From the NCBI RefSeq assembly GCF_019974155.1, contig NZ_AP025158.1, positions 682,001 to 746,000 on the forward strand: 64,000 nt of DNA, read 5' to 3'. The translations under genes were made by a program, and so were the position numbers. Positions 1 through 64,000 of this stretch are shown piece by piece. The notes under the pieces were generated by a model. The model had not been told where the DNA came from and searched no databases. It saw only the letters and a program-made list of their open reading frames with translations. The stretch's first letter is position 1; the number at the start of each line of letters is the position of its first letter. The stretch comes from Thermus thermophilus. GTDB lineage: Bacteria > Deinococcota > Deinococci > Deinococcales > Thermaceae.

Positions 1-1
1 C

Positions 2-970
2 GTGGTCATCTCCACCCACACCCACGACGACCTGGGCCTGGCCACGGCCAACGCCCTGGCGGGCGTGGAGAACGGGGCGGGCCAGATTGAGTGCACCATC
101 AACGGCATCGGGGAGCGGGCGGGGAACTGCGCCCTGGAGGAGGTGGTGATGGCCCTCTACGTCCGCCGGGACTGGTACAAGGCCTACACGCGGATCAACA
201 CCCGGGAGATCTACCGGGTAAGCCGCCTGGTGGAGCGCTACACCGGGATGCCCGTCCCCCCCAACAAGGCCATCGTGGGGGACAACGCCTTCGCGCATGA
301 GTCCGGCATCCACCAGGACGGGGTCATCAAGCACCGGGCCACCTACGAGATCATGGACGCCGAGCTCATCGGGAGGCGGCCCGCTGTGCTCGTCCTCGGC
401 AAGCACTCGGGCCGGGCGGCTTTTAAGAAGGCCCTCGAGGACCTGGGCTACAAGAACCTCTCCGAGGAGGAGCTGAAGAAGCTCTTCGCCCGCTTCAAGG
501 AGATCGCCGAGAAGAAAGGCCCCCTCTCCGCCGAGGAGCTCCAGGCCCTGGTGGAAAGCGAAAGGGAGCCCGCCTCCCACTTCTTCCGGCTGGAGCACGT
601 CCAGTTCTTCTCGGGCTCCGGGCTTTTGCCCACGGCCACGGTCAAGGTGAAGACCCCGGACGGGGAGAGGCTCGCCACCCACACCGGGGACGGGCCCGTA
701 GACGCCGTGTTCAAGGCCATCCAGGAGGCCATCGGCCTGAGGCCGGAGCTTGAGCTCTACCGGGTGGAGGCCATCACGGGGAGCACCGAGGCCCTGGGCC
801 AGGTCACGGTGCGCCTCCGGCTCGGGGAGCTCCAGGCCGTGGGGGTGGGGGTCTCCCCGGACATCATTGAGGCGAGCGCCTTGGCCTTTTTGGACGCCGC
901 GGGGAAGCTCGCCTCGGGCCGGGCCACCCGGCACCCGCCCTCCATTGAGGAGGTGCACCGCGGGGTCTAG
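2..970 (+). CDS. leuA: 2-isopropylmalate synthase, C-terminal part (cut by window start)
   Basis: This is the downstream part of leuA, about 322 residues; the N-terminal half of the TIM barrel lies outside the window. The enzyme condenses acetyl-CoA with 2-oxoisovalerate at the first committed step of leucine synthesis. The visible part starts just before the metal-binding THTHDDLG motif (residues about 5-12), continues through the barrel end (NGIGERAGN, HESGIHQDG) and finishes with the LeuA regulatory domain (about residues 190-310), the usual site of leucine feedback. The stop lies 3 bp before the next synthase gene, so the two are probably co-transcribed. The identification is confident; the true start cannot be seen. 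Confidence 0.95.
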   Translation: MVISTHTHDDLGLATANALAGVENGAGQIECTINGIGERAGNCALEEVVMALYVRRDWYKAYTRINTREIYRVSRLVERYTGMPVPPNKAIVGDNAFAHESGIHQDGVIKHRATYEIMDAELIGRRPAVLVLGKHSGRAAFKKALEDLGYKNLSEEELKKLFARFKEIAEKKGPLSAEELQALVESEREPASHFFRLEHVQFFSGSGLLPTATVKVKTPDGERLATHTGDGPVDAVFKAIQEAIGLRPELELYRVEAITGSTEALGQVTVRLRLGELQAVGVGVSPDIIEASALAFLDAAGKLASGRATRHPPSIEEVHRGV

Positions 971-973
971 GCC

Positions 974-2548
974 ATGGTGGAGATCCTGGACACCACCCTA
1001 AGGGACGGCACCCAAGGGGAGGGGGTAAGCCTCTCCGTGGACGACAAGGTGGCCATCGCCAAGCGCCTCGCCGCCTTCGGGATCCACCTCATTGAGGGGG
1101 GCTGGCCCGGCTCCAACCCCAAGGACGCCGAGTTCTTCCAGCGCATGAAGGGGGTGGACCTGGGGGCGGCGAGGCTTTGCGCCTTCGGGGCCACCCGCAG
1201 GAAGGGGCTTTCCCCGGAGGAGGACCCCTCGGTCTTGGCCCTCCTCGAGGCCGAGACCCCCGTGGTGGTCCTCTTCGGCAAGAGCTGGACCCTCCACGTC
1301 CTCGAGGCCCTGGAGACCTCCTTGGCGGAGAACCTCCGCATGGTTGAGGAGACGGTGGCCTTCTTCGCCCGGAAGGGCAGGCGGGTGGTCTACGACGCCG
1401 AGCACTTCTTTGACGGCTACAAGGAAGACCCCGCCTACGCCCTCGCCACCCTGGAGGCCGCCCTAAGGGGTGGGGCCGACACCCTGGTCCTTTGCGACAC
1501 CAACGGGGGGAGCCTCCCCGAGGAGGTCTACGCCATCACCAAGGCGGTGGTGGAGCGGTTTCCTGGGGTGAGGATCGGCATCCACCCCCACAACGACGCC
1601 GAGCTCGCCGTGGCCAACGCCCTCGCGGCGGTGCGGGCCGGGGCCACCCATGTGCAGGGCACCATCAACGGCTATGGGGAGCGGTGCGGCAACCTCAACC
1701 TCACGAGCTTCCTCCCCACCCTGGTCTTTAAGTACGGGATCCCCGCCATCCCTCCGGAAAGGCTAAAGGGCCTAAGGGAGCTTTCCCACTTCGTGGACGA
1801 GCGGGCCAACCTCACCCCCAACCGCCGCGCCCCCTACGTGGGGGAGGCGGCCTTCGCCCACAAGGCCGGGGTGCACGTCTCCGCCGTCCTCAAGAACCCC
1901 CGCACCTACGAGCACATCCCCCCGGAGTGGGTGGGGAACCAGAGGCGCTTTCTGGTCTCGGACGTGGCGGGCCGCTCCAACCTCCTCGCCAAGCTCCAGG
2001 AGCTCGGGGTGGACCTCTCCAAGGAGGAGGCGAGGCGCCTTCTGGAGGAGGTCAAGGCCCTGGAGTACGAGGGCTACGCTTTTGAGGGGGCGGAGGCGAG
2101 CTTCTACCTCCTCGCCCACCGCCTGAAGGGCGGGAGCCTCCCCTTCAGCGTGGAGGGCTTTTCTGTCTTTGTCCACGGAAGGGGCCTGGATACCGCCTGG
2201 GCCGAGGCCACGGTGCGGGTGAGGGTGGGGGAGAGCCTCCAGCACACTGCCGCGGAAAGCCCCTTCGGGCCCGTCTCCGCCCTGGACCGGGCCTTCCGCA
2301 AGGCCGTGTTGCAGTTCTACCCGGAGCTTTCCGAGGTGGAGCTCACGGACTACAAGGTGCGCATCCTCTCCGGCCAGGAGGCGGGGACGAACTCCGGGGT
2401 GCGGGTCATGGTGGAGATGAAGCGGGGAGAGGAGCGCTTCGCCACCGTGGGGGCGAGCGAGAACATCCTCGAGGCCTCCCTCAAGGCCCTCACCGACGGG
2501 TACGCCTACGCCCTCCTCTACCCGGTGCCTACGCCCAGGGGAGCCTGA
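974..2548 (+). CDS. cimA: citramalate synthase / 2-isopropylmalate synthase family
   Basis: This 524-residue DRE-TIM metallolyase starts with VEILDTTLRDGTQGEG, the catalytic DxTLRDG motif, and carries the HPHND metal-binding motif near residue 204 and the NGYGERCGN barrel motif. A LeuA-type regulatory domain fills about residues 380-515. The N-terminal pattern (GTQGEG, EGGWPG, NPKDAEFF) fits the citramalate synthase subfamily, which joins pyruvate and acetyl-CoA on the threonine-independent route to isoleucine. It follows leuA by 3 bp. Its 3' end overlaps the convergent Uma2-like gene by 20 bp. The family is certain. Substrate choice (pyruvate or another 2-oxoacid) is inferred from subfamily resemblance only. 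Confidence 0.85.
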   Translation: MVEILDTTLRDGTQGEGVSLSVDDKVAIAKRLAAFGIHLIEGGWPGSNPKDAEFFQRMKGVDLGAARLCAFGATRRKGLSPEEDPSVLALLEAETPVVVLFGKSWTLHVLEALETSLAENLRMVEETVAFFARKGRRVVYDAEHFFDGYKEDPAYALATLEAALRGGADTLVLCDTNGGSLPEEVYAITKAVVERFPGVRIGIHPHNDAELAVANALAAVRAGATHVQGTINGYGERCGNLNLTSFLPTLVFKYGIPAIPPERLKGLRELSHFVDERANLTPNRRAPYVGEAAFAHKAGVHVSAVLKNPRTYEHIPPEWVGNQRRFLVSDVAGRSNLLAKLQELGVDLSKEEARRLLEEVKALEYEGYAFEGAEASFYLLAHRLKGGSLPFSVEGFSVFVHGRGLDTAWAEATVRVRVGESLQHTAAESPFGPVSALDRAFRKAVLQFYPELSEVELTDYKVRILSGQEAGTNSGVRVMVEMKRGEERFATVGASENILEASLKALTDGYAYALLYPVPTPRGA

Positions 2549-3053
2549 CCCCGGGGAAGGCGGAAGGGCTCACCTCCTCCTCGGGGGAGAGGAGGCGGAT
2601 CTCCCGGTACCGCCCGCCCCGGGGCCTTTGGTGGACCTCCAGGAGGTTCTCCTTCAGGTTCACGAGCCAGACCTCGGGGATGCCAACTTCGGCGTAGAGG
2701 GGAAGCTTCACCTCCCGGTCAAACTCCAAGGAGGTGTCGGCCACCTCCACGAGGAGGAGGACGTCCTCCGGGGTGGGGAGGCGGTCGGCGTAGCGCTCCA
2801 GGGGGGGCTTAAGCACCAGGAGGTCCGGCTCGGGCTCGGAGTCCTCGGAAAGCCTTAGGGGGGACTGGACCGCCACCACGGCCTTTCCCTTCAGGGCTTC
2901 CTGAAGCCTGGCGTCCAACTGCGCTACCTTGTGCACGTGCTTGGGTCCGATGGGGCTCATCCGGTAGACCTCCCCCCTTAGGAGCTCCACGTGGGGCACC
3001 CCCTGGAAGGCCCGCTCAAACTCCTCTACCCGGAAGCGGTAGCGGGTGGCCAT
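2529..3053 (-). CDS. Uma2 family (DUF820) endonuclease-like protein
   Basis: This 174-residue protein has the Uma2 layout: an N-terminal segment with ELLRGEVYRMSPIG, then EPDLLVLKP, and a central LLLVEVADTSLEFDREVKLPLYAEVGIPEVWLVN block. The spaced D/E, E and K residues of the PD-(D/E)XK nuclease fold are present. Uma2 proteins are abundant in thermophiles and cyanobacteria and mostly lack a known role. A second family member lies at 12037-12558. A CATAAT hexamer sits 6 nt before the ATG, so the mRNA may be leaderless. The 3' end overlaps cimA on the other strand by 20 bp. No cognate partner gene is visible. Confidence 0.8.
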   Translation of the reverse strand: MATRYRFRVEEFERAFQGVPHVELLRGEVYRMSPIGPKHVHKVAQLDARLQEALKGKAVVAVQSPLRLSEDSEPEPDLLVLKPPLERYADRLPTPEDVLLLVEVADTSLEFDREVKLPLYAEVGIPEVWLVNLKENLLEVHQRPRGGRYREIRLLSPEEEVSPSAFPGVRLPWA

Positions 3054-3060
3054 GCCCCCA

Positions 3061-3837
3061 TTATGCCCCCTGGCCCGAGTAGCGCTTGAGGCCGAGCCGC
3101 CAGAGGAGGCGGGAAAGCCCGAGGAAGAAGAGGCCCCAAAGGAGCATGACCCAGAGCCCGGGGAAGAGGGCCACTTTCTGCCCGGCGAGGAGGGCCGCGG
3201 GAAGGTAGACGAGGTAGGGGAAGGGGGTGAGGAGGGCGAGGCCCCTTAGGGGTTCGGGGAAGACCTCGAGGGGGGCGATGGTCCCCGAGAGGAAGAGGTA
3301 GAGGAGGAAGAAGACCTCCTCCACGCTGGTGGCCCGCTCGGTCCAGAAGGTGAGCATGGCGGTGGCGTACTGCATGGTGTAGCGGAGGAGGAAGGCGAGG
3401 AGGGTGAGGCCTAGGCCCAAGAGGAAGGCCCCGGGCTCGGGCAGAAAGCGGGCCTCGGGGAAGAGGGCGAAGAAGAGGAGGGTGAGGAGGACGACGAAGG
3501 GAAGCCGGGCGAGCCTTTCTGCGGTGTGGGCGGCCAGGTGATCAAAGAAAGGGTCCAGAGGCCTGAGGAGCCTAAAGGAGAGCCTCCCCTCCACCACGTC
3601 CCGCTCAAACTCCCACACCACCCAGACCACCGTGGCCTGGCGCACCAGGAAGACCATGAGGAAGTAGCGGGCGAACTCCCCCGGGCTTAAGGGGAAGTCC
3701 CCGCCCCTTGCGGCCTCGGTCCAGACCCCCATGAGGATCAGGGGAAGCGCCCCCGCCAGGGCCCAAAGGAAAAGCTCCGCCCGGTACTCCAGCATGTAGG
3801 CCAGGTAGACGGCGAGGAGGGTCCGCGCCTTTCTCAT
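3061..3837 (-). CDS. ABC-2 type exporter permease
   Basis: This 258-residue integral membrane protein has about six hydrophobic spans and resembles the ABC-2 permeases of the COG3694/COG4587 group. It begins MRKARTLLAVYLAYMLEYRAELFLW, and the EYRAE segment also occurs, slightly changed, in the divergent permease at 4862. It overlaps the upstream ATPase gene by 4 bp (ATGA), so the two are translationally coupled. Together with the second permease it probably forms a heteromeric exporter. The substrate is unknown. The membrane topology and family are well supported; function beyond transport is not. Confidence 0.8.
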   Translation of the reverse strand: MRKARTLLAVYLAYMLEYRAELFLWALAGALPLILMGVWTEAARGGDFPLSPGEFARYFLMVFLVRQATVVWVVWEFERDVVEGRLSFRLLRPLDPFFDHLAAHTAERLARLPFVVLLTLLFFALFPEARFLPEPGAFLLGLGLTLLAFLLRYTMQYATAMLTFWTERATSVEEVFFLLYLFLSGTIAPLEVFPEPLRGLALLTPFPYLVYLPAALLAGQKVALFPGLWVMLLWGLFFLGLSRLLWRLGLKRYSGQGA

Positions 3838-4838
3838 GCCTCCTCCACCGGAAGGGGGCTTTGGAAGACCTTGGCGATGACCTCCTCTAGAGGAGGCTCC
3901 CGGACCTCGAGGTCCTCCACGGGAAGCCTCTTGAGGATCTCCGCCACCCTCTCCGTGAGCCTCTCCCGGGGCACGAGGAGCCGGGCCTCCCGCCCCTCCA
4001 AGGCCCGCACCTCCCCGAAGGGGAGGAGGGCCTCTTGGGGAAGGGGGCTTCCCAGGGTGAGGCGCACCTCCCGGTAGGGGGCGAACCGGGCCAAAAGCCC
4101 CTCGAGGGCCCCGTCGTAGAGGAGCCTTCCCTGGTGGATCACCAGGACGCGTTCAGAGAGGGCGGCGATGTCCGCCATGTAGTGGCTCGTGAGGAGGACC
4201 GTGGCCCCATAGCGGCGGTTGTACTCCCGGAGGAACTCCCGGACCGCCACCTGGGCGTTCACGTCCAGGCCCAAGGTGGGCTCGTCCAGGAAGAGGACCT
4301 CCGGGCGGTGGAGGAGGGCGGCCAAGAGCTCGGCCTTCATCCTCTCCCCCAAGGAGAGCTTCCGCACGGGCTGGTGGAGCTTCTTTTCCAGGGAAAGCAT
4401 CTCCGCAAGCTCCCCCACCCGCCTCCGGAACTCCCCTTCGGGGATCTCGTAGATGGCGGCGTTCAGGCGGAAGGAGTCCATGGCCGGGAGATCCCAGATG
4501 AGCTGCTGCTTGTTCCCCATGACCAGGGTGATCTTCCTGAGGAAGGCCTTTTCCCTCCTCCAGGGCACGTGCCCCGCCACCAGGGCCTTGCCCCTCGTGG
4601 GATGGACGAGGCCCGTGAGCATCTTGAGGGTGGTGGTCTTGCCCGCCCCGTTCGGCCCCAAAAAGCCCACCACCTCCCCGGGAAGGATCCGGAAGGAGAC
4701 CCCCTCCACCGCCCGCACCACCTGGTACCGCCTCTTCAGGAAGTGGCGCAGGGTGCCGAGGAGGGTTTCCTCCTTCAGGGCCACCCGGTAGTGCCGGGTG
4801 AGGTCTTCCGCCATCACCATGGGGCTTGCGCCCACCAT
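3834..4838 (-). CDS. ABC transporter ATP-binding protein
   Basis: This 334-residue ATPase has Walker A GPNGAGKTT (residues 61-69), a signature LSLGERMKAE near residue 168, Walker B VLFLDEPTLGLD near residue 188, and a C-terminal extension of about 90 residues. It resembles the COG4586 exporter group, which pairs with two ABC-2 permeases; those genes lie at 3061 and 4862. The ATG at 4838 is chosen because a TAGACT hexamer on the same strand sits 7 nt upstream, fitting a leaderless mRNA. GTG at 4835 or ATG at 4820 are alternatives. Substrate unknown. Confidence 0.88.
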   Translation of the reverse strand: MVGASPMVMAEDLTRHYRVALKEETLLGTLRHFLKRRYQVVRAVEGVSFRILPGEVVGFLGPNGAGKTTTLKMLTGLVHPTRGKALVAGHVPWRREKAFLRKITLVMGNKQQLIWDLPAMDSFRLNAAIYEIPEGEFRRRVGELAEMLSLEKKLHQPVRKLSLGERMKAELLAALLHRPEVLFLDEPTLGLDVNAQVAVREFLREYNRRYGATVLLTSHYMADIAALSERVLVIHQGRLLYDGALEGLLARFAPYREVRLTLGSPLPQEALLPFGEVRALEGREARLLVPRERLTERVAEILKRLPVEDLEVREPPLEEVIAKVFQSPLPVEEA

Positions 4839-4845
4839 GCCTCCA

Positions 4846-4855
4846 AGTCTACCTT
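4846..4855. promoter_or_regulatory. overlapping divergent -10 boxes of the ABC exporter genes
   Basis: Only 23 bp separate the divergent starts at 4838 (minus) and 4862 (plus). The minus strand reads TAGACT 7 nt before its ATG. The plus strand reads TACCTT 6 nt before the GTG. The two hexamers overlap by 2 bp. The plus-strand box is a weak match. This is an inference from sequence only. Confidence 0.4.
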
Positions 4856-4861
4856 GGGAGG

Positions 4862-5635
4862 GTGCGCTACCTCCGGGTCTTGCGCCTCTTCCTCCTCACC
4901 TCCTTGGCGGCGGAGATGGAGTACCGGGCGAACTTCTACCTGGGCCTCCTCTCCTCCTTCCTCACCCTCCTCGGCGCCCTCTTCGGCCTCCTCCTCCTCT
5001 ACCAGGGGGGGTACAGGCCCGGGGGGTGGCGGCTGGAGGAGGCCCTTTTGGTCCTCGCCGCCTTCACCCTGCTCCAGGGCCTCGCAAGCACCCTCCTCGC
5101 CCCCAACCTCAACAAGATCGTGGAGCACGTGCAGCAGGGGACCCTGGACTTCGTCCTCCTCAAGCCCATAGACCCCCAGTTCTGGCTCTCCGCGCGGGTC
5201 TTTTCCCCCTGGGGCCTGGGGGACTTCTTCCTGGGTTTGGGCCTCCTCCTCTACGCGGGGGTTCGCCTGGGCTTGGGCCTTGGGGGCTACGCCCTCTTCG
5301 CCTTTTACTTCCTCCTCGGGGCCCTCATGCTCTACAGCCTCTGGTTCCTCCTCGCCACCACCAGCATCTGGTTCGTGAAGATCTACAACGTGACCGAGGT
5401 GCTGAGGGGGCTCCTGGAAGCCGGGCGCTTTCCCATCTCCAGCTACCCGGCCCTCTATCGGGTCTTCTTCACCTTCGTGGTGCCCGTGGCCTTCCTCACC
5501 ACGGTGCCCGCGGAGGCGGCCTTGGGAAGGGGAGAGGCCACTTTCCTTGCCCTCCTCCTCGCCCTCTTCCTCCTGGCCCTGGCCCGGGGCTTCTTCCTCT
5601 TGGCCCTTAGGAGCTACACCTCGGCGAGCAGCTAA
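4862..5635 (+). CDS. ABC-2 type exporter permease, second subunit
   Basis: This 257-residue membrane protein has about six hydrophobic segments and the cytoplasmic motif FVLLKPIDPQFW, typical of ABC-2 permeases encoded with COG4586 ATPases. It is transcribed away from its presumed ATPase and partner permease (3061-4838), an uncommon split of a three-gene transporter set. GTG at 4862 is preferred because TACCTT lies 6 nt upstream, and a TTG at 4826 would overlap the divergent gene; a TTG at 4880 is also possible. The stop codon overlaps the convergent comZ stop by 2 bp (5632-5635), so no further gene lies between them. Confidence 0.78.
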   Translation: MRYLRVLRLFLLTSLAAEMEYRANFYLGLLSSFLTLLGALFGLLLLYQGGYRPGGWRLEEALLVLAAFTLLQGLASTLLAPNLNKIVEHVQQGTLDFVLLKPIDPQFWLSARVFSPWGLGDFFLGLGLLLYAGVRLGLGLGGYALFAFYFLLGALMLYSLWFLLATTSIWFVKIYNVTEVLRGLLEAGRFPISSYPALYRVFFTFVVPVAFLTTVPAEAALGRGEATFLALLLALFLLALARGFFLLALRSYTSASS

Positions 5636-7503
5636 AACTCCCGGAAAGAGAGAGGTGTGGTCTGGACCTTTTGCACGTCAAAGACCCTCACCGTGGGGAA
5701 GTTGGGGGGGGCCAGGGCGCTATCCGCGAAGCGGAGGTCGTAATCGTAGGTTTCTATGTATCCCGACTGTAGCCGCCCCAAGCCGTCAACGATGCCGCGA
5801 AGTTGATCGGCCGACTGGATAAGGCCTCCGAAGAGGCGGAGCTTACCCTGCTTGCCGCGGCCGCTGTAGTTCTCCACCGCCAAGCCCTTTCCCGAAGCCC
5901 CCGAGAGATAGGAGCCCCAGAGGTAGAGGTTGTCTGGCGCCTTTATAGGGCTATCCTCAATGTAGATGTTGTCGTTTTGGGACATCACCCCGAGGACCGT
6001 CGGAAGGGTTTGCCCTGCGCCCAGGGCGCACCGGGGCTTGGTGGCCAGGTAGCCGGGGTCGGTCACCTTGGTGGGGTCGCACTCGTAGACCAGGTCCCCC
6101 GTGAGGCCGATGGCCCCCACGGCGGTGATGTGGAGCTGGGTCTCCTTGGAGAGGGCTGGAGGGATCTGGGCGGGAGGCGGGTGGTCCGGGCAGTTGTCGG
6201 AACTCCCGGGGTAGTCCACGCCGCAAGGAAGGGGACCGGTGCGGGGGGGTCCCTGGAGGCTCTTGATCTGGCCCGTGACATAGATCTGTCCGGTCGGCCC
6301 CCCCGTACCCAGGGACGCGGGGCCGTTGGGCGTGCCCGTGTAGGTCCCGACGGGCGCTCCGTTTTTGGTGACGGCGGTAGTGTTGGTCGTGTAGTCCACG
6401 GTGATCACCCAGGTGTTGCTTCCTTGCTTGAAGGTGTAGACCTGCTGACCCGTTCCCGTGGCCCGGAGGACCAGCTGGTCCACGTTCCCCTGGACGTAGA
6501 TACCTCCCTTGACGTTATTGCCGTCGTTGACAAGATAAACCCCGTTGGGCACCGAAGGGTTGCTGTTGCAATCTTTGCTGGGGGGATTGTGGAGACCCAG
6601 GGCGAAGCAGATTTCCTTAGCGGAGGGAGTAGAAGTGTCCTGGGGGTCCATGCCCAGGGCGGCCCGCTGCTGGGATAGGGTGGAGGTGGGGAGGTCAATC
6701 GGGGGCTGGCTACGCAGAAAGCCCTTCTGGAAGTCGGGCACCGTGCACGGGGGGCGGGAGTCGCCCCTCACCCAGACCCGGCTTCCCCCGGTGCACCCGT
6801 CCCCGCCCAGGCTCCAGTACCAGGCCCCGTCGTCGCTGGTGCTCACTACGTCCCGGAAGACGGGCCGTCCCCAGAAGCCCCAGTTGTGGTTGGCGTGGAC
6901 GGGTCCGTTGAAGACCGTGCCCGTGGGGAAGAAGCCCGTTTGCCCCCCGGCGTCGTCCACCAGGAAGAGCCACTGGGAAAGGGAAGGCCTTCCGAGCTGG
7001 ACCTCAAAGTATCCTTTTTCCTCCGCGCGACGCTTGGCGGTGCCTACTTGCCCAGTGGAGACCACCACGTAGTCGGCCCGGTAGGTCTGGGCCGTGGCCC
7101 CCTTGGTGTTTCCGCGGAAGCGGGTGACGGTGAACTGCACGGAGGCCTGGCCCTGGTCCACGGCTCCCGGGGGGAGGGAGCCGTAGCCCGTGTTGAGGAG
7201 GCTCTGGATGGCCGAGGCGATGCTGGGCCACTGGCTTTCCGGGAGCACCCAGTCCGTGGCGGGGTTCACGTTAAGGTTCATCTTCGGGGCAAGGATCCCC
7301 TTGATGTCTCCCCGGGCCACCTCCATGGCGTAGCGGGCGTAGGTGAGCCCGGCCTCGGCGGCGGCCCGCGCCTGGGCCGCCTGCAGGGTGGAGCGGGTCT
7401 GGCGGAGGTCCCCAAGGGTGCCCACGAAGAGGAGGCTCCCCACGATGGTCATCACGGCGGCCACCACCAGAACCGCGATCAGCGCGACGCCTCTACGGTG
7501 CAT
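5632..7503 (-). CDS. comZ: ComZ-like minor pilin (PilX/GspK-type, large)
   Basis: This protein of about 623 residues has a prepilin N-terminus: a short basic leader MHRRG followed by a hydrophobic helix starting VALIAVLVVAAV. Position 5 after the cleavage glycine is alanine rather than glutamate, as in tip pilins of the PilX/GspK class. The long extracellular part is rich in G, T, N and P and includes a cysteine-bearing segment. Size, N-terminus and its position after three pilin genes match T. thermophilus ComZ, needed for natural transformation. ATG at 7503 follows GAGGAGGTGAGTG. From memory, the HB27 cluster continues with pilA4; here the next gene is an unrelated convergent permease. Confidence 0.82.
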   Translation of the reverse strand: MHRRGVALIAVLVVAAVMTIVGSLLFVGTLGDLRQTRSTLQAAQARAAAEAGLTYARYAMEVARGDIKGILAPKMNLNVNPATDWVLPESQWPSIASAIQSLLNTGYGSLPPGAVDQGQASVQFTVTRFRGNTKGATAQTYRADYVVVSTGQVGTAKRRAEEKGYFEVQLGRPSLSQWLFLVDDAGGQTGFFPTGTVFNGPVHANHNWGFWGRPVFRDVVSTSDDGAWYWSLGGDGCTGGSRVWVRGDSRPPCTVPDFQKGFLRSQPPIDLPTSTLSQQRAALGMDPQDTSTPSAKEICFALGLHNPPSKDCNSNPSVPNGVYLVNDGNNVKGGIYVQGNVDQLVLRATGTGQQVYTFKQGSNTWVITVDYTTNTTAVTKNGAPVGTYTGTPNGPASLGTGGPTGQIYVTGQIKSLQGPPRTGPLPCGVDYPGSSDNCPDHPPPAQIPPALSKETQLHITAVGAIGLTGDLVYECDPTKVTDPGYLATKPRCALGAGQTLPTVLGVMSQNDNIYIEDSPIKAPDNLYLWGSYLSGASGKGLAVENYSGRGKQGKLRLFGGLIQSADQLRGIVDGLGRLQSGYIETYDYDLRFADSALAPPNFPTVRVFDVQKVQTTPLSFREF

Positions 7504-7506
7504 CAC

Positions 7507-8469
7507 TCACCTCCTCAGTTCCACGGTTTCCGTCACGGTGAGGGTGTCCGGAGCCCCCTTACCGGGAAGGTTGCCGGGGCTCTGACCCGTCAGGGCGACC
7601 CGCACGGCCCGCACCAGGGTGCCGATGTACTTGCCGCCGCCCGGCGTGGCCGAGTAACCCTGAGCGCTGAAGGCGCTGGCGGCGTCCTCGAGGGTGGGAT
7701 AAAAGACGAGGCGCGAGGACTGGGCGTTCGGGTCCTCCGGCACCCCATACCAGACCTCCAGGCCGGTGATGCCGAAGGCCACGATGCCAGCCCCCGCCGT
7801 CCCGGTGCCGTCGTAACCGGTCATCCGGTAGAGCACCTTCTGGCCAGCCTCCAAAGGGTCGTCCCGTACCACGTAGGTGGCCAACTCCACCTTGAACATA
7901 TAGGCGCTGTTCGTCCACTGACCGGAGATCTTGTCCTTGTTGTGCTGCACCTTGTCCCGGTTGGGGTTTGGGGTACCGGAGCAGGGCTTGGAGTAGTCGG
8001 CTAGGAGCTGGCGCTGGGTGATGCGCAGGAGCTCTACCTGGCCCCCGTTGTACAGGAGGGCCAGATCGCCCTCCTGGAAGGTCCGGGCGTCGCAGATACC
8101 TGTTTCCGCCGAGTTAGTAAAGCTGTTGCCCGGAGGTTCGGCCACAGGGGAGGAGTCCCCGGTGAGGTTCACGATGGCCACCTGGGTGTGGTTGCTGCAG
8201 GGTCTTGTGGCGTCACAGGGGTTTTGGTGCCATACGTGCAGGTAGGCGCCCGAACGAAGGTCCTGGGTGATGTAGTGCAGGGCTGCTCTAAGGTTCTGCT
8301 GGGTCTTCAGCCTGAGGTCCTCGTGCCGCTTGTAGTTGAGGGACTGGGTGAAGGCGTTGAGGGTAAGGGTGGAAAGGATCCCGAGGATGGCCAAGGCTAC
8401 CAGGAGCTCCACCAGGGTGAACCCAGCCCTACTGGTAGACGAGCGTGCTGAGAACAAAGTTAGCCTCAC
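7507..8469 (-). CDS. PilW-like minor pilin (PilA3 position)
   Basis: This prepilin-like protein of 320 residues has a leader of about 16 residues ending in SRAG, then FTLVELLVALAILG with glutamate at position 5, the canonical type IV pilin start. The rest is a large periplasmic domain with a cysteine-containing region and no further membrane segment. Length and gene order suggest the PilW/GspJ class, matching pilA3 of the T. thermophilus comZ cluster. Translation may start at GTG 8469, which overlaps pilA2 by 41 bp, or at TTG 8457 behind GGAGGAGG. It probably joins the minor-pilin tip complex used in piliation and DNA uptake. Confidence 0.8.
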   Translation of the reverse strand: MRLTLFSARSSTSRAGFTLVELLVALAILGILSTLTLNAFTQSLNYKRHEDLRLKTQQNLRAALHYITQDLRSGAYLHVWHQNPCDATRPCSNHTQVAIVNLTGDSSPVAEPPGNSFTNSAETGICDARTFQEGDLALLYNGGQVELLRITQRQLLADYSKPCSGTPNPNRDKVQHNKDKISGQWTNSAYMFKVELATYVVRDDPLEAGQKVLYRMTGYDGTGTAGAGIVAFGITGLEVWYGVPEDPNAQSSRLVFYPTLEDAASAFSAQGYSATPGGGKYIGTLVRAVRVALTGQSPGNLPGKGAPDTLTVTETVELRR

Positions 8470-8866
8470 CTCCTCCCGTTTTCCGATAGAACGTGGTCAC
8501 GGTCACGGTCCAGACTTGGGGAGAGGTGGAGAAGCTCCGGGTCTGGACGGTGAACCGGAACGGACCCCACTCTTGGTTCAGCACCGCGGGGTTGGGGTCC
8601 CCAGCGGCCACAAACGTGGGATCGCTGGCATAGTTGTAGCCGTAGGGGTAACTCCGCGCGGTGGTAAATGTGGTGAAATCTAGGCTTTTGGCCCGGAACC
8701 GGTCCAGCCAGGTTTCCGCCGCCGCGATGGCCTGGGCCCTTATGCGGTCGTCACTGTTCATCCGCAGGCTGGAGACCACCGTGGTGGTGAACGCTCCAGC
8801 CACCAGGCCCAGGACTAAAAGGGCGATCAACACCTCAACCAGGGTAAGACCGCGGGAGCGCCGCAT
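8429..8866 (-). CDS. PilV-like minor pilin (PilA2 position)
   Basis: This 145-residue protein has a short leader MRRSRG followed by LTLVEVLIALLVLG, a type IV pilin helix with glutamate at position 5. The small C-terminal domain (TVTTFYRKTGGGEANF near the end) fits the PilV/GspI class. It lies 10 bp after the first pilin gene and overlaps the next one. Expected role: minor pilin in the tip complex with its three neighbours. The class is supported by the N-terminus and gene order; the exact orthologue (pilA2) is inferred from memory of the HB27 cluster. Confidence 0.78.
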   Translation of the reverse strand: MRRSRGLTLVEVLIALLVLGLVAGAFTTTVVSSLRMNSDDRIRAQAIAAAETWLDRFRAKSLDFTTFTTARSYPYGYNYASDPTFVAAGDPNPAVLNQEWGPFRFTVQTRSFSTSPQVWTVTVTTFYRKTGGGEANFVLSTLVYQ

Positions 8867-8876
8867 CGCACCTCCT

Positions 8877-9350
8877 TTACTGCATCGCCGTCTTCACGGC
8901 TCCGGTCATGGAGAGGACCAGCCGTACGGTCTTGGTGCCGTCCGTGATCCGCACCTCCGGGGCCACCACGCCCCCGCCTACGCTGGGGAAACCTGGGCTG
9001 CTACTGAGGAGGGTACGGGGGTTGAACTCTAGCCAGGCTCCCCCTCCAACGTTGGCGAAGCGAACGCCTGTGGGAAAACTTCGCGTGAGCACCGTAGAGT
9101 AGGAGCCGGGACCCGCCCCCCTCTCCATCACGTAGCTTGCAGCGTCTAAGACGCGGATACGGCAGTTGTCCCCCCAGGAGAGGGCGTTGGTGCGGCAGGT
9201 TTGCACGTCCTGAGAGAAGGTGTTAGCGGCGTCTTCCAAGGTAAGCTGCCGCCGCAGGCCCAAAAGGTTGGCCCCCACAAGACCAAATAGAACCGCAAGG
9301 AAGCCGATGACGACCAGCAGCTCTATGACGGTAAGACCCCTTTTCTCCAA
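8877..9350 (-). CDS. GspH/FimT-like minor pilin (PilA1 position)
   Basis: This 157-residue pseudopilin reads MEKRG then LTVIELLVVIGFLAVLFG, a normal pilin helix with glutamate at position 5. The remaining domain is compact and holds two cysteines (TCRTNALSWGDNCR), as in GspH/FimT minor pilins. TTG at 9350 is preferred because an AAGGGGG Shine-Dalgarno lies about 9 nt upstream and it leaves a standard short leader. GTG at 9359 is the alternative but abuts that sequence. It is the first gene of the four-gene pilin operon; the 72 bp before plsY (9360-9431) must hold both divergent promoters. Confidence 0.78.
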   Translation of the reverse strand: MEKRGLTVIELLVVIGFLAVLFGLVGANLLGLRRQLTLEDAANTFSQDVQTCRTNALSWGDNCRIRVLDAASYVMERGAGPGSYSTVLTRSFPTGVRFANVGGGAWLEFNPRTLLSSSPGFPSVGGGVVAPEVRITDGTKTVRLVLSMTGAVKTAMQ

Positions 9351-9431
9351 CGTCTGCACCCCCTTAGGTCTAAGGGTAACCTAGGACCGCCCCCGGGACA
9401 TCCCCCAAATGGGGGGGTAGAATGGCCTGGC

Positions 9432-10031
9432 ATGTGGGCGGTGCTCCTGGTCCTTTTCCTCGCCTACCTCTTCGGTTCCGTTCCCGCCGGGGTGCTGGTG
9501 GCCCGCACCTACGGGGTGGACCTCCGCAAAGTGGGCTCGGGGAACATCGGGGCCACCAACGTCCTGCGCGCCCTCGGGTGGGGGCCGGCTTTGGTGGTGG
9601 CCTTCTTTGACGTCTTCAAGGGCGGGATCGCCGTCCTGGTGGCCCGGGCCTTTGGCCTTTCCGACTGGATGCTGGGCGGGGTGGCCTTGATGGCCGTTCT
9701 CGGGCACAACTACTCGGTCTTCCTCCGCTTCCGCGGGGGGAAGGGGGTGGCCACGAGCTTCGGCACCCTCCTCTTCCTGGACCCCGTCTTGGCCCTTTGG
9801 ACCTTCCCCATCGGGGTGAGCGTGATGCTCCTCACCCGCTACGTCTCCGCGGGGAGCATGACCGGGGGGGTGGCGGCCTTCGTCCTCTCCCTGGCCTTGG
9901 GCAGGCCCCTTTGGGAGGTGGCCACGGTCTTCCTCATGGCCCTCCTCATCTTCTGGACCCACCGGGAAAACCTCAAGCGCCTCCAGGAGGGAACGGAGAG
10001 GCGTTTGGGGGAGCGGGTGGAGGTGCGCTAG
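9432..10031 (+). CDS. plsY: glycerol-3-phosphate acyltransferase PlsY
   Basis: This 199-residue inner-membrane protein has about five to seven hydrophobic spans and the PlsY motifs [11 protein letters not shown] near the N-terminus, [15 protein letters not shown] near residue 40, and [21 protein letters not shown] in the middle. It transfers acyl groups from acyl-phosphate to glycerol-3-phosphate in the first step of phospholipid synthesis. TAGAAT lies 8 nt before the ATG, directly after a CCCCC-AAAT-GGGGG palindrome. It is divergent from the pilin operon and close to the MNT gene. Confidence 0.93.
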
Positions 10032-10034
10032 ACT
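10029..10034 (+). promoter_or_regulatory. -10 box of a leaderless gene (MNT)
   Basis: TAGACT lies exactly 6 nt before the GTG of the nucleotidyltransferase gene and overlaps the plsY stop codon TAG. Spacing matches the leaderless pattern seen at several other genes in the window. No clear -35 box was found inside plsY. Confidence 0.45.
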
Positions 10035-10040
10035 GGAAGC

Positions 10041-10331
10041 GTGCGGAAGGAGGAGGTCCTGGCCTTGCTCCGGTCCCGTTGGCCCGAGCTATGCGCCCTG
10101 GGGGTAGCGGAGCTCTACCTCTTTGGCTCCTTGGCCCGGGGCGAGGCCCGGCCCGGGAGCGACGTGGACCTTCTGGTGGTTTTTGCTTCTCCCCCCGGTT
10201 TTGAGGGCTACTGGCGGGTAAAGGAGTTTTTGGAGTCCGTTCTGGGAAACCCCGTGGACCTGGTGATGAAGGGGGCTTTGAAGCCATGGGCGGCTCCTCA
10301 AGTGTTGAGGGAGGCCGTTCGTGTCGCGTAG
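10041..10331 (+). CDS. MNT-type nucleotidyltransferase (HEPN-MNT antitoxin)
   Basis: This 96-residue minimal nucleotidyltransferase has the core LFGSLARGEARPGSDVDLLV, i.e. GS (residues 29-30), RG and the catalytic D41-x-D43. Such MNT proteins usually act as antitoxins that AMPylate an adjacent HEPN RNase toxin. Here the HEPN gene starts at GTG 10321, inside the 3' end of this gene, but stops after 28 codons. The MNT gene itself looks intact. It has its own TAGACT box 6 nt upstream. Whether it now serves another HEPN protein elsewhere is unknown. Confidence 0.85.
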   Translation: MRKEEVLALLRSRWPELCALGVAELYLFGSLARGEARPGSDVDLLVVFASPPGFEGYWRVKEFLESVLGNPVDLVMKGALKPWAAPQVLREAVRVA

Positions 10332-10407
10332 TTATCGCCTTTTCCTGCGGGACATGTGGGAAGCCTCCGAGAAAATCTTACGGATCCTGGAGGAAGAGGA
10401 TGCTTGA
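10321..10407 (+). pseudogene. truncated HEPN toxin remnant (28 codons)
   Basis: An ORF starting at GTG 10321 overlaps the MNT stop in the usual coupled way. It encodes SRSYRLFLRDMWEASEKILR followed by ILEEEDA and then TGA. The first 20 residues fit the start of HepT/DUF86 HEPN proteins, which typically begin with R-x-Y-x-x-x-L-x-D-I-x-E-A-x-x-x-I. A full HEPN domain is about 110 residues and needs a C-terminal R-x4-6-H motif, which is missing. The bshB1 ATG at 10400 lies inside its last codons, so the bshB1 gene probably replaced the HEPN C-terminal part through a deletion. Confidence 0.6.
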
Positions 10408-11083
10408 CCTCCTGGTCATCGCCCCCCACCCCGACGACGGGGAGCTGGGCTGCGGGGGGACCCTGGCCCGGGCCAAGGCGGAGGGGCTTGCCACGGGGAT
10501 TCTGGACCTCACCCGGGGGGAGATGGGCTCCAAGGGCACCCCGGAGGAGCGGGAAAAGGAGGTGGCCGAGGCAAGCCGGATCCTGGGCCTGGACTTTAGG
10601 GGAAACCTGGGGCTTCCCGACGGGGGGCTCGCCGACGTCTTGGAGCAGCGGCTAAGGCTCGCCCAGGCCCTGAGGCGGCTTCGGCCCAGGGTGGTCCTCG
10701 CCCCCCTCGAGGCCGACCGCCACCCCGACCACACCGCGGCAAGCCGTTTGGCGGTGGCCGCGGTCCACCTGGCGGGGCTTAAGAAGGCCCCCCTGGAGGG
10801 GGAGCCTTTCCGGGTGGAGAGGCTTTTCTTCTACCCGGGGAACCACCCCTTCACCCCGAGCTTTCTGGTGAAGATCTCCGCCTTCATAGACCAGTGGGAG
10901 GCCGCGGTCCTGGCCTACCGGAGCCAGTTCACGGGGGAGGCGGCGAGCGAAACGGTGGGGCCCAAGGGGGTGGAGGCCCGCAAGGCCATGCGCCGCTACT
11001 TCGGCAACTACCTGGGGGTGGACTACGCCGAGCCTTTCGTAAGCCCTCTTCCCGTGCTTTACGTGCCCTGGTCCCGGGCCTAG
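10400..11083 (+). CDS. bshB1: PIG-L/LmbE deacetylase, bacillithiol biosynthesis BshB1
   Basis: This 227-residue zinc hydrolase starts LDLLVIAPHPDDGELGCGG, carrying the AHPDD zinc motif (residues 10-13), and has a second motif, ADRHPDHTAA, near residue 110. The length, the TRGEMGSKGTPEER segment and the GNHPF and QWxAAVLAYRSQF regions fit BshB1, which removes the acetyl group from GlcNAc-malate to make GlcN-malate, the second step of bacillithiol synthesis. ATG 10400 overlaps the truncated HEPN ORF. Other PIG-L deacetylases share the zinc motifs, so the pathway assignment is likely but rests on overall resemblance. Confidence 0.82.
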   Translation: MLDLLVIAPHPDDGELGCGGTLARAKAEGLATGILDLTRGEMGSKGTPEEREKEVAEASRILGLDFRGNLGLPDGGLADVLEQRLRLAQALRRLRPRVVLAPLEADRHPDHTAASRLAVAAVHLAGLKKAPLEGEPFRVERLFFYPGNHPFTPSFLVKISAFIDQWEAAVLAYRSQFTGEAASETVGPKGVEARKAMRRYFGNYLGVDYAEPFVSPLPVLYVPWSRA

Positions 11084-11087
11084 GCCC

Positions 11088-11117
11088 TTGCATAAGTTTG
11101 CGGGCACGGGGTATGCT
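11088..11117 (+). promoter_or_regulatory. argF promoter
   Basis: TTGCAT (11088-11093) and TATGCT (11112-11117) are separated by 18 bp. The -10 box ends 9 nt before the argF ATG, so the mRNA would have almost no leader. Confidence 0.6.
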
Positions 11118-11126
11118 TAAGGCCTC

Positions 11127-12032
11127 ATGGGGGGAGAGGCCCTGACCCTGCCCAAGGACCTTCTGGACTTTTCCGGCTACGGCCCCAAGGCGCTTCAGGC
11201 CCTTCTGGACCTGGCGGAGCGGCTAAAGCGGGAGCGCTACCGGGGGGAGGACCTCAAAGGAAAGGTCCTCGCCCTCCTCTTTGAGAAGCCCTCCTTGCGC
11301 ACCCGGACGACCCTCGAGGTGGCCATGGTCCACCTGGGGGGGCATGCCGTTTACCTGGACCAAAAGCAGGTGGGCATCGGGGAGAGGGAGCCCGTGAGGG
11401 ACGTGGCCAAGAACCTGGAGCGCTTCGTGGAGGGGATCGCCGCCCGGGTCTTTCGCCACGAGACGGTGGAGGCCCTGGCCCGCCACGCCAAGGTCCCCGT
11501 GGTGAACGCCCTCTCCGACCGCGCCCACCCCCTTCAGGCCCTGGCGGACCTCCTCACCCTGAAGGAGGCCTTCGGGGGGCTGGAGGGCCTCGAGGTGGCC
11601 TGGGTGGGGGACGGGAACAACGTCCTGAACTCCCTTCTTGAGGTGGCTCCTTTGGTGGGCCTTCGCGTCCGGGTGGCCACGCCCAAGGGGTATGAGCCGG
11701 ACCCCGCCCTCGTGCGCAAGGCGGGCGCCTTCCTCACCCACGACCCCAGGGAGGCCGCCTTGGGGGCCCACGCCCTCTACACCGACGTCTGGACCAGCAT
11801 GGGGCAGGAGGCGGAAAGGGAGAAGCGCCTTCGGGACTTCCAGGGCTTCCAGGTGAACGGGGAGTTGCTCAAGCTCCTCCACCCGGAGGGCGTCTTCCTC
11901 CACTGCCTTCCCGCCCACTACGGGGAGGAGACCACGGAGGAGGCGGTCCACGGGCCCAAAAGCCGGGTCTTTGAGCAGGCGGAAAACCGCCTCCACACCG
12001 CCAAGGCCGTGCTCCTCACCCTGCTAAAGTAG
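11127..12032 (+). CDS. argF: ornithine carbamoyltransferase
   Basis: This 301-residue transcarbamylase converts ornithine and carbamoyl phosphate to citrulline. The carbamoyl-phosphate loop SLRTR is at residues 56-60, HPLQ at 134-137, and HCLP, with the ornithine-side cysteine, at about 259-262. The VWTSMGQE motif near residue 227 is typical of ornithine rather than aspartate transcarbamylases. A recognisable promoter lies 9 nt upstream. A Uma2-like gene separates it from argC and argJ, with which it forms a partial arginine cluster (argF-uma2-argC-argJ). Confidence 0.95.
   Translation: MGGEALTLPKDLLDFSGYGPKALQALLDLAERLKRERYRGEDLKGKVLALLFEKPSLRTRTTLEVAMVHLGGHAVYLDQKQVGIGEREPVRDVAKNLERFVEGIAARVFRHETVEALARHAKVPVVNALSDRAHPLQALADLLTLKEAFGGLEGLEVAWVGDGNNVLNSLLEVAPLVGLRVRVATPKGYEPDPALVRKAGAFLTHDPREAALGAHALYTDVWTSMGQEAEREKRLRDFQGFQVNGELLKLLHPEGVFLHCLPAHYGEETTEEAVHGPKSRVFEQAENRLHTAKAVLLTLLK
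12025..12030 (+). promoter_or_regulatory. -10 box of a leaderless gene (Uma2)
   Basis: TAAAGT lies 6 nt before the ATG at 12037 and overlaps the last codons of argF. The spacing matches other leaderless starts in the window. Confidence 0.4.
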
Positions 12033-12036
12033 GGGT

Positions 12037-12558
12037 ATGGTCCGGCCCTACCGCTTTAGCCTGGAGGAGTTCCTGAGGCTTCCCCTCCCCGAGCGGGGGG
12101 TGGAGCTTCTAGAGGGAGAGGTCTACCAGATGGCGCCCATAGGCTCGAGGCACGCCCACATCTTAGACCTTTGGGTCCAGGTTTTCGTGAAGGCCTTTCA
12201 CGGAAAGGCGGGGGTGAGGGTCCAGGGTCCCTTTGTGCTTCCTCCCGACACTTATCTGGAACCCGATCTGCTCCTTTACCGCCTTGGGGACTTCCGCCAC
12301 CGCTACCCGGGGCCTGAGGACGCCCTTTTGGTTCTGGAGGTGGCCGAAAGCAGTTTGGACTACGACCTCACCAAAAAGGTCCCCCTCTACGCCAAGGCCG
12401 GGGTGCCGGAGGTCTGGGTGCAGGACCTCCTGGGGGAAAGGCTCCTCCTCTTCCGCACCCCGGAGGAAGACCACTACCGGGAGCAGATCTGGGTGAAGCC
12501 CGGGGAAAGGGTCTCTCCCTTGGCCTTTCCTGAAGCCTTCCTGGAGGCGCCGTGGTAA
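12037..12558 (+). CDS. Uma2 family (DUF820) endonuclease-like protein
   Basis: This 173-residue protein is a paralogue of the gene at 2529-3053. It shares the layout ELLEGEVYQMAPIG, EPDLLLYRLGDFRHRYPGPEDALLVLEVAESSLDYD, and LYAKAGVPEVWVQDL. The D, E and K positions of the PD-(D/E)XK nuclease core are all present. It sits inside an arginine gene run and its 3' end overlaps argC by 7 bp (stop and start interleaved), so it is likely co-transcribed with argC. Function is unknown; placement beside arginine genes probably reflects insertion rather than a metabolic role. Confidence 0.8.
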   Translation: MVRPYRFSLEEFLRLPLPERGVELLEGEVYQMAPIGSRHAHILDLWVQVFVKAFHGKAGVRVQGPFVLPPDTYLEPDLLLYRLGDFRHRYPGPEDALLVLEVAESSLDYDLTKKVPLYAKAGVPEVWVQDLLGERLLLFRTPEEDHYREQIWVKPGERVSPLAFPEAFLEAPW

Positions 12559-13598
12559 GGGTGGGGATCCTGGGGGCCTCGGGGTACGGGGGGGCGGAGC
12601 TTTTGCGGCTCCTCAAGGCCCACCCCGAGGTGGAGCTCGTGGGGTTTTCCAGCCGCAAGTACGAGGGAAGGCCCCTGGAGACCGCCTGGCCCCAGCTTTG
12701 GGACGGGAGGCCCTTCGCCTCCCAAGAAGAGGTCTTAGAGCGGGCGGAGGTGGTCTTCCTCGCCCTTCCCAACGGGCTTGCCATGGAGATCGCCCCCGAG
12801 GCCCTTAGGGCGGGGAAGCGGGTGGTGGACCTCTCCGGGGACTTCCGCCTGCCCCCCGAGGTCTACGAGGCCTGGTACCGCATCCCCCACAAGAGCCCTG
12901 ACCTCTACCGGGAAGCGGTCTACGGCCTCCCCGAGCTCCACCGGGAGGAGCTTAAGGGGGCGAGGCTCGTGGCCAACCCGGGTTGCTACGTGACCGCCAC
13001 CACCTTGGCCCTCGCGCCCTTGGCGGCGGAAGGGGTCCTGAAGGGGGCCTTTGTGGTGGGCCTAAGCGGGGTCTCGGGGGCGGGGCGGGAGGCCGAGGGC
13101 ACCGCCTTCGCCGAGGTGAACGAGAACCTCAAGCCCTACAAGGCGGGGGGCACCCACCGGCACATCCCCGAGATGGAGCGGAACCTAGGGCGGGTCTTGG
13201 CCCAGGGGAAGCGGGTGCGCACCCATGGGGAAGTGAAGGCGCTTCGGCTTTCCTTCACCCCCCACCTGGTGCCCATGACCCGGGGGATCCTGGTCACCGC
13301 CGAGGCGGAGGTGGAGGGCGCTTGGAGCCAGGAGAGCCTAGAGGCGCTTTACCGGGACTTCTACGCCGGGGAGCCTTTCGTGCGCGTCCTCAAAGGGCTT
13401 CCCGAGACCAAGGGCACCCTGGGGAGCAACCGGGTGGACGTGAGGCCCCTCTACGAGGAGAGGACGGGGCGGGTCCTGGTCTTCGCCGCCCTGGACAACC
13501 TGGTGAAGGGCATGGCGGGGCAGGCGGTGCAGAACCTCAACCTGATGCTGGGCCTTTCCGAGGAGACGGCGCTTCCCAAGGAGGGGCTATGGCCGTGA
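12552..13598 (+). CDS. argC: N-acetyl-gamma-glutamyl-phosphate reductase
   Basis: This 348-residue NADPH-dependent reductase of arginine synthesis has the Rossmann motif [17 protein letters not shown] at the N-terminus and the catalytic cysteine in NPGCYVTA at residue 145. The C-terminal half has the HRHIPEME motif and the [12 protein letters not shown] strand typical of ArgC. GTG 12552 overlaps the Uma2 stop, and the argC stop lies inside the argJ start region (10-bp overlap), giving tight coupling. In Thermus a LysY paralogue serves lysine synthesis, but linkage to argJ and argF favours ArgC here. Confidence 0.93.
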
Positions 13599-14734
13599 GG
13601 CTTCCTAGGGGGTTTAGGGCGGGGGCCACCCGGGCGGGGATCAAGCCCTCGGGAAGGCCCGACCTCGCCCTTTTGGTCTCCGGCCTGCCCGCGGCCTGGG
13701 CCTACGCCGCCACGCAGAACCGGGCGGCGGCGCCCTCCATCCACCGGGGAAGGGCGCTTTACGCCACGGGGAAGCCCTTGAGGGCCGTGGTGGTGAACGC
13801 CGGGAACGCCAACTGCGCCACCGGGGAACGGGGCTACGAGGACGACCGGCGCATGGCCGAGCTCGCCGCCTTGCGCCTCGGGCTTTCCCCGGAGGAGGTC
13901 CTCACCGCCTCCACCGGGGTGATCGGGGTGCCCTTGCCCGTGGAAAAGATTGAGAAGGGCTTGCCCCAGATCGGCCTCACCCCCTTCGCCGAGGCCTTCG
14001 CCGAGGCCATCCTCACCACGGACACCCGCCCCAAGGTGGCCGAGGCTGAGGTGGCGGGGGCCAGGATCGTGGGCCTCGCCAAGGGAAGCGGCATGATCCA
14101 CCCCAACATGGCCACCATGCTCGCCTTCCTGGTCACGGACGCCCTGGTTCCCCAGGAGACTTTGAGGGCCGGGTGGCGGCGGGTGGTGGAGCGCACCTTC
14201 AACCAGGTCACCGTGGACGGGGACACCTCCACCAACGACCTCGCCCTCCTCATGGCCAACGGGGCCTACGGGGAGGTGCCCCTGGAGGCCTTCTGGGAAG
14301 GGGTGGAGGCCGTGGCCCAGGCGCTTGCCCGCATGATTGCCCGGGACGGGGAGGGGGCCACCAAGCTCATGGTGGTGCGGGTGGTGGGGGCGGCCACGGA
14401 GGAGGAGGCGAGGCGGGCGGCGAGGGCCATTGCGGGGAGCGCCCTCTGGAAGAGTGCCCTCTACGGCAACGACCCCAACTGGGGGAGGATCCTGGCCGCC
14501 CTCGGCAACTCGGGGGCCCGGTTTGACCCCTTGCGGGTGCGCATCCACCTTCAGGGCATCCCCCTATACGCCGGCGGCGTCCTTCCCTTTGACCGGGAAG
14601 CGGCGAGCCAGGCCATGCGGGCTGAGGTGGTGGAGGTCTTGGCGGATCTGGGAGAGGGGGAAGGGGCGGCGGAGGCCTACGGGTGCGACCTGACGGAGGG
14701 GTATGTGCGCATAAACGCCTTGTACACGACTTGA
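13589..14734 (+). CDS. argJ: bifunctional ornithine acetyltransferase / N-acetylglutamate synthase
   Basis: This 381-residue N-terminal-nucleophile protein moves the acetyl group from N-acetylornithine to glutamate. It contains AGNANCATG, the oxyanion-hole region [10 protein letters not shown], and the self-cleavage site [10 protein letters not shown] with nucleophile threonine 176. The C-terminal half carries DGDTSTNDL and [13 protein letters not shown]. The ATG at 13589 overlaps argC by 10 bp. Whether it also makes acetylglutamate from acetyl-CoA (bifunctional) or only recycles acetyl cannot be told from sequence. Confidence 0.94.
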
Positions 14735-14759
14735 CTTTTTCTTGGGAAGAACGTAGCAT
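14731..14759 (+). promoter_or_regulatory. strong promoter of the barrel-protein gene
   Basis: TTGACT (14731-14736) and TAGCAT (14754-14759) are separated by 17 bp. The transcript would have a leader of about 33 nt ending in GGAGGTGAAGG before ATG 14800. The box overlaps the argJ stop codon. It is among the best -35/-10 pairs in the window. Confidence 0.75.
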
Positions 14760-14799
14760 ATCTTCACGAGGGTGGAAACCCTCTATATGGAGGTGAAGG

Positions 14800-15486
14800 A
14801 TGAAGAAAGCGGTGGTTGTAGCTTTTGCGGCTCTCCTGACGGCGGCCATGGCGCAGAAGTTTTCCGTGGAGGCTGGTGCTGGCCTCTACGGAAACCTAGG
14901 CGGGCAACTGGCTGTGGTGGCGGAGGACTTTACCCCTGGGCTTCCCTTGGGGGTGCGGCTGGGCGTGGGCTTCGCCCAGAGCGATGCGTTGGATGATGGT
15001 GAAGCGTATTCTCCTGTTACGGGGAGCCAAAAGTGGGGTGACTACAAGAAGAATTACAACCTCTCCGAGTGGGGCCAAAACATCACCCTTTCCTTGGATG
15101 TTCTCTACAAGGTAGCGGGCTTGGGTCTGCCGGTGGAGGTGGCGCCTTACGCCGGGATCCGCTACAACCTCTTCTCGGGTGGCTATACGGATCCGCAAAG
15201 TAAGATTCCGGGCATCAGGAGCCAATCTTATTCCACCAACCAGTTTGGCTTCGGCGCCGGTGTGCGCCTCGCTTATCCCCTCATGCCCAACCTGAGCCTG
15301 GTGGGGGACCTGGGGGCGGACTACTACCTGAACGCTTGCTTCAAGGATGTCGTTGAGGATGACTCCGGGAATAAGAATGAGGGCACTGTGTGCCCCGGGG
15401 ACAACAACTACGATAGCCTCAACGAATGGGTTACCCAGCCCGAGTGGGTCTTCAAGCTCCGCGTGGGCGCCGCTTATCGCTTCTAA
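14800..15486 (+). CDS. predicted outer-membrane beta-barrel protein
   Basis: This 228-residue exported protein starts MKKAVVVAFAALLTAAMAQ, a clear signal peptide with cleavage after AMA. The mature part alternates polar and hydrophobic residues in short strands with glycine and aromatic girdles, and ends in KLRVGAAYRF, a terminal aromatic strand as in outer-membrane barrels of about eight strands. Codon use is less GC-rich than in neighbours (for example the central segment with GAATTACAAC), which can reflect transfer or exposed variable loops. A strong promoter and good ribosome site suggest abundant expression. The specific function is not recognisable. Confidence 0.72.
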   Translation: MKKAVVVAFAALLTAAMAQKFSVEAGAGLYGNLGGQLAVVAEDFTPGLPLGVRLGVGFAQSDALDDGEAYSPVTGSQKWGDYKKNYNLSEWGQNITLSLDVLYKVAGLGLPVEVAPYAGIRYNLFSGGYTDPQSKIPGIRSQSYSTNQFGFGAGVRLAYPLMPNLSLVGDLGADYYLNACFKDVVEDDSGNKNEGTVCPGDNNYDSLNEWVTQPEWVFKLRVGAAYRF

Positions 15487-15498
15487 GCCTAGGGTAGC

Positions 15499-16083
15499 AT
15501 GAAGGGGATGCGTAGGCATCCCCTTCTTCTTTTGCTTTTCCTTTCCGGTTGCGCTCGGCCCGATGGGGCCCCGCCGGAGCTCGGCCTGGTGGAGCCCTTA
15601 GGTGGAGCGGTGGCCCCCGGCAAGGCCCTGGTGGTGGAGGGCTACGCCTTTGACCCCTCCGGGGTGGTCTCCGTCCGGGTCAACGGGCGGGAGGTCCTCG
15701 AGGCCCCCTCCCGGGGCAAGCCCCTGGTGGCCTTCCGCTTCCGCCTGGAAGCCCCCTTCTCGGGCACGGCGGAGATCGTCCTCGAGGCCGAGGACGGGGT
15801 GGGCAACCGGGCGACGCGGCGGGTCGCCTTCACCCTGGACAACGATCCCCCGAGGATCCAACTGGAGCGCACCGAGCGTCTGGAAGGGGGGCTCGTCCGG
15901 GTCTACGGGCGGGTGGAGGACAACGTGGGGGTAGAGCGGGTGGTGCTTTTGGAGAAGGGGCGCTACCTGCCCCTTTCCTTGCCCAAGGGCACCTCGGTCC
16001 CCTTCGCCGTGGAGGCCTCGCCGGGAAGTGTCCTCATCGCCGTGGACGCTGCGGAAAACCGCGCCAGCCGGAGGCTCCCCTGA
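15499..16083 (+). CDS. lipoprotein with Ig-like domains
   Basis: This 194-residue protein has a lipoprotein signal peptide: a basic MKGMRRHP, a leucine run, and the lipobox LSGC with the lipidated cysteine at residue 18. Two Ig-like (bacterial Big/cadherin-type) sandwich segments follow, each with a V-x-G-x-A/V-x-D pattern and phrases such as DPSGVVSVRVNG and DNVGVERVVL. Such domains mediate surface adhesion or structural contacts. It lies 12 bp after the barrel gene and is probably co-transcribed. Its TGA stop is the first triplet of a dispersed palindromic repeat. The exact role is unknown. Confidence 0.7.
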   Translation: MKGMRRHPLLLLLFLSGCARPDGAPPELGLVEPLGGAVAPGKALVVEGYAFDPSGVVSVRVNGREVLEAPSRGKPLVAFRFRLEAPFSGTAEIVLEAEDGVGNRATRRVAFTLDNDPPRIQLERTERLEGGLVRVYGRVEDNVGVERVVLLEKGRYLPLSLPKGTSVPFAVEASPGSVLIAVDAAENRASRRLP

Positions 16084-16174
16084 GTGCCCCACCGCGGCGG
16101 GGGCCCCAAAAGGGAGCTTCCCAAGCCTCCTTTCGGGCAACCCGTGTTGCGAAATCAACAGTGCAGCCACTTAG
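16081..16174 (+). repeat. dispersed palindromic repeat, copy R1
   Basis: This copy runs from TGAGTGCCCC to CCACTTAG. Compared with R2 (17807-17910) it lacks about 12 bp of the left hairpin (the TTTCGCCGCGGT arm) but keeps the middle GGGGCCCCAAAAGG and the right part GCGAAATCAA-GTGCAGCCACTTAG. Its first triplet TGA is the stop codon of the lipoprotein gene. An IS5-type element is inserted at its right end, in CTTAG. Confidence 0.75.
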
Positions 16175-16206
16175 AGGCTGTCGTAAAAGAGTGGTATCCT
16201 TGAGGG

Positions 16207-16614
16207 GTGAGCTCTAGACGATCTTACCCCAGCGACCTCAGCGATGCGGAGTGGGCCCTCCTGGAGCCCCTCATCCCCGCCCCCAAGCCCGGCGGCCGCC
16301 CCGCCAAGGTGCCGAGGAGAGAAATCGTTAACGCCATCCTTTACGTCCTGGAGAACGGCATCAAGTGGCGGGCCATGCCCCATGATCTGCCCCACTGGTC
16401 CACCGTCTACCACTACTTCCGCAAGTGGCAGAAGGAAGGCATTTGGGAGAAGGCCGTCCAAGCCCTGGCCCGCCAGGACCGGGAACGAGAAGGGAGGCAA
16501 GCTTCGCCCAGCGCTCTGGTGATGGATAGCCAGTCCGTGAAGACCACGGAAAAAGGGGGCCCCGAGGGAACGACGGGGCCAAAAAGGTCAAGGGGAGAAA
16601 GCGCCAGATCCTGA
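16207..16614 (+). CDS. IS5-type transposase, N-terminal ORF (OrfA)
   Basis: This 135-residue ORF starts with the DUF4096-like region SYPSDLSDAEWALLEPLIP and IVNAILYVLENGIKWRAMP, the DNA-binding part of IS5/IS427-type transposases, and includes the first DDE aspartate in VMDSQSVKTT. It ends out of frame with the rest. The frame changes near CCAAAAAGG (16579-16587): slipping AAA back by 1 nt at 16582 would continue as KKVKGRKRQI, the expected sequence. This may be programmed -1 frameshifting or a simple indel. The three intact ends and near-complete domain suggest the element could be active. Confidence 0.8.
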   Translation: MSSRRSYPSDLSDAEWALLEPLIPAPKPGGRPAKVPRREIVNAILYVLENGIKWRAMPHDLPHWSTVYHYFRKWQKEGIWEKAVQALARQDREREGRQASPSALVMDSQSVKTTEKGGPEGTTGPKRSRGESARS

Positions 16615-17048
16615 CGGACACGGGGGGCCGCTTGCTGAAGGCCTTCGTGCACCCGGCCAACGAGCACGACAAGCGGGGTGGGGAGGCCTTGCTCCTGGGG
16701 ATGGACCTCTCCCTTTGGCCAAGGGTGCAGAAGCTGTTTGTGGACTGGGGGTACCGGGGCCTCAAGGGGCTGGCTTCTTCCCTGGGGCTGGAGCTTGAGG
16801 TGGTGGCCCGTCCCTACGCGGGGGTGCGAGGGGTCTGGGTGCGGGAGGGGGAAGAGGCGCCGGAGCTTCCGCGGGAGAGGGGGTTCAAGCCCTTGCCCAA
16901 GCGGTGGGTGGTGGAGCGGACCTTTGCCTGGCTGGGGCGGAATCGGCGGCTCGCCAAGGACTATGAAGCCAACCCTGGGGTGAGCGAGGCCTGGGTGTAT
17001 CTGGGCATGCTACGCTTGTTGGTGAAGCGGCTGGCCAGGGCCGCATGA
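16584..17048 (+). CDS. IS5-type transposase, C-terminal part in the -1 frame (OrfB)
   Basis: This frame continues the transposase after the A5 run. It holds KVKGRKRQILTDTGG, FVHPANEHD, FVDWGYRG (second catalytic aspartate) and WVVERTFAWLGRNRRL with the catalytic glutamate. Near the end it reads KDYEANPGVSEA where the copies at 46063 and 57616 read KDYGQPSGYLVQNPRVSEA, so copy 1 has a short deletion or the others a short insertion. If expressed alone it could start at TTG 16632 (MLKAFVHP). A fused product of about 280 residues would have the normal family length. Confidence 0.75.
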   Translation, partial: KVKGRKRQILTDTGGRLLKAFVHPANEHDKRGGEALLLGMDLSLWPRVQKLFVDWGYRGLKGLASSLGLELEVVARPYAGVRGVWVREGEEAPELPRERGFKPLPKRWVVERTFAWLGRNRRLAKDYEANPGVSEAWVYLGMLRLLVKRLARAA

Positions 17049-17102
17049 GGTTTGATGGCGGGCTTTTACGACAGCCTCTTAGGTGGTAAACTTGTCCCGG
17101 CG

Positions 17103-17375
17103 ATGGGGATCGCGGGTTCCCTCGAGGACCTGGCCCGGGCCCTCCGCGGCACGCCTCCAGAGGCCCGGAACCTCTCCCGGCTAGAGGAGATCGCGAAGCT
17201 TTTGGAGCGCTTCCCCCCGGGGCGGGAGCGGGACGGCCTTCTGGCCGTGGCCTACCTCCGGCTCTACCAGGTGGTGAAAAGGCCGGAGTACCTTTTCCGC
17301 GGGTACAGCTACGCCCGCACGGCCCGGGTGGAGGAGGTCCGGGCCTGGGCGGAGCGTCTTTGGGAGGAAAGGTGA
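17103..17375 (+). CDS. small hypothetical protein
   Basis: This 90-residue soluble protein begins MGIAGSLEDLARALRGTPP and is mostly helical and charged, without a signal peptide or recognisable motif. The segment RLEEIAKLLERFPPGRERDGLLAVAYLRLYQ looks like a helix pair. ATG 17103 is chosen because upstream in-frame sequence is IS-derived. The gene overlaps the DUF420 gene by 4 bp (GTGA), so they are translationally coupled. Its own promoter may have been replaced by sequence at the IS boundary 24 bp upstream. Function unknown. Confidence 0.6.
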   Translation: MGIAGSLEDLARALRGTPPEARNLSRLEEIAKLLERFPPGRERDGLLAVAYLRLYQVVKRPEYLFRGYSYARTARVEEVRAWAERLWEER

Positions 17376-17809
17376 AGGAGCTGCTTGGACTTTTGGCGGT
17401 GTGGAGCATCGCCCTTTCGGGGGTGGGGGTGGTGGTGGGCGTGGCCCTCATCCGGCGGGGGCAGCGGGTCTGGCACCACCGGGTGATGCTTTCGGCCACC
17501 GCCTTGGCCGCCCTCTTTCTCGTCTTCTACCTGGCCAAGTGGGGGCTTTACGGGACTACGGCCTACGGGGGGCCGGAGGCCTGGCGGGGGGCCTACTACT
17601 TCCTCCTCCTCACCCACACCCTCCTCGCCGCCCTGAACGGCCCCTTGGCCCTCTACGTCATCTGGCGCGCCCTTCGGGGGGAGTTTGCCCTCCACAGGCG
17701 TTGGGCCCGGATCCTCGTCCCCGTCTGGCTCTACGTCGCCCTCTCGGGCTGGGTCATCTACCTGGTGCTCAAGCGCTACGGCGTGGCCCGGGAAGGGATC
17801 GCCTTTTAA
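17372..17809 (+). CDS. DUF420 membrane protein
   Basis: This 145-residue inner-membrane protein has four hydrophobic spans and the histidine-bearing pattern of DUF420 proteins: RVWHHRVMLSA, LLLTHTLLAALNGPLALY and LHRRWARI. Family members are often encoded near cytochrome c oxidase or Sco genes and are thought to be accessory to respiratory complexes; no such genes lie in the window. GTG 17372 overlaps the preceding stop. Its TAA stop is the first triplet of the palindromic repeat R2. Confidence 0.75.
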   Translation: MKELLGLLAVWSIALSGVGVVVGVALIRRGQRVWHHRVMLSATALAALFLVFYLAKWGLYGTTAYGGPEAWRGAYYFLLLTHTLLAALNGPLALYVIWRALRGEFALHRRWARILVPVWLYVALSGWVIYLVLKRYGVAREGIAF

Positions 17810-17910
17810 GTACCCCACCGCGGCTTTCGCCGCGGTGGGGGCCCCAAAAGGACCTTCCCAAGCCTTATTTCGGGCGACCCATGTTGCGAAATCAACGTGC
17901 AGCCACTTAG
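17807..17910 (+). repeat. dispersed palindromic repeat, copy R2 (full length)
   Basis: This copy of 104 bp starts TAAGTACCCC and ends GTGCAGCCACTTAG. Its left part forms a stem in which CCCCACCGCGGC pairs with GCCGCGGTGGGG around a TTTC loop. It continues GGGGCCCCAAAAGG and a conserved GCGAAATCAACGTGC segment near the right end. The first triplet TAA is the stop of the DUF420 gene. The following 127 bp up to the minC stop (17911-18037) show no gene or clear signal. Confidence 0.78.
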
Positions 17911-18037
17911 CACCATCCCATGCCGGCTTAGATCAAGGGGGGCCACGGCAGAGGGGCCTTCCTCCACTCTCCGCAAAGCCGAGACGCGGACCTGAGTGCC
18001 TGCCCTTGTGGGTCTTCCCGGAGCGTCCCGGCCAGGG

Positions 18038-18577
18038 CTAGGGAAGGGGCTTCCTCCCCCAGGGCTCCACCACGATCCGGCCCTCGAGGGCCCGCACCAC
18101 CTCGGGCCCTAGGTTTTCCTTGGCCTCCTCCGGGGCCTGGGCCAGGTGGGGGCCGATGCGCACCTGCTTGGCCCGAAGCTCCAGGGCGAAGATGAAGCGC
18201 CCCTCGTCCCCCAAGGCCCCGGCGTGGGCCAGGCCCATGAGGCGGCCCACCACGATCACGTCCCCGCCCGCCACCACCTCGGCCCCGGGGTTCACGTCCC
18301 CGAGGACGACCACGGTGCCGGGGTACTCCACCCGTTGCCCGGCCCGGAGGCCCCGGGGCACCACCAGGGTGCCCTCCACCACCCGTCCCCGCGGGGGAAC
18401 GAGGGTGAGGGGCCTTCCCAGGGCGAGAAGGGCCTCCAGGGTCTCCTGGGCGACGGGCCCTGCCACCTCCACCTCCAGGGGAAGCCCCTCGGGGAGGCTT
18501 AAGCGGCGCACGTCCTCGGGCGTCTCGCCGCCGTCTAGGCGGAGGGCCAGGGCCTTGGGCGTGGCGCGGAGGCGCAT
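18038..18577 (-). CDS. minC: septum site-determining protein MinC
   Basis: This 179-residue protein fits MinC, the FtsZ polymerisation inhibitor that keeps septa away from cell poles. The C-terminal half has the beta-helix pattern GTVVVLGDVNPGAEVVAGGDVIVVGRLMGLAHAGALGDEGRFIFA, which is diagnostic, followed by the usual positively charged tail. The N-terminal domain is short. It ends the rod-shape gene run on the minus strand, 4 bp after mrdA, and has its own TAAAAT box 6 nt before the ATG. No minD is visible in the window. Confidence 0.9.
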   Translation of the reverse strand: MRLRATPKALALRLDGGETPEDVRRLSLPEGLPLEVEVAGPVAQETLEALLALGRPLTLVPPRGRVVEGTLVVPRGLRAGQRVEYPGTVVVLGDVNPGAEVVAGGDVIVVGRLMGLAHAGALGDEGRFIFALELRAKQVRIGPHLAQAPEEAKENLGPEVVRALEGRIVVEPWGRKPLP

Positions 18578-18581
18578 GGCG

Positions 18582-20309
18582 CTATTTTATCCCCCAGTAG
18601 GCGGCCATCACCTTGCGGACCGCGGGCAGGGCCACCCGGCTCCCCTCCCCGCCGTTCTCAAAGAAGGCCACCACGACGAGGGGCGGGTAGGGGCTCCCGT
18701 CGGTGGGGCCGTAGCCCATGTACCAGGCGTGCTCCAGGCCGCGTCGCTTCCCCGGGGTTTCGGCGGTGCCCGTCTTGCCCCCCGTGGGCACGGGGAACTC
18801 CCCCAGGACGAAGCGGGCGGTCCCCTCGCTGACCGTCTTGCGCAGGCCCTCCTGGAGGACCTTCCAGTACCGGCCGGGAACCCTTTCCCACCGGGGTTGG
18901 ACGGGAGCGCCCCCGATGGCCTTCACCAGGTGGAGGGCGGGCTTGTTTCCCCCGGTGGCGAGGGTGGCGAGCATGCGGGCGATCTGGGCGGGGGTGGCGA
19001 GGACGGCCCCCTGGCCGATGGCCACGGAGAGGGTCTCCCCGGGGTACCAGGGCTCGCCCAGGGCCTCCCGCTTCCAGGCCCGGGTGGGGAGGAGGCCCGT
19101 CTTCTCCGCCACCTCGAGCCCCGTGGCCTCTCCCAGGCCCAAAAGCCGGGCCCGCTTCGCCAGGCGGTCCACGAGGCCCAGGGGGTCCTGGGCCACCGCC
19201 TGGTAGTACCAGGTGTTGCAGCTCCAGGCGATGGCCTCCCGGACCGTCATGGGGCCCATGTCCCGGCTCGCCCAGTTGCGCCGCACCTGGCCGCCGAAGA
19301 CGATGTAGGGGCTACAGCGGTAGGTGGTCGCCGGGGTCACGTACCCCTCCTCCAGGAGGGCGTAGCTCGTGGCCAGCTTGAAGGTGGACCCCGGGGTGTA
19401 GGGCTGGACCGCCCGGTTGAGGAGGGGGAGGTTCTTGTCCTCGAGGAGCGCTTTCGCCTCCTCCGGGACGGGGCGCTTGGCGAAGAGGTTGGGGTCAAAG
19501 GAGGGGGCGCTGGCCATGGCCAAAACCTCCCCCGTGGTGGGGTCCAAGGCCACGATGGCCCCCTTCACCTGCTTTTCCTCGGGCAGGCCGTTCAGCCTTC
19601 TCCCGGCGTTGATGTCGACGAGGGCTTCCTCCAGGGCCTTTTCTGCGGCTCGCTGGAGGGCGAGGTCCAGGGTGAGGACCACGTCCTGCCCCGGGGTGGG
19701 CTCCTCCAGGACGGTCTCCCGAAGCCTCTCCCCCCGGACGTTCACCTCCACCGCCCTCACCCCCCGCTTGCCCCGGAGGTAGGGCTCCAGGGCGGCCTCG
19801 AGGCCCGCCTGCCCCACCTCCTCCTCGGGGCTGTACCCCTGCTTGACCTGGGCGGCGTTCGCCCGGAGGACGTACCCCATGACGGGGCCGGAGATGGGGT
19901 TCGGGTAGTAGCGCTCAATCCTCTCCCGGAGGTAGAGGTTCTTCTGCCCGGCGGTGAGCTCCTCCAGGGTGGGCCTTAGGGTCTCGGGGACGCTGGCTTT
20001 CAGGACCGTGGGCTCCGTGACCTGGGGGAGGTCTTCTAGGCCCAGGAGGGGGAGGAGCCTCTCCTTGAAGGCCACCTCCCCCCCGGTGTAGACGAGGTCC
20101 ACCACCAGCCGGTCCTGAGCCAGGACCCGCCCCTTCCGGTCCAGGATCTTGCCACGCGGGGCGGGGATGTCCTCGGTCTTCAGGTAGTTTCCCTGGCTTC
20201 GCAGGGCGTAGCGCTCGTACTCCAGGACCTGGAGCTGCCACGCCCGAAGCCCGAGGAGGAAGAGGGCCAGGGCGAAGAACAAGGCCAGGGCGTGGATCCT
20301 CCCGCTCAT
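18582..20309 (-). CDS. mrdA: penicillin-binding protein 2 (elongasome transpeptidase)
   Basis: This 575-residue class B PBP has an N-terminal membrane anchor (residues about 6-24), a pedestal domain with PRGKILDRKGRVLA near residue 51, and a transpeptidase domain. The active serine lies in STFK (308-311), with SCN at 363-365 and a KTGT box in GGKTGTAE near residue 516. It works with MreC, MreD and RodA in lateral wall synthesis. Normally it would directly follow mreD, but a TnpB-like element separates them. Its ATG lies only 15 bp from that ORF's stop, so transcription from upstream may be altered. Confidence 0.92.
   Translation of the reverse strand: MSGRIHALALFFALALFLLGLRAWQLQVLEYERYALRSQGNYLKTEDIPAPRGKILDRKGRVLAQDRLVVDLVYTGGEVAFKERLLPLLGLEDLPQVTEPTVLKASVPETLRPTLEELTAGQKNLYLRERIERYYPNPISGPVMGYVLRANAAQVKQGYSPEEEVGQAGLEAALEPYLRGKRGVRAVEVNVRGERLRETVLEEPTPGQDVVLTLDLALQRAAEKALEEALVDINAGRRLNGLPEEKQVKGAIVALDPTTGEVLAMASAPSFDPNLFAKRPVPEEAKALLEDKNLPLLNRAVQPYTPGSTFKLATSYALLEEGYVTPATTYRCSPYIVFGGQVRRNWASRDMGPMTVREAIAWSCNTWYYQAVAQDPLGLVDRLAKRARLLGLGEATGLEVAEKTGLLPTRAWKREALGEPWYPGETLSVAIGQGAVLATPAQIARMLATLATGGNKPALHLVKAIGGAPVQPRWERVPGRYWKVLQEGLRKTVSEGTARFVLGEFPVPTGGKTGTAETPGKRRGLEHAWYMGYGPTDGSPYPPLVVVAFFENGGEGSRVALPAVRKVMAAYWGIK
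18584..18589 (-). promoter_or_regulatory. -10 box of leaderless minC
   Basis: TAAAAT lies 6 nt before the minC ATG on the minus strand and overlaps the final codons of mrdA. It would give minC expression independent of the interrupted operon upstream. Confidence 0.5.
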
Positions 20310-20324
20310 GCCTTCGGTTCCTGG

Positions 20325-21431
20325 TCAAGTAGAGCGCACATTAGCGCACTCCGGCCCCCCACCAGGATGGGGACCTAGGCCCCCCTTCCACCCCTCCCAC
20401 GATCCCCGGTGAAGGAAGACCTTCAGCGGGGAGAGGTCGCGGGGCACCGCTTTCCCGAGAAGGGGAAGGAAAGTGCCTACCCTCAGGACCCGCCAGGGAT
20501 TGGCGCCAAAGGGGTTCCTTCCCTCGGTTGACCCCTCTTGGCTCCCCGGTGAGCCCTGAAGGCTTGAAAGCAAGGCCAGGTGGCGCTTCGCCCTCCCGAT
20601 CTCCCGGGAAAGCCTGCGCCTGAGGTAGGGGTTGCGTTCTCGCGCTTTCTTGGCTCGCAGTTCCCGGACTCTGGAGGCGTAGAAGCCCTGGACGTGGTCC
20701 CTGAAGCTTTGGTCTTGGAGAAGCTTCCCGTAGCCTTTGGGGAGCTTCTCCTTGAACCCTAAGGCTCTCCTTCCGATCACGTACGCGGCGGCCGCGTCCT
20801 TGGACAGGGAAAGCTGCGGGGCGTACTTGAGCATCCCGATGGTGGAGGTGTCCTGGATGGTGGAGGTGTCCTGGGGGTTGACTTCCACGACTTGGACACC
20901 CTTCCTCCTCGCCAACGCGTGGACCTTCCGGAGGAGGGAGGCGTAGGCGAAGCGGTGGGCCTTCCTCCTGAAAGTCCTCCCCGAGCCGTCCCCTCTCCTC
21001 CCCTTGGGGAGGTGCTTCAGGCGCTCGGTGGCGATGGCTACCCCGTGTTCCAGAGCCAGAGAAACTACCTGGTGCGCCACCTTCCAGAGGATAAGCTCCT
21101 TGGCCCCCCTGTCCTTCGCGCGGTCCACCTCCTCCAGGGAGAGGGTAAGGTGGCGCCTCAGGTTCCCGTCAGGGGAGACGAGGGCCAAGGCGAGGTGGTA
21201 GGGGTCGGCGTTGATGTCTATGCCCAGGACCCCGTTCTCCTTCGTGGCCACGAGGGGAGCGGGCTCCTCCTCCCAGGTGAAGGTGGCGTAGACCTTACCT
21301 TCCCGCAAGGAGAGCGCCACGTTGTAGTGGAGGGAGGCGTACGCCCTCTGGAGGAGGGCGTGGACTCCGGTGAAGGCTTTCGCCCTCTTCTGCGAGATGC
21401 GCCCGCGCGCGGCTTTAGGCTTGGCCTTCAC
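20325..21431 (-). CDS. TnpB-like accessory protein (RuvC-type, N-terminally short)
   Basis: This 368-residue protein has RuvC-like motifs of the TnpB family: GIDINADPY (RuvC-I aspartate near residue 72), IATERLKHLPKG (RuvC-II glutamate), and LSKDAAAAYVIGRRALG (RuvC-III aspartate). It lacks the usual N-terminal wedge region of more than 100 residues and the CxxC zinc finger. GTG 21431 is chosen because AGGAGG lies 6 nt upstream and TATACT about 20 nt upstream. An 18-bp tandem duplication (20839-20878) gives QDTSTI twice just before RuvC-III. The last 70 or so residues are not family-like and may overlap a guide RNA. Activity is doubtful. Confidence 0.7.
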   Translation of the reverse strand: MKAKPKAARGRISQKRAKAFTGVHALLQRAYASLHYNVALSLREGKVYATFTWEEEPAPLVATKENGVLGIDINADPYHLALALVSPDGNLRRHLTLSLEEVDRAKDRGAKELILWKVAHQVVSLALEHGVAIATERLKHLPKGRRGDGSGRTFRRKAHRFAYASLLRKVHALARRKGVQVVEVNPQDTSTIQDTSTIGMLKYAPQLSLSKDAAAAYVIGRRALGFKEKLPKGYGKLLQDQSFRDHVQGFYASRVRELRAKKARERNPYLRRRLSREIGRAKRHLALLSSLQGSPGSQEGSTEGRNPFGANPWRVLRVGTFLPLLGKAVPRDLSPLKVFLHRGSWEGWKGGLGPHPGGGPECANVRST

Positions 21432-21548
21432 CTGGGGCCTCCTGTGGAGGAGTATACCGGTTCGGGACTTTTCGTATGTCGCGGGGGCTCGCTGGGGTGA
21501 GGTGGCGGGTAGTGAGAGCACGTGAGCGCTGGGGTAAAGTGGTGTGCG
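20328..21548 (-). mobile_element. IS200/IS605-like TnpB-bearing insertion (boundaries approximate)
   Basis: About 1.2 kb of foreign sequence separates mreD from mrdA and carries one TnpB-like gene. Near the left edge the plus strand reads AGCGCACATTAGCGCAC; near the right edge it reads GTGTGCGCTAT, so AGCGCAC/GTGCGCT forms a short inverted pair at the two ends. No tnpA is present. The upstream edge abuts the mreD stop codon. The exact ends cannot be fixed without an empty-site comparison. Confidence 0.6.
20835..20878 (-). repeat. 18-bp tandem duplication in the tnpB-like gene
   Basis: ATGGTGGAGGTGTCCTGG occurs twice in a row on the plus strand, with no change between copies, giving a repeated QDTSTI in the protein. 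The unit is a multiple of three, so the frame is kept. It lies about 20 codons before RuvC-III. Coordinates are approximate by a few bases. Confidence 0.75.
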
Positions 21549-22013
21549 CTATTTCCCAACTGTTTGCACCTCCCGCGCCTTGGGCCTAAGGGGCCAGAAG
21601 AAGGCCAGGGAGAGGAGGCCCTCCCCGAGGGGAAGCCAAGGGAGGAGGGCGGGCAGGTCCAGGCGGAGCCAGTAGGCCACGAGGAAGTAGCCGAACCACT
21701 TTCCGAGGAAGGCCAGGGCGAAGGCGGCGAGGGCTCCGGCGGGGCTTCTCAGGTCTAGATAGCGGGCCGCCCCGTAGTAGGCGTAGGCGGCGAGGAGGAG
21801 GCCCACGGCGTGCAGGCCGAGGAGGCCGAAGCCCAAAAGGTCTTGGAGGAGCCCCACGAGGAAGGCCAGGGCGAGGCCGAGGAGGGGAGGCCTCGAGGCG
21901 GCAAGCCAGAGGGCGTAGACCAGGAAGAGGTCCGGGGCGGGCCCGCCCTCGGGGAGGAGGACCTGGAGGAGGCCCGAAAGGAAGAGGAGGAGGACCAGGT
22001 AGACCAAGGCCAC
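21549..22013 (-). CDS. mreD: rod shape-determining protein MreD
   Basis: This 154-residue, very hydrophobic protein has about five membrane spans and the MreD size. Its position directly after mreC supports the call, since MreD sequences diverge strongly. GTG 22013 follows AGAGGTGG at a normal distance and lies 10 bp after the mreC stop. It belongs to the elongasome with MreC, PBP2 and RodA. The stop codon touches the TnpB-bearing insertion, which separates it from mrdA. Confidence 0.82.
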   Translation of the reverse strand: MALVYLVLLLFLSGLLQVLLPEGGPAPDLFLVYALWLAASRPPLLGLALAFLVGLLQDLLGFGLLGLHAVGLLLAAYAYYGAARYLDLRSPAGALAAFALAFLGKWFGYFLVAYWLRLDLPALLPWLPLGEGLLSLAFFWPLRPKAREVQTVGK

Positions 22014-22023
22014 GGCGCCACCT

Positions 22024-22812
22024 CTAGAGGGGCCTCAGGACCACCACCTCCTCCAGGAGGGAGAGGTCCACCAGGGGCCTGGCCCAGGCCCGCACCTTGA
22101 GCCCGCCCTGGGCCCGTTCCACCCGTTCCACCCGGCCCACGGGGATCCCGTCCGGGAAGAGCCCCAAGGTGGCCCCGGTGAGGAGAAGGTCCCCCGGCGC
22201 CACCGCCACCGTGGGGGGAAACTCGGCCACGAGAAGCCCCGGGGGGGCGCCCCGGGCCACGCCCCGGCCCGGCCTTTCCCCCACCCGGACCCCCACCCGG
22301 CTTTCCGGGTCCAAGAGGGTGCGCACCAGGGCGCGGTGCGCCTCCACCTCCACCACCAGGCCCACGAGGCCCTGGGGGGCGGTCACGGGCATCCCGGGGC
22401 GGAGGCCGTCCTGGCTTCCCAGGCCGAGGACCAGCCTGCGGTAGAGGCCGGAGGCGTCCTCGGCCACCACGGGGGCCACGGCCACCACCCCGGGGGCCTG
22501 GCCCGCCTTCACCTCCAGGGCCCGGGCGAGCCGGGCCACCTCCAGCCGGAGCCGGGCGTTTTCCGTGGTGAGGCGGGCCACCTCCTCCTTGAGCCTTTGG
22601 TTCTCCGCCAGGAGGTCCTGCCGCTCGGAGAGGGCGCTCCAGGCGGCCCGGAGGTTTTGGCCCAGGCGGTGGCCGAAGTGGAGGGGAAACGCGGTGAGGG
22701 GGGAGAAGGAGAGGGCGAAGCCCGGGGCCAGGGGGCGGGTGAGGGCGGCGAGGGCGAGGCCCAGGGCGAGGAGGAGGGCGAAGAGGAAGCGGGGGAGGAG
22801 GTGCTCCCTCAC
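22024..22812 (-). CDS. mreC: rod shape-determining protein MreC
   Basis: This 262-residue protein has an N-terminal membrane anchor (residues about 8-30), a coiled coil ([25 protein letters not shown], about 65-90) and two beta domains with [25 protein letters not shown]. That is the MreC layout: a scaffold linking MreD, PBP2 and the wall-synthesis machinery. GTG 22812 overlaps the maf stop by 4 bp. Longer upstream in-frame sequence is read-through of maf in another frame and is not used. mreB is not visible in the window. Confidence 0.9.
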
Positions 22813-23372
22813 GGCCTGAACCCCCGTTCCCAGAGGAGGGCGAAGACCCGGGAGACGGGGAGGCCCACCACGGTGTAGAAGTCCCCCTCCACCCGCTCCA
22901 GGAGGGCCATGCCGAGCCCCTGGGCCCCGTAGCCCCCCGCCTTGTCCAGGCCCTCGCCGCTTCCCACGTACCAGGCGATCTCCTCCTCGGAAAGGGGCCG
23001 GAAGAAGACCTTGGCCGTGTGCACCTCCTCCACCACCTCCTTGGGGGTGCGGAGGTAAAAGGCGGTGTGCACCAGGTGGGGCCTGCCCGAGAGGCGCCTT
23101 AGGAAGAGGCGGTTTTCCTCCGGGTCCTTGGGCTTGCCCAGGACCTCCCCGTCCAGGTCCACCACGGTGTCCGCGGCCAGGACCCATTCCCCCTGCACGG
23201 CCTCCCCCTTGCGCCGGGCCAGGGCCTGGGCCAGGGCCTTGGGGGGGAGGGGGAGGTCCTCTTCCTCCACCCCGGGGACCGCGACCCGGATGGGGTAGCC
23301 GAGGGCCTCGAGGAGGGCTTTCCGCCTGGGGCTTCCCGAGGCCAGGATCAGAGGGGGCTTCCCGCTTCCCAA
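22809..23372 (-). CDS. maf: Maf family nucleotide pyrophosphatase
   Basis: This 187-residue protein carries [18 protein letters not shown], the Maf signature, followed by [16 protein letters not shown] and [26 protein letters not shown]. Maf proteins hydrolyse non-canonical or excess nucleoside triphosphates (dTTP/UTP or modified forms) and are often linked to mre genes, as here. The likely start is TTG 23372, which overlaps the phospholipase D-like stop. It is translationally coupled to mreC. Confidence 0.92.
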
Positions 23373-24472
23373 AGCCTTAGCACCTCCTTCCGGTAGCGCT
23401 CCGCCAGGCTTGGGCTTTTGAGCACGAGGAGGTTCTCGTTGTTCACCCCGTAGGCCCGGGCGGAGAAGTTGTAGCTCCCGGTGACCACGTAGGTGCCGTC
23501 CAGGACCATGATCTTGTGGTGCATGGTGTAGGGGTTGGCGTCCTGGCGGACCTCGAGGCCCCCCTCGAGGAGGCCCTCCTCCCGGCTCGCCTCCAGGTTC
23601 CGGGTCTCCAGGAGGACCTTGACCTCGGCGCCCCGGCGGCGGGCCCGAAGGAGGGCCTCGAGGACCTCCCGGTCCGTGAGGACGAAGGCCGCCACCAAGA
23701 CCTCCCTTTGGGCCTCGGAAAGCCGCTTCAGGAGGGCTTCCCGGGCGAGCCTCCCGCCCCTTGGGCTGAAGTAGGCCACGCCCTCCACCCCCTCCAGGGC
23801 GAAGGCCACGGGCTCCCCCAGGCCTTCCTTCTCCCCCCTGAAGAGGGCCTCAAACTCCCGGGCGTACCCCTGGGCCAGGGTGGGGGAGGGGAGGAGGAGG
23901 CTGTTCTCGTTGTTCCGGGCGAAGGCGTTCCAGGTCATGTTGGTGCTCCCCGTCCAGACGGCCTTCCCGTCCACCACCAGGAACTTGTGGTGCATGAAGC
24001 CTTCCCGCTCGTCGTAGCAGACGGGGATGCCGGCCACCTCCTCGCAGTCTATGGAGGTGGGGCGCACCCTTTCCCGGAGGGCCGCCCGGGGTACCCTCGG
24101 GGGCTCTTGGGTCTGGCCCAGGCTTGCCGCCACCAGATAGCGGCGGAAGTCCTCCCGGTAGTCGCTTTCCCCATAGAGCCGCACCCTCACCCCCCGCGCC
24201 TTGGCCCGGAGGAGGCCCTGGGCGATCTCCAGGTCGCGGAACTCGTAGAAGGCCCCTTCCAGGCTTTCCCGGGCCCCGTCCATGAGGGCGAGGAGGCGGG
24301 CCTTGGCCCTTGGCCCTTCCTCCGGCATGAAGTAGACCTCGGCCGCTCCCGCCTCGGCGGGCGGGGCGGGGCCCGGCCGGAGCTCCTGGAAGAGCCAGAC
24401 CAGGAGGAGGACCAGGAGGAGGAGGTAGCCGGGAAGCCCGGCGATCTCCTTCCTTCGGCGCTTAGTACCCAT
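23348..24472 (-). CDS. phospholipase D-like protein, membrane-anchored
   Basis: This 374-residue protein has an N-terminal anchor (about residues 13-30, after basic TKRRRKE) and two PLD-like domains with HKD motifs: [18 protein letters not shown] and [18 protein letters not shown]. The paired HKD motifs define the PLD/nuclease superfamily, whose members include cardiolipin synthases and extracellular nucleases. A cysteine pair in [13 protein letters not shown] suggests exposure outside the cytoplasm. ATG 24472 overlaps the deoC stop. The substrate (phospholipid or DNA) is not clear; an exported nuclease is possible in a naturally competent genus. Confidence 0.8.
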
Positions 24473-25121
24473 GCCCCTCCTCGCCCCGCACCAGGGCCAC
24501 CCCGCTGGAGGTGCCAAGGCGGCTCGCCCCGGCCCTCAGCATCCTCAAGGCGGTCTCCCGGTCCCGGATGCCCCCTGCCGCCTTCACCCGGGCCCGGCCC
24601 TGGGCCACCCGGACCAAAAGGGCCACGTCCTCGAGGCTCGCCCCCCGGGGGCCGAAGCCCGTGGAGGTCTTGAGGAAGTCCGCCCCGCCCCGGATGGCCG
24701 CCTCCGCCAGGCCCGCCACCTCCTCCGGGGAGAAGTACCCCGTTTCCAGGATCACCTTGAGCACCGCCTTGGGGACGGCCTCCCGCACGGCCCGCACCTC
24801 GGCCTCCAGGTAGTCCAGGTCCCCCGCCTTGGCCCGGCCCAGGTGGAGGACCATGTCCACCTCGTCCGCCCCCCGGGCGAAGGCGAGGGCGGCCTCCTGG
24901 GCCTTCACCTCCTTCTCTTGGTAGCCCAGGGGGAAGCCCACCACCGTCACCAGGCGAAAGGGCGCATAGGGGTAGCGGGCCCTCACCCAGGCCACGTAGG
25001 AAGGGGGGACGCAGAGGCCATAGAAGCCGTACTCCAAGGCCTCCTCCGCCGCCTTCGCCACCTCCTCCGGGGTGGCGGTGGGCTTGAGGAGGGTGTGGTC
25101 AATGTGGGCGGCCAGGTCCAT
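24462..25121 (-). CDS. deoC: deoxyribose-phosphate aldolase
   Basis: This 219-residue TIM-barrel aldolase cleaves deoxyribose-5-phosphate to glyceraldehyde-3-phosphate and acetaldehyde. It has DHTLLKP at the N-terminus, GADEVDMVLHLG, KVILETGYF, the strand FLKTSTGFGPRGA, and VKAAGGIRD with the Schiff-base lysine region. Length is typical. It is the first gene of the minus-strand run leading into PLD, maf, mreC and mreD. TATGAT lies 8 nt before its ATG, a plausible near-leaderless promoter. Confidence 0.94.
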   Translation of the reverse strand: MDLAAHIDHTLLKPTATPEEVAKAAEEALEYGFYGLCVPPSYVAWVRARYPYAPFRLVTVVGFPLGYQEKEVKAQEAALAFARGADEVDMVLHLGRAKAGDLDYLEAEVRAVREAVPKAVLKVILETGYFSPEEVAGLAEAAIRGGADFLKTSTGFGPRGASLEDVALLVRVAQGRARVKAAGGIRDRETALRMLRAGASRLGTSSGVALVRGEEGHGY

Positions 25122-25163
25122 ACCCCGCCATCATACGGGACCCACGTGATAGGATGGAAAGAG

Positions 25164-25184
25164 GCCCCGCTTGGGGCTTTTTTT
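25164..25184 (+). promoter_or_regulatory. hairpin plus U-tract in the ychF leader
   Basis: GCCCC (25164-25168) and GGGGC (25173-25177) pair around GCTT and are followed by seven T residues. GAGGT, the ychF ribosome site, follows at once. A TAGGAT hexamer at 25150-25155 would place the transcript start about 2 nt before the hairpin. It has the form of an intrinsic terminator, but its place at the mRNA 5' end suggests a stability or attenuation element. Confidence 0.5.
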
Positions 25185-25195
25185 GAGGTCCAGCG

Positions 25196-26302
25196 ATGCT
25201 TGCCGTAGGAATCGTAGGTCTACCCAACGTGGGCAAGTCCACCCTCTTCAACGCCCTCACCCGGGCCCAGGCCCTCGCCGCCAACTACCCCTTCGCCACC
25301 ATAGACAAGAACGTGGGGGTGGTGCCCCTGGAGGACGAGAGGCTTTACGCCCTCCAGAGGACCTTCGCCAAGGGGGAGAGGGTTCCGCCCGTGGTGCCCA
25401 CCCACGTGGAGTTCGTGGACATCGCCGGGCTCGTCAGGGGGGCCCACAAGGGCGAGGGGCTCGGCAACCAGTTCCTGGCCCACATCCGCGAGGTGGCGGC
25501 CATCGCCCACGTCCTCCGTTGCTTCCCCGACCCCGACGTGGTCCACGTCATGGGCCGGGTGGACCCCTTGGAGGACGCCGAGGTGGTGGAGACGGAGCTC
25601 CTCCTCGCCGACCTCGCCACCCTGGAAAGGCGGCTTGAGCGCCTAAGAAAGGAGGCCAGGGCCGACCGGGAGAAGCTTCCCCTCTTGGAGGCGGCGGAAG
25701 GCCTCCACGCCCACCTCCAGGAAGGCAGGCCCGCACGCACCTTCCCCCCTTCCGAGGCCCTCGGCCGTTTCCTCAAGGAGACCCCCCTCCTCACCGCCAA
25801 GCCCGTGATCTACGTGGCCAACGTGGCCGAGGAGGACCTGCCCGACGGCCGGGGAAACCCCCACGTGGAGGCGGTGCGGCGGAAGGCGGAGGAAGAGGGG
25901 GCCGAGGTGGTGGTGGTCTCCGCCAGGCTCGAGGCCGAGCTCGCCGAGCTTCCCCAGGAGGAGGCCAAGGAGCTCCTTTCGGCCTACGGCCTCCGGGAAA
26001 GCGGCCTCCAGCGCCTCGCCCGGGCGGGCTACCGCGCCCTAGGCCTCCTCACCTTCTTCACCGCCGGGGAGAAGGAGGTGCGGGCCTGGACCGTGCGCCG
26101 GGGCACCAAGGCCCCCAAGGCCGCCGGGGAGATCCACTCCGACATGGAGCGGGGCTTCATCCGGGCCGAGGTCATCCCCTGGGACAGGCTGGTGGAGGCC
26201 GGGGGGTGGGCGAGGGCCAAGGAGCGGGGCTGGGTGCGCCTCGAGGGCAAGGACTACGAGGTCCAGGACGGGGATGTGATCTACGTCCTGTTCAGCGCCT
26301 AG
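25196..26302 (+). CDS. ychF: redox-regulated ATPase/GTPase YchF
   Basis: This 368-residue Obg-family P-loop protein has G1 [14 protein letters not shown] near the N-terminus, [19 protein letters not shown] (G3), and a C-terminal TGS-like domain ([40 protein letters not shown]). YchF/OLA1 proteins prefer ATP and associate with ribosomes; the role is in translation and stress response. It is alone in its transcription unit, with a hairpin-first leader. A GCCCCCC-TGC-GGGGGGC stem downstream (26348-26364) has only three T residues and is at best a weak terminator. Confidence 0.95.
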
Positions 26303-26367
26303 CCTTCCTTTGCGCTTTCCCCATGAAGCGGGTCCCCATCGTGGCCGGCCCCCCTGCGGGGGGCGGT

Positions 26368-26396
26368 TTGACCCGGGCCCAGCCATGGGCTAAAAT
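26368..26396 (+). promoter_or_regulatory. tRNA-Gln promoter
   Basis: TTGACC (26368-26373) and TAAAAT (26391-26396) have a 17-bp spacer. Transcription would start about 19 nt before the mature tRNA 5' end. Confidence 0.75.
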
Positions 26397-26421
26397 CCCT
26401 TCTGGGCCTTTGGCCCTTCGC

Positions 26422-26495
26422 TGGGGCGTCGTCTAACGGCAGGACAGCGGACTTTGGATCCGCCGGTGGTGGTTCGAGTCCACCCGCCCCAGCCA
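26422..26495 (+). tRNA. tRNA-Gln (anticodon TTG)
   Basis: A 74-nt cloverleaf: acceptor TGGGGCG pairs with CGCCCCA, the D arm contains CTAACGGCAGG, the anticodon stem GCGGA/TCCGC holds the loop CTTTGGA with anticodon TTG at 26454-26456, and the T arm contains GGTTCGAGTCC. Discriminator G and CCA are encoded. A run of T residues (26498-26504) follows and may end transcription. Confidence 0.95.
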
Positions 26496-26540
26496 CGTTT
26501 TTTTCACAAGGTTTTCGCGGGTTCCCCATAAAATGTGCCC

Positions 26541-26900
26541 GTGGCCGCCTCCTTTGACGGCCTCCTCCTGGTGAGCCCCCACGAGCCCCTTTGGGTCTAC
26601 GCGGAGCTTGCCCTGGAGCCCAAGGGGCTTCCCGTCCGCTACTTCGCCTCGGCCAAGGAGGCCCTCTTCTGGTTGCGCGACCACACCCCGAAGGCCATCC
26701 TCCTGGACACCGATTTGGACGTGGACCCCTTCGCCGCCGCAAGCCGCATCCGCCACGTGAGGAGGCTCAAGGAGGTGCCCATCGCCGTCCTCATCCCCCC
26801 TTCGGAAAGGCTCCGCACCACGGCGGAGGTCGTCCGGGTCCAGGCCATGGAGAAGCCCCTGACCCGTGAGAAGCTCTACCGCTTTTTGGGCCTGGCGTAA
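26541..26900 (+). CDS. degenerate response-regulator receiver-like protein
   Basis: This 119-residue single-domain protein resembles a CheY-like receiver: the candidate phospho-acceptor region is ILLDTDLDVD, and the conserved lysine occurs in MEKPLTREKLY near the C-terminus. The N-terminal acidic pair (usually DD) is replaced by LLVSPHEP, so metal-dependent phosphorylation may be lost, suggesting a pseudo-receiver. GTG 26541 is preferred because TAAAAT lies 6 nt upstream; GTG 26535 is the alternative. It precedes the PBP1A gene by 22 bp. No kinase is adjacent; an orphan histidine kinase gene starts at 29730. Confidence 0.65.
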   Translation: MAASFDGLLLVSPHEPLWVYAELALEPKGLPVRYFASAKEALFWLRDHTPKAILLDTDLDVDPFAAASRIRHVRRLKEVPIAVLIPPSERLRTTAEVVRVQAMEKPLTREKLYRFLGLA

Positions 26901-26922
26901 GGGTTTGGGTAAACTGGTGGCC

Positions 26923-28998
26923 GTGCGGCTTGTGCGGCTACTCCTCTGGGGCCTTTTGGGGGCGGTTTTGGGCGGGGCGGTGGCCTTGGGCTACTTGGCC
27001 TACGCCTACACCCGGGACCTGCCCGACCTCTCCGCCTTTGAGAGGCTCCGGCTCACCGCCACCACCACCCTCTACGCCCGGGACGGCTCCACCCTCGCCC
27101 TCCTCGCCAGCGTGGAGGACGGGCGGGCCATCAACCGGAGCCTGGTCCGCCTCTCCGGGGTCTCGCCCGCAGCCCTTGCCGCCATCGTCTTCTCCGAGGA
27201 CCGGCGCTTCTACAGCCACTACGGCGTGGATCCCGTGCGCCTTCTCGGGGCCCTGTACGCGGTGCTCACCGGGGACCTCCAGGGGGGGAGCACCATCACC
27301 ACCCAGGTCATCAAGAACACCCTTCTCAAGGAGCTCGCCCAGGCCCGCACCCTGGAGCGCAAGGTGAAGGAGTGGGTCCTGGCCCTGGAACTGGAGCGGC
27401 GCTACACCAAGGCGGAGATCCTGGAGATGTACCTCAACGTGGTCCCCTGGGGGGGGAACGCCGTGGGCATCCGCGCCGCCGCCGAGGCCTACTTCGGCAA
27501 GGACCCCGCGGCCTTGACCCTCGCCGAGGGGCTCTACCTGGCGAGCCTCATCCCCGCGCCCAACGCCCGCTACCAGGACCTCGAGGGGGTGCGCCGCCGC
27601 ATGCGCCGGGTCCTGGACGAGATGGTCCGGGAGGGCTGGATCACGGAGGCCCTGGCGGAGCAGGCTTGGAAGGAGCCGCTTAAGCCCCGGGGCTGGGAGG
27701 TGCGCTACGACGAGGAGGGCAACCTTCTGGAGGCCCGCCTGGTGGACCCGGAGGCCCGCATCCTCCGCTCCGTGGATTACCGCCTCGCCCCCCACTTTGT
27801 CCTCGAGGTCCGGCGCTTCCTGGAGGAGCGCTTCGGCAAGGAGAAGGTCTACGGGGAGGGGGGGCTTAGGGTCTACACCACCCTGGACCCCAGGATGCAG
27901 GAGGCCGCGGAGAAGGCGGCCCGGGCGGCCCGGCTTCCCGAGGGGGCGGACCTCGCCCTCGTGGGCCTGGACCCGGAGACGGGGGAGGTCTTGGCCATGG
28001 TGGGCGGGGTGCGCCGGGAGAACGACGAGTACAACCGGGCGACCCGGGCCTTGAGAAACCCGGGGAGCGCGGTCAAGCCCTTCGTCTACGCCACCGCCTT
28101 GGAGGCGGGCTGGACCCAGGCCACCTTGGTGCCCGACCGGCCCATGGAGTTCAAGGACCCGAGCCAGCCCGGGGGCGTCTGGCGGCCCAAGAACTTTTCC
28201 GGTACCTTCCTGAACCGGGAGATCACGGTGCGCTACGCCCTGGACCTCTCCCTCAACCTCCCCGCCGTCTACACCGCCCAGGCGGTGGGCCTGGACCGGG
28301 TGGCGGCGAAGCTCGCCCAGGCGGGGTTCGCGGTGCGCTACGCCGTCCCCGCCATCGCCATCGGGGGGGCCTCCATCACCCCTTTGGACCTGGCCGCGGC
28401 CTACGCCGCCTTCGTCAACGGCGGCTACCGGGTGGCCCCCCTCCTGGTCCTGCGGGTGGAGGACCAGGCGGGCCGGGTCCTGTACCAGGCCGCCCCCCGC
28501 AGGACCCGGCTCTTCAGCCCGGAGGTGGCCTACCAGGGCTGGGACCTCCTCAAGGGGTACGTCTACGACCTGGGGGAGAAGGGCCTCGCCAAGGGGGCCA
28601 GGATCCCGGGACGGGTGGTGGGGGGCAAGACGGGCACCACCAACGAGGCCCGGGACCTCTGGTTCGCCGGGGTGACCCGGGGGCTTTCCGCCGTGGTTTG
28701 GGTGGGGCGGGACGACAACCGGCCCCTCAGGATGGGGGGGAGGGAGCCCAGCAGCTCCGTGGTCAACCCCCCCATCTGGCGGGACTTCGTGGCCGAGGCC
28801 CTCAAGGGGCGCCCCGGGGGCGACTTCCCTCCCCCTTCGGGGCTTGTGCCCGTGCGGGTGGACCTGGAGACCGGCCTGCCGAGCGAAAAGGGAGTGGTGG
28901 TCTACGTGCCCGAGGGCAAGGTGCCCTCGAGGGGGCCTCGGGAGGAAGGCTCCACCTTGCCCCTCCCCCTCCTCACGCCCCCGGGGGGCGGGCTTTAG
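26923..28998 (+). CDS. class A penicillin-binding protein (PBP1A type)
   Basis: This 691-residue bifunctional enzyme has an N-terminal anchor, a GT51 glycosyltransferase domain (EDRRFYSHYGVDPVR, GGSTITTQVIKN, RRYTKAEILEMYLN, AEGLYLASLIPAPN) and a transpeptidase domain with GSAVKPFVYA (SxxK), SLN and GGKTGTTNE. It polymerises glycan strands and cross-links peptides. GTG 26923 is chosen because TAAACT lies 7 nt upstream; GTG 26917 is also possible. The C-terminus is proline- and glycine-rich and probably extracellular. The TrmJ-like gene follows by 10 bp. Confidence 0.92.
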   Translation: MRLVRLLLWGLLGAVLGGAVALGYLAYAYTRDLPDLSAFERLRLTATTTLYARDGSTLALLASVEDGRAINRSLVRLSGVSPAALAAIVFSEDRRFYSHYGVDPVRLLGALYAVLTGDLQGGSTITTQVIKNTLLKELAQARTLERKVKEWVLALELERRYTKAEILEMYLNVVPWGGNAVGIRAAAEAYFGKDPAALTLAEGLYLASLIPAPNARYQDLEGVRRRMRRVLDEMVREGWITEALAEQAWKEPLKPRGWEVRYDEEGNLLEARLVDPEARILRSVDYRLAPHFVLEVRRFLEERFGKEKVYGEGGLRVYTTLDPRMQEAAEKAARAARLPEGADLALVGLDPETGEVLAMVGGVRRENDEYNRATRALRNPGSAVKPFVYATALEAGWTQATLVPDRPMEFKDPSQPGGVWRPKNFSGTFLNREITVRYALDLSLNLPAVYTAQAVGLDRVAAKLAQAGFAVRYAVPAIAIGGASITPLDLAAAYAAFVNGGYRVAPLLVLRVEDQAGRVLYQAAPRRTRLFSPEVAYQGWDLLKGYVYDLGEKGLAKGARIPGRVVGGKTGTTNEARDLWFAGVTRGLSAVVWVGRDDNRPLRMGGREPSSSVVNPPIWRDFVAEALKGRPGGDFPPPSGLVPVRVDLETGLPSEKGVVVYVPEGKVPSRGPREEGSTLPLPLLTPPGGGL

Positions 28999-29008
28999 GA
29001 GGTCTTGC

Positions 29009-29746
29009 GTGGAGCGGGTGAGGATCGTCCTGGTGGAGCCCCAGGAGCCGATGAACCTGGGGGCGGTGGCCCGGGCCATGCGGAACTTCGGGCTTTCCCG
29101 CCTTTACGTGGTCAACCCCCCGCCCCGGGTGGGCCCGCCCTGGGCCAAGGAGGCCTACTGGCTCGCCGTCCACGCCGAGGAGGTGCTGGAGAAGGCCCAG
29201 GTGGCGGGAAGCCTCCTGGAGGCCCTCCGGGGGGCGCAGCTCGTGGTGGCCACCACGGGCCGTCCCCGGGAGGTCTATCCGGCCCCCGTCGCCCCGGCCT
29301 GGGAGGTGGCGGACCGGGTGGCGGCCTTCCCGGGGGAGGTGGCCTTGGTCTTCGGGCGGGAGACCTTCGGCCTCACCAACGAGGAGCTGGAGCTCGCCCA
29401 CCTCATCGGCTACATCCCCACGGCCCCGGAGCAGCCCTCCTTGAACCTCGCCCAGGCGGTGGTGGTCTTCGCCTACGAGCTCTTTAAGCGCCAGGGAAAG
29501 GGGGTGGGCCTTAAGGAGGGGGGCGAGCCCGCCCCGGTGGAGGCCCTCGAGGCCTTCTTCCAGGACCTGGGGCGGTACATCCTGGAGATCGGCTTCACCG
29601 ACGAGCGCCGCTTTCCCTACGCCATGCGCCGCCTCCGGCGGATCTTCCACAAGGCCGGCCTCACCCTGGGGGAGGTCCAGATGCTCCGGGGCCTCCTCCA
29701 CCAGAGCCGCTTCGCCCAGAGGAGAAAGGATGTTGACGGAGCATAG
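29009..29746 (+). CDS. TrmJ/SpoU-type RNA 2'-O-methyltransferase
   Basis: This 245-residue SPOUT methyltransferase has IVLVEPQEPMNLGAVARAMRNFG at the N-terminus, VALVFGRETFGLTNEEL in the middle and IPTAPEQPSLNLAQAVVVFAYE, the three knot motifs of the SpoU family. The PSLNLAQAV form and a C-terminal helical extension match the TrmJ subgroup, which methylates ribose 32 in tRNAs. GTG 29009 follows AGGAGGT at normal spacing. It overlaps the histidine kinase gene by 17 bp. The exact target nucleotide is inferred. Confidence 0.85.
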   Translation: MERVRIVLVEPQEPMNLGAVARAMRNFGLSRLYVVNPPPRVGPPWAKEAYWLAVHAEEVLEKAQVAGSLLEALRGAQLVVATTGRPREVYPAPVAPAWEVADRVAAFPGEVALVFGRETFGLTNEELELAHLIGYIPTAPEQPSLNLAQAVVVFAYELFKRQGKGVGLKEGGEPAPVEALEAFFQDLGRYILEIGFTDERRFPYAMRRLRRIFHKAGLTLGEVQMLRGLLHQSRFAQRRKDVDGA

Positions 29747-31280
29747 CCTCTACCGCCTCGTCCGCCTGGCCCAAAGGCTTTTGCCCCCCCTCATCGCCCT
29801 GGTGGTCCTGGCCTTTGAGCTCGCCCTTTCCCCCTTTGACCACACCAGCGCCCTCTTCTGGCTCCGCCTGGGCTTCTACGGCCTCGTGGGGCCCCTGGTC
29901 ACCTACGCGGTCCTGGAGTGGATCGCCCAGGAGGTCCTGGAGAAGGCCCGGGCCGAGCGGGCCCTGGAGGAGGCGAACCGGAGGCTCCTCGCCTCGGAGC
30001 GGGTCTTCCGCGAGGCCTTGGCGAGCGAGAACCTGGAGGAGGCGGTGCTGCGCATCGCCCGGGGCCTGGAGGAGACCCTGGGCTACCCCGTGGTCCTCGA
30101 GGCCGAGGGGGTGCGCTCGGGGGAGGGGTGCGGGGGCCGGCGGGTGGCCCTGCCCGGGCTTAAGGGGTACCTGGAGGCCTGCGGGGACGGGACGGACCAG
30201 GTCTTCCTGGAGGTTCTGGCCCACGAGGTGGCGGGGGCGCTCCAGGCGGTGGTGGCCCGGAGCCGCGACCTCCTCACCCTCTTTGAGGTGGACCAGGCCC
30301 TGAAGGCCGAGGCCAACCTGGACCGGCTTCTGGAGGGGCTTTTGGACCGGATCCGCGCCTGGGCGGGGGCCGAGGGGGGTGGGGTCCTCCTTTTGGACGA
30401 GGAGGGCTTCCTTCTGGCCCGGGTGGTCCAGGGGCTTACCCTTCCCCCCCACCCCTTCCTCCCCGAGGGGGCCTGGAAGGCGGCGCTCCAGGGCCCGGTC
30501 TTTGTGGAAAAGGGGGTCCTGGCCCTCCCCTTGAAGGCGCGGGAGCCCGTGGGGGTGCTCGTCCTCAAGGGCGAGGACCTCTCCCGGCGCATCCCCTTCC
30601 TCTCCTTCCTCGCCTCCCAGGTGGCCCTGGCGGTGCGGAACGCCCAGGCCTACCTGAAGGCGGAGGAGCTCGCCATCAACGAGGAGCGCACCCGCATCGC
30701 CCGGGAGATCCACGACGGCCTCGCCCAAAGCCTCGCCTTCATGGCCCTGAAGCTGGACCTGGTGGAGCGGCTTTGGGAGAAGGACAAAGGGGCGGCCCTT
30801 GGGGCCCTCGCCGAGGTGCGGGAGACCCTTAGGGCCCAGATCCGCGAGGTGCGCCGGAGCATCTTCGCCCTAAGGCCCATTGACCTGGAGCGCTACGGCT
30901 TTTTGGAGTCCTTGCGCCGCTACGCCCAGGCCTTCGCCGAGCAGGCGGGCTTTAGGGTCCAGCTTTCCCTTCCCGATCGGGTGGGCCTCTCCCAGGCGAG
31001 CGAGCTCGTCCTCTTCCGCGTCCTGCAGGAGGCCCTCACCAACGCCGCCAAGCACGCCAGGCCCACCCGGGTGGAGGTGGTGTTGGAGCCTTTGGGGGAG
31101 CGGGGGGCGAGGCTTGTCGTGCGGGACAACGGCCGGGGCTTCGCCGTCCCCGAGGCCCAGGGCCTGGGCGGGTTCGGCCTCACCCAGATGCGCGAAAGGG
31201 TGGAGGCCCGGGGCGGGCGGTTCTGGGTGGTCTCGGCGCCGGGGCGGGGGACGGAGGTGGGGGCGGAGGTGCCTTACTGA
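29730..31280 (+). CDS. NarL-type sensor histidine kinase
   Basis: This 516-residue protein has two N-terminal membrane spans (about residues 17-32 and 43-62), a coiled linker, a GAF-like domain (about 180-310), a HisKA_3 dimerisation segment EERTRIAREIHDGLAQSLAFMALKLD with the phosphorylated histidine, and an HATPase_c domain (LQEALTNAAKHARP, DNGRGF, GLGGFGLTQMRERV). This is the NarX/DesK class that phosphorylates NarL-type regulators. No response regulator lies next to it. Its TGA is the first triplet of the repeat R3. Confidence 0.88.
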   Translation: MLTEHSLYRLVRLAQRLLPPLIALVVLAFELALSPFDHTSALFWLRLGFYGLVGPLVTYAVLEWIAQEVLEKARAERALEEANRRLLASERVFREALASENLEEAVLRIARGLEETLGYPVVLEAEGVRSGEGCGGRRVALPGLKGYLEACGDGTDQVFLEVLAHEVAGALQAVVARSRDLLTLFEVDQALKAEANLDRLLEGLLDRIRAWAGAEGGGVLLLDEEGFLLARVVQGLTLPPHPFLPEGAWKAALQGPVFVEKGVLALPLKAREPVGVLVLKGEDLSRRIPFLSFLASQVALAVRNAQAYLKAEELAINEERTRIAREIHDGLAQSLAFMALKLDLVERLWEKDKGAALGALAEVRETLRAQIREVRRSIFALRPIDLERYGFLESLRRYAQAFAEQAGFRVQLSLPDRVGLSQASELVLFRVLQEALTNAAKHARPTRVEVVLEPLGERGARLVVRDNGRGFAVPEAQGLGGFGLTQMRERVEARGGRFWVVSAPGRGTEVGAEVPY

Positions 31281-31336
31281 GTACCCCACCGGGGCTTTCG
31301 CCGCGGTGGGGGCCTTGGAAGGGTCTCCCCACCGCG
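31278..31336 (+). repeat. dispersed palindromic repeat, copy R3 (right end missing)
   Basis: TGAGTACCCCACC starts the copy, followed by the hairpin with TTTC loop and GCCGCGGTGGGGGCC. One stem position differs from R2 (GGGG instead of GCGG on the left arm), breaking one pair. The right half with CACTTAG is absent. The TGA is the histidine kinase stop codon, and the LMW-PTP promoter lies just beyond. Confidence 0.65.
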
Positions 31337-31341
31337 AAAGG

Positions 31342-31347
31342 TATCAT
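31342..31347 (+). promoter_or_regulatory. -10 box of leaderless LMW-PTP gene
   Basis: TATCAT lies 6 nt before ATG 31354, immediately after the repeat R3. Confidence 0.5.
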
Positions 31348-31353
31348 GGGGGC

Positions 31354-31839
31354 ATGGACCGGCCCGTGCGCGTCCTCTTCGTCTGCCTGGGAAACATCTG
31401 CCGTAGCCCCATGGCCGAGGGCATCTTCCGCAAGCTCCTGAAGGAGCGGGGCCTCGAGGGCCGCTTTGAGGTGGACTCGGCGGGCACCGGGGCCTGGCAC
31501 GTGGGCGAGCCCATGGACCCCCGGGCGAGGCGGGTGTTGGAGGAGGAGGGGGCCTACTTCCCCCACGTGGCCCGGAGGCTCACCCGGGAGGACGTCCTGG
31601 CCTACGACCACATCCTGGTGATGGACCGGGAGAACCTGGAGGAGGTCCTGAGGCGCTTCCCCGAGGCCCGGGGCAAGGTGCGCCTGGTGCTGGAGGCGCT
31701 CGGCGGGGGTGAGGTCCAGGACCCCTACTACGGGGATCTGCAGGACTTCCGGGAGGTCTACTGGACCCTGGAGGCGGCCTTGAAGGCCTTCTTGGACCGG
31801 CATGGATCCCCTAGCCCTGCTTCGGAAGGCCGGGCTTGA
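31354..31839 (+). CDS. low-molecular-weight protein tyrosine phosphatase
   Basis: This 161-residue protein starts with RVLFVCLGNICRSPMAEGIF, the CxGNxCRS phosphate loop with catalytic cysteine near residue 12, and ends with the DPYYGDLQDF general-acid motif. Length fits the family. The gene overlaps the fructosamine kinase-type gene by 38 bp. In bacteria that pairing is associated with protein deglycation: the kinase phosphorylates ribulosamines or erythrulosamines, and the phosphatase is proposed to act on sugar phosphates. A role in tyrosine dephosphorylation is the alternative. Confidence 0.88.
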   Translation: MDRPVRVLFVCLGNICRSPMAEGIFRKLLKERGLEGRFEVDSAGTGAWHVGEPMDPRARRVLEEEGAYFPHVARRLTREDVLAYDHILVMDRENLEEVLRRFPEARGKVRLVLEALGGGEVQDPYYGDLQDFREVYWTLEAALKAFLDRHGSPSPASEGRA

Positions 31840-32590
31840 AGCGGAGGGCCCGGCCTTTCCCCTCCACGGGGGGGACATCTCCCGGGTGTGGCGGGTGGGG
31901 CCCTTCGTGGTGAAAACGGCCCAAAACCCCCCGCCGGGCCTTTTCCGGGCCGAGGCCCGGGGGCTTCAGGCCCTGGCCGAGCGGGGGGTGCGGGTGCCCC
32001 GGGTCCACTGGGTGGGGGAGGAGGGCCTGGTCTTGGCCTACCTGGAGCCGGGGCCCGAGGACTGGGAGGGCCTGGCCCGGGACCTCGCCGCCCTCCACCG
32101 GAGGCGGGAGGCGGCCTACCGCGCCGAGCCCGGCTTCCTCGGCACCTTCCCCCTTCCTGGGCGGGAGGGCGGGGAGTGGACCGCCTTCTTCTACGAGCGG
32201 TGCGTCCTCCCCCTCCTCGAGGCCACCTGGGACCGGCTGGAGGGCCTCGGCCCCAAGGTGGAGGCCCTGTACCAAAGGCCCCTTCCCGCCGAGGGCCCTG
32301 CGCCCCTCCACGGGGACCTCTGGCACGGGAACGTCCACTTCGCCCGGGAGGGGCCGGTCCTCCTGGACCCCTCCTTCTTCGTGGGGGAGCGGGGGGTGGA
32401 TCTGGCCATGATGCGGCTTTTCGGGGGGTTTCCCCGGAGGTTCTGGGAGGTCTACGGGGAGCTTTACCCCGTCCCCGAGGAGGTGGAAAGGGCCCTTCCC
32501 CGCTACCAGGTCTACTACCTCTTGGCCCACGTCCACTTCTTCGGCCGGGGCTACTTGGGGGCGCTGTGGAGGGCGATTTCCGCCTCTTAG
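31802..32590 (+). CDS. fructosamine/ribulosamine 3-kinase family protein
   Basis: This 262-residue kinase-like protein has a GGDISRVWRV glycine-loop region, VVKTA, and the aminoglycoside-phosphotransferase-type catalytic loop LHGDLWHGNVHF followed by LLDPSFFVGERGVDLAM (DFG-like). This is the FN3K family, which phosphorylates ketosamines on proteins so that they come off, repairing glycation. It overlaps the upstream LMW-PTP gene and the downstream DUF4388 gene. Hot environments favour glycation, which fits. Substrate preference is inferred from the family. Confidence 0.85.
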   Translation: MDPLALLRKAGLEAEGPAFPLHGGDISRVWRVGPFVVKTAQNPPPGLFRAEARGLQALAERGVRVPRVHWVGEEGLVLAYLEPGPEDWEGLARDLAALHRRREAAYRAEPGFLGTFPLPGREGGEWTAFFYERCVLPLLEATWDRLEGLGPKVEALYQRPLPAEGPAPLHGDLWHGNVHFAREGPVLLDPSFFVGERGVDLAMMRLFGGFPRRFWEVYGELYPVPEEVERALPRYQVYYLLAHVHFFGRGYLGALWRAISAS

Positions 32591-33318
32591 GCCCCATAGA
32601 CCTCCTCCAGCTCCTCGCCCAAGGGGGAAAGACGGGGGCGTTCCGGGTGGAGGGCGGGGAGGTCTACCTGGAGCGGGGCCGCCCCGTGCACGCCGCCTAT
32701 GGAGGAATGGAGGGGGCGGAGGCCCTCCTCGCCGTCCTCGCCCTCAGGGAGGGGCGCTTCCGCTTCTTCCCGGGGGAGGCCGCGCCCAGGCGTACCCTGG
32801 AGGGCCCGCTGGAGGCCTACCTCCTGGAGGCGGTCCGGCGCCTGGGAGAGGGGGTGGAGGTGGGGCCTTTTGACCTGGTGCGGCCCACGGCGGCGGGCCT
32901 CGAGGCCCAGGCCACCCTCGAGCCCGAGGCCTTCGCCCTGCTCCAGGCGGCCTCCGGGGGGAAGAGCCCCTTGGACCTCGCGGCGGCCACGGGGCTTCCC
33001 CTGGGCCGGGTGCTCAAGGGGCTTGGGCAGCTCGCCCGCCTGCGGCTCGTGGAGGTTTCCCCCCGGGTGCCCCGCACCGCCAGGCTCCGGGTGGCCTTAG
33101 GGGGGAAGGGGGCCCAGGTGGACGCCCTCCTCCTTAAAGCCTGGCAGGAGCACTTCGGCCGGGTCTTCCGGGTCCGTGTCCGGGCCGGGGAGCGGGAGGT
33201 CCTCCTCTTCGTGGAGGGCGCCGAAGGCCTCGGGGTGGTGCTCAGCCTCTCCCCGGAGCTCCTCCTCTTCCACGGCCTGAAGGCGGGGGAGGAGGTCCTG
33301 GTCTGGCCCGAGGTATAG
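32566..33318 (+). CDS. DUF4388-domain protein
   Basis: This 250-residue protein starts VEGDFRLLGPIDLLQLLAQGGKTGAFRVEGGEVYLERGRPVHA, the DUF4388 (PATAN-like) module common in Deinococcus-Thermus and Myxococcus and often tied to gliding, polarity or two-component signalling. A winged-helix-like segment (LDLAAATGLPLGRVLKGLGQLARLRLVEV) lies near residues 130-160. GTG 32566 overlaps the kinase gene by 25 bp. The molecular role is unknown. Confidence 0.65.
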   Translation: MEGDFRLLGPIDLLQLLAQGGKTGAFRVEGGEVYLERGRPVHAAYGGMEGAEALLAVLALREGRFRFFPGEAAPRRTLEGPLEAYLLEAVRRLGEGVEVGPFDLVRPTAAGLEAQATLEPEAFALLQAASGGKSPLDLAAATGLPLGRVLKGLGQLARLRLVEVSPRVPRTARLRVALGGKGAQVDALLLKAWQEHFGRVFRVRVRAGEREVLLFVEGAEGLGVVLSLSPELLLFHGLKAGEEVLVWPEV

Positions 33319-33319
33319 T
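33314..33319 (+). promoter_or_regulatory. -10 box of leaderless psuG
   Basis: TATAGT lies 6 nt before ATG 33326 and overlaps the stop of the DUF4388 gene. Confidence 0.5.
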
Positions 33320-33325
33320 GGCCCC

Positions 33326-34171
33326 ATGCGCGAAGCCCGGGTGGCTTTGGAGTCCGCGGTCCTGACCCACGGCCTGCCGTACCCCTTGAACCTGGAGGTG
33401 GCCCTGGCCCTGGAGGAGGCGGTGCGGGAGGAGGGGGCCATCCCCAAGACCATCGCCCTGGTGCGGGGGGAGGTGCGGGTGGGCCTTTCGCGCGAGGAGA
33501 TGGAGGCCTTGGCGGCGGGCGGGGCGGAGAAGGCGAGCCTTTGGAACCTCCCGGCCCTCCTCGCCCAGGGAAAGAGCGCCGGGACCACGGTGGCGGCCAC
33601 GGTCCACCTGGCCCACCTCCACGGCATCCCCGTCTTCGCCACCGGGGGGATCGGGGGGGTCCACCCCGAGCCCTACGACGAGAGCGCCGACCTTTGGGCC
33701 TTGGCCCGGACCCCTATTCTGGTGGTCTCTAGCGGCCCCAAGGCCATCCTGGACCTCAGGGCCACCCTGGAGCGCCTGGAGACTTTGGGGGTGAGCGTGG
33801 TGGGCTACCGGACGGACCGCCTCCCCGCCTTCTTCTCCCCGGACTCCCCCTTCCCCGTCCCCGCCCGGGTGGACACCCCTATGGAGGCGGCCCGGGTCTA
33901 CCTCCGGGCCCGGTCCTTGGGCCTCGGGGGGGTGCTCCTGGTGAACCCCGTTTCCCAGGGCCTCCCTTACGAGCAGGTGGCCCTTTGGGTGGAGGAGGCG
34001 GGCCGGATGGCCGCCCGGGAGGGGGTCTTCGGGAAGGCCCTCACCCCCTACCTCCTGAGGAAGCTCTCGGAGCTCTCCTCGGGGGAGACGGACCGGGTCA
34101 ACCGGAGGCTCCTCCTGGAGAACGCCCGCCTCGCGGCCCGGGTGGCCCTGGCCCTGGCGGGGCTAGAATAG
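33326..34171 (+). CDS. psuG: pseudouridine-5'-phosphate glycosidase
   Basis: This 281-residue protein reversibly splits pseudouridine-5'-phosphate into uracil and ribose-5-phosphate. Diagnostic motifs are ESAVLTHGLPYP near the N-terminus, KSAGTTVAATVHLAHLHGIPVFATGGIGGVHP in the middle and ELSSGETDRVNRRLLLENARLAARVA near the end. PsuK kinase is not adjacent. TATAGT 6 nt upstream suggests an independent leaderless transcript, and TAGAAT for the next gene lies at its own 3' end. Confidence 0.92.
   Translation: MREARVALESAVLTHGLPYPLNLEVALALEEAVREEGAIPKTIALVRGEVRVGLSREEMEALAAGGAEKASLWNLPALLAQGKSAGTTVAATVHLAHLHGIPVFATGGIGGVHPEPYDESADLWALARTPILVVSSGPKAILDLRATLERLETLGVSVVGYRTDRLPAFFSPDSPFPVPARVDTPMEAARVYLRARSLGLGGVLLVNPVSQGLPYEQVALWVEEAGRMAAREGVFGKALTPYLLRKLSELSSGETDRVNRRLLLENARLAARVALALAGLE
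34164..34169 (+). promoter_or_regulatory. -10 box of leaderless RodZ-like gene
   Basis: TAGAAT lies 6 nt before GTG 34176, inside the end of psuG. Confidence 0.5.
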
Positions 34172-34175
34172 GCGT

Positions 34176-35021
34176 GTGTGCGAGCTCGGCGAGAAGCTGA
34201 GGGAGGCGCGGGAGCGTCGGGGGCTTTCCCTGGGGGAGGCGGCGCGGCAGCTCGCCTTGAAGGCGGAGGTCCTCGAGGCCCTGGAGGAGTGCCGCTTTGA
34301 GCGGCTTCCCGAGCCGGCCCTGGCCCGGGGGTACCTCCGGCGCTACGCCCTCCTTCTGGGCCTGGACCCGGGGCCCCTCCTCGCCCTCTACCCGAGCGCG
34401 CCCTCCTTCCCGCCCCCCGCCCCGCCCCGCCCCCGCCGGGCCCTCTGGCCCTGGCTCCTGGGCCTCGCCCTCCTGGGCGGCCTCCTCTACGCGGGGCTCC
34501 TCCTCTGGCCCCGGGCCCCGGAGAAGGTGGTGGAGCTTCCTCCGCCGCCTCCGCCCGAGGCCCCGAGCCGCCATACCCTCCGGGTCCAGAGCGACCCCCC
34601 CGGGGCCCGGGTTTACTTGGACGGTTTCTATCTTGGACAGACGCCCCTGGAGACCCCGCCCCTGGAAGGGGGGGAGCGGGTCCTGCGCCTGGAACGCCCC
34701 GGGTACGCCCCCTTGGAGCGCAGGATCCTCCTGGACCGGGACCTGAGCCTAAGCCTCGCCCTTGCCCCCGAGAAGCCGCCTCCTGAGGAGGCCCCCGCGG
34801 ACAAGCTCGTCCTGAGGGTGGAGGGGCGGAGTTGGCTCAGGGTCACCCGGGGCGGGGAGCGCCTCTACGAAGGGATCCCGGAGGTGGGATCGGAGCTCGC
34901 CTTTGACCTCCCCGTGGAGGTGCGCTCCGGCAACCCGGGGGCGGTGCGGGTCATCCTCGGGGGGAAGGACCTCGGGCCCATGGGGGAGCCCGGCATCCCC
35001 GTCACCCGGCGCTACCCCTGA
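34176..35021 (+). CDS. RodZ-like protein: HTH, membrane span, PEGA domain
   Basis: This 281-residue protein has an N-terminal helix-turn-helix ([42 protein letters not shown]), the RodZ-type cytoplasmic domain, a proline-rich linker, one membrane span (about residues 91-111) and a PEGA-like repeat ([23 protein letters not shown]). A final domain resembles the RodZ periplasmic part (DUF4115: [30 protein letters not shown]). RodZ links MreB to the elongasome; the mre/mrdA genes lie 12 kb away. The PEGA insertion is an unusual addition. rimO follows, as in many bacteria. Confidence 0.82.
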
Positions 35022-35027
35022 TATACT
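35022..35027 (+). promoter_or_regulatory. -10 box upstream of rimO
   Basis: TATACT follows directly after the RodZ-like stop codon. The mRNA would have a leader of about 28 nt with GGGAGG (35053-35058) before ATG 35062. Confidence 0.45.
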
Positions 35028-35061
35028 TAGGGTTTGTTGGGGCCGAGCCCCCGGGAGGCGT

Positions 35062-36366
35062 ATGGCGAAGATCGGTTTTGTCAGCTTGGGCTGCCCCAAA
35101 GCCTTGGTGGACTCGGAGCAGATCCTTTCCCGGCTCAAGGCCCTGGGGTACGAGACGAGCCCCAGCTACGAGGAGGCGGAGCTCGTCATCGTCAACACCT
35201 GCGGCTTCATCAACGAGGCGGTGGAGGAGAGCCTCGAGGCCATCGGCGAGGCCCTCAAGGAGAACGGCAAGGTGGTGGTCACGGGCTGCCTGGGGGCGCG
35301 CCCCGAGAGGATCCGGGAGCGCCACCCTCAGGTGCTCGCCATCACGGGCCCGGGGGAGGTGGAAAGGGTTCTGGAGGCGGTGCAGGAGGTGCTCCCGGCC
35401 CCGCGGGACCCCTTCTTGGACCTCATCCCTCCCCAGGTCAAGCTCACCCCGAGGCACTACGCCTACGTGAAGCTTTCCGAGGGGTGCGACCACCGCTGTA
35501 GCTTCTGCATCATCCCTAAGCTTCGGGGGAGGCTCCGCTCCCGGGACGCCGCCGACGTGCTCGCCGAGGCGGCAAGGCTCGTGGCCACGGGGACGAAGGA
35601 GCTCCTCCTCGTGGCCCAGGACCTTTCGGCCTACGGGGTGGACCTGGGGCACCGGGAAAGCCTCTGGGGCGATCGGCCCGTGCGGGCGGAGCTTAAGGAC
35701 CTCCTCGCCCACATGGCCGAGCTCGGGGCCTGGATCCGCCTCCACTACGTCTACCCCTACCCCCACGTCAAGGACCTCCTTCCCCTCATGGCCGAGGGGA
35801 AGGTCCTGCCCTACCTGGACGTTCCCCTCCAGCACGCCTCGGAGCGGATCCTCCGCCTCATGCGCCGCCCCGGGGGGTACGAAAGCCACCTCAGGACCCT
35901 CAAGGCCTGGCGGGAGGTGGTCCCCGAGCTCGCCCTCCGCTCCACCTTCATCGTGGGCTTTCCCGGGGAGACGGAGGAGGACTTCCAGATCCTCCTGGAC
36001 TTCCTGGAGGAGGCGGAGCTGGACCGGGTGGGGGTCTTCGCCTACTCCCCGGTGGAGGGGGCGGAGGCGAACCGCCTCCCTAATCCCGTGCCCGAGGAGG
36101 TGAAGGAGGAAAGGAAGGCCAGGCTCTTGGAGCTTCAGGCCCGGGTGAGCCTCAGGAAGAACCGGCGCTTCGTGGGCAAGACCTTGGAGGTCCTGGTGGA
36201 CGAGCTTCCCGAGCCCGGCCTTGCCATAGGCCGCACCTACCGCGACGCCCCCGGCATAGACGGGGTGGTCTACGTGGAGACGGACGGCACCGTGCGGGTG
36301 GGGGAGCGGATCCCCGTGCGCATCACCCGGGCGGACACCTACGACCTCCACGGGGTCCAGGCGTAG
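35062..36366 (+). CDS. rimO: ribosomal protein S12 methylthiotransferase RimO
   Basis: This 434-residue radical-SAM enzyme has an N-terminal UPF0004 domain ([44 protein letters not shown], whose cysteines hold the second cluster), a radical-SAM core with [11 protein letters not shown] near residue 140, and a C-terminal TRAM domain (about 370-434). RimO methylthiolates Asp88/89 of S12. The sequence LGCPKNxVDSE in RimO appears here as [14 protein letters not shown] 35062 has GGGAGG at proper spacing. trkA follows by 13 bp. Confidence 0.93.
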
Positions 36367-36379
36367 GATAGGGGCGGCC

Positions 36380-37720
36380 ATGTACATCGTCATCGCCGGG
36401 GGCGGGGAGGTGGGCGGGGAGCTCGCCCGCGCCCTGGAGAAGAGCCACGACGTGGTGGTCATTGACCGCAACCCCCAGGCGCGGGAGCGCTTCGCCTCCT
36501 TAGACGTCAAGGTGGTGGTGGGGGGGGCCACGGACCCCGACACCCTGAGGGAAGCCGGGGTGGACCGGGCGGACCTCTTCGTCGCCAGCACCGACTCCGA
36601 CGAGATCAACCTCCTGGCGAGCCTTCTGGCCAAGGGCCTCGGGGCCAAGGAGGCCTTTTGCTTCGTGGGCAAGGGAGGGTACGTGGAGGTCCTCACCGAT
36701 CCCCGCACCGCCGAGATCCTCGGGACCCGCATTGACCGGGTCCTCTGGCCCCAGCGGGCCATGGCCCGGGAGATCGTGGAGGTCATCCTGGTCCCCTGGG
36801 CGGTGGACACCGAGGTGCTGGCCGGGGGAAGGCTCCGCTTCGTGGAGTACCGGGTGAAGGAGGGGGGGGAGTATGTCCACCGCCTCCTCTCCGGGGAGAG
36901 GTGGCCCGAAGGGGTCCTCCTCGCCGGGGTGGTGCGGGAGGGGACCTTCCTGAGCTTCGCCCACCCCGAGTTCCCCGAGCTCGTCTTGGAGCCTGGGGAC
37001 AAGCTTCTCTTCGTGGCCACCCAGAAGGCCTTTTCCGAGCTCGCCGCCTACTTCACCGAGGGCCCTGGCGTCCGCCGGGTGATGGTCATCGGGGGCGGGA
37101 ACGTGGGGTTTATGGTGGCCCAGGGGCTCCTTAAGCGCCGGGTGGAGGTGGTCATCGTGGAGCGGAGCCCCGAGCGGTGCCAGTGGCTTTCTGAAGAGCT
37201 CCCCGGGGCTTTGGTCATCCAGGGGGACGGGACGGACATTGAGCTTCTGGAGGCCGAAGGGATGGCGGAGGCGGACGCGGTGGTGGCGGTGACGGACCAC
37301 GACGAGAAGAACCTTCTCGCCTCCCTCCTCGCCAAGCAGATGGGGGTGCGGAAGGTGATCACCCGGGTTTCCCGCTCCGAGACCCGGAGGCTCTTTGAGC
37401 AGGTGGGCATTGACCTCGCCCTCACCCCCAGGCAGGCGGCCGTGCGGCAGGTGCTGGACTGGATCGGGCCGGAGAACGTGGAGCACATCACCACCTTGGA
37501 CGAGAGCATTGAGGTGCTGGAGGTCCTGGTCTCGGAGGGCGCGGCCCTCAAGGCCTTAAAGGACCTGGTCCGGCCCGACGCCGTCCCCGTGGCTCTGGAG
37601 CGGGACCACCGGATCTTCCTCTACGAGGAGGGGCTGGGGCTTCTCCCCGGGGACAGGCTCTACCTGGTGGCGGCCCGCGAGGTGGCCGATGAGGTCCTGG
37701 CTCCTTTCTTCCCGGAGTAA
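36380..37720 (+). CDS. trkA: Trk potassium uptake protein TrkA
   Basis: This 446-residue cytoplasmic protein has two RCK halves. Each starts with a Rossmann motif: YIVIAGGGEVGGELARAL at the N-terminus and VMVIGGGNVGFMVAQGLL near residue 235, each followed by a TrkA-C domain. It gates TrkH by binding NAD(H) or ATP/ADP. The 3' end overlaps trkH by 32 bp, indicating coupled translation. The double-RCK form is the classical TrkA rather than KtrA. Confidence 0.94.
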   Translation: MYIVIAGGGEVGGELARALEKSHDVVVIDRNPQARERFASLDVKVVVGGATDPDTLREAGVDRADLFVASTDSDEINLLASLLAKGLGAKEAFCFVGKGGYVEVLTDPRTAEILGTRIDRVLWPQRAMAREIVEVILVPWAVDTEVLAGGRLRFVEYRVKEGGEYVHRLLSGERWPEGVLLAGVVREGTFLSFAHPEFPELVLEPGDKLLFVATQKAFSELAAYFTEGPGVRRVMVIGGGNVGFMVAQGLLKRRVEVVIVERSPERCQWLSEELPGALVIQGDGTDIELLEAEGMAEADAVVAVTDHDEKNLLASLLAKQMGVRKVITRVSRSETRRLFEQVGIDLALTPRQAAVRQVLDWIGPENVEHITTLDESIEVLEVLVSEGAALKALKDLVRPDAVPVALERDHRIFLYEEGLGLLPGDRLYLVAAREVADEVLAPFFPE

Positions 37721-39161
37721 GGGGGCCCTGGAGGCCCTCCTCTACCTCCTCGGCCTCACCTTCCGGGGCTTCGCCTTCGTCCACCTGGGCTTCGCCGTCT
37801 TGGCCCTGGCCCTGGGGGAGGAGGCCTGGGGCTTCCTGGGGGCGGCGGCCTTGGGGTTTGCCCTGGGGTACCTCGGCACCCTCCGGGGCAGGCCCAGGGC
37901 CCAGCCCCAGCGGGCCGAGGTCTTCGCCGGGGTGGCCCTCCTTTGGCTTCTCGTCCCGGTGCTCGGGGCGGTGCCCTACTGGGTCTCGGGGGGGCTTGCC
38001 TTCCTGGACGCCCTCTTTGAGTCCATGTCGGGGTACACCACCACCGGGGCCACGGTCCTGCAGGACTTCTCCTTAAGCCGAAGCCTCTTCCTCTACCGGG
38101 GCTTCACCCAGTGGGTGGGGGGGATCGGGATCGTGGTGCTTTTCCTCGCGGTCTTTCCCAGGCTCCACGTGGCGGGGCGCCAGGCCTTCTTCGCCGAGAG
38201 CACCGGGGTGGAGAAGGAGCGCCTCACCCCGAGGATCCGCCAGACGGCCCAGGCGGTCCTCCTCCTCTACCTGGCCCTCACCGGGGCCGCCGCCTTGGGG
38301 TACGCCCTCGCCGGGGTGCCCCTCTTTGAGGCGGTGGCCAACGCCCTGGCCACCACCCCGGCCGGGGGGTTCAGCCCCAACCCCCAGAGCTTCGCCGGTT
38401 ACCCGCCCCTCGCCCAGTGGCTCGGGGTGGCCTTCATGTTCCTCGCCGGGGTGAACTTCCTCCTGCAGTACCGCCTCTTCTTCCGCGGCGAGGTGGAGCC
38501 CCTTCTTCGCGACGCCGAGTTTCGCGCCTACGTCCTCGTGGTCCTGGCCGCGGGCCTTGTGCTTTCCGGCTACCTCTACACCCACCACACCTACGGCCTC
38601 GAGGCCAGCCTCCGCCACGCCTTCTTCCAAGTGGTCTCCATCCTCACCACCACGGGCTTCGCCAGTGTGGATTTTGCAGGGTGGGTGGTCCCGGCCCAGG
38701 CCATCCTGGTCCTCCTCATGTTCGTGGGGGGAAGCGCGGGCTCGGGGGCAGGGGGGATCAAGGTGGTGCGCTGGCTCGTCCTCTTCGGCTTCCTCCGCCG
38801 GGAGATCACCCGCACCCTCCACCCCCAGGCGGTCCTCCCCTTGCGCCTGGGAGGGCGGGTGCTCTCGGAGGAGGTCCTGCGGCAGGTTTCCGTCTTCATC
38901 TTCCTCTACACCCTCCTCTTCGCCCTGGGGGCCGTGGCCCTGGCCTTTTTGGAAAAGGACTTCGTCGTGGCCTTCACCGCCAGCGCCCAGGCCATCGGCA
39001 ACATCGGCCCAGGCCTCGGCGAGGTGGGGCCCATGGGCTCCTACGCTGGGCTCCATCCCCTCTCCAAGGCGGTCCTCATCCTCCTGATGTGGGCGGGGCG
39101 GATTGAGATCCTGCCCGTGGCCCTCCTCCTGACCCCGGAGCTTTGGCGCAGGCTCCGCTGA
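37689..39161 (+). CDS. trkH: Trk potassium channel subunit TrkH
   Basis: This 490-residue membrane protein has about ten spans with four pore-loop repeats: FESMSGYTTTGATV, ALATTPAGGFSP, SILTTTGFASVDF and ASAQAIGNIGPGLG, giving the four selectivity-filter stretches. Two positions lack the ideal TTGG form, as usual in TrkH. It overlaps trkA by 32 bp. Na+ or K+ coupling cannot be read from sequence. The TGA stop is followed 1 nt later by the TATAAT of the glucan phosphorylase gene. Confidence 0.93.
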   Translation: MRSWLLSSRSKGALEALLYLLGLTFRGFAFVHLGFAVLALALGEEAWGFLGAAALGFALGYLGTLRGRPRAQPQRAEVFAGVALLWLLVPVLGAVPYWVSGGLAFLDALFESMSGYTTTGATVLQDFSLSRSLFLYRGFTQWVGGIGIVVLFLAVFPRLHVAGRQAFFAESTGVEKERLTPRIRQTAQAVLLLYLALTGAAALGYALAGVPLFEAVANALATTPAGGFSPNPQSFAGYPPLAQWLGVAFMFLAGVNFLLQYRLFFRGEVEPLLRDAEFRAYVLVVLAAGLVLSGYLYTHHTYGLEASLRHAFFQVVSILTTTGFASVDFAGWVVPAQAILVLLMFVGGSAGSGAGGIKVVRWLVLFGFLRREITRTLHPQAVLPLRLGGRVLSEEVLRQVSVFIFLYTLLFALGAVALAFLEKDFVVAFTASAQAIGNIGPGLGEVGPMGSYAGLHPLSKAVLILLMWAGRIEILPVALLLTPELWRRLR

Positions 39162-39162
39162 G

Positions 39163-39168
39163 TATAAT
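39163..39168 (+). promoter_or_regulatory. -10 box of leaderless glucan phosphorylase gene
   Basis: A perfect TATAAT lies 7 nt before ATG 39176 and 1 nt after the trkH stop. No consensus -35 was found in the end of trkH. Confidence 0.6.
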
Positions 39169-39175
39169 CCGGAGC

Positions 39176-41635
39176 ATGAACGTCCTCGGACGGATCACCG
39201 CCATGCCCGACCTCCCCGGGCCCCTGGAGGGGCTTAAGGAGATCGCCTACAACCTCTGGTGGAGCTGGAACCCGGAGGCGGCCGAGCTCTTCCAGGAACT
39301 GGACCCCTCCCTTTGGAAGCGGTTCCGCGGGAACCCGGTGAAGCTCCTTCTGGAGCTGGACCCCGCCCGCCTCGAGGCCCTGAGCGCCTCGGGCTACGCC
39401 GCCCGGGTCCAGGCCACCCGGGCAGCGCTTAGGGCCTACCTCGAGGCCCGCAGGACGAAGCGGGGCCCCCTGGTGGCCTACTTCTCGGCGGAGTACGGCT
39501 TCCACAGCTCCCTGCCCATCTACGCCGGGGGGCTTGGGGTCCTCGCCGGGGACCACGTCAAGGCGGCGAGCGACCTCGGCCTCAACCTCGTGGGGGTGGG
39601 GCTCTTCTACCACGAGGGGTATTTCCACCAGCGCCTCTCCCCGGAAGGGGAGCAGGTGGAGGTCTACGAGCCCCTCCGCCCCGAGGAGCTTCCCCTCGTC
39701 CCGGTCCAGGACGCCGAGGGGAGGCCCGTGCGGGTGGCCGTGGAGTTCCCGGGCCGCCTGGTCCACGTGGGGGGGTACCGGGTGCAGGTGGGGGCGGTGC
39801 CCGTCTACCTGCTCACCACCGACCTCCCGGAGAACGCCCCCGAGGACCGGCAGATCACGGCCCGGCTCTACGCCGCGGGCCTCGAGGCCCGCATCCAGCA
39901 GGAGCTCGTCCTGGGCCTCGGGGGGGTGCGGTTCCTCAAGGCCTTGGGCCTCGCCCCCGCCTTCTTCCACATGAACGAGGGGCACTCGGCCTTCCTGGGC
40001 CTTGAGCGCCTCCGGGAGCTTGTGGCCGAGGGGTATTCCTTCCGGGAGGCCCTGGAGCTTGCCCGGGCCTCGGCCCTCTTCACCACCCACACCCCCGTGC
40101 CCGCCGGGCACGACGTCTTCCCCCTGGACCTCGTGGACCGCTACCTGGGGGGGTTTTGGGAGAAGCTCGGGGTGGACCGGGACACCTTCATCGGGCTCGG
40201 CCTGGAGGAGAAGCCCTGGGGGCCCGTCTTCTCCATGTCCAACCTCGCCCTGCGCACGGCGGCCCAGGCCAACGGGGTCTCCCGCCTCCACGGGGAGGTT
40301 TCCCGGAACATGTTCCGCCACCTCTGGCCGGGCCTCCTGGCGGAGGAGGTGCCCATCGGCCACGTCACCAACGGGGTGCACACCTGGACCTTCCTCCACC
40401 CGAGGCTTCGCCGCCACTACGCCGAGGTCTTCGGGCCCGAGTGGGTGGAGCGTCCCGAGGACCCAAAGACCTGGCGGGTGGAGGGGCTCGGGGAGGCCTT
40501 TTGGCGCATCCGGCAGGACCTGAAGCTCTTCTTGGTGCGGGAGGTGCGCCAGCGCCTCTACGAGCAGCGCCGCCGCAACGGGGAGGGGCCCGCCCGCTTG
40601 CGGGAGGCGGAGAAGGCCCTGGACCCCGAGGCCCTCACCATCGGGTTCGCCCGCCGCTTCGCCACCTACAAGCGGGCGGTCCTCCTCTTCAAGGACCCCG
40701 AGCGGCTTTTGCGCATCCTCAAGGGGCCCTACCCCGTGCAGTTCGTCTTCGCCGGGAAGGCCCACCCCAAGGACGAGGCGGGGAAGGCCTACCTCAAGGA
40801 GCTTGTGAGCAAGATCCGGGAGTACGGCCTGGAGGACCGGATGGTGGTCCTCGAGGACTACGACATGTACCTGGCCCGGGTGCTCACCCACGGGTCCGAC
40901 GTCTGGCTCAACACCCCGAGGCGGCCCATGGAGGCCTCGGGCACGAGCGGCATGAAGGCCGCCCTCAACGGGGCCCTCAACCTGAGCGTCTTGGACGGCT
41001 GGTGGGCCGAGGCCTACAACGGCAAAAACGGCTTCGCCATCGGAGACGAGCGCGTCTACGAGAGCGAGGAGGCCCAGGACGTGGCCGACGCCCAGGCCCT
41101 CTACGACCTCCTGGAGTCCGAGGTCATTCCCCTCTTCTACGCCAAGGGCCTGGAGGGGTACTCCTCGGGTTGGATGTCCATGGTCCACGAGAGCCTCCGC
41201 ACCGTGGGGCCCTATTTCAGCGCGGGGCGGATGGTTCGGGACTACCTCGCCCTCTACGAGCGGGGCGCCCTTTGGGAGAGGGAGGCCCGGGCCCGCCTCG
41301 AGGCCCTAAGGGCCTTCGCCGAGGCCCTCCCCGCCTTCCACACCCTAGGGGTCAGGCCCGAGGTTCCCGGGGACCTCACCCTGAACGGGGGGCGGCTGGA
41401 GGTGGGGGCGGTCCTCGAGGGGGAGGTGCCGGAGGGCCTCCGCCCCCACCTCCGGGTCCAGCTCGTGGTGCGCCGCTTGGGGGGCGGCCTGGAGGTGGTG
41501 GACCTGGAGGAGGTGGCCCCGGGGCGGTACCGCACCGCCTTCCGTCCTGCGAGGCCCGGGAGCTACACCTACGGCCTTCGCCTTGCCCTCCTCCACCCCG
41601 TGACGGGCCGGGTGGAGTGGGTGCGCTGGGCCTAG
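39176..41635 (+). CDS. glgP: alpha-glucan phosphorylase
   Basis: This 819-residue GT35-family enzyme degrades glycogen or maltodextrin to glucose-1-phosphate. It has the N-terminal DUF3417 segment (LKEIAYNLWWSWNPEAAELF), substrate loop ISAEYGFHSSLPIYAGGLG-like (here FSAEYGFHSSLPIYAGGLGVLAGDH), GHVTNGVH, and the pyridoxal-phosphate region SGTSGMKAALNGALNLSVLDGWW. This is the short, DUF3417-bearing type found in Thermus and archaea, smaller than E. coli GlgP by recognition of its N-terminus. It is not adjacent to other glycogen genes in the window. Confidence 0.92.
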   Translation: MNVLGRITAMPDLPGPLEGLKEIAYNLWWSWNPEAAELFQELDPSLWKRFRGNPVKLLLELDPARLEALSASGYAARVQATRAALRAYLEARRTKRGPLVAYFSAEYGFHSSLPIYAGGLGVLAGDHVKAASDLGLNLVGVGLFYHEGYFHQRLSPEGEQVEVYEPLRPEELPLVPVQDAEGRPVRVAVEFPGRLVHVGGYRVQVGAVPVYLLTTDLPENAPEDRQITARLYAAGLEARIQQELVLGLGGVRFLKALGLAPAFFHMNEGHSAFLGLERLRELVAEGYSFREALELARASALFTTHTPVPAGHDVFPLDLVDRYLGGFWEKLGVDRDTFIGLGLEEKPWGPVFSMSNLALRTAAQANGVSRLHGEVSRNMFRHLWPGLLAEEVPIGHVTNGVHTWTFLHPRLRRHYAEVFGPEWVERPEDPKTWRVEGLGEAFWRIRQDLKLFLVREVRQRLYEQRRRNGEGPARLREAEKALDPEALTIGFARRFATYKRAVLLFKDPERLLRILKGPYPVQFVFAGKAHPKDEAGKAYLKELVSKIREYGLEDRMVVLEDYDMYLARVLTHGSDVWLNTPRRPMEASGTSGMKAALNGALNLSVLDGWWAEAYNGKNGFAIGDERVYESEEAQDVADAQALYDLLESEVIPLFYAKGLEGYSSGWMSMVHESLRTVGPYFSAGRMVRDYLALYERGALWEREARARLEALRAFAEALPAFHTLGVRPEVPGDLTLNGGRLEVGAVLEGEVPEGLRPHLRVQLVVRRLGGGLEVVDLEEVAPGRYRTAFRPARPGSYTYGLRLALLHPVTGRVEWVRWA

Positions 41636-41642
41636 GGGCTTG

Positions 41643-41648
41643 TATAAT
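41643..41648 (+). promoter_or_regulatory. -10 box of the amino-acid ABC operon
   Basis: TATAAT directly follows the phosphorylase stop. The leader of about 21 nt contains AGGAGGTGAG just before ATG 41676, so this gene, unlike many others here, uses a Shine-Dalgarno. Confidence 0.6.
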
Positions 41649-41675
41649 CTTCCGGGGTTCTTTAGGAGGTGAGGC

Positions 41676-42440
41676 ATGCGTAAAGGATGGGTACTTCTTT
41701 TGGTCCTGGCCTTGGGCGCGGCCTTTGCCCAGGTGCGGAGCTTTGAGGAGATCAGGCGCTCCGGCGAGATCCGCATCGGCACCGAGGGGGCCTTCCCCCC
41801 CTTCAACTACTTTGACGAGCGGAACCAGCTCACCGGGTTTGAGGTGGACCTGGGCAACGCCATCGCCGGGCGGCTCGGCCTGAAGCCGCGCTGGATCGCC
41901 CAGTCCTTTGACACCCTGCTCATCCAGCTTAACCAGGGGCGGTTTGACTTCGTCATCGCCTCCCACGGCATCACCGAGGAGCGGGCCAAGGCGGTGGACT
42001 TCACCAACCCCCACTACTGCACCGGCGGGGTCATCGTGAGCCGGAAGGGGGGGGCGAGGGCGGCCAAGGACCTCCAGGGCAAGGTGGTGGGGGTCCAGGT
42101 GGGCACCACCTACATGGAGGCCGCCCAGAAGATCCCGGGCATCAAGGAGGTGCGCACCTACCAGCGGGATCCCGACGCCCTCCAGGACCTCCTCGCGGGC
42201 CGCATAGACGCCTGGATCACCGACCGCTTCGTGGCCAAGGAGGCCATCAAGGAAAGGAAGCTGGAGAACACCCTCCAGGTGGGCGAGCTCGTCTTCCAGG
42301 AGCGGGTGGCCATGGCCGTGGCCAAGGGGAACAAGAGCCTCCTGGACGCCTTGAACCGGGCTTTGGCCGAGCTGATGCAGAACGGCACCTACGCCCGCAT
42401 CAGCCAGAAGTGGTTCGGGGAGGACGTCCGCTGCAGATAA
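41676..42440 (+). CDS. polar amino-acid ABC transporter, substrate-binding protein
   Basis: This 254-residue protein has a signal peptide (MRKGWVLLLVLALGAAFA-Q) and is a type II periplasmic binding protein (SBP_bac_3): GEIRIGTEGAFPPFNYFDE, GFEVDLGNAIAGRLG, FDFVIASHGITEERAKAVDFTNPHY and QKWFGEDV at the end. Such proteins bind polar amino acids (for example glutamine, arginine or histidine). The matching permease follows at 42506; no ATPase gene is adjacent. A hairpin lies between the two genes, which may raise the amount of the binding protein over the permease. Confidence 0.88.
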   Translation: MRKGWVLLLVLALGAAFAQVRSFEEIRRSGEIRIGTEGAFPPFNYFDERNQLTGFEVDLGNAIAGRLGLKPRWIAQSFDTLLIQLNQGRFDFVIASHGITEERAKAVDFTNPHYCTGGVIVSRKGGARAAKDLQGKVVGVQVGTTYMEAAQKIPGIKEVRTYQRDPDALQDLLAGRIDAWITDRFVAKEAIKERKLENTLQVGELVFQERVAMAVAKGNKSLLDALNRALAELMQNGTYARISQKWFGEDVRCR

Positions 42441-42449
42441 CCCTGCCGC

Positions 42450-42499
42450 GCCCGGACGCCCAAAGGCCCTAAAGGCCCCAGGCCGTCCGGGCCCCTTTT
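42450..42499 (+). terminator. hairpin between binding protein and permease genes
   Basis: GCCCGGACG (42450-42458) pairs with CGTCCGGGC (42484-42492), with further GGCC pairing inside the loop, followed by CCCTTTT. The stem of 9 bp with a short T run suggests partial termination or protection of the receptor mRNA. Confidence 0.55.
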
Positions 42500-42505
42500 C
42501 GTCCC

Positions 42506-43291
42506 ATGCGGTACCTCCGCTTTTTCGCCCTCTTCCTTCTCCTCGTCCTCGGGTATTTCGCCCTCTTCCACGCCCTCTCCTGGGCTTTGGAGCGCTACTT
42601 CCTCCTCACGGGCTTCGGCCCCGAGCGGGCGGCCTCCGCCGGGCGGATCATGGCCCAGGGGGCCGAGGTGACCCTGAAGCTCACCCTCCTCTCGGGGGCG
42701 GCGGGGCTCGTCATCGGCGTCTTCGCCGGGATGGCGCGGCTTTCCCCCCGGGCCTGGGTGCGCCTGCCCGCCGCCTTCTACATCTGGGTCATCCGGGGAA
42801 CGCCCCTTCTCGTCCAGATCCTCTTCGCTTACAACGCCCTTCCCCTCCTCCTCCAGCCCCTCTGGCCGGGGGCGCAGCAGGCCCTCACCCCCTACTGGGC
42901 GGCCTTCATCGCCCTCGCCTTCAACGTGGGGGCCTACAACGCCGAGGTGGTCCGCGCCGGCATCCAGGCGATCCCCAAGGGGCAGTGGGAGGCCGCTTGG
43001 TCCTTGGGGCTTTCCGCCGCGGACACCATGCGCTTCATTATCCTGCCCCAGGCCCTGAGGATCGTGGTGCCCCCCTTGGTCAACAACGTGGTGGCCCTCC
43101 TCAAGGACTCCTCCCTGGCGAGCGTCATCACCCTCTTGGAGCTCGCCCTTTCCGGCCAGCGCATCATCTCCGCCACCTTCCGCCCCGTGGAGGTCTACTT
43201 GGCGGTGGCCGCGGTTTACCTCCTCCTCACCACCCTCCTCACCTTCTTCACCAACCTCCTGGAGCGGCGCCTCGCCCTGCCCAGCCGCTAA
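42506..43291 (+). CDS. polar amino-acid ABC transporter permease
   Basis: This 261-residue membrane protein has about five spans and the HisMQ-type signature: GVFAGMARLSPRAWVRLPAAFYIWVIRGTPLLVQI, FNVGAYNAEVVRAGIQAIPKGQWEAAWSLGLSAADTMRFIILPQALR. This is the EAA-like loop of polar amino-acid importers. It is the likely membrane partner of the binding protein at 41676. The ATPase must be encoded elsewhere. Its TAA stop is the first triplet of the repeat R4. Confidence 0.88.
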   Translation: MRYLRFFALFLLLVLGYFALFHALSWALERYFLLTGFGPERAASAGRIMAQGAEVTLKLTLLSGAAGLVIGVFAGMARLSPRAWVRLPAAFYIWVIRGTPLLVQILFAYNALPLLLQPLWPGAQQALTPYWAAFIALAFNVGAYNAEVVRAGIQAIPKGQWEAAWSLGLSAADTMRFIILPQALRIVVPPLVNNVVALLKDSSLASVITLLELALSGQRIISATFRPVEVYLAVAAVYLLLTTLLTFFTNLLERRLALPSR

Positions 43292-43330
43292 GTGCCCCGC
43301 CTGCGGCGAAATCCACGTGCGGACACTTAG
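43289..43330 (+). repeat. dispersed palindromic repeat, copy R4 (internally deleted, 42 bp)
   Basis: TAAGTGCCCCGCC starts the copy; the right end GCGAAATCCACGTGC, then GGACACTTAG matches R2. The middle of the element is missing. The TAA is the stop codon of the amino-acid permease gene. The TAAACT box for valS begins right after the repeat. Confidence 0.68.
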
Positions 43331-43336
43331 TAAACT
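43331..43336 (+). promoter_or_regulatory. possible -10 box for valS
   Basis: TAAACT begins 1 nt after the R4 repeat end and ends 9 nt before the valS ATG at 43346. The -35 would lie inside the repeat and has no clear match. Confidence 0.35.
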
Positions 43337-43345
43337 GGGCTTAGC

Positions 43346-45934
43346 ATGGACCTGCCCAAGGCCTACGATCCCAAGTCCGTGGAGCCCAAGTGGGCGGAGA
43401 AGTGGGCGAAGAACCCCTTCGTGGCGAACCCCAAAAGCGGCAAGCCCCCCTTCGTCATCTTCATGCCGCCCCCGAACGTCACCGGCTCCCTCCACATGGG
43501 CCACGCCCTGGACAACAGCCTCCAGGACGCCCTCATCCGCTACAAGCGCATGCGGGGGTTTGAGGCGGTGTGGCTTCCCGGCACCGACCACGCCGGCATC
43601 GCCACCCAGGTGGTGGTGGAGCGCCTCCTCCTCAAGGAGGGGAAGACCCGGCACGACCTGGGGCGGGAGAAGTTCTTGGAAAGGGTCTGGCAGTGGAAGG
43701 AGGCGTCCGGGGGGACGATCCTCAAGCAGCTCAAGCGCCTCGGGGCGAGCGCCGACTGGAGCCGGGAGGCCTTCACCATGGACGAGAAGCGCTCCCGCGC
43801 GGTGCGCTACGCCTTCAGCCGCTACTACCACGAGGGCCTCGCCTACCGGGCCCCGAGGCTCGTGAACTGGTGCCCCCGGTGCGAGACCACCCTCTCGGAC
43901 CTCGAGGTGGAGACCGAGCCCACCCCCGGCAAGCTCTACACCCTGCGCTACGAGGTGGAGGGGGGAGGCTCCATAGAGATCGCCACCGTCCGCCCCGAGA
44001 CGGTCTTCGCCGACCAGGCCATCGCCGTCCACCCCGAGGACGAGCGCTACCGGCACCTCATCGGCAAAAGGGCCCGGATCCCCCTCACGGGGATCTGGAT
44101 CCCTATTCTCGCCGACCCCGCCGTGGAGAAGGACTTCGGCACCGGGGCCCTCAAGGTCACCCCGGCCCACGACCCCCTGGACTACGAGATCGGGGAGCGC
44201 CACGGCCTAAAGCCCGTTTCCGTCATCAACCTCGAGGGGAGGATGGAGGGGGAGAGGGTCCCCGAGGCCCTAAGGGGCCTGGACCGCTTTGAGGCCCGGA
44301 AGCGGGCGGTGGAGCTTTTCCGGGAGGCGGGGCACCTGGTGAAGGAGGAGGACTACACCATTGCCCTCGCCACCTGCTCCCGCTGCGGCACCCCCATTGA
44401 GTACGCTATTTTCCCCCAGTGGTGGCTCAGGATGAAGCCCCTCGCGGAGGAGGTCCTAAGGGGCCTAAGGCGGGGGGACATCGCCTTCGTCCCCGAGCGC
44501 TGGAAGAAGGTGAACATGGACTGGCTGGAGGGGGTCAAGGACTGGAACATCTCCCGGCAGCTTTGGTGGGGGCACCAGATCCCCGCCTGGTACTGCGAGG
44601 ACTGCCAGGCGGTGAACGTGCCCCGCCCCGAGCGGTACCTGGAGGACCCCACCTCCTGCGAGGCCTGCGGGAGCCCCCGCTTAAAACGGGACGAGGACGT
44701 CTTTGACACCTGGTTCTCCTCGGCCCTTTGGCCCCTTTCCACCCTGGGCTGGCCCGAGGAGACGGAGGACCTCAAGGCCTTCTACCCCGGGGACGTGCTG
44801 GTCACGGGGTACGACATCCTCTTCCTGTGGGTGTCCCGCATGGAGGTCTCGGGCTACCACTTCATGGGGGAGAGGCCCTTTAAGACCGTCCTCCTCCACG
44901 GCCTCGTGCTGGACGAAAAGGGCCAGAAGATGTCCAAGTCCAAGGGGAACGTCATAGACCCCTTGGAGATGGTGGAGCGCTACGGGGCGGACGCCCTTCG
45001 CTTCGCCCTCATCTACCTCGCCACGGGGGGGCAGGACATCAGGCTGGACCTCCGCTGGCTGGAGATGGCCCGCAACTTCGCCAACAAGCTCTACAACGCC
45101 GCCCGCTTCGTCCTCCTCTCCCGGGAAGGCTTCCAGGCCAAGGAGGACACCCCAACCCTGGCGGACCGCTTCATGCGAAGCCGCCTAAGCCGGGGCGTGG
45201 AGGAGATCACCGCCCTCTACGAGGCCCTGGACCTGGCCCAGGCGGCCCGGGAGGTTTATGAGCTCGTCTGGAGCGAGTTCTGCGACTGGTACCTGGAGGC
45301 GGCCAAGCCCGCCCTCAAGGCGGGGAACGCCCACACCCTGAGGACCCTTGAGGAGGCCCTCGCCGTCCTCCTCAAGCTCCTCCACCCCATGATGCCTTTC
45401 CTCACCAGCGAGCTCTACCAGGCCCTCACCGGCAAGGAGGAACTCGCCCTCGAGGCCTGGCCCGAGCCCGGGGAAAAGGACGAGGAGGCCGAGAGGGCCT
45501 TTGAGGCCCTGAGGCAGGCGGTGACGGCGGTGAGGGCCCTGAAGGCCGAGGCCGGGCTTCCCCCGGGCCAGGAGGTGCGGGTCTACCTCGAGGGGGAGAC
45601 CGCCCCCGTGCGGGAGAACCTGGAGGTCTTCCGCTTCTTGAGCCGGGCCGACCTCCTCCCCGAAAGGCCGGCGAAGGCCCTGGTCAAGGCCATGCCCCGG
45701 GTGACGGCCCGCATGCCCTTGGAGGGACTTCTGGACCTGGAGGAGTGGCGGCGCCGCCAGGAGAAGCGCCTAAAGGAGCTCCTCGCCCTCGCGGAGAAGA
45801 GCCAAAAGAAGCTTTCCACCCCGGGCTTCAGGGAAAAGGCCCCCAAGGAGGTGGTGGAGGCGGAGGAGGCGCGGCTTAGGGAGAACCTGGCGCAGGCCGA
45901 GAGGATCCGGGAGGCCCTCAGCCAAATAGGGTGA
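43346..45934 (+). CDS. valS: valyl-tRNA synthetase
   Basis: This 862-residue class I synthetase has the HIGH region PPPNVTGSLHMGHALDNS, CP1 editing domain (GTDHAGIATQVVVE and later zinc-like clusters WCPRCETTLSD and CEDCQAVNVPRPERYLEDPTSCEACGSPRLKRDEDVFDTWFSSALWP), KMSKSKGNVIDP near residue 530, an anticodon-binding domain and the C-terminal coiled-coil arm (KRLKELLALAEKSQKK). T. thermophilus ValRS is about this long. The 3' end overlaps a truncated minus-strand gene by 17 bp. Confidence 0.97.
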   Translation: MDLPKAYDPKSVEPKWAEKWAKNPFVANPKSGKPPFVIFMPPPNVTGSLHMGHALDNSLQDALIRYKRMRGFEAVWLPGTDHAGIATQVVVERLLLKEGKTRHDLGREKFLERVWQWKEASGGTILKQLKRLGASADWSREAFTMDEKRSRAVRYAFSRYYHEGLAYRAPRLVNWCPRCETTLSDLEVETEPTPGKLYTLRYEVEGGGSIEIATVRPETVFADQAIAVHPEDERYRHLIGKRARIPLTGIWIPILADPAVEKDFGTGALKVTPAHDPLDYEIGERHGLKPVSVINLEGRMEGERVPEALRGLDRFEARKRAVELFREAGHLVKEEDYTIALATCSRCGTPIEYAIFPQWWLRMKPLAEEVLRGLRRGDIAFVPERWKKVNMDWLEGVKDWNISRQLWWGHQIPAWYCEDCQAVNVPRPERYLEDPTSCEACGSPRLKRDEDVFDTWFSSALWPLSTLGWPEETEDLKAFYPGDVLVTGYDILFLWVSRMEVSGYHFMGERPFKTVLLHGLVLDEKGQKMSKSKGNVIDPLEMVERYGADALRFALIYLATGGQDIRLDLRWLEMARNFANKLYNAARFVLLSREGFQAKEDTPTLADRFMRSRLSRGVEEITALYEALDLAQAAREVYELVWSEFCDWYLEAAKPALKAGNAHTLRTLEEALAVLLKLLHPMMPFLTSELYQALTGKEELALEAWPEPGEKDEEAERAFEALRQAVTAVRALKAEAGLPPGQEVRVYLEGETAPVRENLEVFRFLSRADLLPERPAKALVKAMPRVTARMPLEGLLDLEEWRRRQEKRLKELLALAEKSQKKLSTPGFREKAPKEVVEAEEARLRENLAQAERIREALSQIG

Positions 45935-46062
45935 GCCGGGGGTCCGAGGCCTCCCCGGGGGCCTCCACCACCCCCTCGGCGAGCCTCAGGTTCACGGTGA
46001 GGAAGGGAAACCGCTCCAGGGGGTCTAGGTCCACGAGGGGCCTGTCCGGGGCGAGGAGGTAA
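45918..46062 (-). pseudogene. 3' fragment of a gene cut by an IS copy
   Basis: On the minus strand an open frame enters from the IS end and continues 48 codons to TGA 45918, including DRPLVDLDPLERFPFLTVNL and ASDPRLTLFG at the C-terminus. Codon composition is typical of real genes here. The start is missing because the deleted IS copy (46063-46610) abuts it, and no other half is found on the far side of the IS. The sequence is not recognised. It overlaps the 3' end of valS by 17 bp, as genuine neighbours do in this genome. Confidence 0.55.
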
Positions 46063-46610
46063 GAGGCTGTCGTAAAAGCCCGCCATCAAACCTCATGCGG
46101 CCCTAGCCAGCCGCTTCACCAACAAGCGTAGCATGCCCAGATACACCCAGGCCTCGCTCACCCGAGGATTTTGCACAAGGTAGCCTGACGGCTGACCGTA
46201 GTCCTTGGACAACCGCCGGTTCCGCCCAAGCCAAGCGAAGGTCCGCTCCACCACCCACCGCTTGGGCAAGGGCTTGAACCCCCTCTCCCGCGGAAGCTCC
46301 GGCGCCTCTTCCCCCTCCCGCACCCAGACCCCTCGCACCCCCGCGTAGGGACGGGCCACCACCTCAAGCTCCAGCCCCAGGGAAGAAGCGAGCCCCTTGA
46401 GGCCCCGGTACCCCCAGTCCACAAACAGCTTCCGCACCCGGGGCCAGGAGGAAAAGTCCATCCCAAGAGCACCTCGGCACCTTGGCGGCCGCCGGGCTTG
46501 GGGGCGGGGATGAGGGGCTCCAGGAGGGCCCATCCCTCGTCCGTCAAACCGCTGGGGTGTGCCCTACGAAGAGCCACCCTTCGGGCATAACACGCTTTTA
46601 CGACAGCCTC
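46063..46610 (-). mobile_element. IS5-type copy 2, internally deleted (548 bp)
   Basis: Both 16-bp inverted ends are intact (GAGGCTGTCGTAAAAG at 46063 and CTTTTACGACAGCCTC ending 46610). About 360 bp of the transposase middle present in copy 1 is missing. The flanks are TAA and TTA, so no exact duplication remains, consistent with recombination or flank loss. It is a non-autonomous derivative that could move only if an active transposase acts in trans. Confidence 0.8.
46093..46581 (-). pseudogene. IS5-type transposase with internal deletion
   Basis: The N-terminal GLTDEGWALLEPLIPAPKPGGR and the C-terminal WPRVRKLFVDWGYRGLKG to LVKRLARAA parts are present, but the middle, including the first catalytic aspartate, is gone and the two parts are in different frames at the junction. 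The KDYGQPSGYLVQNPRVSEA stretch matches copy 3, not copy 1. The protein cannot be functional. Confidence 0.8.
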
Positions 46611-46680
46611 TTAATGGCCTCCTTAGCGGAGGGTTTTGCAGCTTGCTCGCTTTGCCTGTCCCTTTCCCCTTGGCCCCGCC

Positions 46681-47859
46681 TTAGAGCCCCTGGAGGAAGC
46701 GGAGGAGGGCCTCCCGGTCCTCCTTGGGCAGGCCCATGAAGCGCCGCTTGGCTTCCTCGGCCTCCCCGCCGTGCCAGAGGATGGCCTCCTCAAGGCTTTG
46801 CGCCCGCCCGTCGTGGAGGTAGACTTCCTCCCCCAGGACCTTGCGGGTGAGGCCGATCCCCCAAAGGGGCGGGGTACGCCATTCCGCGGGGGAGGCCGCG
46901 CCTTCCACTACCCCGTCGGCGAGGGCCTCCCCCATGTCGTGGAGGAGGAGGTCGGTGTAGGCGGGAAGCCCCCCAAGGTGCTCCCGGTGGCAGCTTGCAC
47001 ATCCCACCTCCCGGAAGAGCCTTTTCCCCCGCAGGTCCTCGGGGAGGTGCCGGGGGGCGGGCACCGCCAGGTGCGCCACGTAAAAGACCACCCGTTCCAG
47101 CTCCTCCACGCTCACCTCGGCCCGCCCCTCCTCCGGGAAGAGGGGCGTGGAAAGCCCCATATCCTCCCGATAAGCCAGGGCGCTCTGCTCCAAGAGGCTT
47201 GCCGCGCTCGCCTTCCAGCCGAAGCGGCCAAGCCCCCCTTCTAAGCGGGCCACCCTTCCCGAGATCCCATCCCCGTCTTGGTCCTGAGGGTCTTCTAGGG
47301 CCAGGATGATTGTCTCGGGAACCTTTTCCAAAAGTCCGGCCCCGAAGACGGGTGGGGCGATGCGGAGGCTGTAAGCCCCGGGCACGGGTTTCCCCTCGGG
47401 GTCCAGGACCCTCAAGCGGGGGCGCCTTAGGCGGTAGGGCGTACCGTCGGGATAGCGGCCTTCTACCTCCTCCCAGTGGAGCTCCAACCGGCCCTCCGGG
47501 GTGTAGCCGGGAAGGGCATGGTCCTGGAGCTGAAGGCCGAAGAGGGGATGGGGGGATTGCCCGTCCAGGGCCCGGGTGCGCACCAAAGCCTCGCTTCTTT
47601 CCGCGAAAAGGGGCCTTCCCCGCCCGTCCCCCACGTGGCAGCCCGCGCAGGACTGGTGAACGAAGCGGGGCCCGAGCCCGTCCTCCCGCACAAAGACCCG
47701 GTGGAAGGCCTGATCACCGAGGCGGAAGGTTTCCAAGGCCTCCTCGGGGAGGCCGGGCAGGGGATGCCCGAAGGCGCGGGAGGAGGAATCCTGAACCAGG
47801 TACCGGGCGGGAAGCCAGGCGAGGAGAAGGGGAAGAAACCCGAGAAGAAGGCGGCGCAT
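46681..47859 (-). CDS. di-heme c-type protein (DUF1111 family)
   Basis: This 392-residue exported protein has a signal segment (LLLGFLPLLLAWLPA) and two c-type heme motifs, CAGCH (about residue 72) and CASCH (about 290). Phrases such as RFVHQSCAGCHVGDGRGRPLF, HALPGYTPEGR and RTPPLWGIGLTRKVLGEEVYLHDGRA fit the DUF1111 'thiol oxidoreductase' group, distant relatives of di-heme peroxidases. In other bacteria these genes follow imelysin genes in iron-uptake loci, as here. ATG 47859 is chosen; ATG 47865 lies two codons upstream. It is the last gene of the heme/iron operon. Confidence 0.8.
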   Translation of the reverse strand: MRRLLLGFLPLLLAWLPARYLVQDSSSRAFGHPLPGLPEEALETFRLGDQAFHRVFVREDGLGPRFVHQSCAGCHVGDGRGRPLFAERSEALVRTRALDGQSPHPLFGLQLQDHALPGYTPEGRLELHWEEVEGRYPDGTPYRLRRPRLRVLDPEGKPVPGAYSLRIAPPVFGAGLLEKVPETIILALEDPQDQDGDGISGRVARLEGGLGRFGWKASAASLLEQSALAYREDMGLSTPLFPEEGRAEVSVEELERVVFYVAHLAVPAPRHLPEDLRGKRLFREVGCASCHREHLGGLPAYTDLLLHDMGEALADGVVEGAASPAEWRTPPLWGIGLTRKVLGEEVYLHDGRAQSLEEAILWHGGEAEEAKRRFMGLPKEDREALLRFLQGL

Positions 47860-47912
47860 ACCCATCGTCCATGGGAGGGAAGCGCCCGGGGCCCTTAGGC
47901 CCCGGGCACCGG

Positions 47913-48959
47913 TTAGCGGAGGAGGTCCTCCAAGGCCTTGACCAGAGGCTCCACCTCTTCCTTGGGCGCCGCGGTGCGCACCTTGGCCTCGAGGGCCTCC
48001 ACGAGCTTCAAGGCCTCCTCCTCCCGGGGCGTCCCGGCGAGGGCGGCCTTGAGCCCCTCCAGGGCCTCGAGGCCCTCGTCCACCTCCCCCTCGCCGAGGT
48101 ACTCCTCGCGGAAGGCGCGAAGCCAAAGGAGGACGCGCCTCTCCGCCCCACCTACAGGTGCCTTCTCCAATGCGGCGTAGAGGTCCCGAGCCCGGGCGAG
48201 GGCCAAGGCCACCTTGGGGTCGTCCCACGCCTCCTCCAGGGGGCTCGGCAGGGCAGCCACGGCCTGCTCCAGGTCCAGGGCCAGGGCCCAGGCGGGCCCG
48301 GGCAAGGGCAGGAGGGCGAGGGCCTTGGCGAGCCCCCGGGCGTTCGCCCGGTAGTCCTCAGCGGAAGCTTTGGCGTAGGGGCTTTCCGGACGCTTGAGCT
48401 TTTCGGAGAAGAGCTCCTCGGCGAGCTCCAGGCTTGCGGCGTAGAGCTCTTCCTTGAGCTCCTCCTCCGGGGTCTTCTCCAGGTAGTCCAGATAGGCCCG
48501 GCGCAGGGCCGCGGCCTTCTCCGCCAGGTCCCGGGCGAGGCGGGCAAAGTGGCGGGCCGCTTCTGGGGCGCGGGCGGGCTCCTGGAAGAGGAGGTACTCC
48601 AGGGCGTGGAAGCCTCGGACCTCCGGGGGAAGGTCCGCCACCGGGCTTCCCAAAGTCCGCTTCAGGTCCTCGGGGCTTATGGGCCAGGTGTCTATGTAGG
48701 GGTCAAACTCCCCCACGGGGCCGAAGGCGAAGGCCTCGAGCTCCTCCCACGGCACCCGCGCTGCGAGCCAGAGGAGCCTTAGGCGGTTCAGCCCCTCGGT
48801 GGTGGGTCCGCCCGCGTAGGCCTCCGCCGCCTCCGCGAGCACCTCCGTTCCCCCGGCAAGCCCCAGGAGAAGGGGCTCCACCGTTTGGCGGAGGTCTCCC
48901 TTGAAGCCTTGGGCCAGGGCCACGCCGAACAACACCAAACCGATGCCGATCCGTCTCAT
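47913..48959 (-). CDS. imelysin family periplasmic protein
   Basis: This 348-residue protein has a signal peptide (RIGIGLVLFGVALA-Q) and an all-helical imelysin fold with the GFHALEYLLF motif near residue 115, the GxHxxE signature of the family. Imelysin-like proteins (IrpA, EfeO-like) sit in the periplasm or outer membrane and take part in iron acquisition; the old protease name is probably wrong. Its ATG overlaps the upstream receptor's stop (ATGA), and the di-heme gene follows by 47 bp. Iron handling is the likely role by context. Confidence 0.82.
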   Translation of the reverse strand: MRRIGIGLVLFGVALAQGFKGDLRQTVEPLLLGLAGGTEVLAEAAEAYAGGPTTEGLNRLRLLWLAARVPWEELEAFAFGPVGEFDPYIDTWPISPEDLKRTLGSPVADLPPEVRGFHALEYLLFQEPARAPEAARHFARLARDLAEKAAALRRAYLDYLEKTPEEELKEELYAASLELAEELFSEKLKRPESPYAKASAEDYRANARGLAKALALLPLPGPAWALALDLEQAVAALPSPLEEAWDDPKVALALARARDLYAALEKAPVGGAERRVLLWLRAFREEYLGEGEVDEGLEALEGLKAALAGTPREEEALKLVEALEAKVRTAAPKEEVEPLVKALEDLLR

Positions 48960-49870
48960 CGCTTACCTCCTAGAGCGCGCCATACCTCCTCCACCAGGAC
49001 TCGGGCGGAGTGGGGCCCGCCGTAGGTCCAGGTGGTGGAGGCCAAGGGAAGGATCTGGGCCTGGGAGAGCCGGAGCAAGGGGCCCACCGCCGGGTCTTTG
49101 AAGGGGTTATTCTCGGGCTGAGCGATGAGGAAGACGAGGACCCCGGGGTTTTCCCGCACAAGCCGCACGAGCCCCTCGGGGCCTACGCGGGAGAGGCCGT
49201 AGGCCTCGGCCTTCCCTTTCCAGGCGTTCTTGAGACCGATGCGTTCTAGGAGTTCTGAGGCTAAGGTGGCCCGAGTGAAGACGTTGTAGACCTTCTCCCG
49301 GGCCCAGGCCTGGACCAGGAGGAAAGGCCTTCCCGCAAGGCCGTGATCCTGCAGGCTTTGGCCGATTTGGGCGAGGAAGCGCTTGAGATCCTCGAGTACC
49401 TTCTGGCCTTCCCTTTCCTTGCCCACAAGACGGGCGTGGAGGAGGAAGTGCCGCTCCATGGCGGCAAGCTGCCCCTCCGGAGGCAGGTAGTCGTAAAGGG
49501 CGGTGGGGGCAATGCGGGAAAGCTCAGGGTAGAGTCTTCCCTGAAAGCCCGTATAGCCCAAGATTAGGTCTGGCTTTAGGGCGGCCAGGCGTTCCAGGTT
49601 GGGGGCAGTGCGGCCCCCTAGGTTTTGGATGTCCGGGGGGAGGCTTAACCGCACCCACCGGGGGAAGTCCTCGAGGTCCGCCCCGGCGATGGGCTTCACC
49701 TCGAGGAGAAGGAGGTCCTCGAGGGGGCGCCAGTCCAAGGCCACCACCCGCTTGGGCGGGGCCGAGAGGCAAACCTCTCCCAGGTCATGGGCCACCCGCC
49801 CCGCAGGGCAAGCGGCCTGGGCCAAAGCCAAAGAAGTGACCCATCCAACCAGCCAAAGAGTCCTCTGCAT
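48956..49870 (-). CDS. iron/siderophore ABC substrate-binding protein
   Basis: This 304-residue protein has a signal peptide (LWLVGWVTSLALAQA-A) and the two-lobed fold of class III binding proteins linked by a long helix: PKRVVALDWRPLEDLLLL, NLERLAALKPDLILGY and RVLVEEVWRAL. It resembles FecB/FhuD-type siderophore receptors more than the HmuT-like protein at 52093. Only one permease and ATPase are encoded here, so two receptors may share them, or this one uses a transporter elsewhere. ATG 49870 is 11 bp after the small CxC gene. The ligand is unknown. Confidence 0.82.
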   Translation of the reverse strand: MQRTLWLVGWVTSLALAQAACPAGRVAHDLGEVCLSAPPKRVVALDWRPLEDLLLLEVKPIAGADLEDFPRWVRLSLPPDIQNLGGRTAPNLERLAALKPDLILGYTGFQGRLYPELSRIAPTALYDYLPPEGQLAAMERHFLLHARLVGKEREGQKVLEDLKRFLAQIGQSLQDHGLAGRPFLLVQAWAREKVYNVFTRATLASELLERIGLKNAWKGKAEAYGLSRVGPEGLVRLVRENPGVLVFLIAQPENNPFKDPAVGPLLRLSQAQILPLASTTWTYGGPHSARVLVEEVWRALGGKR

Positions 49871-49881
49871 CGCTCTCTCCT

Positions 49882-50196
49882 TTAGTTCAGGTGACGGAGC
49901 GGGACTAGGGGTTCTTCCTTCTTCGGGGGAAGCCCTTGACGTAGGAGCCGGAGGAGCTCCCATCCTTCCCCTTGCCGGAATCTAAGGCCCACCGAACCGA
50001 GCCAAACCACTCCCTCGTCGCCTCCGCGGGTGAGGAGGTCCTGCAGTACCTGGGCCAGGAAGATGAGCCCCTCCGACGTGAGACGGAAGGTGGCCGCATC
50101 CCAGTGGAGGTGGTAGGTACCCCCGTTGCAGGAGCAACGAGCCAGGTAGCGGTCCTCGGAGAGCCGGGCCACCACCTCGGCGTGCTCAGGCTCCAC
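49882..50196 (-). CDS. small CxC-containing protein of the heme operon
   Basis: This 104-residue cytoplasmic protein begins VEPEHAEVVARLSEDRYLARCSCNGGTYHLHW. The RCSCNG-x-YHLHW segment, with two cysteines and two histidines close together, looks like a metal or heme contact site. The rest contains LTSEGLIFLAQVLQDLL and a lysine-rich end. GTG 50196 overlaps the hmuV stop by 11 bp, so it is translated with the ATPase. No family was recognised. Its place inside the heme uptake operon suggests a role in metal or heme handling, but this is inference. Confidence 0.6.
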   Translation of the reverse strand: MEPEHAEVVARLSEDRYLARCSCNGGTYHLHWDAATFRLTSEGLIFLAQVLQDLLTRGGDEGVVWLGSVGLRFRQGEGWELLRLLRQGLPPKKEEPLVPLRHLN

Positions 50197-50971
50197 GGAA
50201 CACCTCCCGGGGAAGGGGCACCCAGAAAGTGGGCCCCCCGGGCTGCCCCAGCACTTCGAAGGGGACCTCGTACACCTCCTCCAGGAGGTCAGAGCGCAGG
50301 ACGTCCTGGGGAGGGCCGTAGGCCACGGCCCTCCCCCCCTTTAGGAGGAGCACGCGGTCGGCGAAAAGCCCAGCCAGATTGAGATCGTGGAGGACGGCCA
50401 CTACCCCCCTTCCCTCGTAGGCCAGGGCCCGGAACAGGACCAGAATCTCCAGGACATACCGAGGGTCCAGGTGGTTGGTGGGCTCGTCCAGGAGGAAGAG
50501 CCGGGGCTCCTGGGCCAGGAGCCGGGCCACCTCTACCCGCATGGCCTCCCCCCCGGAGAGGCTGGGGAAGAGGCGCTCCCTGAGGGGGAGGGCCTGGGCG
50601 CGCCCCAAAGCCTCCAGGGCTTTGCCGTGGTCCTCCGGGCCCTCCCGCTGCCCCCGGAGGTGGGGAAGCCTTCCCAGGAGGGCGACCTCGTAGACGGTGA
50701 AGGGGAAGGCCATGCCCTCCCGGTTCTGGGAGAGGACGGCCCGGAGGCGGGCCAGGTCCTGTGGGGCGTAGGCGGACAGGGGCTTGCCCAGCAACAAGAC
50801 CCCCCCCTCCGTGGGCCGAAGCTCACCGGAGAGGAGCCTTAGGAGGGTGGTCTTCCCGCTTCCGTTGGGCCCTAGGATCGCCAGGAACTCTTCTTCCCGC
50901 ACGGTAAGGTCCACGCCCCTAAGGAGCCAGCGTTCTCCCACGCGGTAGCCAAGGTTCTTGGCCCTAAGCAC
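50186..50971 (-). CDS. hmuV: heme/iron ABC transporter ATP-binding protein
   Basis: This 261-residue ATPase has Walker A LGPNGSGKTTLLRLL, signature FPSLSGGEAMRVEVARLL (a heme-type LSGGE), Walker B LFLLDEPTNHLD and a switch histidine in VLHDLNLAGLFADRVLLLKGG. The LHDLNLA pattern is typical of iron-complex and heme importers. GTG 50971 overlaps the permease stop. With 50964-51989 and 52093-52998 it forms an importer of the HmuTUV/BtuFCD class. The ligand is inferred to be heme from the IsdG-like first gene. Confidence 0.85.
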   Translation of the reverse strand: MLRAKNLGYRVGERWLLRGVDLTVREEEFLAILGPNGSGKTTLLRLLSGELRPTEGGVLLLGKPLSAYAPQDLARLRAVLSQNREGMAFPFTVYEVALLGRLPHLRGQREGPEDHGKALEALGRAQALPLRERLFPSLSGGEAMRVEVARLLAQEPRLFLLDEPTNHLDPRYVLEILVLFRALAYEGRGVVAVLHDLNLAGLFADRVLLLKGGRAVAYGPPQDVLRSDLLEEVYEVPFEVLGQPGGPTFWVPLPREVFRGA

Positions 50972-51989
50972 GGTACACCTCCCGCTTGTGGCGCAGGACC
51001 AGGTAGAGGAAGAAGGGCCCCCCAAGGAGGGCGGTGACCACCCCCACGGGGAGCTCCGCTGGGGCCACCAGGGTGCGGGAGAGGAGGTCCGCCAGCACCG
51101 CCAGGCTTGCCCCCAGGAGGAAGGACCCGGGGAGGAGCCAGCGGTGGTCGGGCCCTGCCAGGAGGCGGAAGAGGTGGGGGGCCACGAGGCCCAAGAACCC
51201 CACCCCTCCGGCCAGGGCCACGGCCACGCCCACACCCAGGGCCGCCCCCGCCACCGCCCGGCGCTTCAGGCCCTCCAGGCCCACCCCCAGGTGGAAGGCC
51301 TCCCGCTCCCCCAGGGCCAGGGCGTTGAGGGGCCGGGCCAGGGGGAAGAGGAGGAGAAGGGCGAGGAGGGAAAGAGGGAGGCCCGCCAGGAGAAGCCGCC
51401 AGGTGAGGGCGGAGAACCCGCCCAGGGTCCAGAAGGTGAGGCTGCGGAGCTCCTCTTCCGTGGCCAGAAAGGTGAGGAGCCCGATCCCCGCCCCCACCAG
51501 GGCGTTGAGGGCGATGCCCGAGAGGAGGAGGATGGTCACTTGGGTCCCCAAGGGGCTTTGGGCCAGGCGCCAGAGGAGGGAGGTGGCGAGAAGCCCCCCC
51601 AGGAAGGCGAAGAGGGGGAGGGCGTAGACCTCCAGGGGCCCCGCCCCGGGCACCAGCACGATGAAGAGGGCCGCCCCCAGGGCCGCCCCCGAGGAGACCC
51701 CGATGAGGCCCGGGTCCACCAGGGGGTTGCGGAAGAGCCCCTGGAGGACGGCCCCTGCCAGGGCCAGGAGCCCACCCACCAGGGCCGCCCCCAGGACCCG
51801 GGGCAGGCGGAGGGCGGTGAGCACCTGGTACTCCACCCCCTCCCCCCGGAGGAGGATCCCCGGTATGGCCGCGGGCGGGATGGGGTAGGCCCCTAGGGCC
51901 GCCCCCAGGAGGAGGGCGAGGGCAAGGAGCAGGAGGAGCCCCAGGAGGGCCAGGCGGTAGCGGGTGAAGCCGGGGAGGAGGCCTACCAT
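50964..51989 (-). CDS. hmuU: heme/iron ABC transporter permease (FecCD family)
   Basis: This 341-residue membrane protein has about ten spans. FecCD signatures are RLPRVLGAALVGGLLALAGAVLQGLFRNPLVDPGLIGVSSGAALGA, LLLSGIALNAL, and GFLGLVAPHLFRLLAGPDHRWLLPGSFLLGASLAVLADLLSR, the coupling region. It overlaps both the ATPase gene (8 bp) and the 37-codon ORF (ATGGTAG). It is the pore of the importer, with two copies expected per complex. Confidence 0.87.
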   Translation of the reverse strand: MVGLLPGFTRYRLALLGLLLLLALALLLGAALGAYPIPPAAIPGILLRGEGVEYQVLTALRLPRVLGAALVGGLLALAGAVLQGLFRNPLVDPGLIGVSSGAALGAALFIVLVPGAGPLEVYALPLFAFLGGLLATSLLWRLAQSPLGTQVTILLLSGIALNALVGAGIGLLTFLATEEELRSLTFWTLGGFSALTWRLLLAGLPLSLLALLLLFPLARPLNALALGEREAFHLGVGLEGLKRRAVAGAALGVGVAVALAGGVGFLGLVAPHLFRLLAGPDHRWLLPGSFLLGASLAVLADLLSRTLVAPAELPVGVVTALLGGPFFLYLVLRHKREVYRA

Positions 51990-52096
51990 CCCGCCTCCCG
52001 GAAGGCGGCCTCTGGTCCCCGGGGCACCGGCTTGCCCAGCAGGGCCAGGAGCAGGGCCGCCTTGAAAAAGGCCCGGAGGAGGAGGTAGCTCCTCAC
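51983..52096 (-). CDS. 37-residue small hydrophobic ORF between receptor and permease genes
   Basis: GTG 52096 overlaps the hmuT-like stop as GTGA. The ORF runs 37 codons, SYLLLRAFFKAALLLALLGK being its hydrophobic core, and ends in TAG nested in the permease start (ATGGTAG). Start and stop are both tightly interleaved with its neighbours, as in translationally coupled genes. A single membrane helix is likely. No homologue is known to me. It could be a small transporter subunit or only a coupling device that carries ribosomes from the receptor to the permease gene. Confidence 0.5.
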   Translation of the reverse strand: MRSYLLLRAFFKAALLLALLGKPVPRGPEAAFREAGW

Positions 52097-52998
52097 GGCC
52101 CCACCTCCACGAAGCCCTCCCGAAGGTAGGCGGCCCGGAAGAGGTCCAGAGCCGCCCTTCCCGCCCTTGGGCCGAAGCTACCCAGGTAGAGGTCGTCCAT
52201 GGCCACCACCTTTCGCTTCTGGCCCGCTGGAGTCTGGGCTACACCGGGGAGCTTCAAGAGACCTTCCAGCCCCCCCACGCTCGCGAGGCCTCGGCTGAAG
52301 ACCACGATCACCTCGGGTCGTGCCGCCACCACGCTTTCGGCCGTCATGGGCTGGCACTCCCGGATGCCCTTGGCGGCGTTCTCCAGGCCCGCAAGCTCCA
52401 TCATCCCCACCGGGGTGCTCCCCTCGCCGCACACGAAGGTGGTCCCCGGGCCCCGAAGGTAGAGGAAGAGGGCCCGGAGCTTGCCCTTGGGCTTTTGCTG
52501 GGCCTGGAAGGCCCGCAGGGCCAGGAGGTCCCGCTCCAGGGCCCGCACCAGGGCCTCCCCTTGCTCCTCCCGCCCCACCGCCTGGGCCACGGTGCGGATC
52601 TTGGCCTTGGCCCCTTCCACGCTGGGCGTTACGGGCACCAGGACCACGGCCACCCCTGCCCTCTCCAGCTGCTCCACCACCTCCTTAGGCCGCACGTCCT
52701 CCCGCCCGATCGCCAGGGTGGGCTTGAGGGAAAGGATCCCTTCGGCGGAGAGGCGGAACTGGTAGCCCACGCTGGGAAGCTTTTGGGCCTGGGGAGGGTA
52801 GTAGCTGGAGTCGTCCCGGCCCACCACCTTCTCCCCCACCCCGAGGGCGAAGAGGATCTCGGTAGTAATCCCGTCCAGGCTGACGATGCGCTCCGTGGAG
52901 CGCACCTCCACCGCCTTTCCCCGGGCGTCCACCACCCGGTAGGGTTGGGCCGAGGCCAAGGCGCTAAGGATCCCTAGGAACAGGAGAAGCCTTTTCAT
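52093..52998 (-). CDS. hmuT: heme-type ABC transporter substrate-binding protein
   Basis: This 301-residue protein has a signal peptide (LLLFLGILSALASA-Q) and class III receptor features: RIVSLDGITTEILFALGVGEKVVGRDDSSYYPPQAQKLPSVGYQFRLSAEGILSLKPTLAIG, closely like HmuT/ShuT heme receptors. Tyrosines in the SSYYPP and GYQF segments could ligate heme iron. ATG 52998 follows the DUF3386-like gene with a 4-bp overlap. It feeds the permease and ATPase downstream. Confidence 0.85.
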   Translation of the reverse strand: MKRLLLFLGILSALASAQPYRVVDARGKAVEVRSTERIVSLDGITTEILFALGVGEKVVGRDDSSYYPPQAQKLPSVGYQFRLSAEGILSLKPTLAIGREDVRPKEVVEQLERAGVAVVLVPVTPSVEGAKAKIRTVAQAVGREEQGEALVRALERDLLALRAFQAQQKPKGKLRALFLYLRGPGTTFVCGEGSTPVGMMELAGLENAAKGIRECQPMTAESVVAARPEVIVVFSRGLASVGGLEGLLKLPGVAQTPAGQKRKVVAMDDLYLGSFGPRAGRAALDLFRAAYLREGFVEVGP

Positions 52999-53615
52999 CT
53001 TTTCACCTCCACTTGCTCAAGCCTCAGGACCAGAACCCCTAGGTCCTCCCCTTCCGCCACCACCTCGCGTTCTACGGGGAGCCAGTAAGGGCCTGTCTTC
53101 GCGTACTCGTCCCGAAACCTCTCCACTTTAAGAAGGTGCCCTTGAGGATTCCGGTGAACCAGGAAAAAGCGATGGGGGAGGAGCTTGTCTCCGGCCTTTC
53201 GCCAGGTTTCCATGTGGATGCGGAAAGAGCCTTCGGGAAGGTGGCGTTCGATGAGGTGGAGCCTTCCCTCTTTTACCCAGACCCGGGAGCGGAAAGGGTC
53301 CTCCAGGGCGATGCCCGTGCCCAATGGGCCCTCGGCGAAGAGGCGCATGGGGTAACGCCCTTCCCCTTCCTCAAAGGGGACGGGGCGGCGGTGCCCGAGG
53401 AGGGAGGCGAGCTCCCTTTGCGCGAGCAAGCGAATTTCCTCGGGAAGGTGGAGGACCTCGGGGGCGAAGCCTTCGGCCTCTAAGGTCCCCACGTACCAGA
53501 CGCCGTTCAGACAGACGTTCAGATGGGCCCGGAAGCCGGGGAAGTCGGGCGGGAGGACGTAAACCCTTTCCCGGGCCCGCTTCAGAAGGACCCAGGCAGG
53601 CGGGGCCTCAACCAT
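52995..53615 (-). CDS. DUF3386-like protein
   Basis: This 206-residue soluble protein has no signal peptide. Segments such as FRAHLNVCLNGVWYVGTLEAEG, LIERHLPEGSFRIHMETWRKAGDKLLPHRFFLVHRN and DEYAKTGPYWLPVEREVVAEGEDLGVLVLRL resemble the DUF3386 beta-rich family seen in cyanobacteria and Deinococcus-Thermus. ATG 53615 overlaps the upstream monooxygenase stop by 8 bp, and its own stop overlaps hmuT. Its place between heme oxygenase-like and heme receptor genes suggests heme metabolism; the family assignment is tentative. Confidence 0.55.
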   Translation of the reverse strand: MVEAPPAWVLLKRARERVYVLPPDFPGFRAHLNVCLNGVWYVGTLEAEGFAPEVLHLPEEIRLLAQRELASLLGHRRPVPFEEGEGRYPMRLFAEGPLGTGIALEDPFRSRVWVKEGRLHLIERHLPEGSFRIHMETWRKAGDKLLPHRFFLVHRNPQGHLLKVERFRDEYAKTGPYWLPVEREVVAEGEDLGVLVLRLEQVEVKR

Positions 53616-53928
53616 CCTTTCCCTCCGAGTCCAGGACCACCTCAAAGGCCTCCAGCCTGTTCGGCCCCAGGAAGGCCTCCTTGGGGAGGGTGCCGCTTCG
53701 GGCGTGCCCCTCCTTGAAGGCGGGGCTTTCCGTCCAGGCCCGGAAGGCCTCCTCGCTCTCCCAGAGGGTCATGACGATGTAGGGGTCCCCCGGGTTCTTG
53801 GGCCTCAAGACCAGGTTGCGGATAAACCCCGGCATCCGGTCCACGAGCCGGGCCCGGGTGCGGAAAATCTCTTCGAAGGCCTCCGCGTACTCGGGTTTGA
53901 CGGGGATGCGGTTCATGGTCACGAACAC
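53608..53928 (-). CDS. IsdG/HmoA-like heme-degrading monooxygenase
   Basis: This 106-residue ABM-domain protein reads VTMNRIPVKPEYAEAFEEIF, then PGFIRNLVLRP, and PYIVMTLWESEEAFRAWTESPAFKEGHA. The asparagine near residue 6, tryptophan near 58 and histidine near 75 match the N-W-H catalytic triad of IsdG-type enzymes that open the heme ring and release iron. It heads the heme/iron operon behind a strong promoter and AAGGAGG. A generic antibiotic-biosynthesis monooxygenase role is the alternative, but context favours heme degradation. Confidence 0.82.
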   Translation of the reverse strand: MFVTMNRIPVKPEYAEAFEEIFRTRARLVDRMPGFIRNLVLRPKNPGDPYIVMTLWESEEAFRAWTESPAFKEGHARSGTLPKEAFLGPNRLEAFEVVLDSEGKDG

Positions 53929-53950
53929 GGCGCACCTCCTTAGGGGGGAA

Positions 53951-53978
53951 AGTATAGGGGTTCAGGGGAGAATGTCAA
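53951..53978 (-). promoter_or_regulatory. promoter of the heme/iron operon
   Basis: On the minus strand TTGACA (53973-53978) and TATACT (53951-53956) are separated by 16 bp, close to consensus at both boxes. A leader of about 15-20 nt with AAGGAGG precedes GTG 53928. Confidence 0.78.
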
Positions 53979-53982
53979 GTGT

Positions 53983-54015
53983 TCCGATCGGATTTTGTCA
54001 GTATCAGAAACGATA
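53983..54015 (-). promoter_or_regulatory. candidate operator palindromes upstream of the heme/iron operon
   Basis: Two inverted repeats flank the -35 on its upstream side: TCCGATCGGA (about 53983-53992) and TATC-AGAAAC-GATA (54002-54015). Either could bind an iron or heme-responsive repressor of the Fur or DtxR type. Neither matches a classical Fur box well; the second is the more AT-rich. Confidence 0.35.
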
Positions 54016-54024
54016 ATCCTTCGC

Positions 54025-54060
54025 AAAAGGCCCCCTCTCCTCATCCGAGGAGAGGGGGCC
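54025..54060 (-). terminator. intrinsic terminator of the nrd operon
   Basis: GGCCCCCTCTCCTC (54029-54042) pairs perfectly with 54047-54060 around a 4-nt loop. On the minus strand a TTTT run follows (54025-54028). It ends transcription coming from nrdA and separates it from the heme operon promoter. Confidence 0.85.
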
Positions 54061-54073
54061 TGGTCCTTTCTCC

Positions 54074-55753
54074 CTAAGACTCGCAGGCCTGGCAGGAGAG
54101 GAGGAGGTCCCGGCTGTAGGCCTGGGCCACGCTCTGGCTGAACTGGTAGTAGAGGGCCTTGAGGCCCGAGCGCCAGGCGTGGAGAACCAGGGCGTTCACG
54201 TCCTTGGGCGGGGCCTCCGGGTGGATCACAAGGTTCAGGGACTGCCCCTGGTCAATGTGCTTCTGCCTCGAGGCCGCCAGGTTCACCAGGGTCATCTGCG
54301 AGATTTCGGCGAAGGTCTTGAACACCGCCTTTTCCTCATCGGTGAGGAAGTCCAGGTGCTGCACGGAACCGTTGTGCTCCAGGATGCTCCGCCAGACCTT
54401 TTCCTCGTCCTTGCCCTTTTCCCTCAGCACCTCCTCCAGGAAGGGGTTCTTGAAGGGGACGCGGGCTTTCTGTAGGTCCTTCAGGTAGTAGTTGCTGGTG
54501 TAGGGCTCTATGGAGGGGGAGACCTGGCCCAGGATGAAGGCGCTGGACTTGGTGGGGGCGATGGCGAGGAGGGTGGCGTTGCGCCGTTCCTTAAGCTCCC
54601 CCACCCCGGCGAGCTCGTCCTCGGGGTGCCGCTTCCTCAGCCACCTCGAGGCCTCCTCGGCCCGCTCCCGGATGGTCTTGAAGATCTCGGCGTTTCTCCG
54701 GAAGGCCTCGGGGCTTTCCAGGGGGATCCGCTGCGACTGGAGGTAGCTATGCCAGCCCAGGACCCCGAGGCCGATGGCCCGGTAACGCTTGGCGAAGCGC
54801 ACCGCCCGCTCCATGTAGGGGATGCCCTCCGCCTTCTCAATGAAGTCGTCCAGCACGGAGTCCAGGAAAATGACCAGGGTCTCCACCGCGTCCGTGTCCT
54901 TCCACTCCTCGTAGTGGAGGAGGTTCAGGGAGGAGAGGCAGCAGACGAAGCTCTCCTCCTCCGAGGAGGGGAGCATGATCTCCGTGCAGAGGTTGCTGGC
55001 CCAGATGGTCTTGCCCAAGGCGCGGAAGACCTCGGGGGCCTTTCGGTTGGCGTTGTCCCGGAAGAAGAGGTAGGGGATGCCCACCTCGGCCCGGCTCTTC
55101 AGGATCTTGGCCCAGCGGGCCCGCTTCTCCCCGTCCCCGGCGATCATCTCCTCAAGCCAGCGGTCCCCCACGCTCACCCCCCAGAAGAGGGACTGCACCG
55201 GGGAGTGTTCCCGCTGGATGGAAAGCCACTCCTCGAGGTCGGGGTGCTCCACGTCCAGGTAGGCGGCGCACTGGCCCCTGCGGGTGGAGCCCTGGTTGAA
55301 AACCTCAATCACCCGGTCAAAGAGGGAGGCGAAGGCGAAGGAGCCATTGCTCTCCCCGTTGTCCCGGATGGGGGCCCCCCGGGGGCGGAGCCTCCCCAGG
55401 TAGAGGGAGGTTCCGCCTCCCTGCTTGCTCATCATCCCCACCTCGGCCACCGCTCTCAGGATGGAGGCGGTGTCGTCCTCCACGTAGGTGCCGTAGCAGG
55501 AGATGGGAAGGCCCCGCCTGAGGCCGTAGTTGGCCCAGATGGGGGTGGCGAGGGAGTACCAGCCCCGGGCCATGTACTCAAGGAACTTGCGGCCAAACCC
55601 TTCCACCTTCGTAAGGGCCTCGGCCCGCTGGGCGATCTCCTTCACCCGCTCCTCCACGCTCACCCCGGGCAGCAGGTAACCCCGGCGCATGTAGAGACGG
55701 GTGTGCTCGTTGGCCCAGTACCAGGGCTCGTAGGTCCGCTTGGTCTTGGTCAT
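54074..55753 (-). CDS. nrdA: class Ia-type ribonucleotide reductase, large subunit
   Basis: This 559-residue catalytic subunit has SCYGTYVEDD (first active-site cysteine), NGSFAFASL, the NLCTEIMLPS motif with radical cysteine and glutamate, the SFVCCLSSLNL second cysteine, and a CQACES tail for thioredoxin transfer. It lacks the ATP-cone, so activity control through that domain is absent. The size is well below E. coli NrdA (about 760). It is the last gene of thioesterase-nrdB-nrdA, controlled by a cobalamin riboswitch 1.4 kb upstream. A strong terminator follows. Confidence 0.93.
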   Translation of the reverse strand: MTKTKRTYEPWYWANEHTRLYMRRGYLLPGVSVEERVKEIAQRAEALTKVEGFGRKFLEYMARGWYSLATPIWANYGLRRGLPISCYGTYVEDDTASILRAVAEVGMMSKQGGGTSLYLGRLRPRGAPIRDNGESNGSFAFASLFDRVIEVFNQGSTRRGQCAAYLDVEHPDLEEWLSIQREHSPVQSLFWGVSVGDRWLEEMIAGDGEKRARWAKILKSRAEVGIPYLFFRDNANRKAPEVFRALGKTIWASNLCTEIMLPSSEEESFVCCLSSLNLLHYEEWKDTDAVETLVIFLDSVLDDFIEKAEGIPYMERAVRFAKRYRAIGLGVLGWHSYLQSQRIPLESPEAFRRNAEIFKTIRERAEEASRWLRKRHPEDELAGVGELKERRNATLLAIAPTKSSAFILGQVSPSIEPYTSNYYLKDLQKARVPFKNPFLEEVLREKGKDEEKVWRSILEHNGSVQHLDFLTDEEKAVFKTFAEISQMTLVNLAASRQKHIDQGQSLNLVIHPEAPPKDVNALVLHAWRSGLKALYYQFSQSVAQAYSRDLLLSCQACES

Positions 55754-55762
55754 GCCTCCTCC

Positions 55763-56746
55763 TCAGAAAAGCTCCTCCGGATCAAAGCTTTGTACCCTGC
55801 GCGCGTAGGCCACGCTCCGCTTGTTGAAGAAGTCCACCTCCTTGTCGGCGAGGAGCTCCAGGGTGAACCACTCCGTGTCCCGAAGCCTGGTCCGGTCCAC
55901 GGGGAAGGCTTCGGGGAGCCCATGGAGGGCGAGGACCTCGTTGTAGCGCCCCTTGAGGAACTCCAGGGTCTCCCCGTGGCCCACCAGGGCGGGCTCCCCC
56001 GCGGAGAAGAGCCAGTCCAGCAAGGCCTCCTCCGCCCGGAAAAGTCCCTCGGCGAGGCGCAGGGCCTCCTCCTGAAACCCCTCGCCGAAGGCCTCGGGGT
56101 GCTCCGCCCGGAGGAGGCGGAGGAGCTCCACCCCAAAGAGGCCGTGGATGTTCTCCTCCTTGCTGGTGGCCTCGATGGCGTTGGAGATCCCTTTATAGCG
56201 GTTGCCGCGGCGGTTTAGGGCCATGAGGACGTAGAACTGGGAAAAGAGGGAGACGTGTTCCGTGAAGGCGGAGAAGAGGAAAAGGGCGAGGGCGTACTCC
56301 CGCAGGTCCTTCCCCTGGGCGCGCCGAAGGGCTTCTCCCAGGGCCTGGGCCCGCTCCCGGAGGGGGCTCGCCTCCTCCAGGGCCCGCCCGAAGGCCTCCT
56401 CCAACCCCAAAAGCTCCAGGAGGTGGGCGTAGGCGTTGGCGTGCCGCACCTCGCTCTCGGCGAAGGTGAGGCCCACCTCGGCGATCTCGGGCTTGGGAAA
56501 GCGGTCGTAGACCCGGGCCCAGAAGAGCTTGACGGCGAGCTCCACCTGGGCGATGGCGAGGAGGGCCCGCTCCACCAGGGAGCGCTCCTTCTCGTCGGCC
56601 AGGGCGTGGTCCTGGAGGTCGGACTGGAAGCTGAACTCCGTGTGCACCCAGTAGCTGTGCCGGATGGCGTCCCGGAAGCGGAGGAGCCCTGGGTACTCGT
56701 AGGGGCGGTAGGCGAGCCTAGGCGCCGTGAGGGGCACGGGCCTCAC
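55763..56746 (-). CDS. nrdB: class Ia-type ribonucleotide reductase, small subunit
   Basis: This 327-residue ferritin-like protein supplies the radical. Metal-ligand positions appear in VELAVKLFWARVYD, EVGLTFAESEVRHANAYAH and IEATSKEENIHGLFGVELL (the E-x-x-H pairs). It starts RPVPLTAPRLAYRPYEYPG and SYWVHTEFSFQSDLQDH. The radical tyrosine position was not confirmed by eye. GTG 56746 overlaps the thioesterase gene by 29 bp; nrdA follows 9 bp later. Fe/Fe or Mn/Fe use cannot be told from sequence. Confidence 0.92.
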   Translation of the reverse strand: MRPVPLTAPRLAYRPYEYPGLLRFRDAIRHSYWVHTEFSFQSDLQDHALADEKERSLVERALLAIAQVELAVKLFWARVYDRFPKPEIAEVGLTFAESEVRHANAYAHLLELLGLEEAFGRALEEASPLRERAQALGEALRRAQGKDLREYALALFLFSAFTEHVSLFSQFYVLMALNRRGNRYKGISNAIEATSKEENIHGLFGVELLRLLRAEHPEAFGEGFQEEALRLAEGLFRAEEALLDWLFSAGEPALVGHGETLEFLKGRYNEVLALHGLPEAFPVDRTRLRDTEWFTLELLADKEVDFFNKRSVAYARRVQSFDPEELF

Positions 56747-57119
56747 CTCCTTCCAGGGGAGGCACCGGGCTCGGCCTCCCCCTCTCGTCCACCGCCACCA
56801 GGACGAACCCGCCCCGGGCGGCCAGGTAGGCCTCCTCGCCTTCCTTCACCGGCTCCACCCACATCTCCACCTCCACCCGCATGGAGGTGCGCCCCACCTC
56901 CTTGACCCGGGCCACCAGCTCCACGATGGCCCCCAGGGGGACGGGGCGCTTGAAGTCCACGGCGTCCGCGTGCACCGTCACCACCTTCTTGCGCGCGTGG
57001 CGCGTGGCGGCCACAAAGGCCGCCTGGTCCATCCAGGCCAGAACCGTTCCGCCAAACAGGGTTCCGTAGTGGTTGGTCTCCCCGGGGAAGACGGGGTAGA
57101 CCATGCGCGTCTCCCGCAT
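56718..57119 (-). CDS. hotdog-fold acyl-CoA thioesterase
   Basis: This 133-residue protein starts ETRMVYPVFPGETNHYGTLFGGTVLAWMDQAAFVAATRHARKKVVTVHADAVDFKRPV, the BFIT/YciA-type thioesterase pattern with the N-x-x-G-x-x-x-G-G and D residues of the hotdog active site. It hydrolyses acyl-CoAs in the cytoplasm. It is the first gene of the operon with nrdB and nrdA and therefore lies directly behind the cobalamin riboswitch. A link between thioester hydrolysis and deoxynucleotide synthesis is unclear; it may be a bystander. Confidence 0.85.
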   Translation of the reverse strand: MRETRMVYPVFPGETNHYGTLFGGTVLAWMDQAAFVAATRHARKKVVTVHADAVDFKRPVPLGAIVELVARVKEVGRTSMRVEVEMWVEPVKEGEEAYLAARGGFVLVAVDERGRPSPVPPLEGGEARAPHGA

Positions 57120-57170
57120 AGCGCCTCCTTGGGCGGGAAAGGACTTCCTAGAGCCGAGGGGCCTCTTTCG

Positions 57171-57176
57171 GGCGCT
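57171..57176 (-). promoter_or_regulatory. candidate anti-Shine-Dalgarno of the riboswitch platform
   Basis: AGCGCC on the minus strand here can pair with GGCGCT at 57120-57125, which overlaps the ribosome site AAGGAGGCGCT of the thioesterase gene. This would allow B12-dependent blocking of translation. It is a proposal from complementarity only. Confidence 0.35.
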
Positions 57177-57214
57177 GGGCCCGTAGCAGGTTTTGGGGGA
57201 TTAGGTTAAGGTCC

Positions 57215-57420
57215 CACGGGTCTCACCACCTTCACCCTTGCCTCGAGGGCTACGGGGCAGGGCCGCGAAGCGGGTACTCGGGCTTCCGGCCGGGGCGGAG
57301 GGCGCGACGCTTGGGCCGGTTACCGTTGCGGGACAGCGCCGGACTTCCACCGGACTTCCCCCACCGCCTTTGGGCGTCCAGGCCTGTCGGCCTGGCATCG
57401 CGGCCAGGACACCCTAAGTC
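57215..57420 (-). promoter_or_regulatory. cobalamin (B12) riboswitch
   Basis: On the minus strand the conserved core is present in order: GTCCGGTGGAAGTCCGG with GCGCTG, CCCGCAACGGTAACC (57318-57332), and the B12 box GGAAGCCCGAGTACCCGC (57270-57287). These are the signature segments of the cobalamin aptamer. Helices upstream (CCAGGC/GCCTGG) and downstream fit the outer stems. The regulated genes are a thioesterase, nrdB and nrdA. With B12 bound, expression of the B12-independent reductase should fall, as known for class Ia nrd operons in Streptomyces. The outer boundaries are approximate. Confidence 0.9.
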
Positions 57421-57438
57421 TTGGGCGTCCTGCCCAAG

Positions 57439-57467
57439 ACCCTACCACAGGTTGGGGGAGGGGTCAA
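57439..57467 (-). promoter_or_regulatory. promoter of the riboswitch-nrd operon
   Basis: On the minus strand TTGACC (57462-57467) and TAGGGT (57439-57444) are separated by 17 bp. The transcript would start near 57432, in a hairpin (CTTGGGC-AGGAC-GCCCAAG) that precedes the aptamer. The -10 is a weak match. Confidence 0.5.
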
Positions 57468-57510
57468 GGGCGAGGGGGGGCCTCGAGGCCCCCCTTCTCG
57501 GCCCCTCAGG

Positions 57511-57616
57511 CTAAGTGCCCGCGCCTTGATTTCGCCACATGGGACGCCGGAAGAGGGGCTTTGCGAAGGCTCTTTTGGGGCCCCCGCTCTGGCGCAAGCC
57601 AGAGCGGGGTACTTAG
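57511..57616 (-). repeat. dispersed palindromic repeat, copy R5 (inverted)
   Basis: On the minus strand this copy starts CTAAGTACCCC and ends in CACTTAG, the same order as R2. Its left stem pairs GCTCTGGC with GCCAGAGC, whereas R2 pairs ACCGCGGC with GCCGCGGT. Both arms changed together, keeping the stem. The internal GGGGCCCCAAAAG and GCGAAATCAA are conserved with small changes. An IS5-type copy abuts the CTTAG at 57612-57616, on the side where other copies provide a stop codon. Confidence 0.75.
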
Positions 57617-58463
57617 AGGCTGTTGTAAAAGTCTGGTATGCTCGGAGGGCAGCTCTCCGTAGAGCATACCCCAGCAATTTGACGGACGAGGAGTGGGTCC
57701 TCCTGGAGCCCCTCATCCCCGCCCCCAAGCCCGGCGGCCGCCCCGCCAAGGTGACGAGGAGGGCGATCGGCAAACCACGCTTCCCGTGACCAACGCCATC
57801 CGGAAGGTGTTTCCCTAAAGGGAGAGCACGTTCCGCCCTGGAAAACGGCATCAAGCGGCGGGCTACGCCCCAGGACCTGCCCCACTGGTCCCCAAGACCG
57901 AGAACGAGAGGGGAGACGCGCTTGAACATGCGCCTTCGGCGTGACCCCCTAGCGTTTGGGTGAGGGATAGCCAGTCCGTCAAGACCACGGAAAAAGGGGG
58001 CCCCGAGGGAACGACGGGGCGAAAAAGTCAAGGGCAGAAAGCTTGGGGACGGGCTTTTCCTTTTGGCCCCAGTGCGGAAGCTGTTTGTGGACTGGGGGTA
58101 CCGGTGGACTGGGGGTACCGGGGCCTCAAGGGGCTCGCTTCTTCCCTGGGGCTGGAGCTTGAGGTGGTGGCCCCTCCCTACGCGGGGGTGCGAGGGGTCT
58201 GGGTGCGGGAGGGGGAAGAGGCGCCGGAGCTTCCGCGGGAGAGGGGGTTCAAGCCCTTGCCCAAGCGGTGGGTGGTGGAGCGGACCTTTGCCTGGCTTGG
58301 GCGGAACCGGCGGTTGTCCAAGGACTACGGTCAGCCGTCAGGCTACCTTGTGCAAAATCCTCGGGTGAGCGAGGCCTGGGTGTATCTGGGCATGCTTCGC
58401 TTGTTGGTGAAGCGGCTGGCCCGAGCCGCGTAGCTGGCCGTGGAGGGGTTTTACGACAGCCTC
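57616..58463 (+). mobile_element. IS5-type copy 3, decayed
   Basis: The left end reads GAGGCTGTTGTAAAAG (one change) and the right end TTTTACGACAGCCTC. It is flanked by TTA on the left and TGA on the right. Within it, three short blocks not present in copy 1 each contain a small palindrome (about 57774-57790, 57809-57835 and 57926-57946), about 100 bp of the middle is missing, and TGGACTGGGGGTACCGG occurs twice in a row near 58089. Confidence 0.75.
57660..58433 (+). pseudogene. IS5-type transposase, heavily decayed
   Basis: Pieces of the transposase are recognisable: LTDEEWVLLEPLIPAPKPGGRPAKV at the start, DSQSVKTTEKGGPEGTTG in the middle and GLKGLASSLGLELEVVAPPYAGVRG to LVKRLARAA at the end. 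Stops, indels and inserted blocks separate them. The catalytic core is incomplete, so it is inactive. Confidence 0.75.
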
Positions 58464-58498
58464 TGATAAGTGGGAAACAAAGAAACTCAACTTTTTGG

Positions 58499-58504
58499 TA
58501 TACT
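58499..58504 (+). promoter_or_regulatory. -10 box of leaderless antitoxin gene
   Basis: TATACT lies 6 nt before ATG 58511. Autoregulation by the AbrB-type antitoxin would be expected here. Confidence 0.5.
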
Positions 58505-58510
58505 GAAACC

Positions 58511-58753
58511 ATGGAGCTGGCCAAGCTCAGCCGCAAGGGCCAACTCTCCATTCCCAAGCGCCTCCTCAAGGCCTTGGGCGTGGAGGGGGAGGCCTACTTC
58601 CTGGTGGAGCTTGCTCCCGAGGGGGGGCTTCTCCTGCGCCCCGCCGGGGTCTACCCCTTAGAGGTCTACACAGAAGAGCGCCTCCAGGAACTTCTGGCCG
58701 AAGACACCCTCACCGAGGAGGAGCGCGGCCGCCTTGCCGCCCTCGCCCATTAG
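58511..58753 (+). CDS. AbrB/MazE-type antitoxin
   Basis: This 80-residue protein starts MELAKLSRKGQLSIPKRLLKALGVEGEAYFLVEL, the swapped-hairpin AbrB DNA-binding domain (VSSKGQxxIPxxxR pattern). The acidic C-terminal half (TEERLQELLAEDTLTEEERGRLAAL) would bind and inhibit the toxin. The PIN-domain gene overlaps it by 20 bp. The pair probably forms a type II toxin-antitoxin module that binds its own promoter. It stands between IS remnants, so it may be acquired. Confidence 0.85.
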   Translation: MELAKLSRKGQLSIPKRLLKALGVEGEAYFLVELAPEGGLLLRPAGVYPLEVYTEERLQELLAEDTLTEEERGRLAALAH

Positions 58754-59189
58754 GCTCCGCCGCCTCTTCCTGGACGCCAACGTCCTCTTCGCCGCCTGCT
58801 GGCAAGAGGGGAGGGCGCGAGCCCTTTTGGAGCTGGCGCCCAAGGCCAAGGTTCTCCTCCTCACCTCCCCCCACGCCCTGGAGGAAGCCCGGCGCAACCT
58901 GGAGGCCAAGCGGCCCGAGGCCCTGGACTGCCTCCAGGGGATACAGGGACGGGTGCGGACGGTCCCCGAGGCCCCGATGGCGTTGGTGCGGAAAGCGCTG
59001 GCGGAAGGCCTGCCCCTTAAGGATGCCCCCATCCTGGCAGCTGCCTGGAGCGCCGGCGCCGAGGCCCTGGTGACTGGGGACCGGCGCCACTTTGGGCACC
59101 TCATGGGGAGGAGGGTAAGGGGGCTCTGGGTGGTTTCGCTGGCGGAAGCCCTGGCGGGGGTGATGGACCTCTTGGAGGGCAAGGGTTAG
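58734..59189 (+). CDS. PIN-domain toxin (VapC-like)
   Basis: This 151-residue protein has LFLDANVLFAA (first PIN aspartate near residue 14), an acidic residue in SPHALEEARRNLE, KDAPILAAAWSAGAEALVTGDRRHFGHL (central aspartates), giving the four-acid metal site of PIN RNases. It would cleave RNA when freed from the AbrB-type antitoxin. TTG 58734 is the likely start and overlaps the antitoxin gene by 20 bp. The target RNA is unknown. Confidence 0.83.
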   Translation: MPPSPIRLRRLFLDANVLFAACWQEGRARALLELAPKAKVLLLTSPHALEEARRNLEAKRPEALDCLQGIQGRVRTVPEAPMALVRKALAEGLPLKDAPILAAAWSAGAEALVTGDRRHFGHLMGRRVRGLWVVSLAEALAGVMDLLEGKG

Positions 59190-59248
59190 GGGAAAAGGCC
59201 TCAAGGGCCTTGCAACAGGAGGGTCACGGCCGAAGGCCGTATCTTGCA

Positions 59249-59392
59249 GATGGCGAGGGTCAGGAGCTCGGCCAGGGTAGTCTTCTGGTGCTTTTGCTTT
59301 GGGGGGAGCTTGAAGCCCTGGGCCTCCAGGGCTTTCAGTTCGTCATCCACCCAGACGTAGGTAGCCACGAGGGTCAGCTCCGAAGCCGACAT
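59249..59392 (-). pseudogene. IS982-family transposase, N-terminal fragment
   Basis: ATG 59392 begins SASELTLVATYVWVDDELKALEAQGF followed by KHQKTTLAELLTLAI, the start of IS982-like transposases. Homology ends after about 48 residues. A C-terminal fragment of the same family lies in the opposite orientation at 60700-61149, so the element was broken by inversion or these are two separate copies. Confidence 0.65.
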
Positions 59393-59443
59393 TCCGCACC
59401 CCTCGTTCCTTGGCCTCATAAGAAATCCCCCTGATCCATTCCC

Positions 59444-59646
59444 TCAGCATCCTCCCGGCCACCAGTGAAAGAGGGTATGGCTCCGAATCAGGCCCGGTTG
59501 GGTCTGCAGGTAGGCGCACCGGGCCTCCACCCTCGCCCAAAGCTCCTCCTCCGTCTCCACCCGCCCGTTGGCCACCACCGCGTCCACCAGGGGCCACACC
59601 CGCTCCACGGGTTGGAGCTCGGGAGAGTGATCCAGCCCCCTAAACT
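59444..59646 (-). pseudogene. IS630-family transposase, C-terminal fragment
   Basis: The minus strand encodes LDHSPELQPVERVWPLVDAVVANG and later TLFHWWPGG, the last DDE block (ending in the catalytic E of NPVERVW-type) of IS630 transposases. The upstream part is cut off at the IS3 boundary near 59647, so IS3 inserted into an IS630 gene or its remnant. Confidence 0.7.
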
Positions 59647-60686
59647 TAGACACTTTCACCCTGCCTCCCATGTGATGTCCTGTGTGCTTTGCCCCAGCGC
59701 CTCCTCCATCGCCTCCCTCGGCGTCCGATAACCGAGCCCCGAGTGCAGCCGGCTCTCGTGGTAGTAGCGTAGGCGCTCCTTCACCACCTCCTTTAGCTCC
59801 CCAAGGCTTCTGGCCTCCAAAAACTGGTCTCCTCCCTCCCCCTTGAACCGGGCAAAAAAGCTCTCCACCCCAGGGTTTCCCTTAGCCCCCATCAGGCTGT
59901 AGGAAAGCCGCTGCCCGTCCCTGAGAAGAAGCGTCCCCACCCAGTCGTGGCTCAGGAAAGGTCCCCCCTGGTCATGGTGCACCAGGGCCCTGGGGAACCT
60001 CCCCACCTGGGCCTGGAGAAAGGTCTTGGCCTCCTCCCACGCCTCCAGGGCCAGCTCCGCCGAGGGAGAAGGCCCTAAACCCCAGGCCACCACCGTCCGC
60101 GTCCTGTGGGGAACGTAGCCGCCAAGGCGGCTGACCCAGGATGGGCACGAACCAGGCCTTCCCTCCCCGGTAGGGCAGGAGGGTGAAGTCGGTGTACAAG
60201 AGCTCAAAGGGCTCCGGTTCCCTCTGCCTGAGAAGGGAGGCCCTCAAGTCTGCTCTGTCCCCGGCCAGGAGGACGATCTGCAGCAGGGGGTTGGGCTTGG
60301 GCCTCCGAACGGTGCGCTTCAGGGAGAGGTGGAAGTCCTGCAGTAGGCGGTGGACCCGTTTGTGGTTGACCAGAATGCCCTTTCTGTGGAGCTCCTTGGT
60401 GACCCGGCGGTAGCCGTACTCGGGGTGCTCCAGCAAGACCTCTTCGATGGCCCTCTTGAGGCGGAGGTCTTCCTCCTCCCTTTTCCTGTCCGCCCCAAGC
60501 TAGGCTTCGCCTGACCCACCTTCTGCTTCCGGTAGTAGTACCAGGTGGCCCGGGGGATCTCCAGAGCGCTGATTCTCCCCCTTGATGGCCTCCAGAGCTG
60601 CTTGAAACTTAACCTGTGGGGGTACCGCTTTGGGCTTCTTCACTAACCTCCCGGATGGGGTCATCCTACATCAAAGTTGGCGTCTA
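59647..60686 (-). mobile_element. IS3-family element, inactive (about 1.04 kb)
   Basis: The ends read TAGACAC (59647) and, inverted, TAGACGC (60686); flanking CCCCCTA-type sequence is also partly mirrored, so the ends may extend about 10 bp further. Within are a degraded orfA and a frameshifted orfB on the minus strand. The element separates an IS630 remnant from an IS982 remnant. Confidence 0.65.
59656..60660 (-). pseudogene. IS3-family transposase (orfA/orfB), frameshifted
   Basis: The orfB part contains LLEHPEYGYRRVTKELHRKGILVNHKRV and LLYTDFTLLPYRGGKAWFVPILG, then the frame shifts near 60130-60200 and continues as LVHHDQGGPFLSHDW, GVESFFARFKGE and YYHESRLHSGLGYRTPREAMEEAL, the integrase core with D, D and E. 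Upstream of 60437 the orfA/orfB junction is damaged. The gene is not functional as it stands. Confidence 0.75.
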
Positions 60687-60699
60687 GTCTAGGGGGTCC

Positions 60700-61149
60700 A
60701 CATCCTTCATCCCCAGCAAGCGGGTCTACTTCCACGGCCTCAAGCTCCACCTCCTGGTGGACGACGGGAAGTTCATCCACGAGGTGAACCTGACCCCGGG
60801 AAGCCTTCATGACCTCGCCTCCCTTCTCCTCCTTCCCCTGGACCTTCCCGAGGGGGCGGAGCTCTACCTGGACCGGGGGTACGAGAGCCATCTGTACGAG
60901 GACCTTCTTCGGGAGGCGCAGGGGGTTGCTCCCATGGTCATCCGCAGGAGGAACAGTCGGCGGTACCTCCCTTGGATGCAGTACCTGGCCATCGTGGGGC
61001 GGAGGGTGGTGGAGACGGTGGGGGGGATGCTTCACGCCATGTTTCCCAGGCGCATCCACGCCGTGACTCAGGAGGGCTTTGTCATCAAGGTCCTCACCTT
61101 CGTCCTGGCCCATAACATCAGTCTCCTGGCCCAGAAGATGGCTGGGTAG
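60700..61149 (+). pseudogene. IS982-family transposase, C-terminal fragment
   Basis: The frame contains SKRVYFHGLKLHLLVDDGKF, GSLHDLASLLLLPLDLPEGAELYLDRGYESHLYEDLL and ending in FVLAHNISLLAQKMAG, the C-terminal half of an IS982 transposase with its second D and the E region. It begins abruptly at the IS3 edge. The 14 bp after its TAG lead straight to a solo CRISPR repeat. Confidence 0.75.
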
Positions 61150-61163
61150 CAACTTGGGTGATA

Positions 61164-61191
61164 GTAGTCCCCACGCACGTGGGGATGGACC
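61164..61191 (+). CRISPR. orphan CRISPR repeat, type I-E-like (single unit)
   Basis: A 28-bp sequence starts GTAGTCCCCACG and ends GTGGGGATGGACC, with the stem CCCCAC/GTGGGG. From memory, the T. thermophilus type I-E repeat has the same form with GCGT instead of GCAC in the loop. Only one unit is present: no second repeat, spacer or cas gene lies nearby. It sits between the end of an IS982 remnant and the pxpA stop codon. Confidence 0.75.
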
Positions 61192-61195
61192 AACG

Positions 61196-61948
61196 CTAGA
61201 AGGCCCGCACCTCCACCCCCGCCTCTTCCAGGGCCTTCCGCACCGCCCTCGCCACCTCGGGGGCGTTGGGGTTGTCCCCGTGGATGCAAAGCGTCTCGGC
61301 CCGCACCTCCACCTCTCCGCCGTCTAAGGCCTCCACCTTCCCCTCCAGCACCATGCGCAAGGCCCTCCGGGCCGCCTCCTTGGGGTCGGTGATCCAGGAA
61401 CCCGGCATGGAGCGGGGGGCGAGCTGGCCGTTTCGCAGGTAGGCCCTTTCAGGGAAGGCCTCGAGGACCACCCTTAGCCCCGCCTTCCGCGCCTCCTCCT
61501 CGTACACCGTCCCCGGGAGGACCACGAGGGGAAGCCCCGGGTCAAAGGCCTTCACCGCCAGGGCGATGGCCCTCGCCGTCTCCCGGTCCTTGCAGGCCTT
61601 GAGGTAAAGCGCCCCGTGGGGCTTGACGTGGTGGAGGGGAAGGCCCTCCGCCCTAAGGAAGGCGGAGAGGGCCCCCACCTGGTAGAGCACGTCGGCGTAG
61701 ACTTCCTCCGGGGAAAGGGCCATCTCCCTTCGGCCAAAGCCCACGAGGTCGGGAAAGCCCGGGTGGGCCCCCACGGCCACGCCGTGGGCCTTGGCCAGGC
61801 GCACCGCCTCCAGGATCCGGCCCGGGCTTCCCCCGTGGAAGCCGCAGGCCAGGTTGGCCGAGGTGACCAGGGGGAAGATCTCCTGGTCATGGCCGTAGGC
61901 GAAGGGCCCGTAGGACTCGCCCGCGTCCGCGTTCAGGTCCACCGTCAT
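61196..61948 (-). CDS. pxpA: 5-oxoprolinase subunit PxpA (LamB/YcsF family)
   Basis: This 250-residue protein starts VDLNADAGESYGPFAYGHD, the PxpA signature, and has TSANLACGFHGGSPG, GVAVGAHPGFPDLVGFGRREM, HVKPHGALY and ETLCIHGDNPNAPEVA. PxpA acts with PxpB and PxpC to open 5-oxoproline with ATP; those two genes are not in the window. ATG 61948 is preferred because AAAGGAGGCGGC precedes it. It is the last gene of a minus-strand run with a metallo-hydrolase and a TRAP transporter, which may import the substrate or a related acid. Confidence 0.9.
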   Translation of the reverse strand: MTVDLNADAGESYGPFAYGHDQEIFPLVTSANLACGFHGGSPGRILEAVRLAKAHGVAVGAHPGFPDLVGFGRREMALSPEEVYADVLYQVGALSAFLRAEGLPLHHVKPHGALYLKACKDRETARAIALAVKAFDPGLPLVVLPGTVYEEEARKAGLRVVLEAFPERAYLRNGQLAPRSMPGSWITDPKEAARRALRMVLEGKVEALDGGEVEVRAETLCIHGDNPNAPEVARAVRKALEEAGVEVRAF

Positions 61949-61959
61949 GCCGCCTCCTT

Positions 61960-62646
61960 TCAAAGTTTAAGCGTCACCTTGGCCCCGTGGGGGAGGGCGA
62001 CCTCCAGGCAGGCCTCGCCCTCGGGAAGGAAGCGGCCCCCCTCGCGCCGCAAGGGGACGTCGTGCCCCGGAAAGAGCCTGGGGAAGCCCCAAAGGCGCTC
62101 CCGGCTCTTGAGGGCCGCCTCCGGGTCCAGGCAGGGAGGGGCCGGCGGGCCCTCGAGGTCAAAGCGGCTCTTCACGGCATCGCTTACCAAGACGCCTACC
62201 CCCTTTACGGCCAGACCCAAAAGCCCCGGGGTGTGGCCGGGAAGGCGGAGCAGGGAAAGCCCCGCCGCCAAAGGCCCCTCCAGAACGGCGGTAAGCCGGG
62301 AAAGGGCCTTGGGCAGGTGGGCGAGGCAGGCGGGGTCCAGCCTGGGGTCCTTGGCCACCCGCTCGGCGTGGCGGAGCTCCGCCTCGTGGACGTAGACCTC
62401 GGCCCAGGGGAAGAGGTCGGCGTTGGCCGCGTGGTCAAAGTGGAGGTGGCTCAGGACCACCCCTGTCACGTCCAAGGGGGAGACGCCCAGGGCCTCGAGG
62501 CGGGCGTACAGCCCCTCCCGCTCCCCGAAGCCCAGGGTGTCGTAGAGGAGAAGCCTTGGCCCCACCACCAGGTAGGCGCCGGAAAGCCCCAGGTAGCCCC
62601 GGTGGCTCCTGCCCGGAAACCCGGTGTAGACGGGGACCACCTCCAC
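61960..62646 (-). CDS. metallo-beta-lactamase-fold hydrolase
   Basis: This 228-residue protein has the zinc motif VVLSHLHFDHAAN (HxHxDH) near residue 66, HTPGLLGLAVKGVGVLVSDAV later, and GHDVP near the end, the metal ligands of the MBL fold. It starts VEVVPVYTGFPGRSHRGYLGLSGAYLVVG. GTG 62646 follows GGGAGGG at good spacing, just after the dctM stop. The pxpA gene follows after 11 bp. The substrate is unknown; a lactonase or glyoxalase-type role is possible. Confidence 0.8.
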   Translation of the reverse strand: MEVVPVYTGFPGRSHRGYLGLSGAYLVVGPRLLLYDTLGFGEREGLYARLEALGVSPLDVTGVVLSHLHFDHAANADLFPWAEVYVHEAELRHAERVAKDPRLDPACLAHLPKALSRLTAVLEGPLAAGLSLLRLPGHTPGLLGLAVKGVGVLVSDAVKSRFDLEGPPAPPCLDPEAALKSRERLWGFPRLFPGHDVPLRREGGRFLPEGEACLEVALPHGAKVTLKL

Positions 62647-62648
62647 GC

Positions 62649-63950
62649 CTACCCTCCCGTCATCGTCCGGGGAAGCCAGGTGGCGAGCCCCGGGAAGGCC
62701 ACCAGGAGGGCCACCATGAGGAGGAGCACGCCCATGAAGGGCAGGCTGTAGCGGGCGATGCGGAAAAGGTCTTCCCCGCTCAAGGACTGGAGGACGAAGA
62801 GGTTGAACCCCACGGGCGGGGTGATCTGGGCGAGCTCCACCATGATGACCAGGTACACCCCGAACCACAGAGGGTCCACCCCGATGGCCTTGACCACGGG
62901 CAGGATGACGCTGATGGTGAGGACCACGATGGAGATGCCGTCCAAGAACCAGCCCAGGACGATGTAGACCAGGCTTAGGAAAAGGATGAGGAGCAGGGGA
63001 GTGATCCCCGCCTCCACCGCCCAGGCGGCCAGGGCTCTGGGAATGCCGGTGAAGCCCATGGCCAGGGTGAGCACCCCGGCCCCCGCCAGGATGAGGCCGA
63101 TCATGCTCGTGGTGCGCACCGCCCCGAGAAGGCTTTGGCGGAAGGTGTCCAGGGAAAGCTCCCGGTTTAGGGCGGCGAGGAAAAGCGCCCCCACCACCCC
63201 GATGGCCGCCGCCTCCGTGGGGGTGGCCACCCCCAGGTAGATGGAGCCCAGGACCAAGAGGATCAGGAAGAGGATGGGAAGGACGCCCAACAGGCTCTTC
63301 AAGGCCTCCCCGAGGGGCTTAGGGGGTTCCTGGGGGAGTTCGCCCCGGCGGGCCAGGGCGAGGAGGGCCAGGAGGAGCATGAAGAGCAGGGTGAGGACCA
63401 CCCCCGGCACCACCCCGGCCATGAAGAGCCGGGCCACGGAGACCTCGGCCATCACCCCGTAGACGATCATGACGACGCTCGGGGGGATGAGGAAGCCCAA
63501 GGTGCCCGCCCCCGCCAAGGAGCCCAGGGCCAAGGGCTTGGGGTAACCCCGGCGCAGGAGTTCGGGCAGGGTGAAGCGGCCCACGGTGGCGGTGGTGGCC
63601 GCCGAGGAGCCGATGACCGCGGCGAAGAGGGCGCTGGCCACCACGTTCACGTGGAGGAGCCCCCCGGGCAGGCGGGAGAGAAGGGGGCTTAAGCCTTGGA
63701 AAAGCCCCTGGGCCAGCCGGGAGCGGTAGAGGATCTCCCCCATCCAGACGAAGAGGGGCAGGGCGGCTAGGCTAAAGCCCGAGGTGCTGGTCCAAAGGGC
63801 GGTGGCCAGGTTGGGCCCCGGAGGGGCGGAGGTGAGGAAGGCGAGACCGAAGAGGCCCACGAGAAGGAGGGCCAGGCCCACGTAGACCCCGAGGGCGAGG
63901 AGCAGGAAGAGGCCGAGGACCAGGAGGAGGCCCGCCTCGAGGAGGCTCAC
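62649..63950 (-). CDS. dctM: TRAP transporter large permease (DctM family)
   Basis: This 433-residue membrane protein has about twelve spans and DctM features: LPLFVWMGEILYRSRLAQGLFQGLSPLLSRLPGGLLHVNVVASALFAAVIGSSAATTATVG, LGFLIPPSVVMIVYGVMAEVSVARLFMAGVVPG, and PVVKAIGVDPLWFGV. It moves organic acids with Na+ in partnership with a small permease and a binding protein. GTG 63950 overlaps the upstream small-subunit gene by 4 bp (GTGA). Confidence 0.9.
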   Translation of the reverse strand: MSLLEAGLLLVLGLFLLLALGVYVGLALLLVGLFGLAFLTSAPPGPNLATALWTSTSGFSLAALPLFVWMGEILYRSRLAQGLFQGLSPLLSRLPGGLLHVNVVASALFAAVIGSSAATTATVGRFTLPELLRRGYPKPLALGSLAGAGTLGFLIPPSVVMIVYGVMAEVSVARLFMAGVVPGVVLTLLFMLLLALLALARRGELPQEPPKPLGEALKSLLGVLPILFLILLVLGSIYLGVATPTEAAAIGVVGALFLAALNRELSLDTFRQSLLGAVRTTSMIGLILAGAGVLTLAMGFTGIPRALAAWAVEAGITPLLLILFLSLVYIVLGWFLDGISIVVLTISVILPVVKAIGVDPLWFGVYLVIMVELAQITPPVGFNLFVLQSLSGEDLFRIARYSLPFMGVLLLMVALLVAFPGLATWLPRTMTGG

Positions 63951-64000
63951 GGGGCCACCCCCTTCAGGGCCCGGAGGAAGGCCTCGAGGAGGGCCAGGGC
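63947..64000 (-). CDS. TRAP transporter small permease (DctQ), C-terminal end
   Basis: The minus strand contains the last 17 codons of a gene entering from the window edge, ending LLEAFLRALKGVAP and TGA 63947. Coupling by GTGA to dctM and its position identify it as the likely DctQ small subunit. The binding protein gene probably lies beyond. The sequence alone is too short to prove the family. Confidence 0.55.
   Translation of the reverse strand, partial: ALALLEAFLRALKGVAP

Follow-up and report, generated by a model that had tools for sequence, protein, structure and literature searches.

A lone type I-E CRISPR repeat beside pxpA in Thermus as the probable terminal repeat of a lost array

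A single CRISPR repeat that stands between the remnant of an insertion sequence (IS) and the stop codon of a conserved gene raises the question of how it came to be there: it could be what is left of an array, a part of the IS, or a unit with a function of its own. The answer developed here rests on the position of the repeat as much as on its letters.

The repeat and the missing type I-E components

The lone unit, GTAGTCCCCACGCACGTGGGGATGGACC, is a perfect 28-bp type I-E CRISPR repeat at positions 61164 to 61191 (+ strand) of the window, the term used here for the whole 64,000-nucleotide stretch of DNA that was analysed. An earlier, sequence-only reading had placed a single isolated unit at exactly these coordinates, and targeted searches of the 2.17-Mb genome found the repeat core nowhere else, so that the 28-mer is present once. 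Within the window no second I-E-like repeat was found at up to 8 mismatches in 28, and a relaxed search of the genome returned only scattered matches with three mismatches, as expected by chance. For the unit itself, shuffles of the window give a chance expectation of zero even when three mismatches are allowed. A CRISPR array comprises at least two repeats and a spacer, and one copy only was found at this site; Rfam matches were all below threshold.

A 28-mer identical to the lone unit builds true arrays in many Thermus genomes, with a period of about 61 bp and leaders mostly ending in CATGT, which bears out the earlier description of the repeat as I-E-like. The GCAC loop, previously taken as a departure from the canonical form, is not aberrant; the loops GCAC, GCGT, GCAT, GCCC, ACGC and others coexist among Thermus I-E repeats, so that GCAC falls within normal variation and GCGT, the loop of the HB8 I-E repeat, is one variant among several.

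A functional type I-E system is recognised here by its Cse1 and Cas6e genes. Neither Cse1 (PF09481) nor Cas6e (PF08798) was found in the genome, and with the latter no enzyme for processing I-E repeats was found. When 12.8 kb of HB8 DNA spanning the cas-E genes was used as a query against the genome, it recovered the repeat alone, along with scattered matches of 30-72 bp that are at chance level. No I-E leader end was found in the genome at three mismatches. The unit has no spacer, leader or partner repeat, and both the Cas6e that would cleave it and the Cascade that would employ it are missing; it is therefore not expected to play a role in immunity, and we infer that it is most likely an inert fossil.

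The genome does contain other CRISPR arrays and Cas1 genes of different kinds. One of these arrays, with the repeat core TTTTGACCGTACCTATGAGGG (L190, about 9880-12100; contig C1 near 1.98 Mb), runs into IS630-like sequence resembling window positions 59444-59671, and thus a second array of the same genome has been struck by IS elements.

The pxpA address and its arrays on T. thermophilus plasmids

The repeat is separated by a 4-bp spacer, AACG (61192-61195), from pxpA (61196-61963, - strand), which encodes a 5-oxoprolinase subunit of the LamB/YcsF family (PF03746, E = 1.3e-96); the stop codon begins at 61196, in agreement with the 4-bp distance reported earlier. The gene is a conserved neighbour that shares 93-94% nucleotide identity with pxpA of T. 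thermophilus, a divergence of about 6%, and is followed by annotated genes for an MBL hydrolase and a TRAP permease (61960-64000, - strand). Collinearity of the window with T. thermophilus TF24, AA3-7 and NAR1 starts at position 61164, where the repeat itself starts, and continues across pxpA and both of these genes, at 89-93% identity and over as much as 2838 bp (blastn, 89% over 61164-64000); the hydrolase and permease genes are also collinear with those of JL-18. Alignment of the junction shows GGACC-AACG here and GGGCC-GGCG in the terminal repeats of T. thermophilus, so that two of the four spacer bases differ.

In a comparison using one genome per species no repeat was found at pxpA in the relatives, which made the unit look unique to the present genome; the orthologous arrays came to light in a collection of plasmids, in which 26 Thermus records carry pxpA and 22 of these were examined. 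Of the 22 records, 14 (HB8, HB8_001, NAR1, TF19, TF21, TF24, TF25, TF27, TF28, AA3-7, AA2-2, AA2-20, AA2-29 and SNM7-6) have a full I-E array of 4-33 repeats that is separated from the pxpA stop codon by exactly 4 bp, and in all 14 the repeat nearest pxpA is the leader-distal one, with the leader and the cas2e-cas1e-cas6e operon on the far side. The comparison with other Thermus strains that the sequence-only reading had proposed thus does reveal an array at this locus. Three further records (HB27, HC11 and an HB27 derivative) have a single repeat, likewise 4 bp from the stop codon, and in JL-18 and SNM6-6 an ATPase gene separates the full I-E array from pxpA, at a distance of about 1.3 kb.

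Taken together, the shared position and the start of collinearity at 61164 identify the lone repeat as the ortholog of the leader-distal terminal repeat of these arrays. As in the pTT27-type array, which in HB8 has 21 repeats extending from cas2e to pxpA, the repeat belongs to the same family, has the same orientation and lies 4 bp from the pxpA stop codon; it differs in being a single repeat, without spacers, leader or cas-E genes, that lies on a 2.15-Mb contig with an IS982 end 4 bp upstream. The preferred explanation, to which we assign a probability of roughly 0.93, is that the unit is the terminal repeat of a lost type I-E array that lay between pxpA and the cas-E operon, and that an IS982 element inserted 4 bp upstream of it. 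The suggestion that the unit is the last scar of a vanished array is therefore strongly supported by its positional orthology with complete arrays. The ancestral state is read here from T. thermophilus rather than from a sister strain, and a competing history, in which the pxpA block was gained by transfer after the array had been lost elsewhere, may apply and would count against this explanation. Also against it stand the differences at the junction described above and the missing left end of the IS982 element.

The laboratory strain HB27 and HC11 offer the closest likeness, namely one repeat at the 4-bp spacing without adjoining I-E cas genes. Theirs, however, has about 18 bp of I-E leader before it and lies directly beyond a type I-C array with its cas genes (HB27 pTT27, L228:5001-5028; HC11, L236), whereas the present repeat adjoins an IS982 end in a genome where no type I-C Cas8c was found. 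In HB27 and HC11 it looks as if the I-E locus had been replaced by I-C, a different path to a single repeat from the one proposed for the present genome. A published table of HB27 repeats lists types I-B, I-C and III only, and no I-E repeat (PMC10989782). A leader stub with one I-E repeat is also seen about 1.3 kb from pxpA, with the ATPase gene between, in SG0.5JP17-16 (L225:5001-5028), SNM3-3 (L226:5001-5028) and SNM1-7 (L227:5001-5028).

Two other pxpA neighbourhoods can be recorded. In one genome (G014, L184:10985-11012) an imperfect I-E-like palindrome, GCAGTTCCCACGCACGTGGGAAGGGGGC, is located about 115 bp from pxpA; it has six mismatches, with one stem pair changed on both sides, and is perhaps a decayed repeat or a chance occurrence, and it was left out of the count of repeats. 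In another species (G005, L185:54-557 and 2078-4893) the TRAP-MBL-pxpA block is the same, and an I-E array flanks it on the other side. BLAST similarities at spacer ends and trailers (for example G014:C17 and G005:C28) were judged to be due to chance, the match being pxpA coding sequence or a few bases.

Insertion sequences and the loss of the array

On the side away from pxpA the repeat is flanked by the right-hand fragment of an IS982-type element (60705-61159, + strand), the left end of which is missing. The fragment shares 94% identity with a NAR1 copy that is annotated as an IS982 family transposase. The transposase frame of the fragment stops at 61149, and its right inverted repeat (...CAACTTGGGT) ends at 61159, leaving a gap of 4 bp (GATA) before the CRISPR repeat. 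The distance of 14 bp given earlier holds for the transposase frame but not for the end of the element. In other Thermus genomes, the IS982 copies that align well stop at the base corresponding to 61159, and the DNA beyond them is unrelated. This rules out the repeat as part of the IS982 ends; the 28-mer as a common feature of such ends, named beforehand as grounds for giving up the CRISPR identification, was looked for in the copies elsewhere and is not there.

The order of events can be approached through target duplications. Two IS982 copies with both ends readable have duplications of 7 bp (GATTGTA, L155) and 8 bp (TACGAGTA, NAR1). By analogy, the presumed right copy of the duplication in the window would be GATAGTA (61160-61166), of which GTA makes up the first three bases of the repeat. 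If this IS982 made a duplication of 7-8 bp like the others, the duplicated target took in the first repeat bases, and the repeat would have been in place before the element arrived; as this IS982 has lost its left end along with the duplication there, the order is argued by analogy with the other copies.

Beyond the IS982 fragment, where the array would have continued, lies an IS3-type element (59635-60700, - strand) with HTH_21 and rve_3 domains, its approximate ends read by eye from inverted repeats. The left flank as a whole is an IS cluster followed by genes of pTT27 type (AbrB-PIN and ribonucleotide reductase, 94-95% identical to HB8) in altered order. A simple inversion was considered for the surroundings of pxpA and rejected, as the blocks keep one orientation while their order changes.

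A sequence of events consistent with this anatomy would begin with a type I-E array between pxpA and the cas-E operon, as is still the case in T. thermophilus HB8, TF24, AA3-7 and others. An IS982 element would then have inserted at the boundary between the last spacer and the last repeat, and what remained of the array would have been lost, together with the leader and the cas-E operon, through later IS insertions and rearrangement. The earlier proposal that the array was lost through IS activity fits the IS982 end 4 bp upstream, the IS cluster at the place of the array and the interruption of the same locus in NAR1 by an element of this kind; as the cause of the loss, IS activity is likely rather than demonstrated.

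In NAR1 (plasmid 4, L249:4331-5221) an IS982 flanked by the 8-bp duplication noted above occupies the place of cas5e, with cas6e on one side and cas7e on the other. This copy is 94% identical to the IS982 of the window, and with cas5e so interrupted the I-E system of NAR1 is probably inactive.

Alternative origins and other lone repeats

The alternative that survives best differs from the preferred explanation only in the agent that removed the spacers: the array would have collapsed by recombination between its first and last repeats before any IS was present, and IS982 would have landed beside the single repeat by chance. Collapse to one repeat is a recognised possibility, in which the terminal repeat alone is left, as here (PMC8047081), and a leader end followed by one repeat is what is found in HB27, HC11, SG0.5JP17-16, SNM1-7 and SNM3-3. 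A collapsed array should, however, keep its leader end (CATGT or CATGC) before the repeat, whereas in the window the repeat is preceded by GATA and the genome is without an I-E leader. With the leader gone, loss by IS insertion and rearrangement is the probable course, and collapse by repeat recombination an unlikely one, though it is the only alternative of some weight.

Much less probable is the view that the repeat, whatever its origin, has been retained because it gives the pxpA mRNA a 3′ hairpin, which would act in stability or termination. The unit folds to -14.3 kcal/mol, and its distance from the stop codon is a constant 4 bp in all strains without the intervening ATPase gene, whether or not they have an array. 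Inheritance from the array already explains the spacing, however, and the fold is only modestly better than that of shuffled sequences (z of -1.1 to -1.9 on the pxpA strand), with no U-rich tail and no terminator-like site. Nor does the intactness of the repeat need selection, given that the neighbouring pxpA has itself diverged by only about 6% from T. thermophilus. It is similarly improbable that the terminal repeats at pxpA, here and in the HB27-type strains, are retained for any function, be it this hairpin or a landing pad, to be refilled by an I-E adaptation module entering the cell. In the laboratory, primed adaptation has refilled a collapsed I-F array in Legionella (PMC8047081).

A solitary, intergenic, repeat-like unit without cas genes also fits the definition of the solitary repeat units (SRUs) that serve as RNA anti-CRISPRs (Racr) on mobile elements (PMC10651486). 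The present unit is not on a phage, and matching repeats are absent from the viral contigs and phage records searched; no promoter-like site was found at 60600-62100 in a scan confined to the sigma-70 consensus; the host offers no I-E system as a target, Cse1 and Cas6e being absent; and the position is orthologous to array ends. An anti-CRISPR role is accordingly given hardly any credence. Since an eroding array can leave a solitary repeat behind on a plasmid or chromosome, RNA anti-CRISPR screens should first test for positional orthology with array ends.

The Cas1-Cas2 enzyme inserts spacers and duplicates its target rather than inserting a repeat. Although the repeat adjoins an IS end and has no leader, its derivation from IS982, whose copies elsewhere stop short of any such sequence, or its insertion alone by off-target Cas1-Cas2 is almost certainly wrong; the leader-independent integration suggested earlier finds no support, because the site is the ancestral address of the array.

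A terminal repeat left behind by a lost array, as in the preferred explanation, is of a known kind; remnants of arrays, CRISPR loci invaded by IS elements and collapsed arrays are all familiar. No paper on these lone I-E repeats was found in an incomplete search of the literature, which is weak evidence of novelty. The value of the locus is that a conserved address 4 bp past pxpA lets the loss of an I-E locus be followed by stages within the T. thermophilus group: some strains have the array intact, in NAR1 cas5e is interrupted by IS982, in HB27 and SG0.5JP17-16 type I-C has taken the place of I-E and a leader stub and one repeat are left, and in the present genome an IS scar is what survives.

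Isolated I-E repeats and orphan arrays are encountered at other addresses as well. One genome (G020, L263:3979-4188) has a four-repeat I-E array and no Cse1 that could be found, and thus an orphan array. Two others, both without Cse1 (G002, L186:9373-9400; G012, L261:5390-5417), have one lone I-E repeat each, next to a small gene that is the same in both and is truncated at its 3′ end (...FALAAWAGWELWQAYRR), and the I-E array of a further genome (G017, L262:4601-4628) also ends beside a fragment of that gene. The truncation points of the small gene are not the same, and the repeat of G002 is in the opposite orientation.
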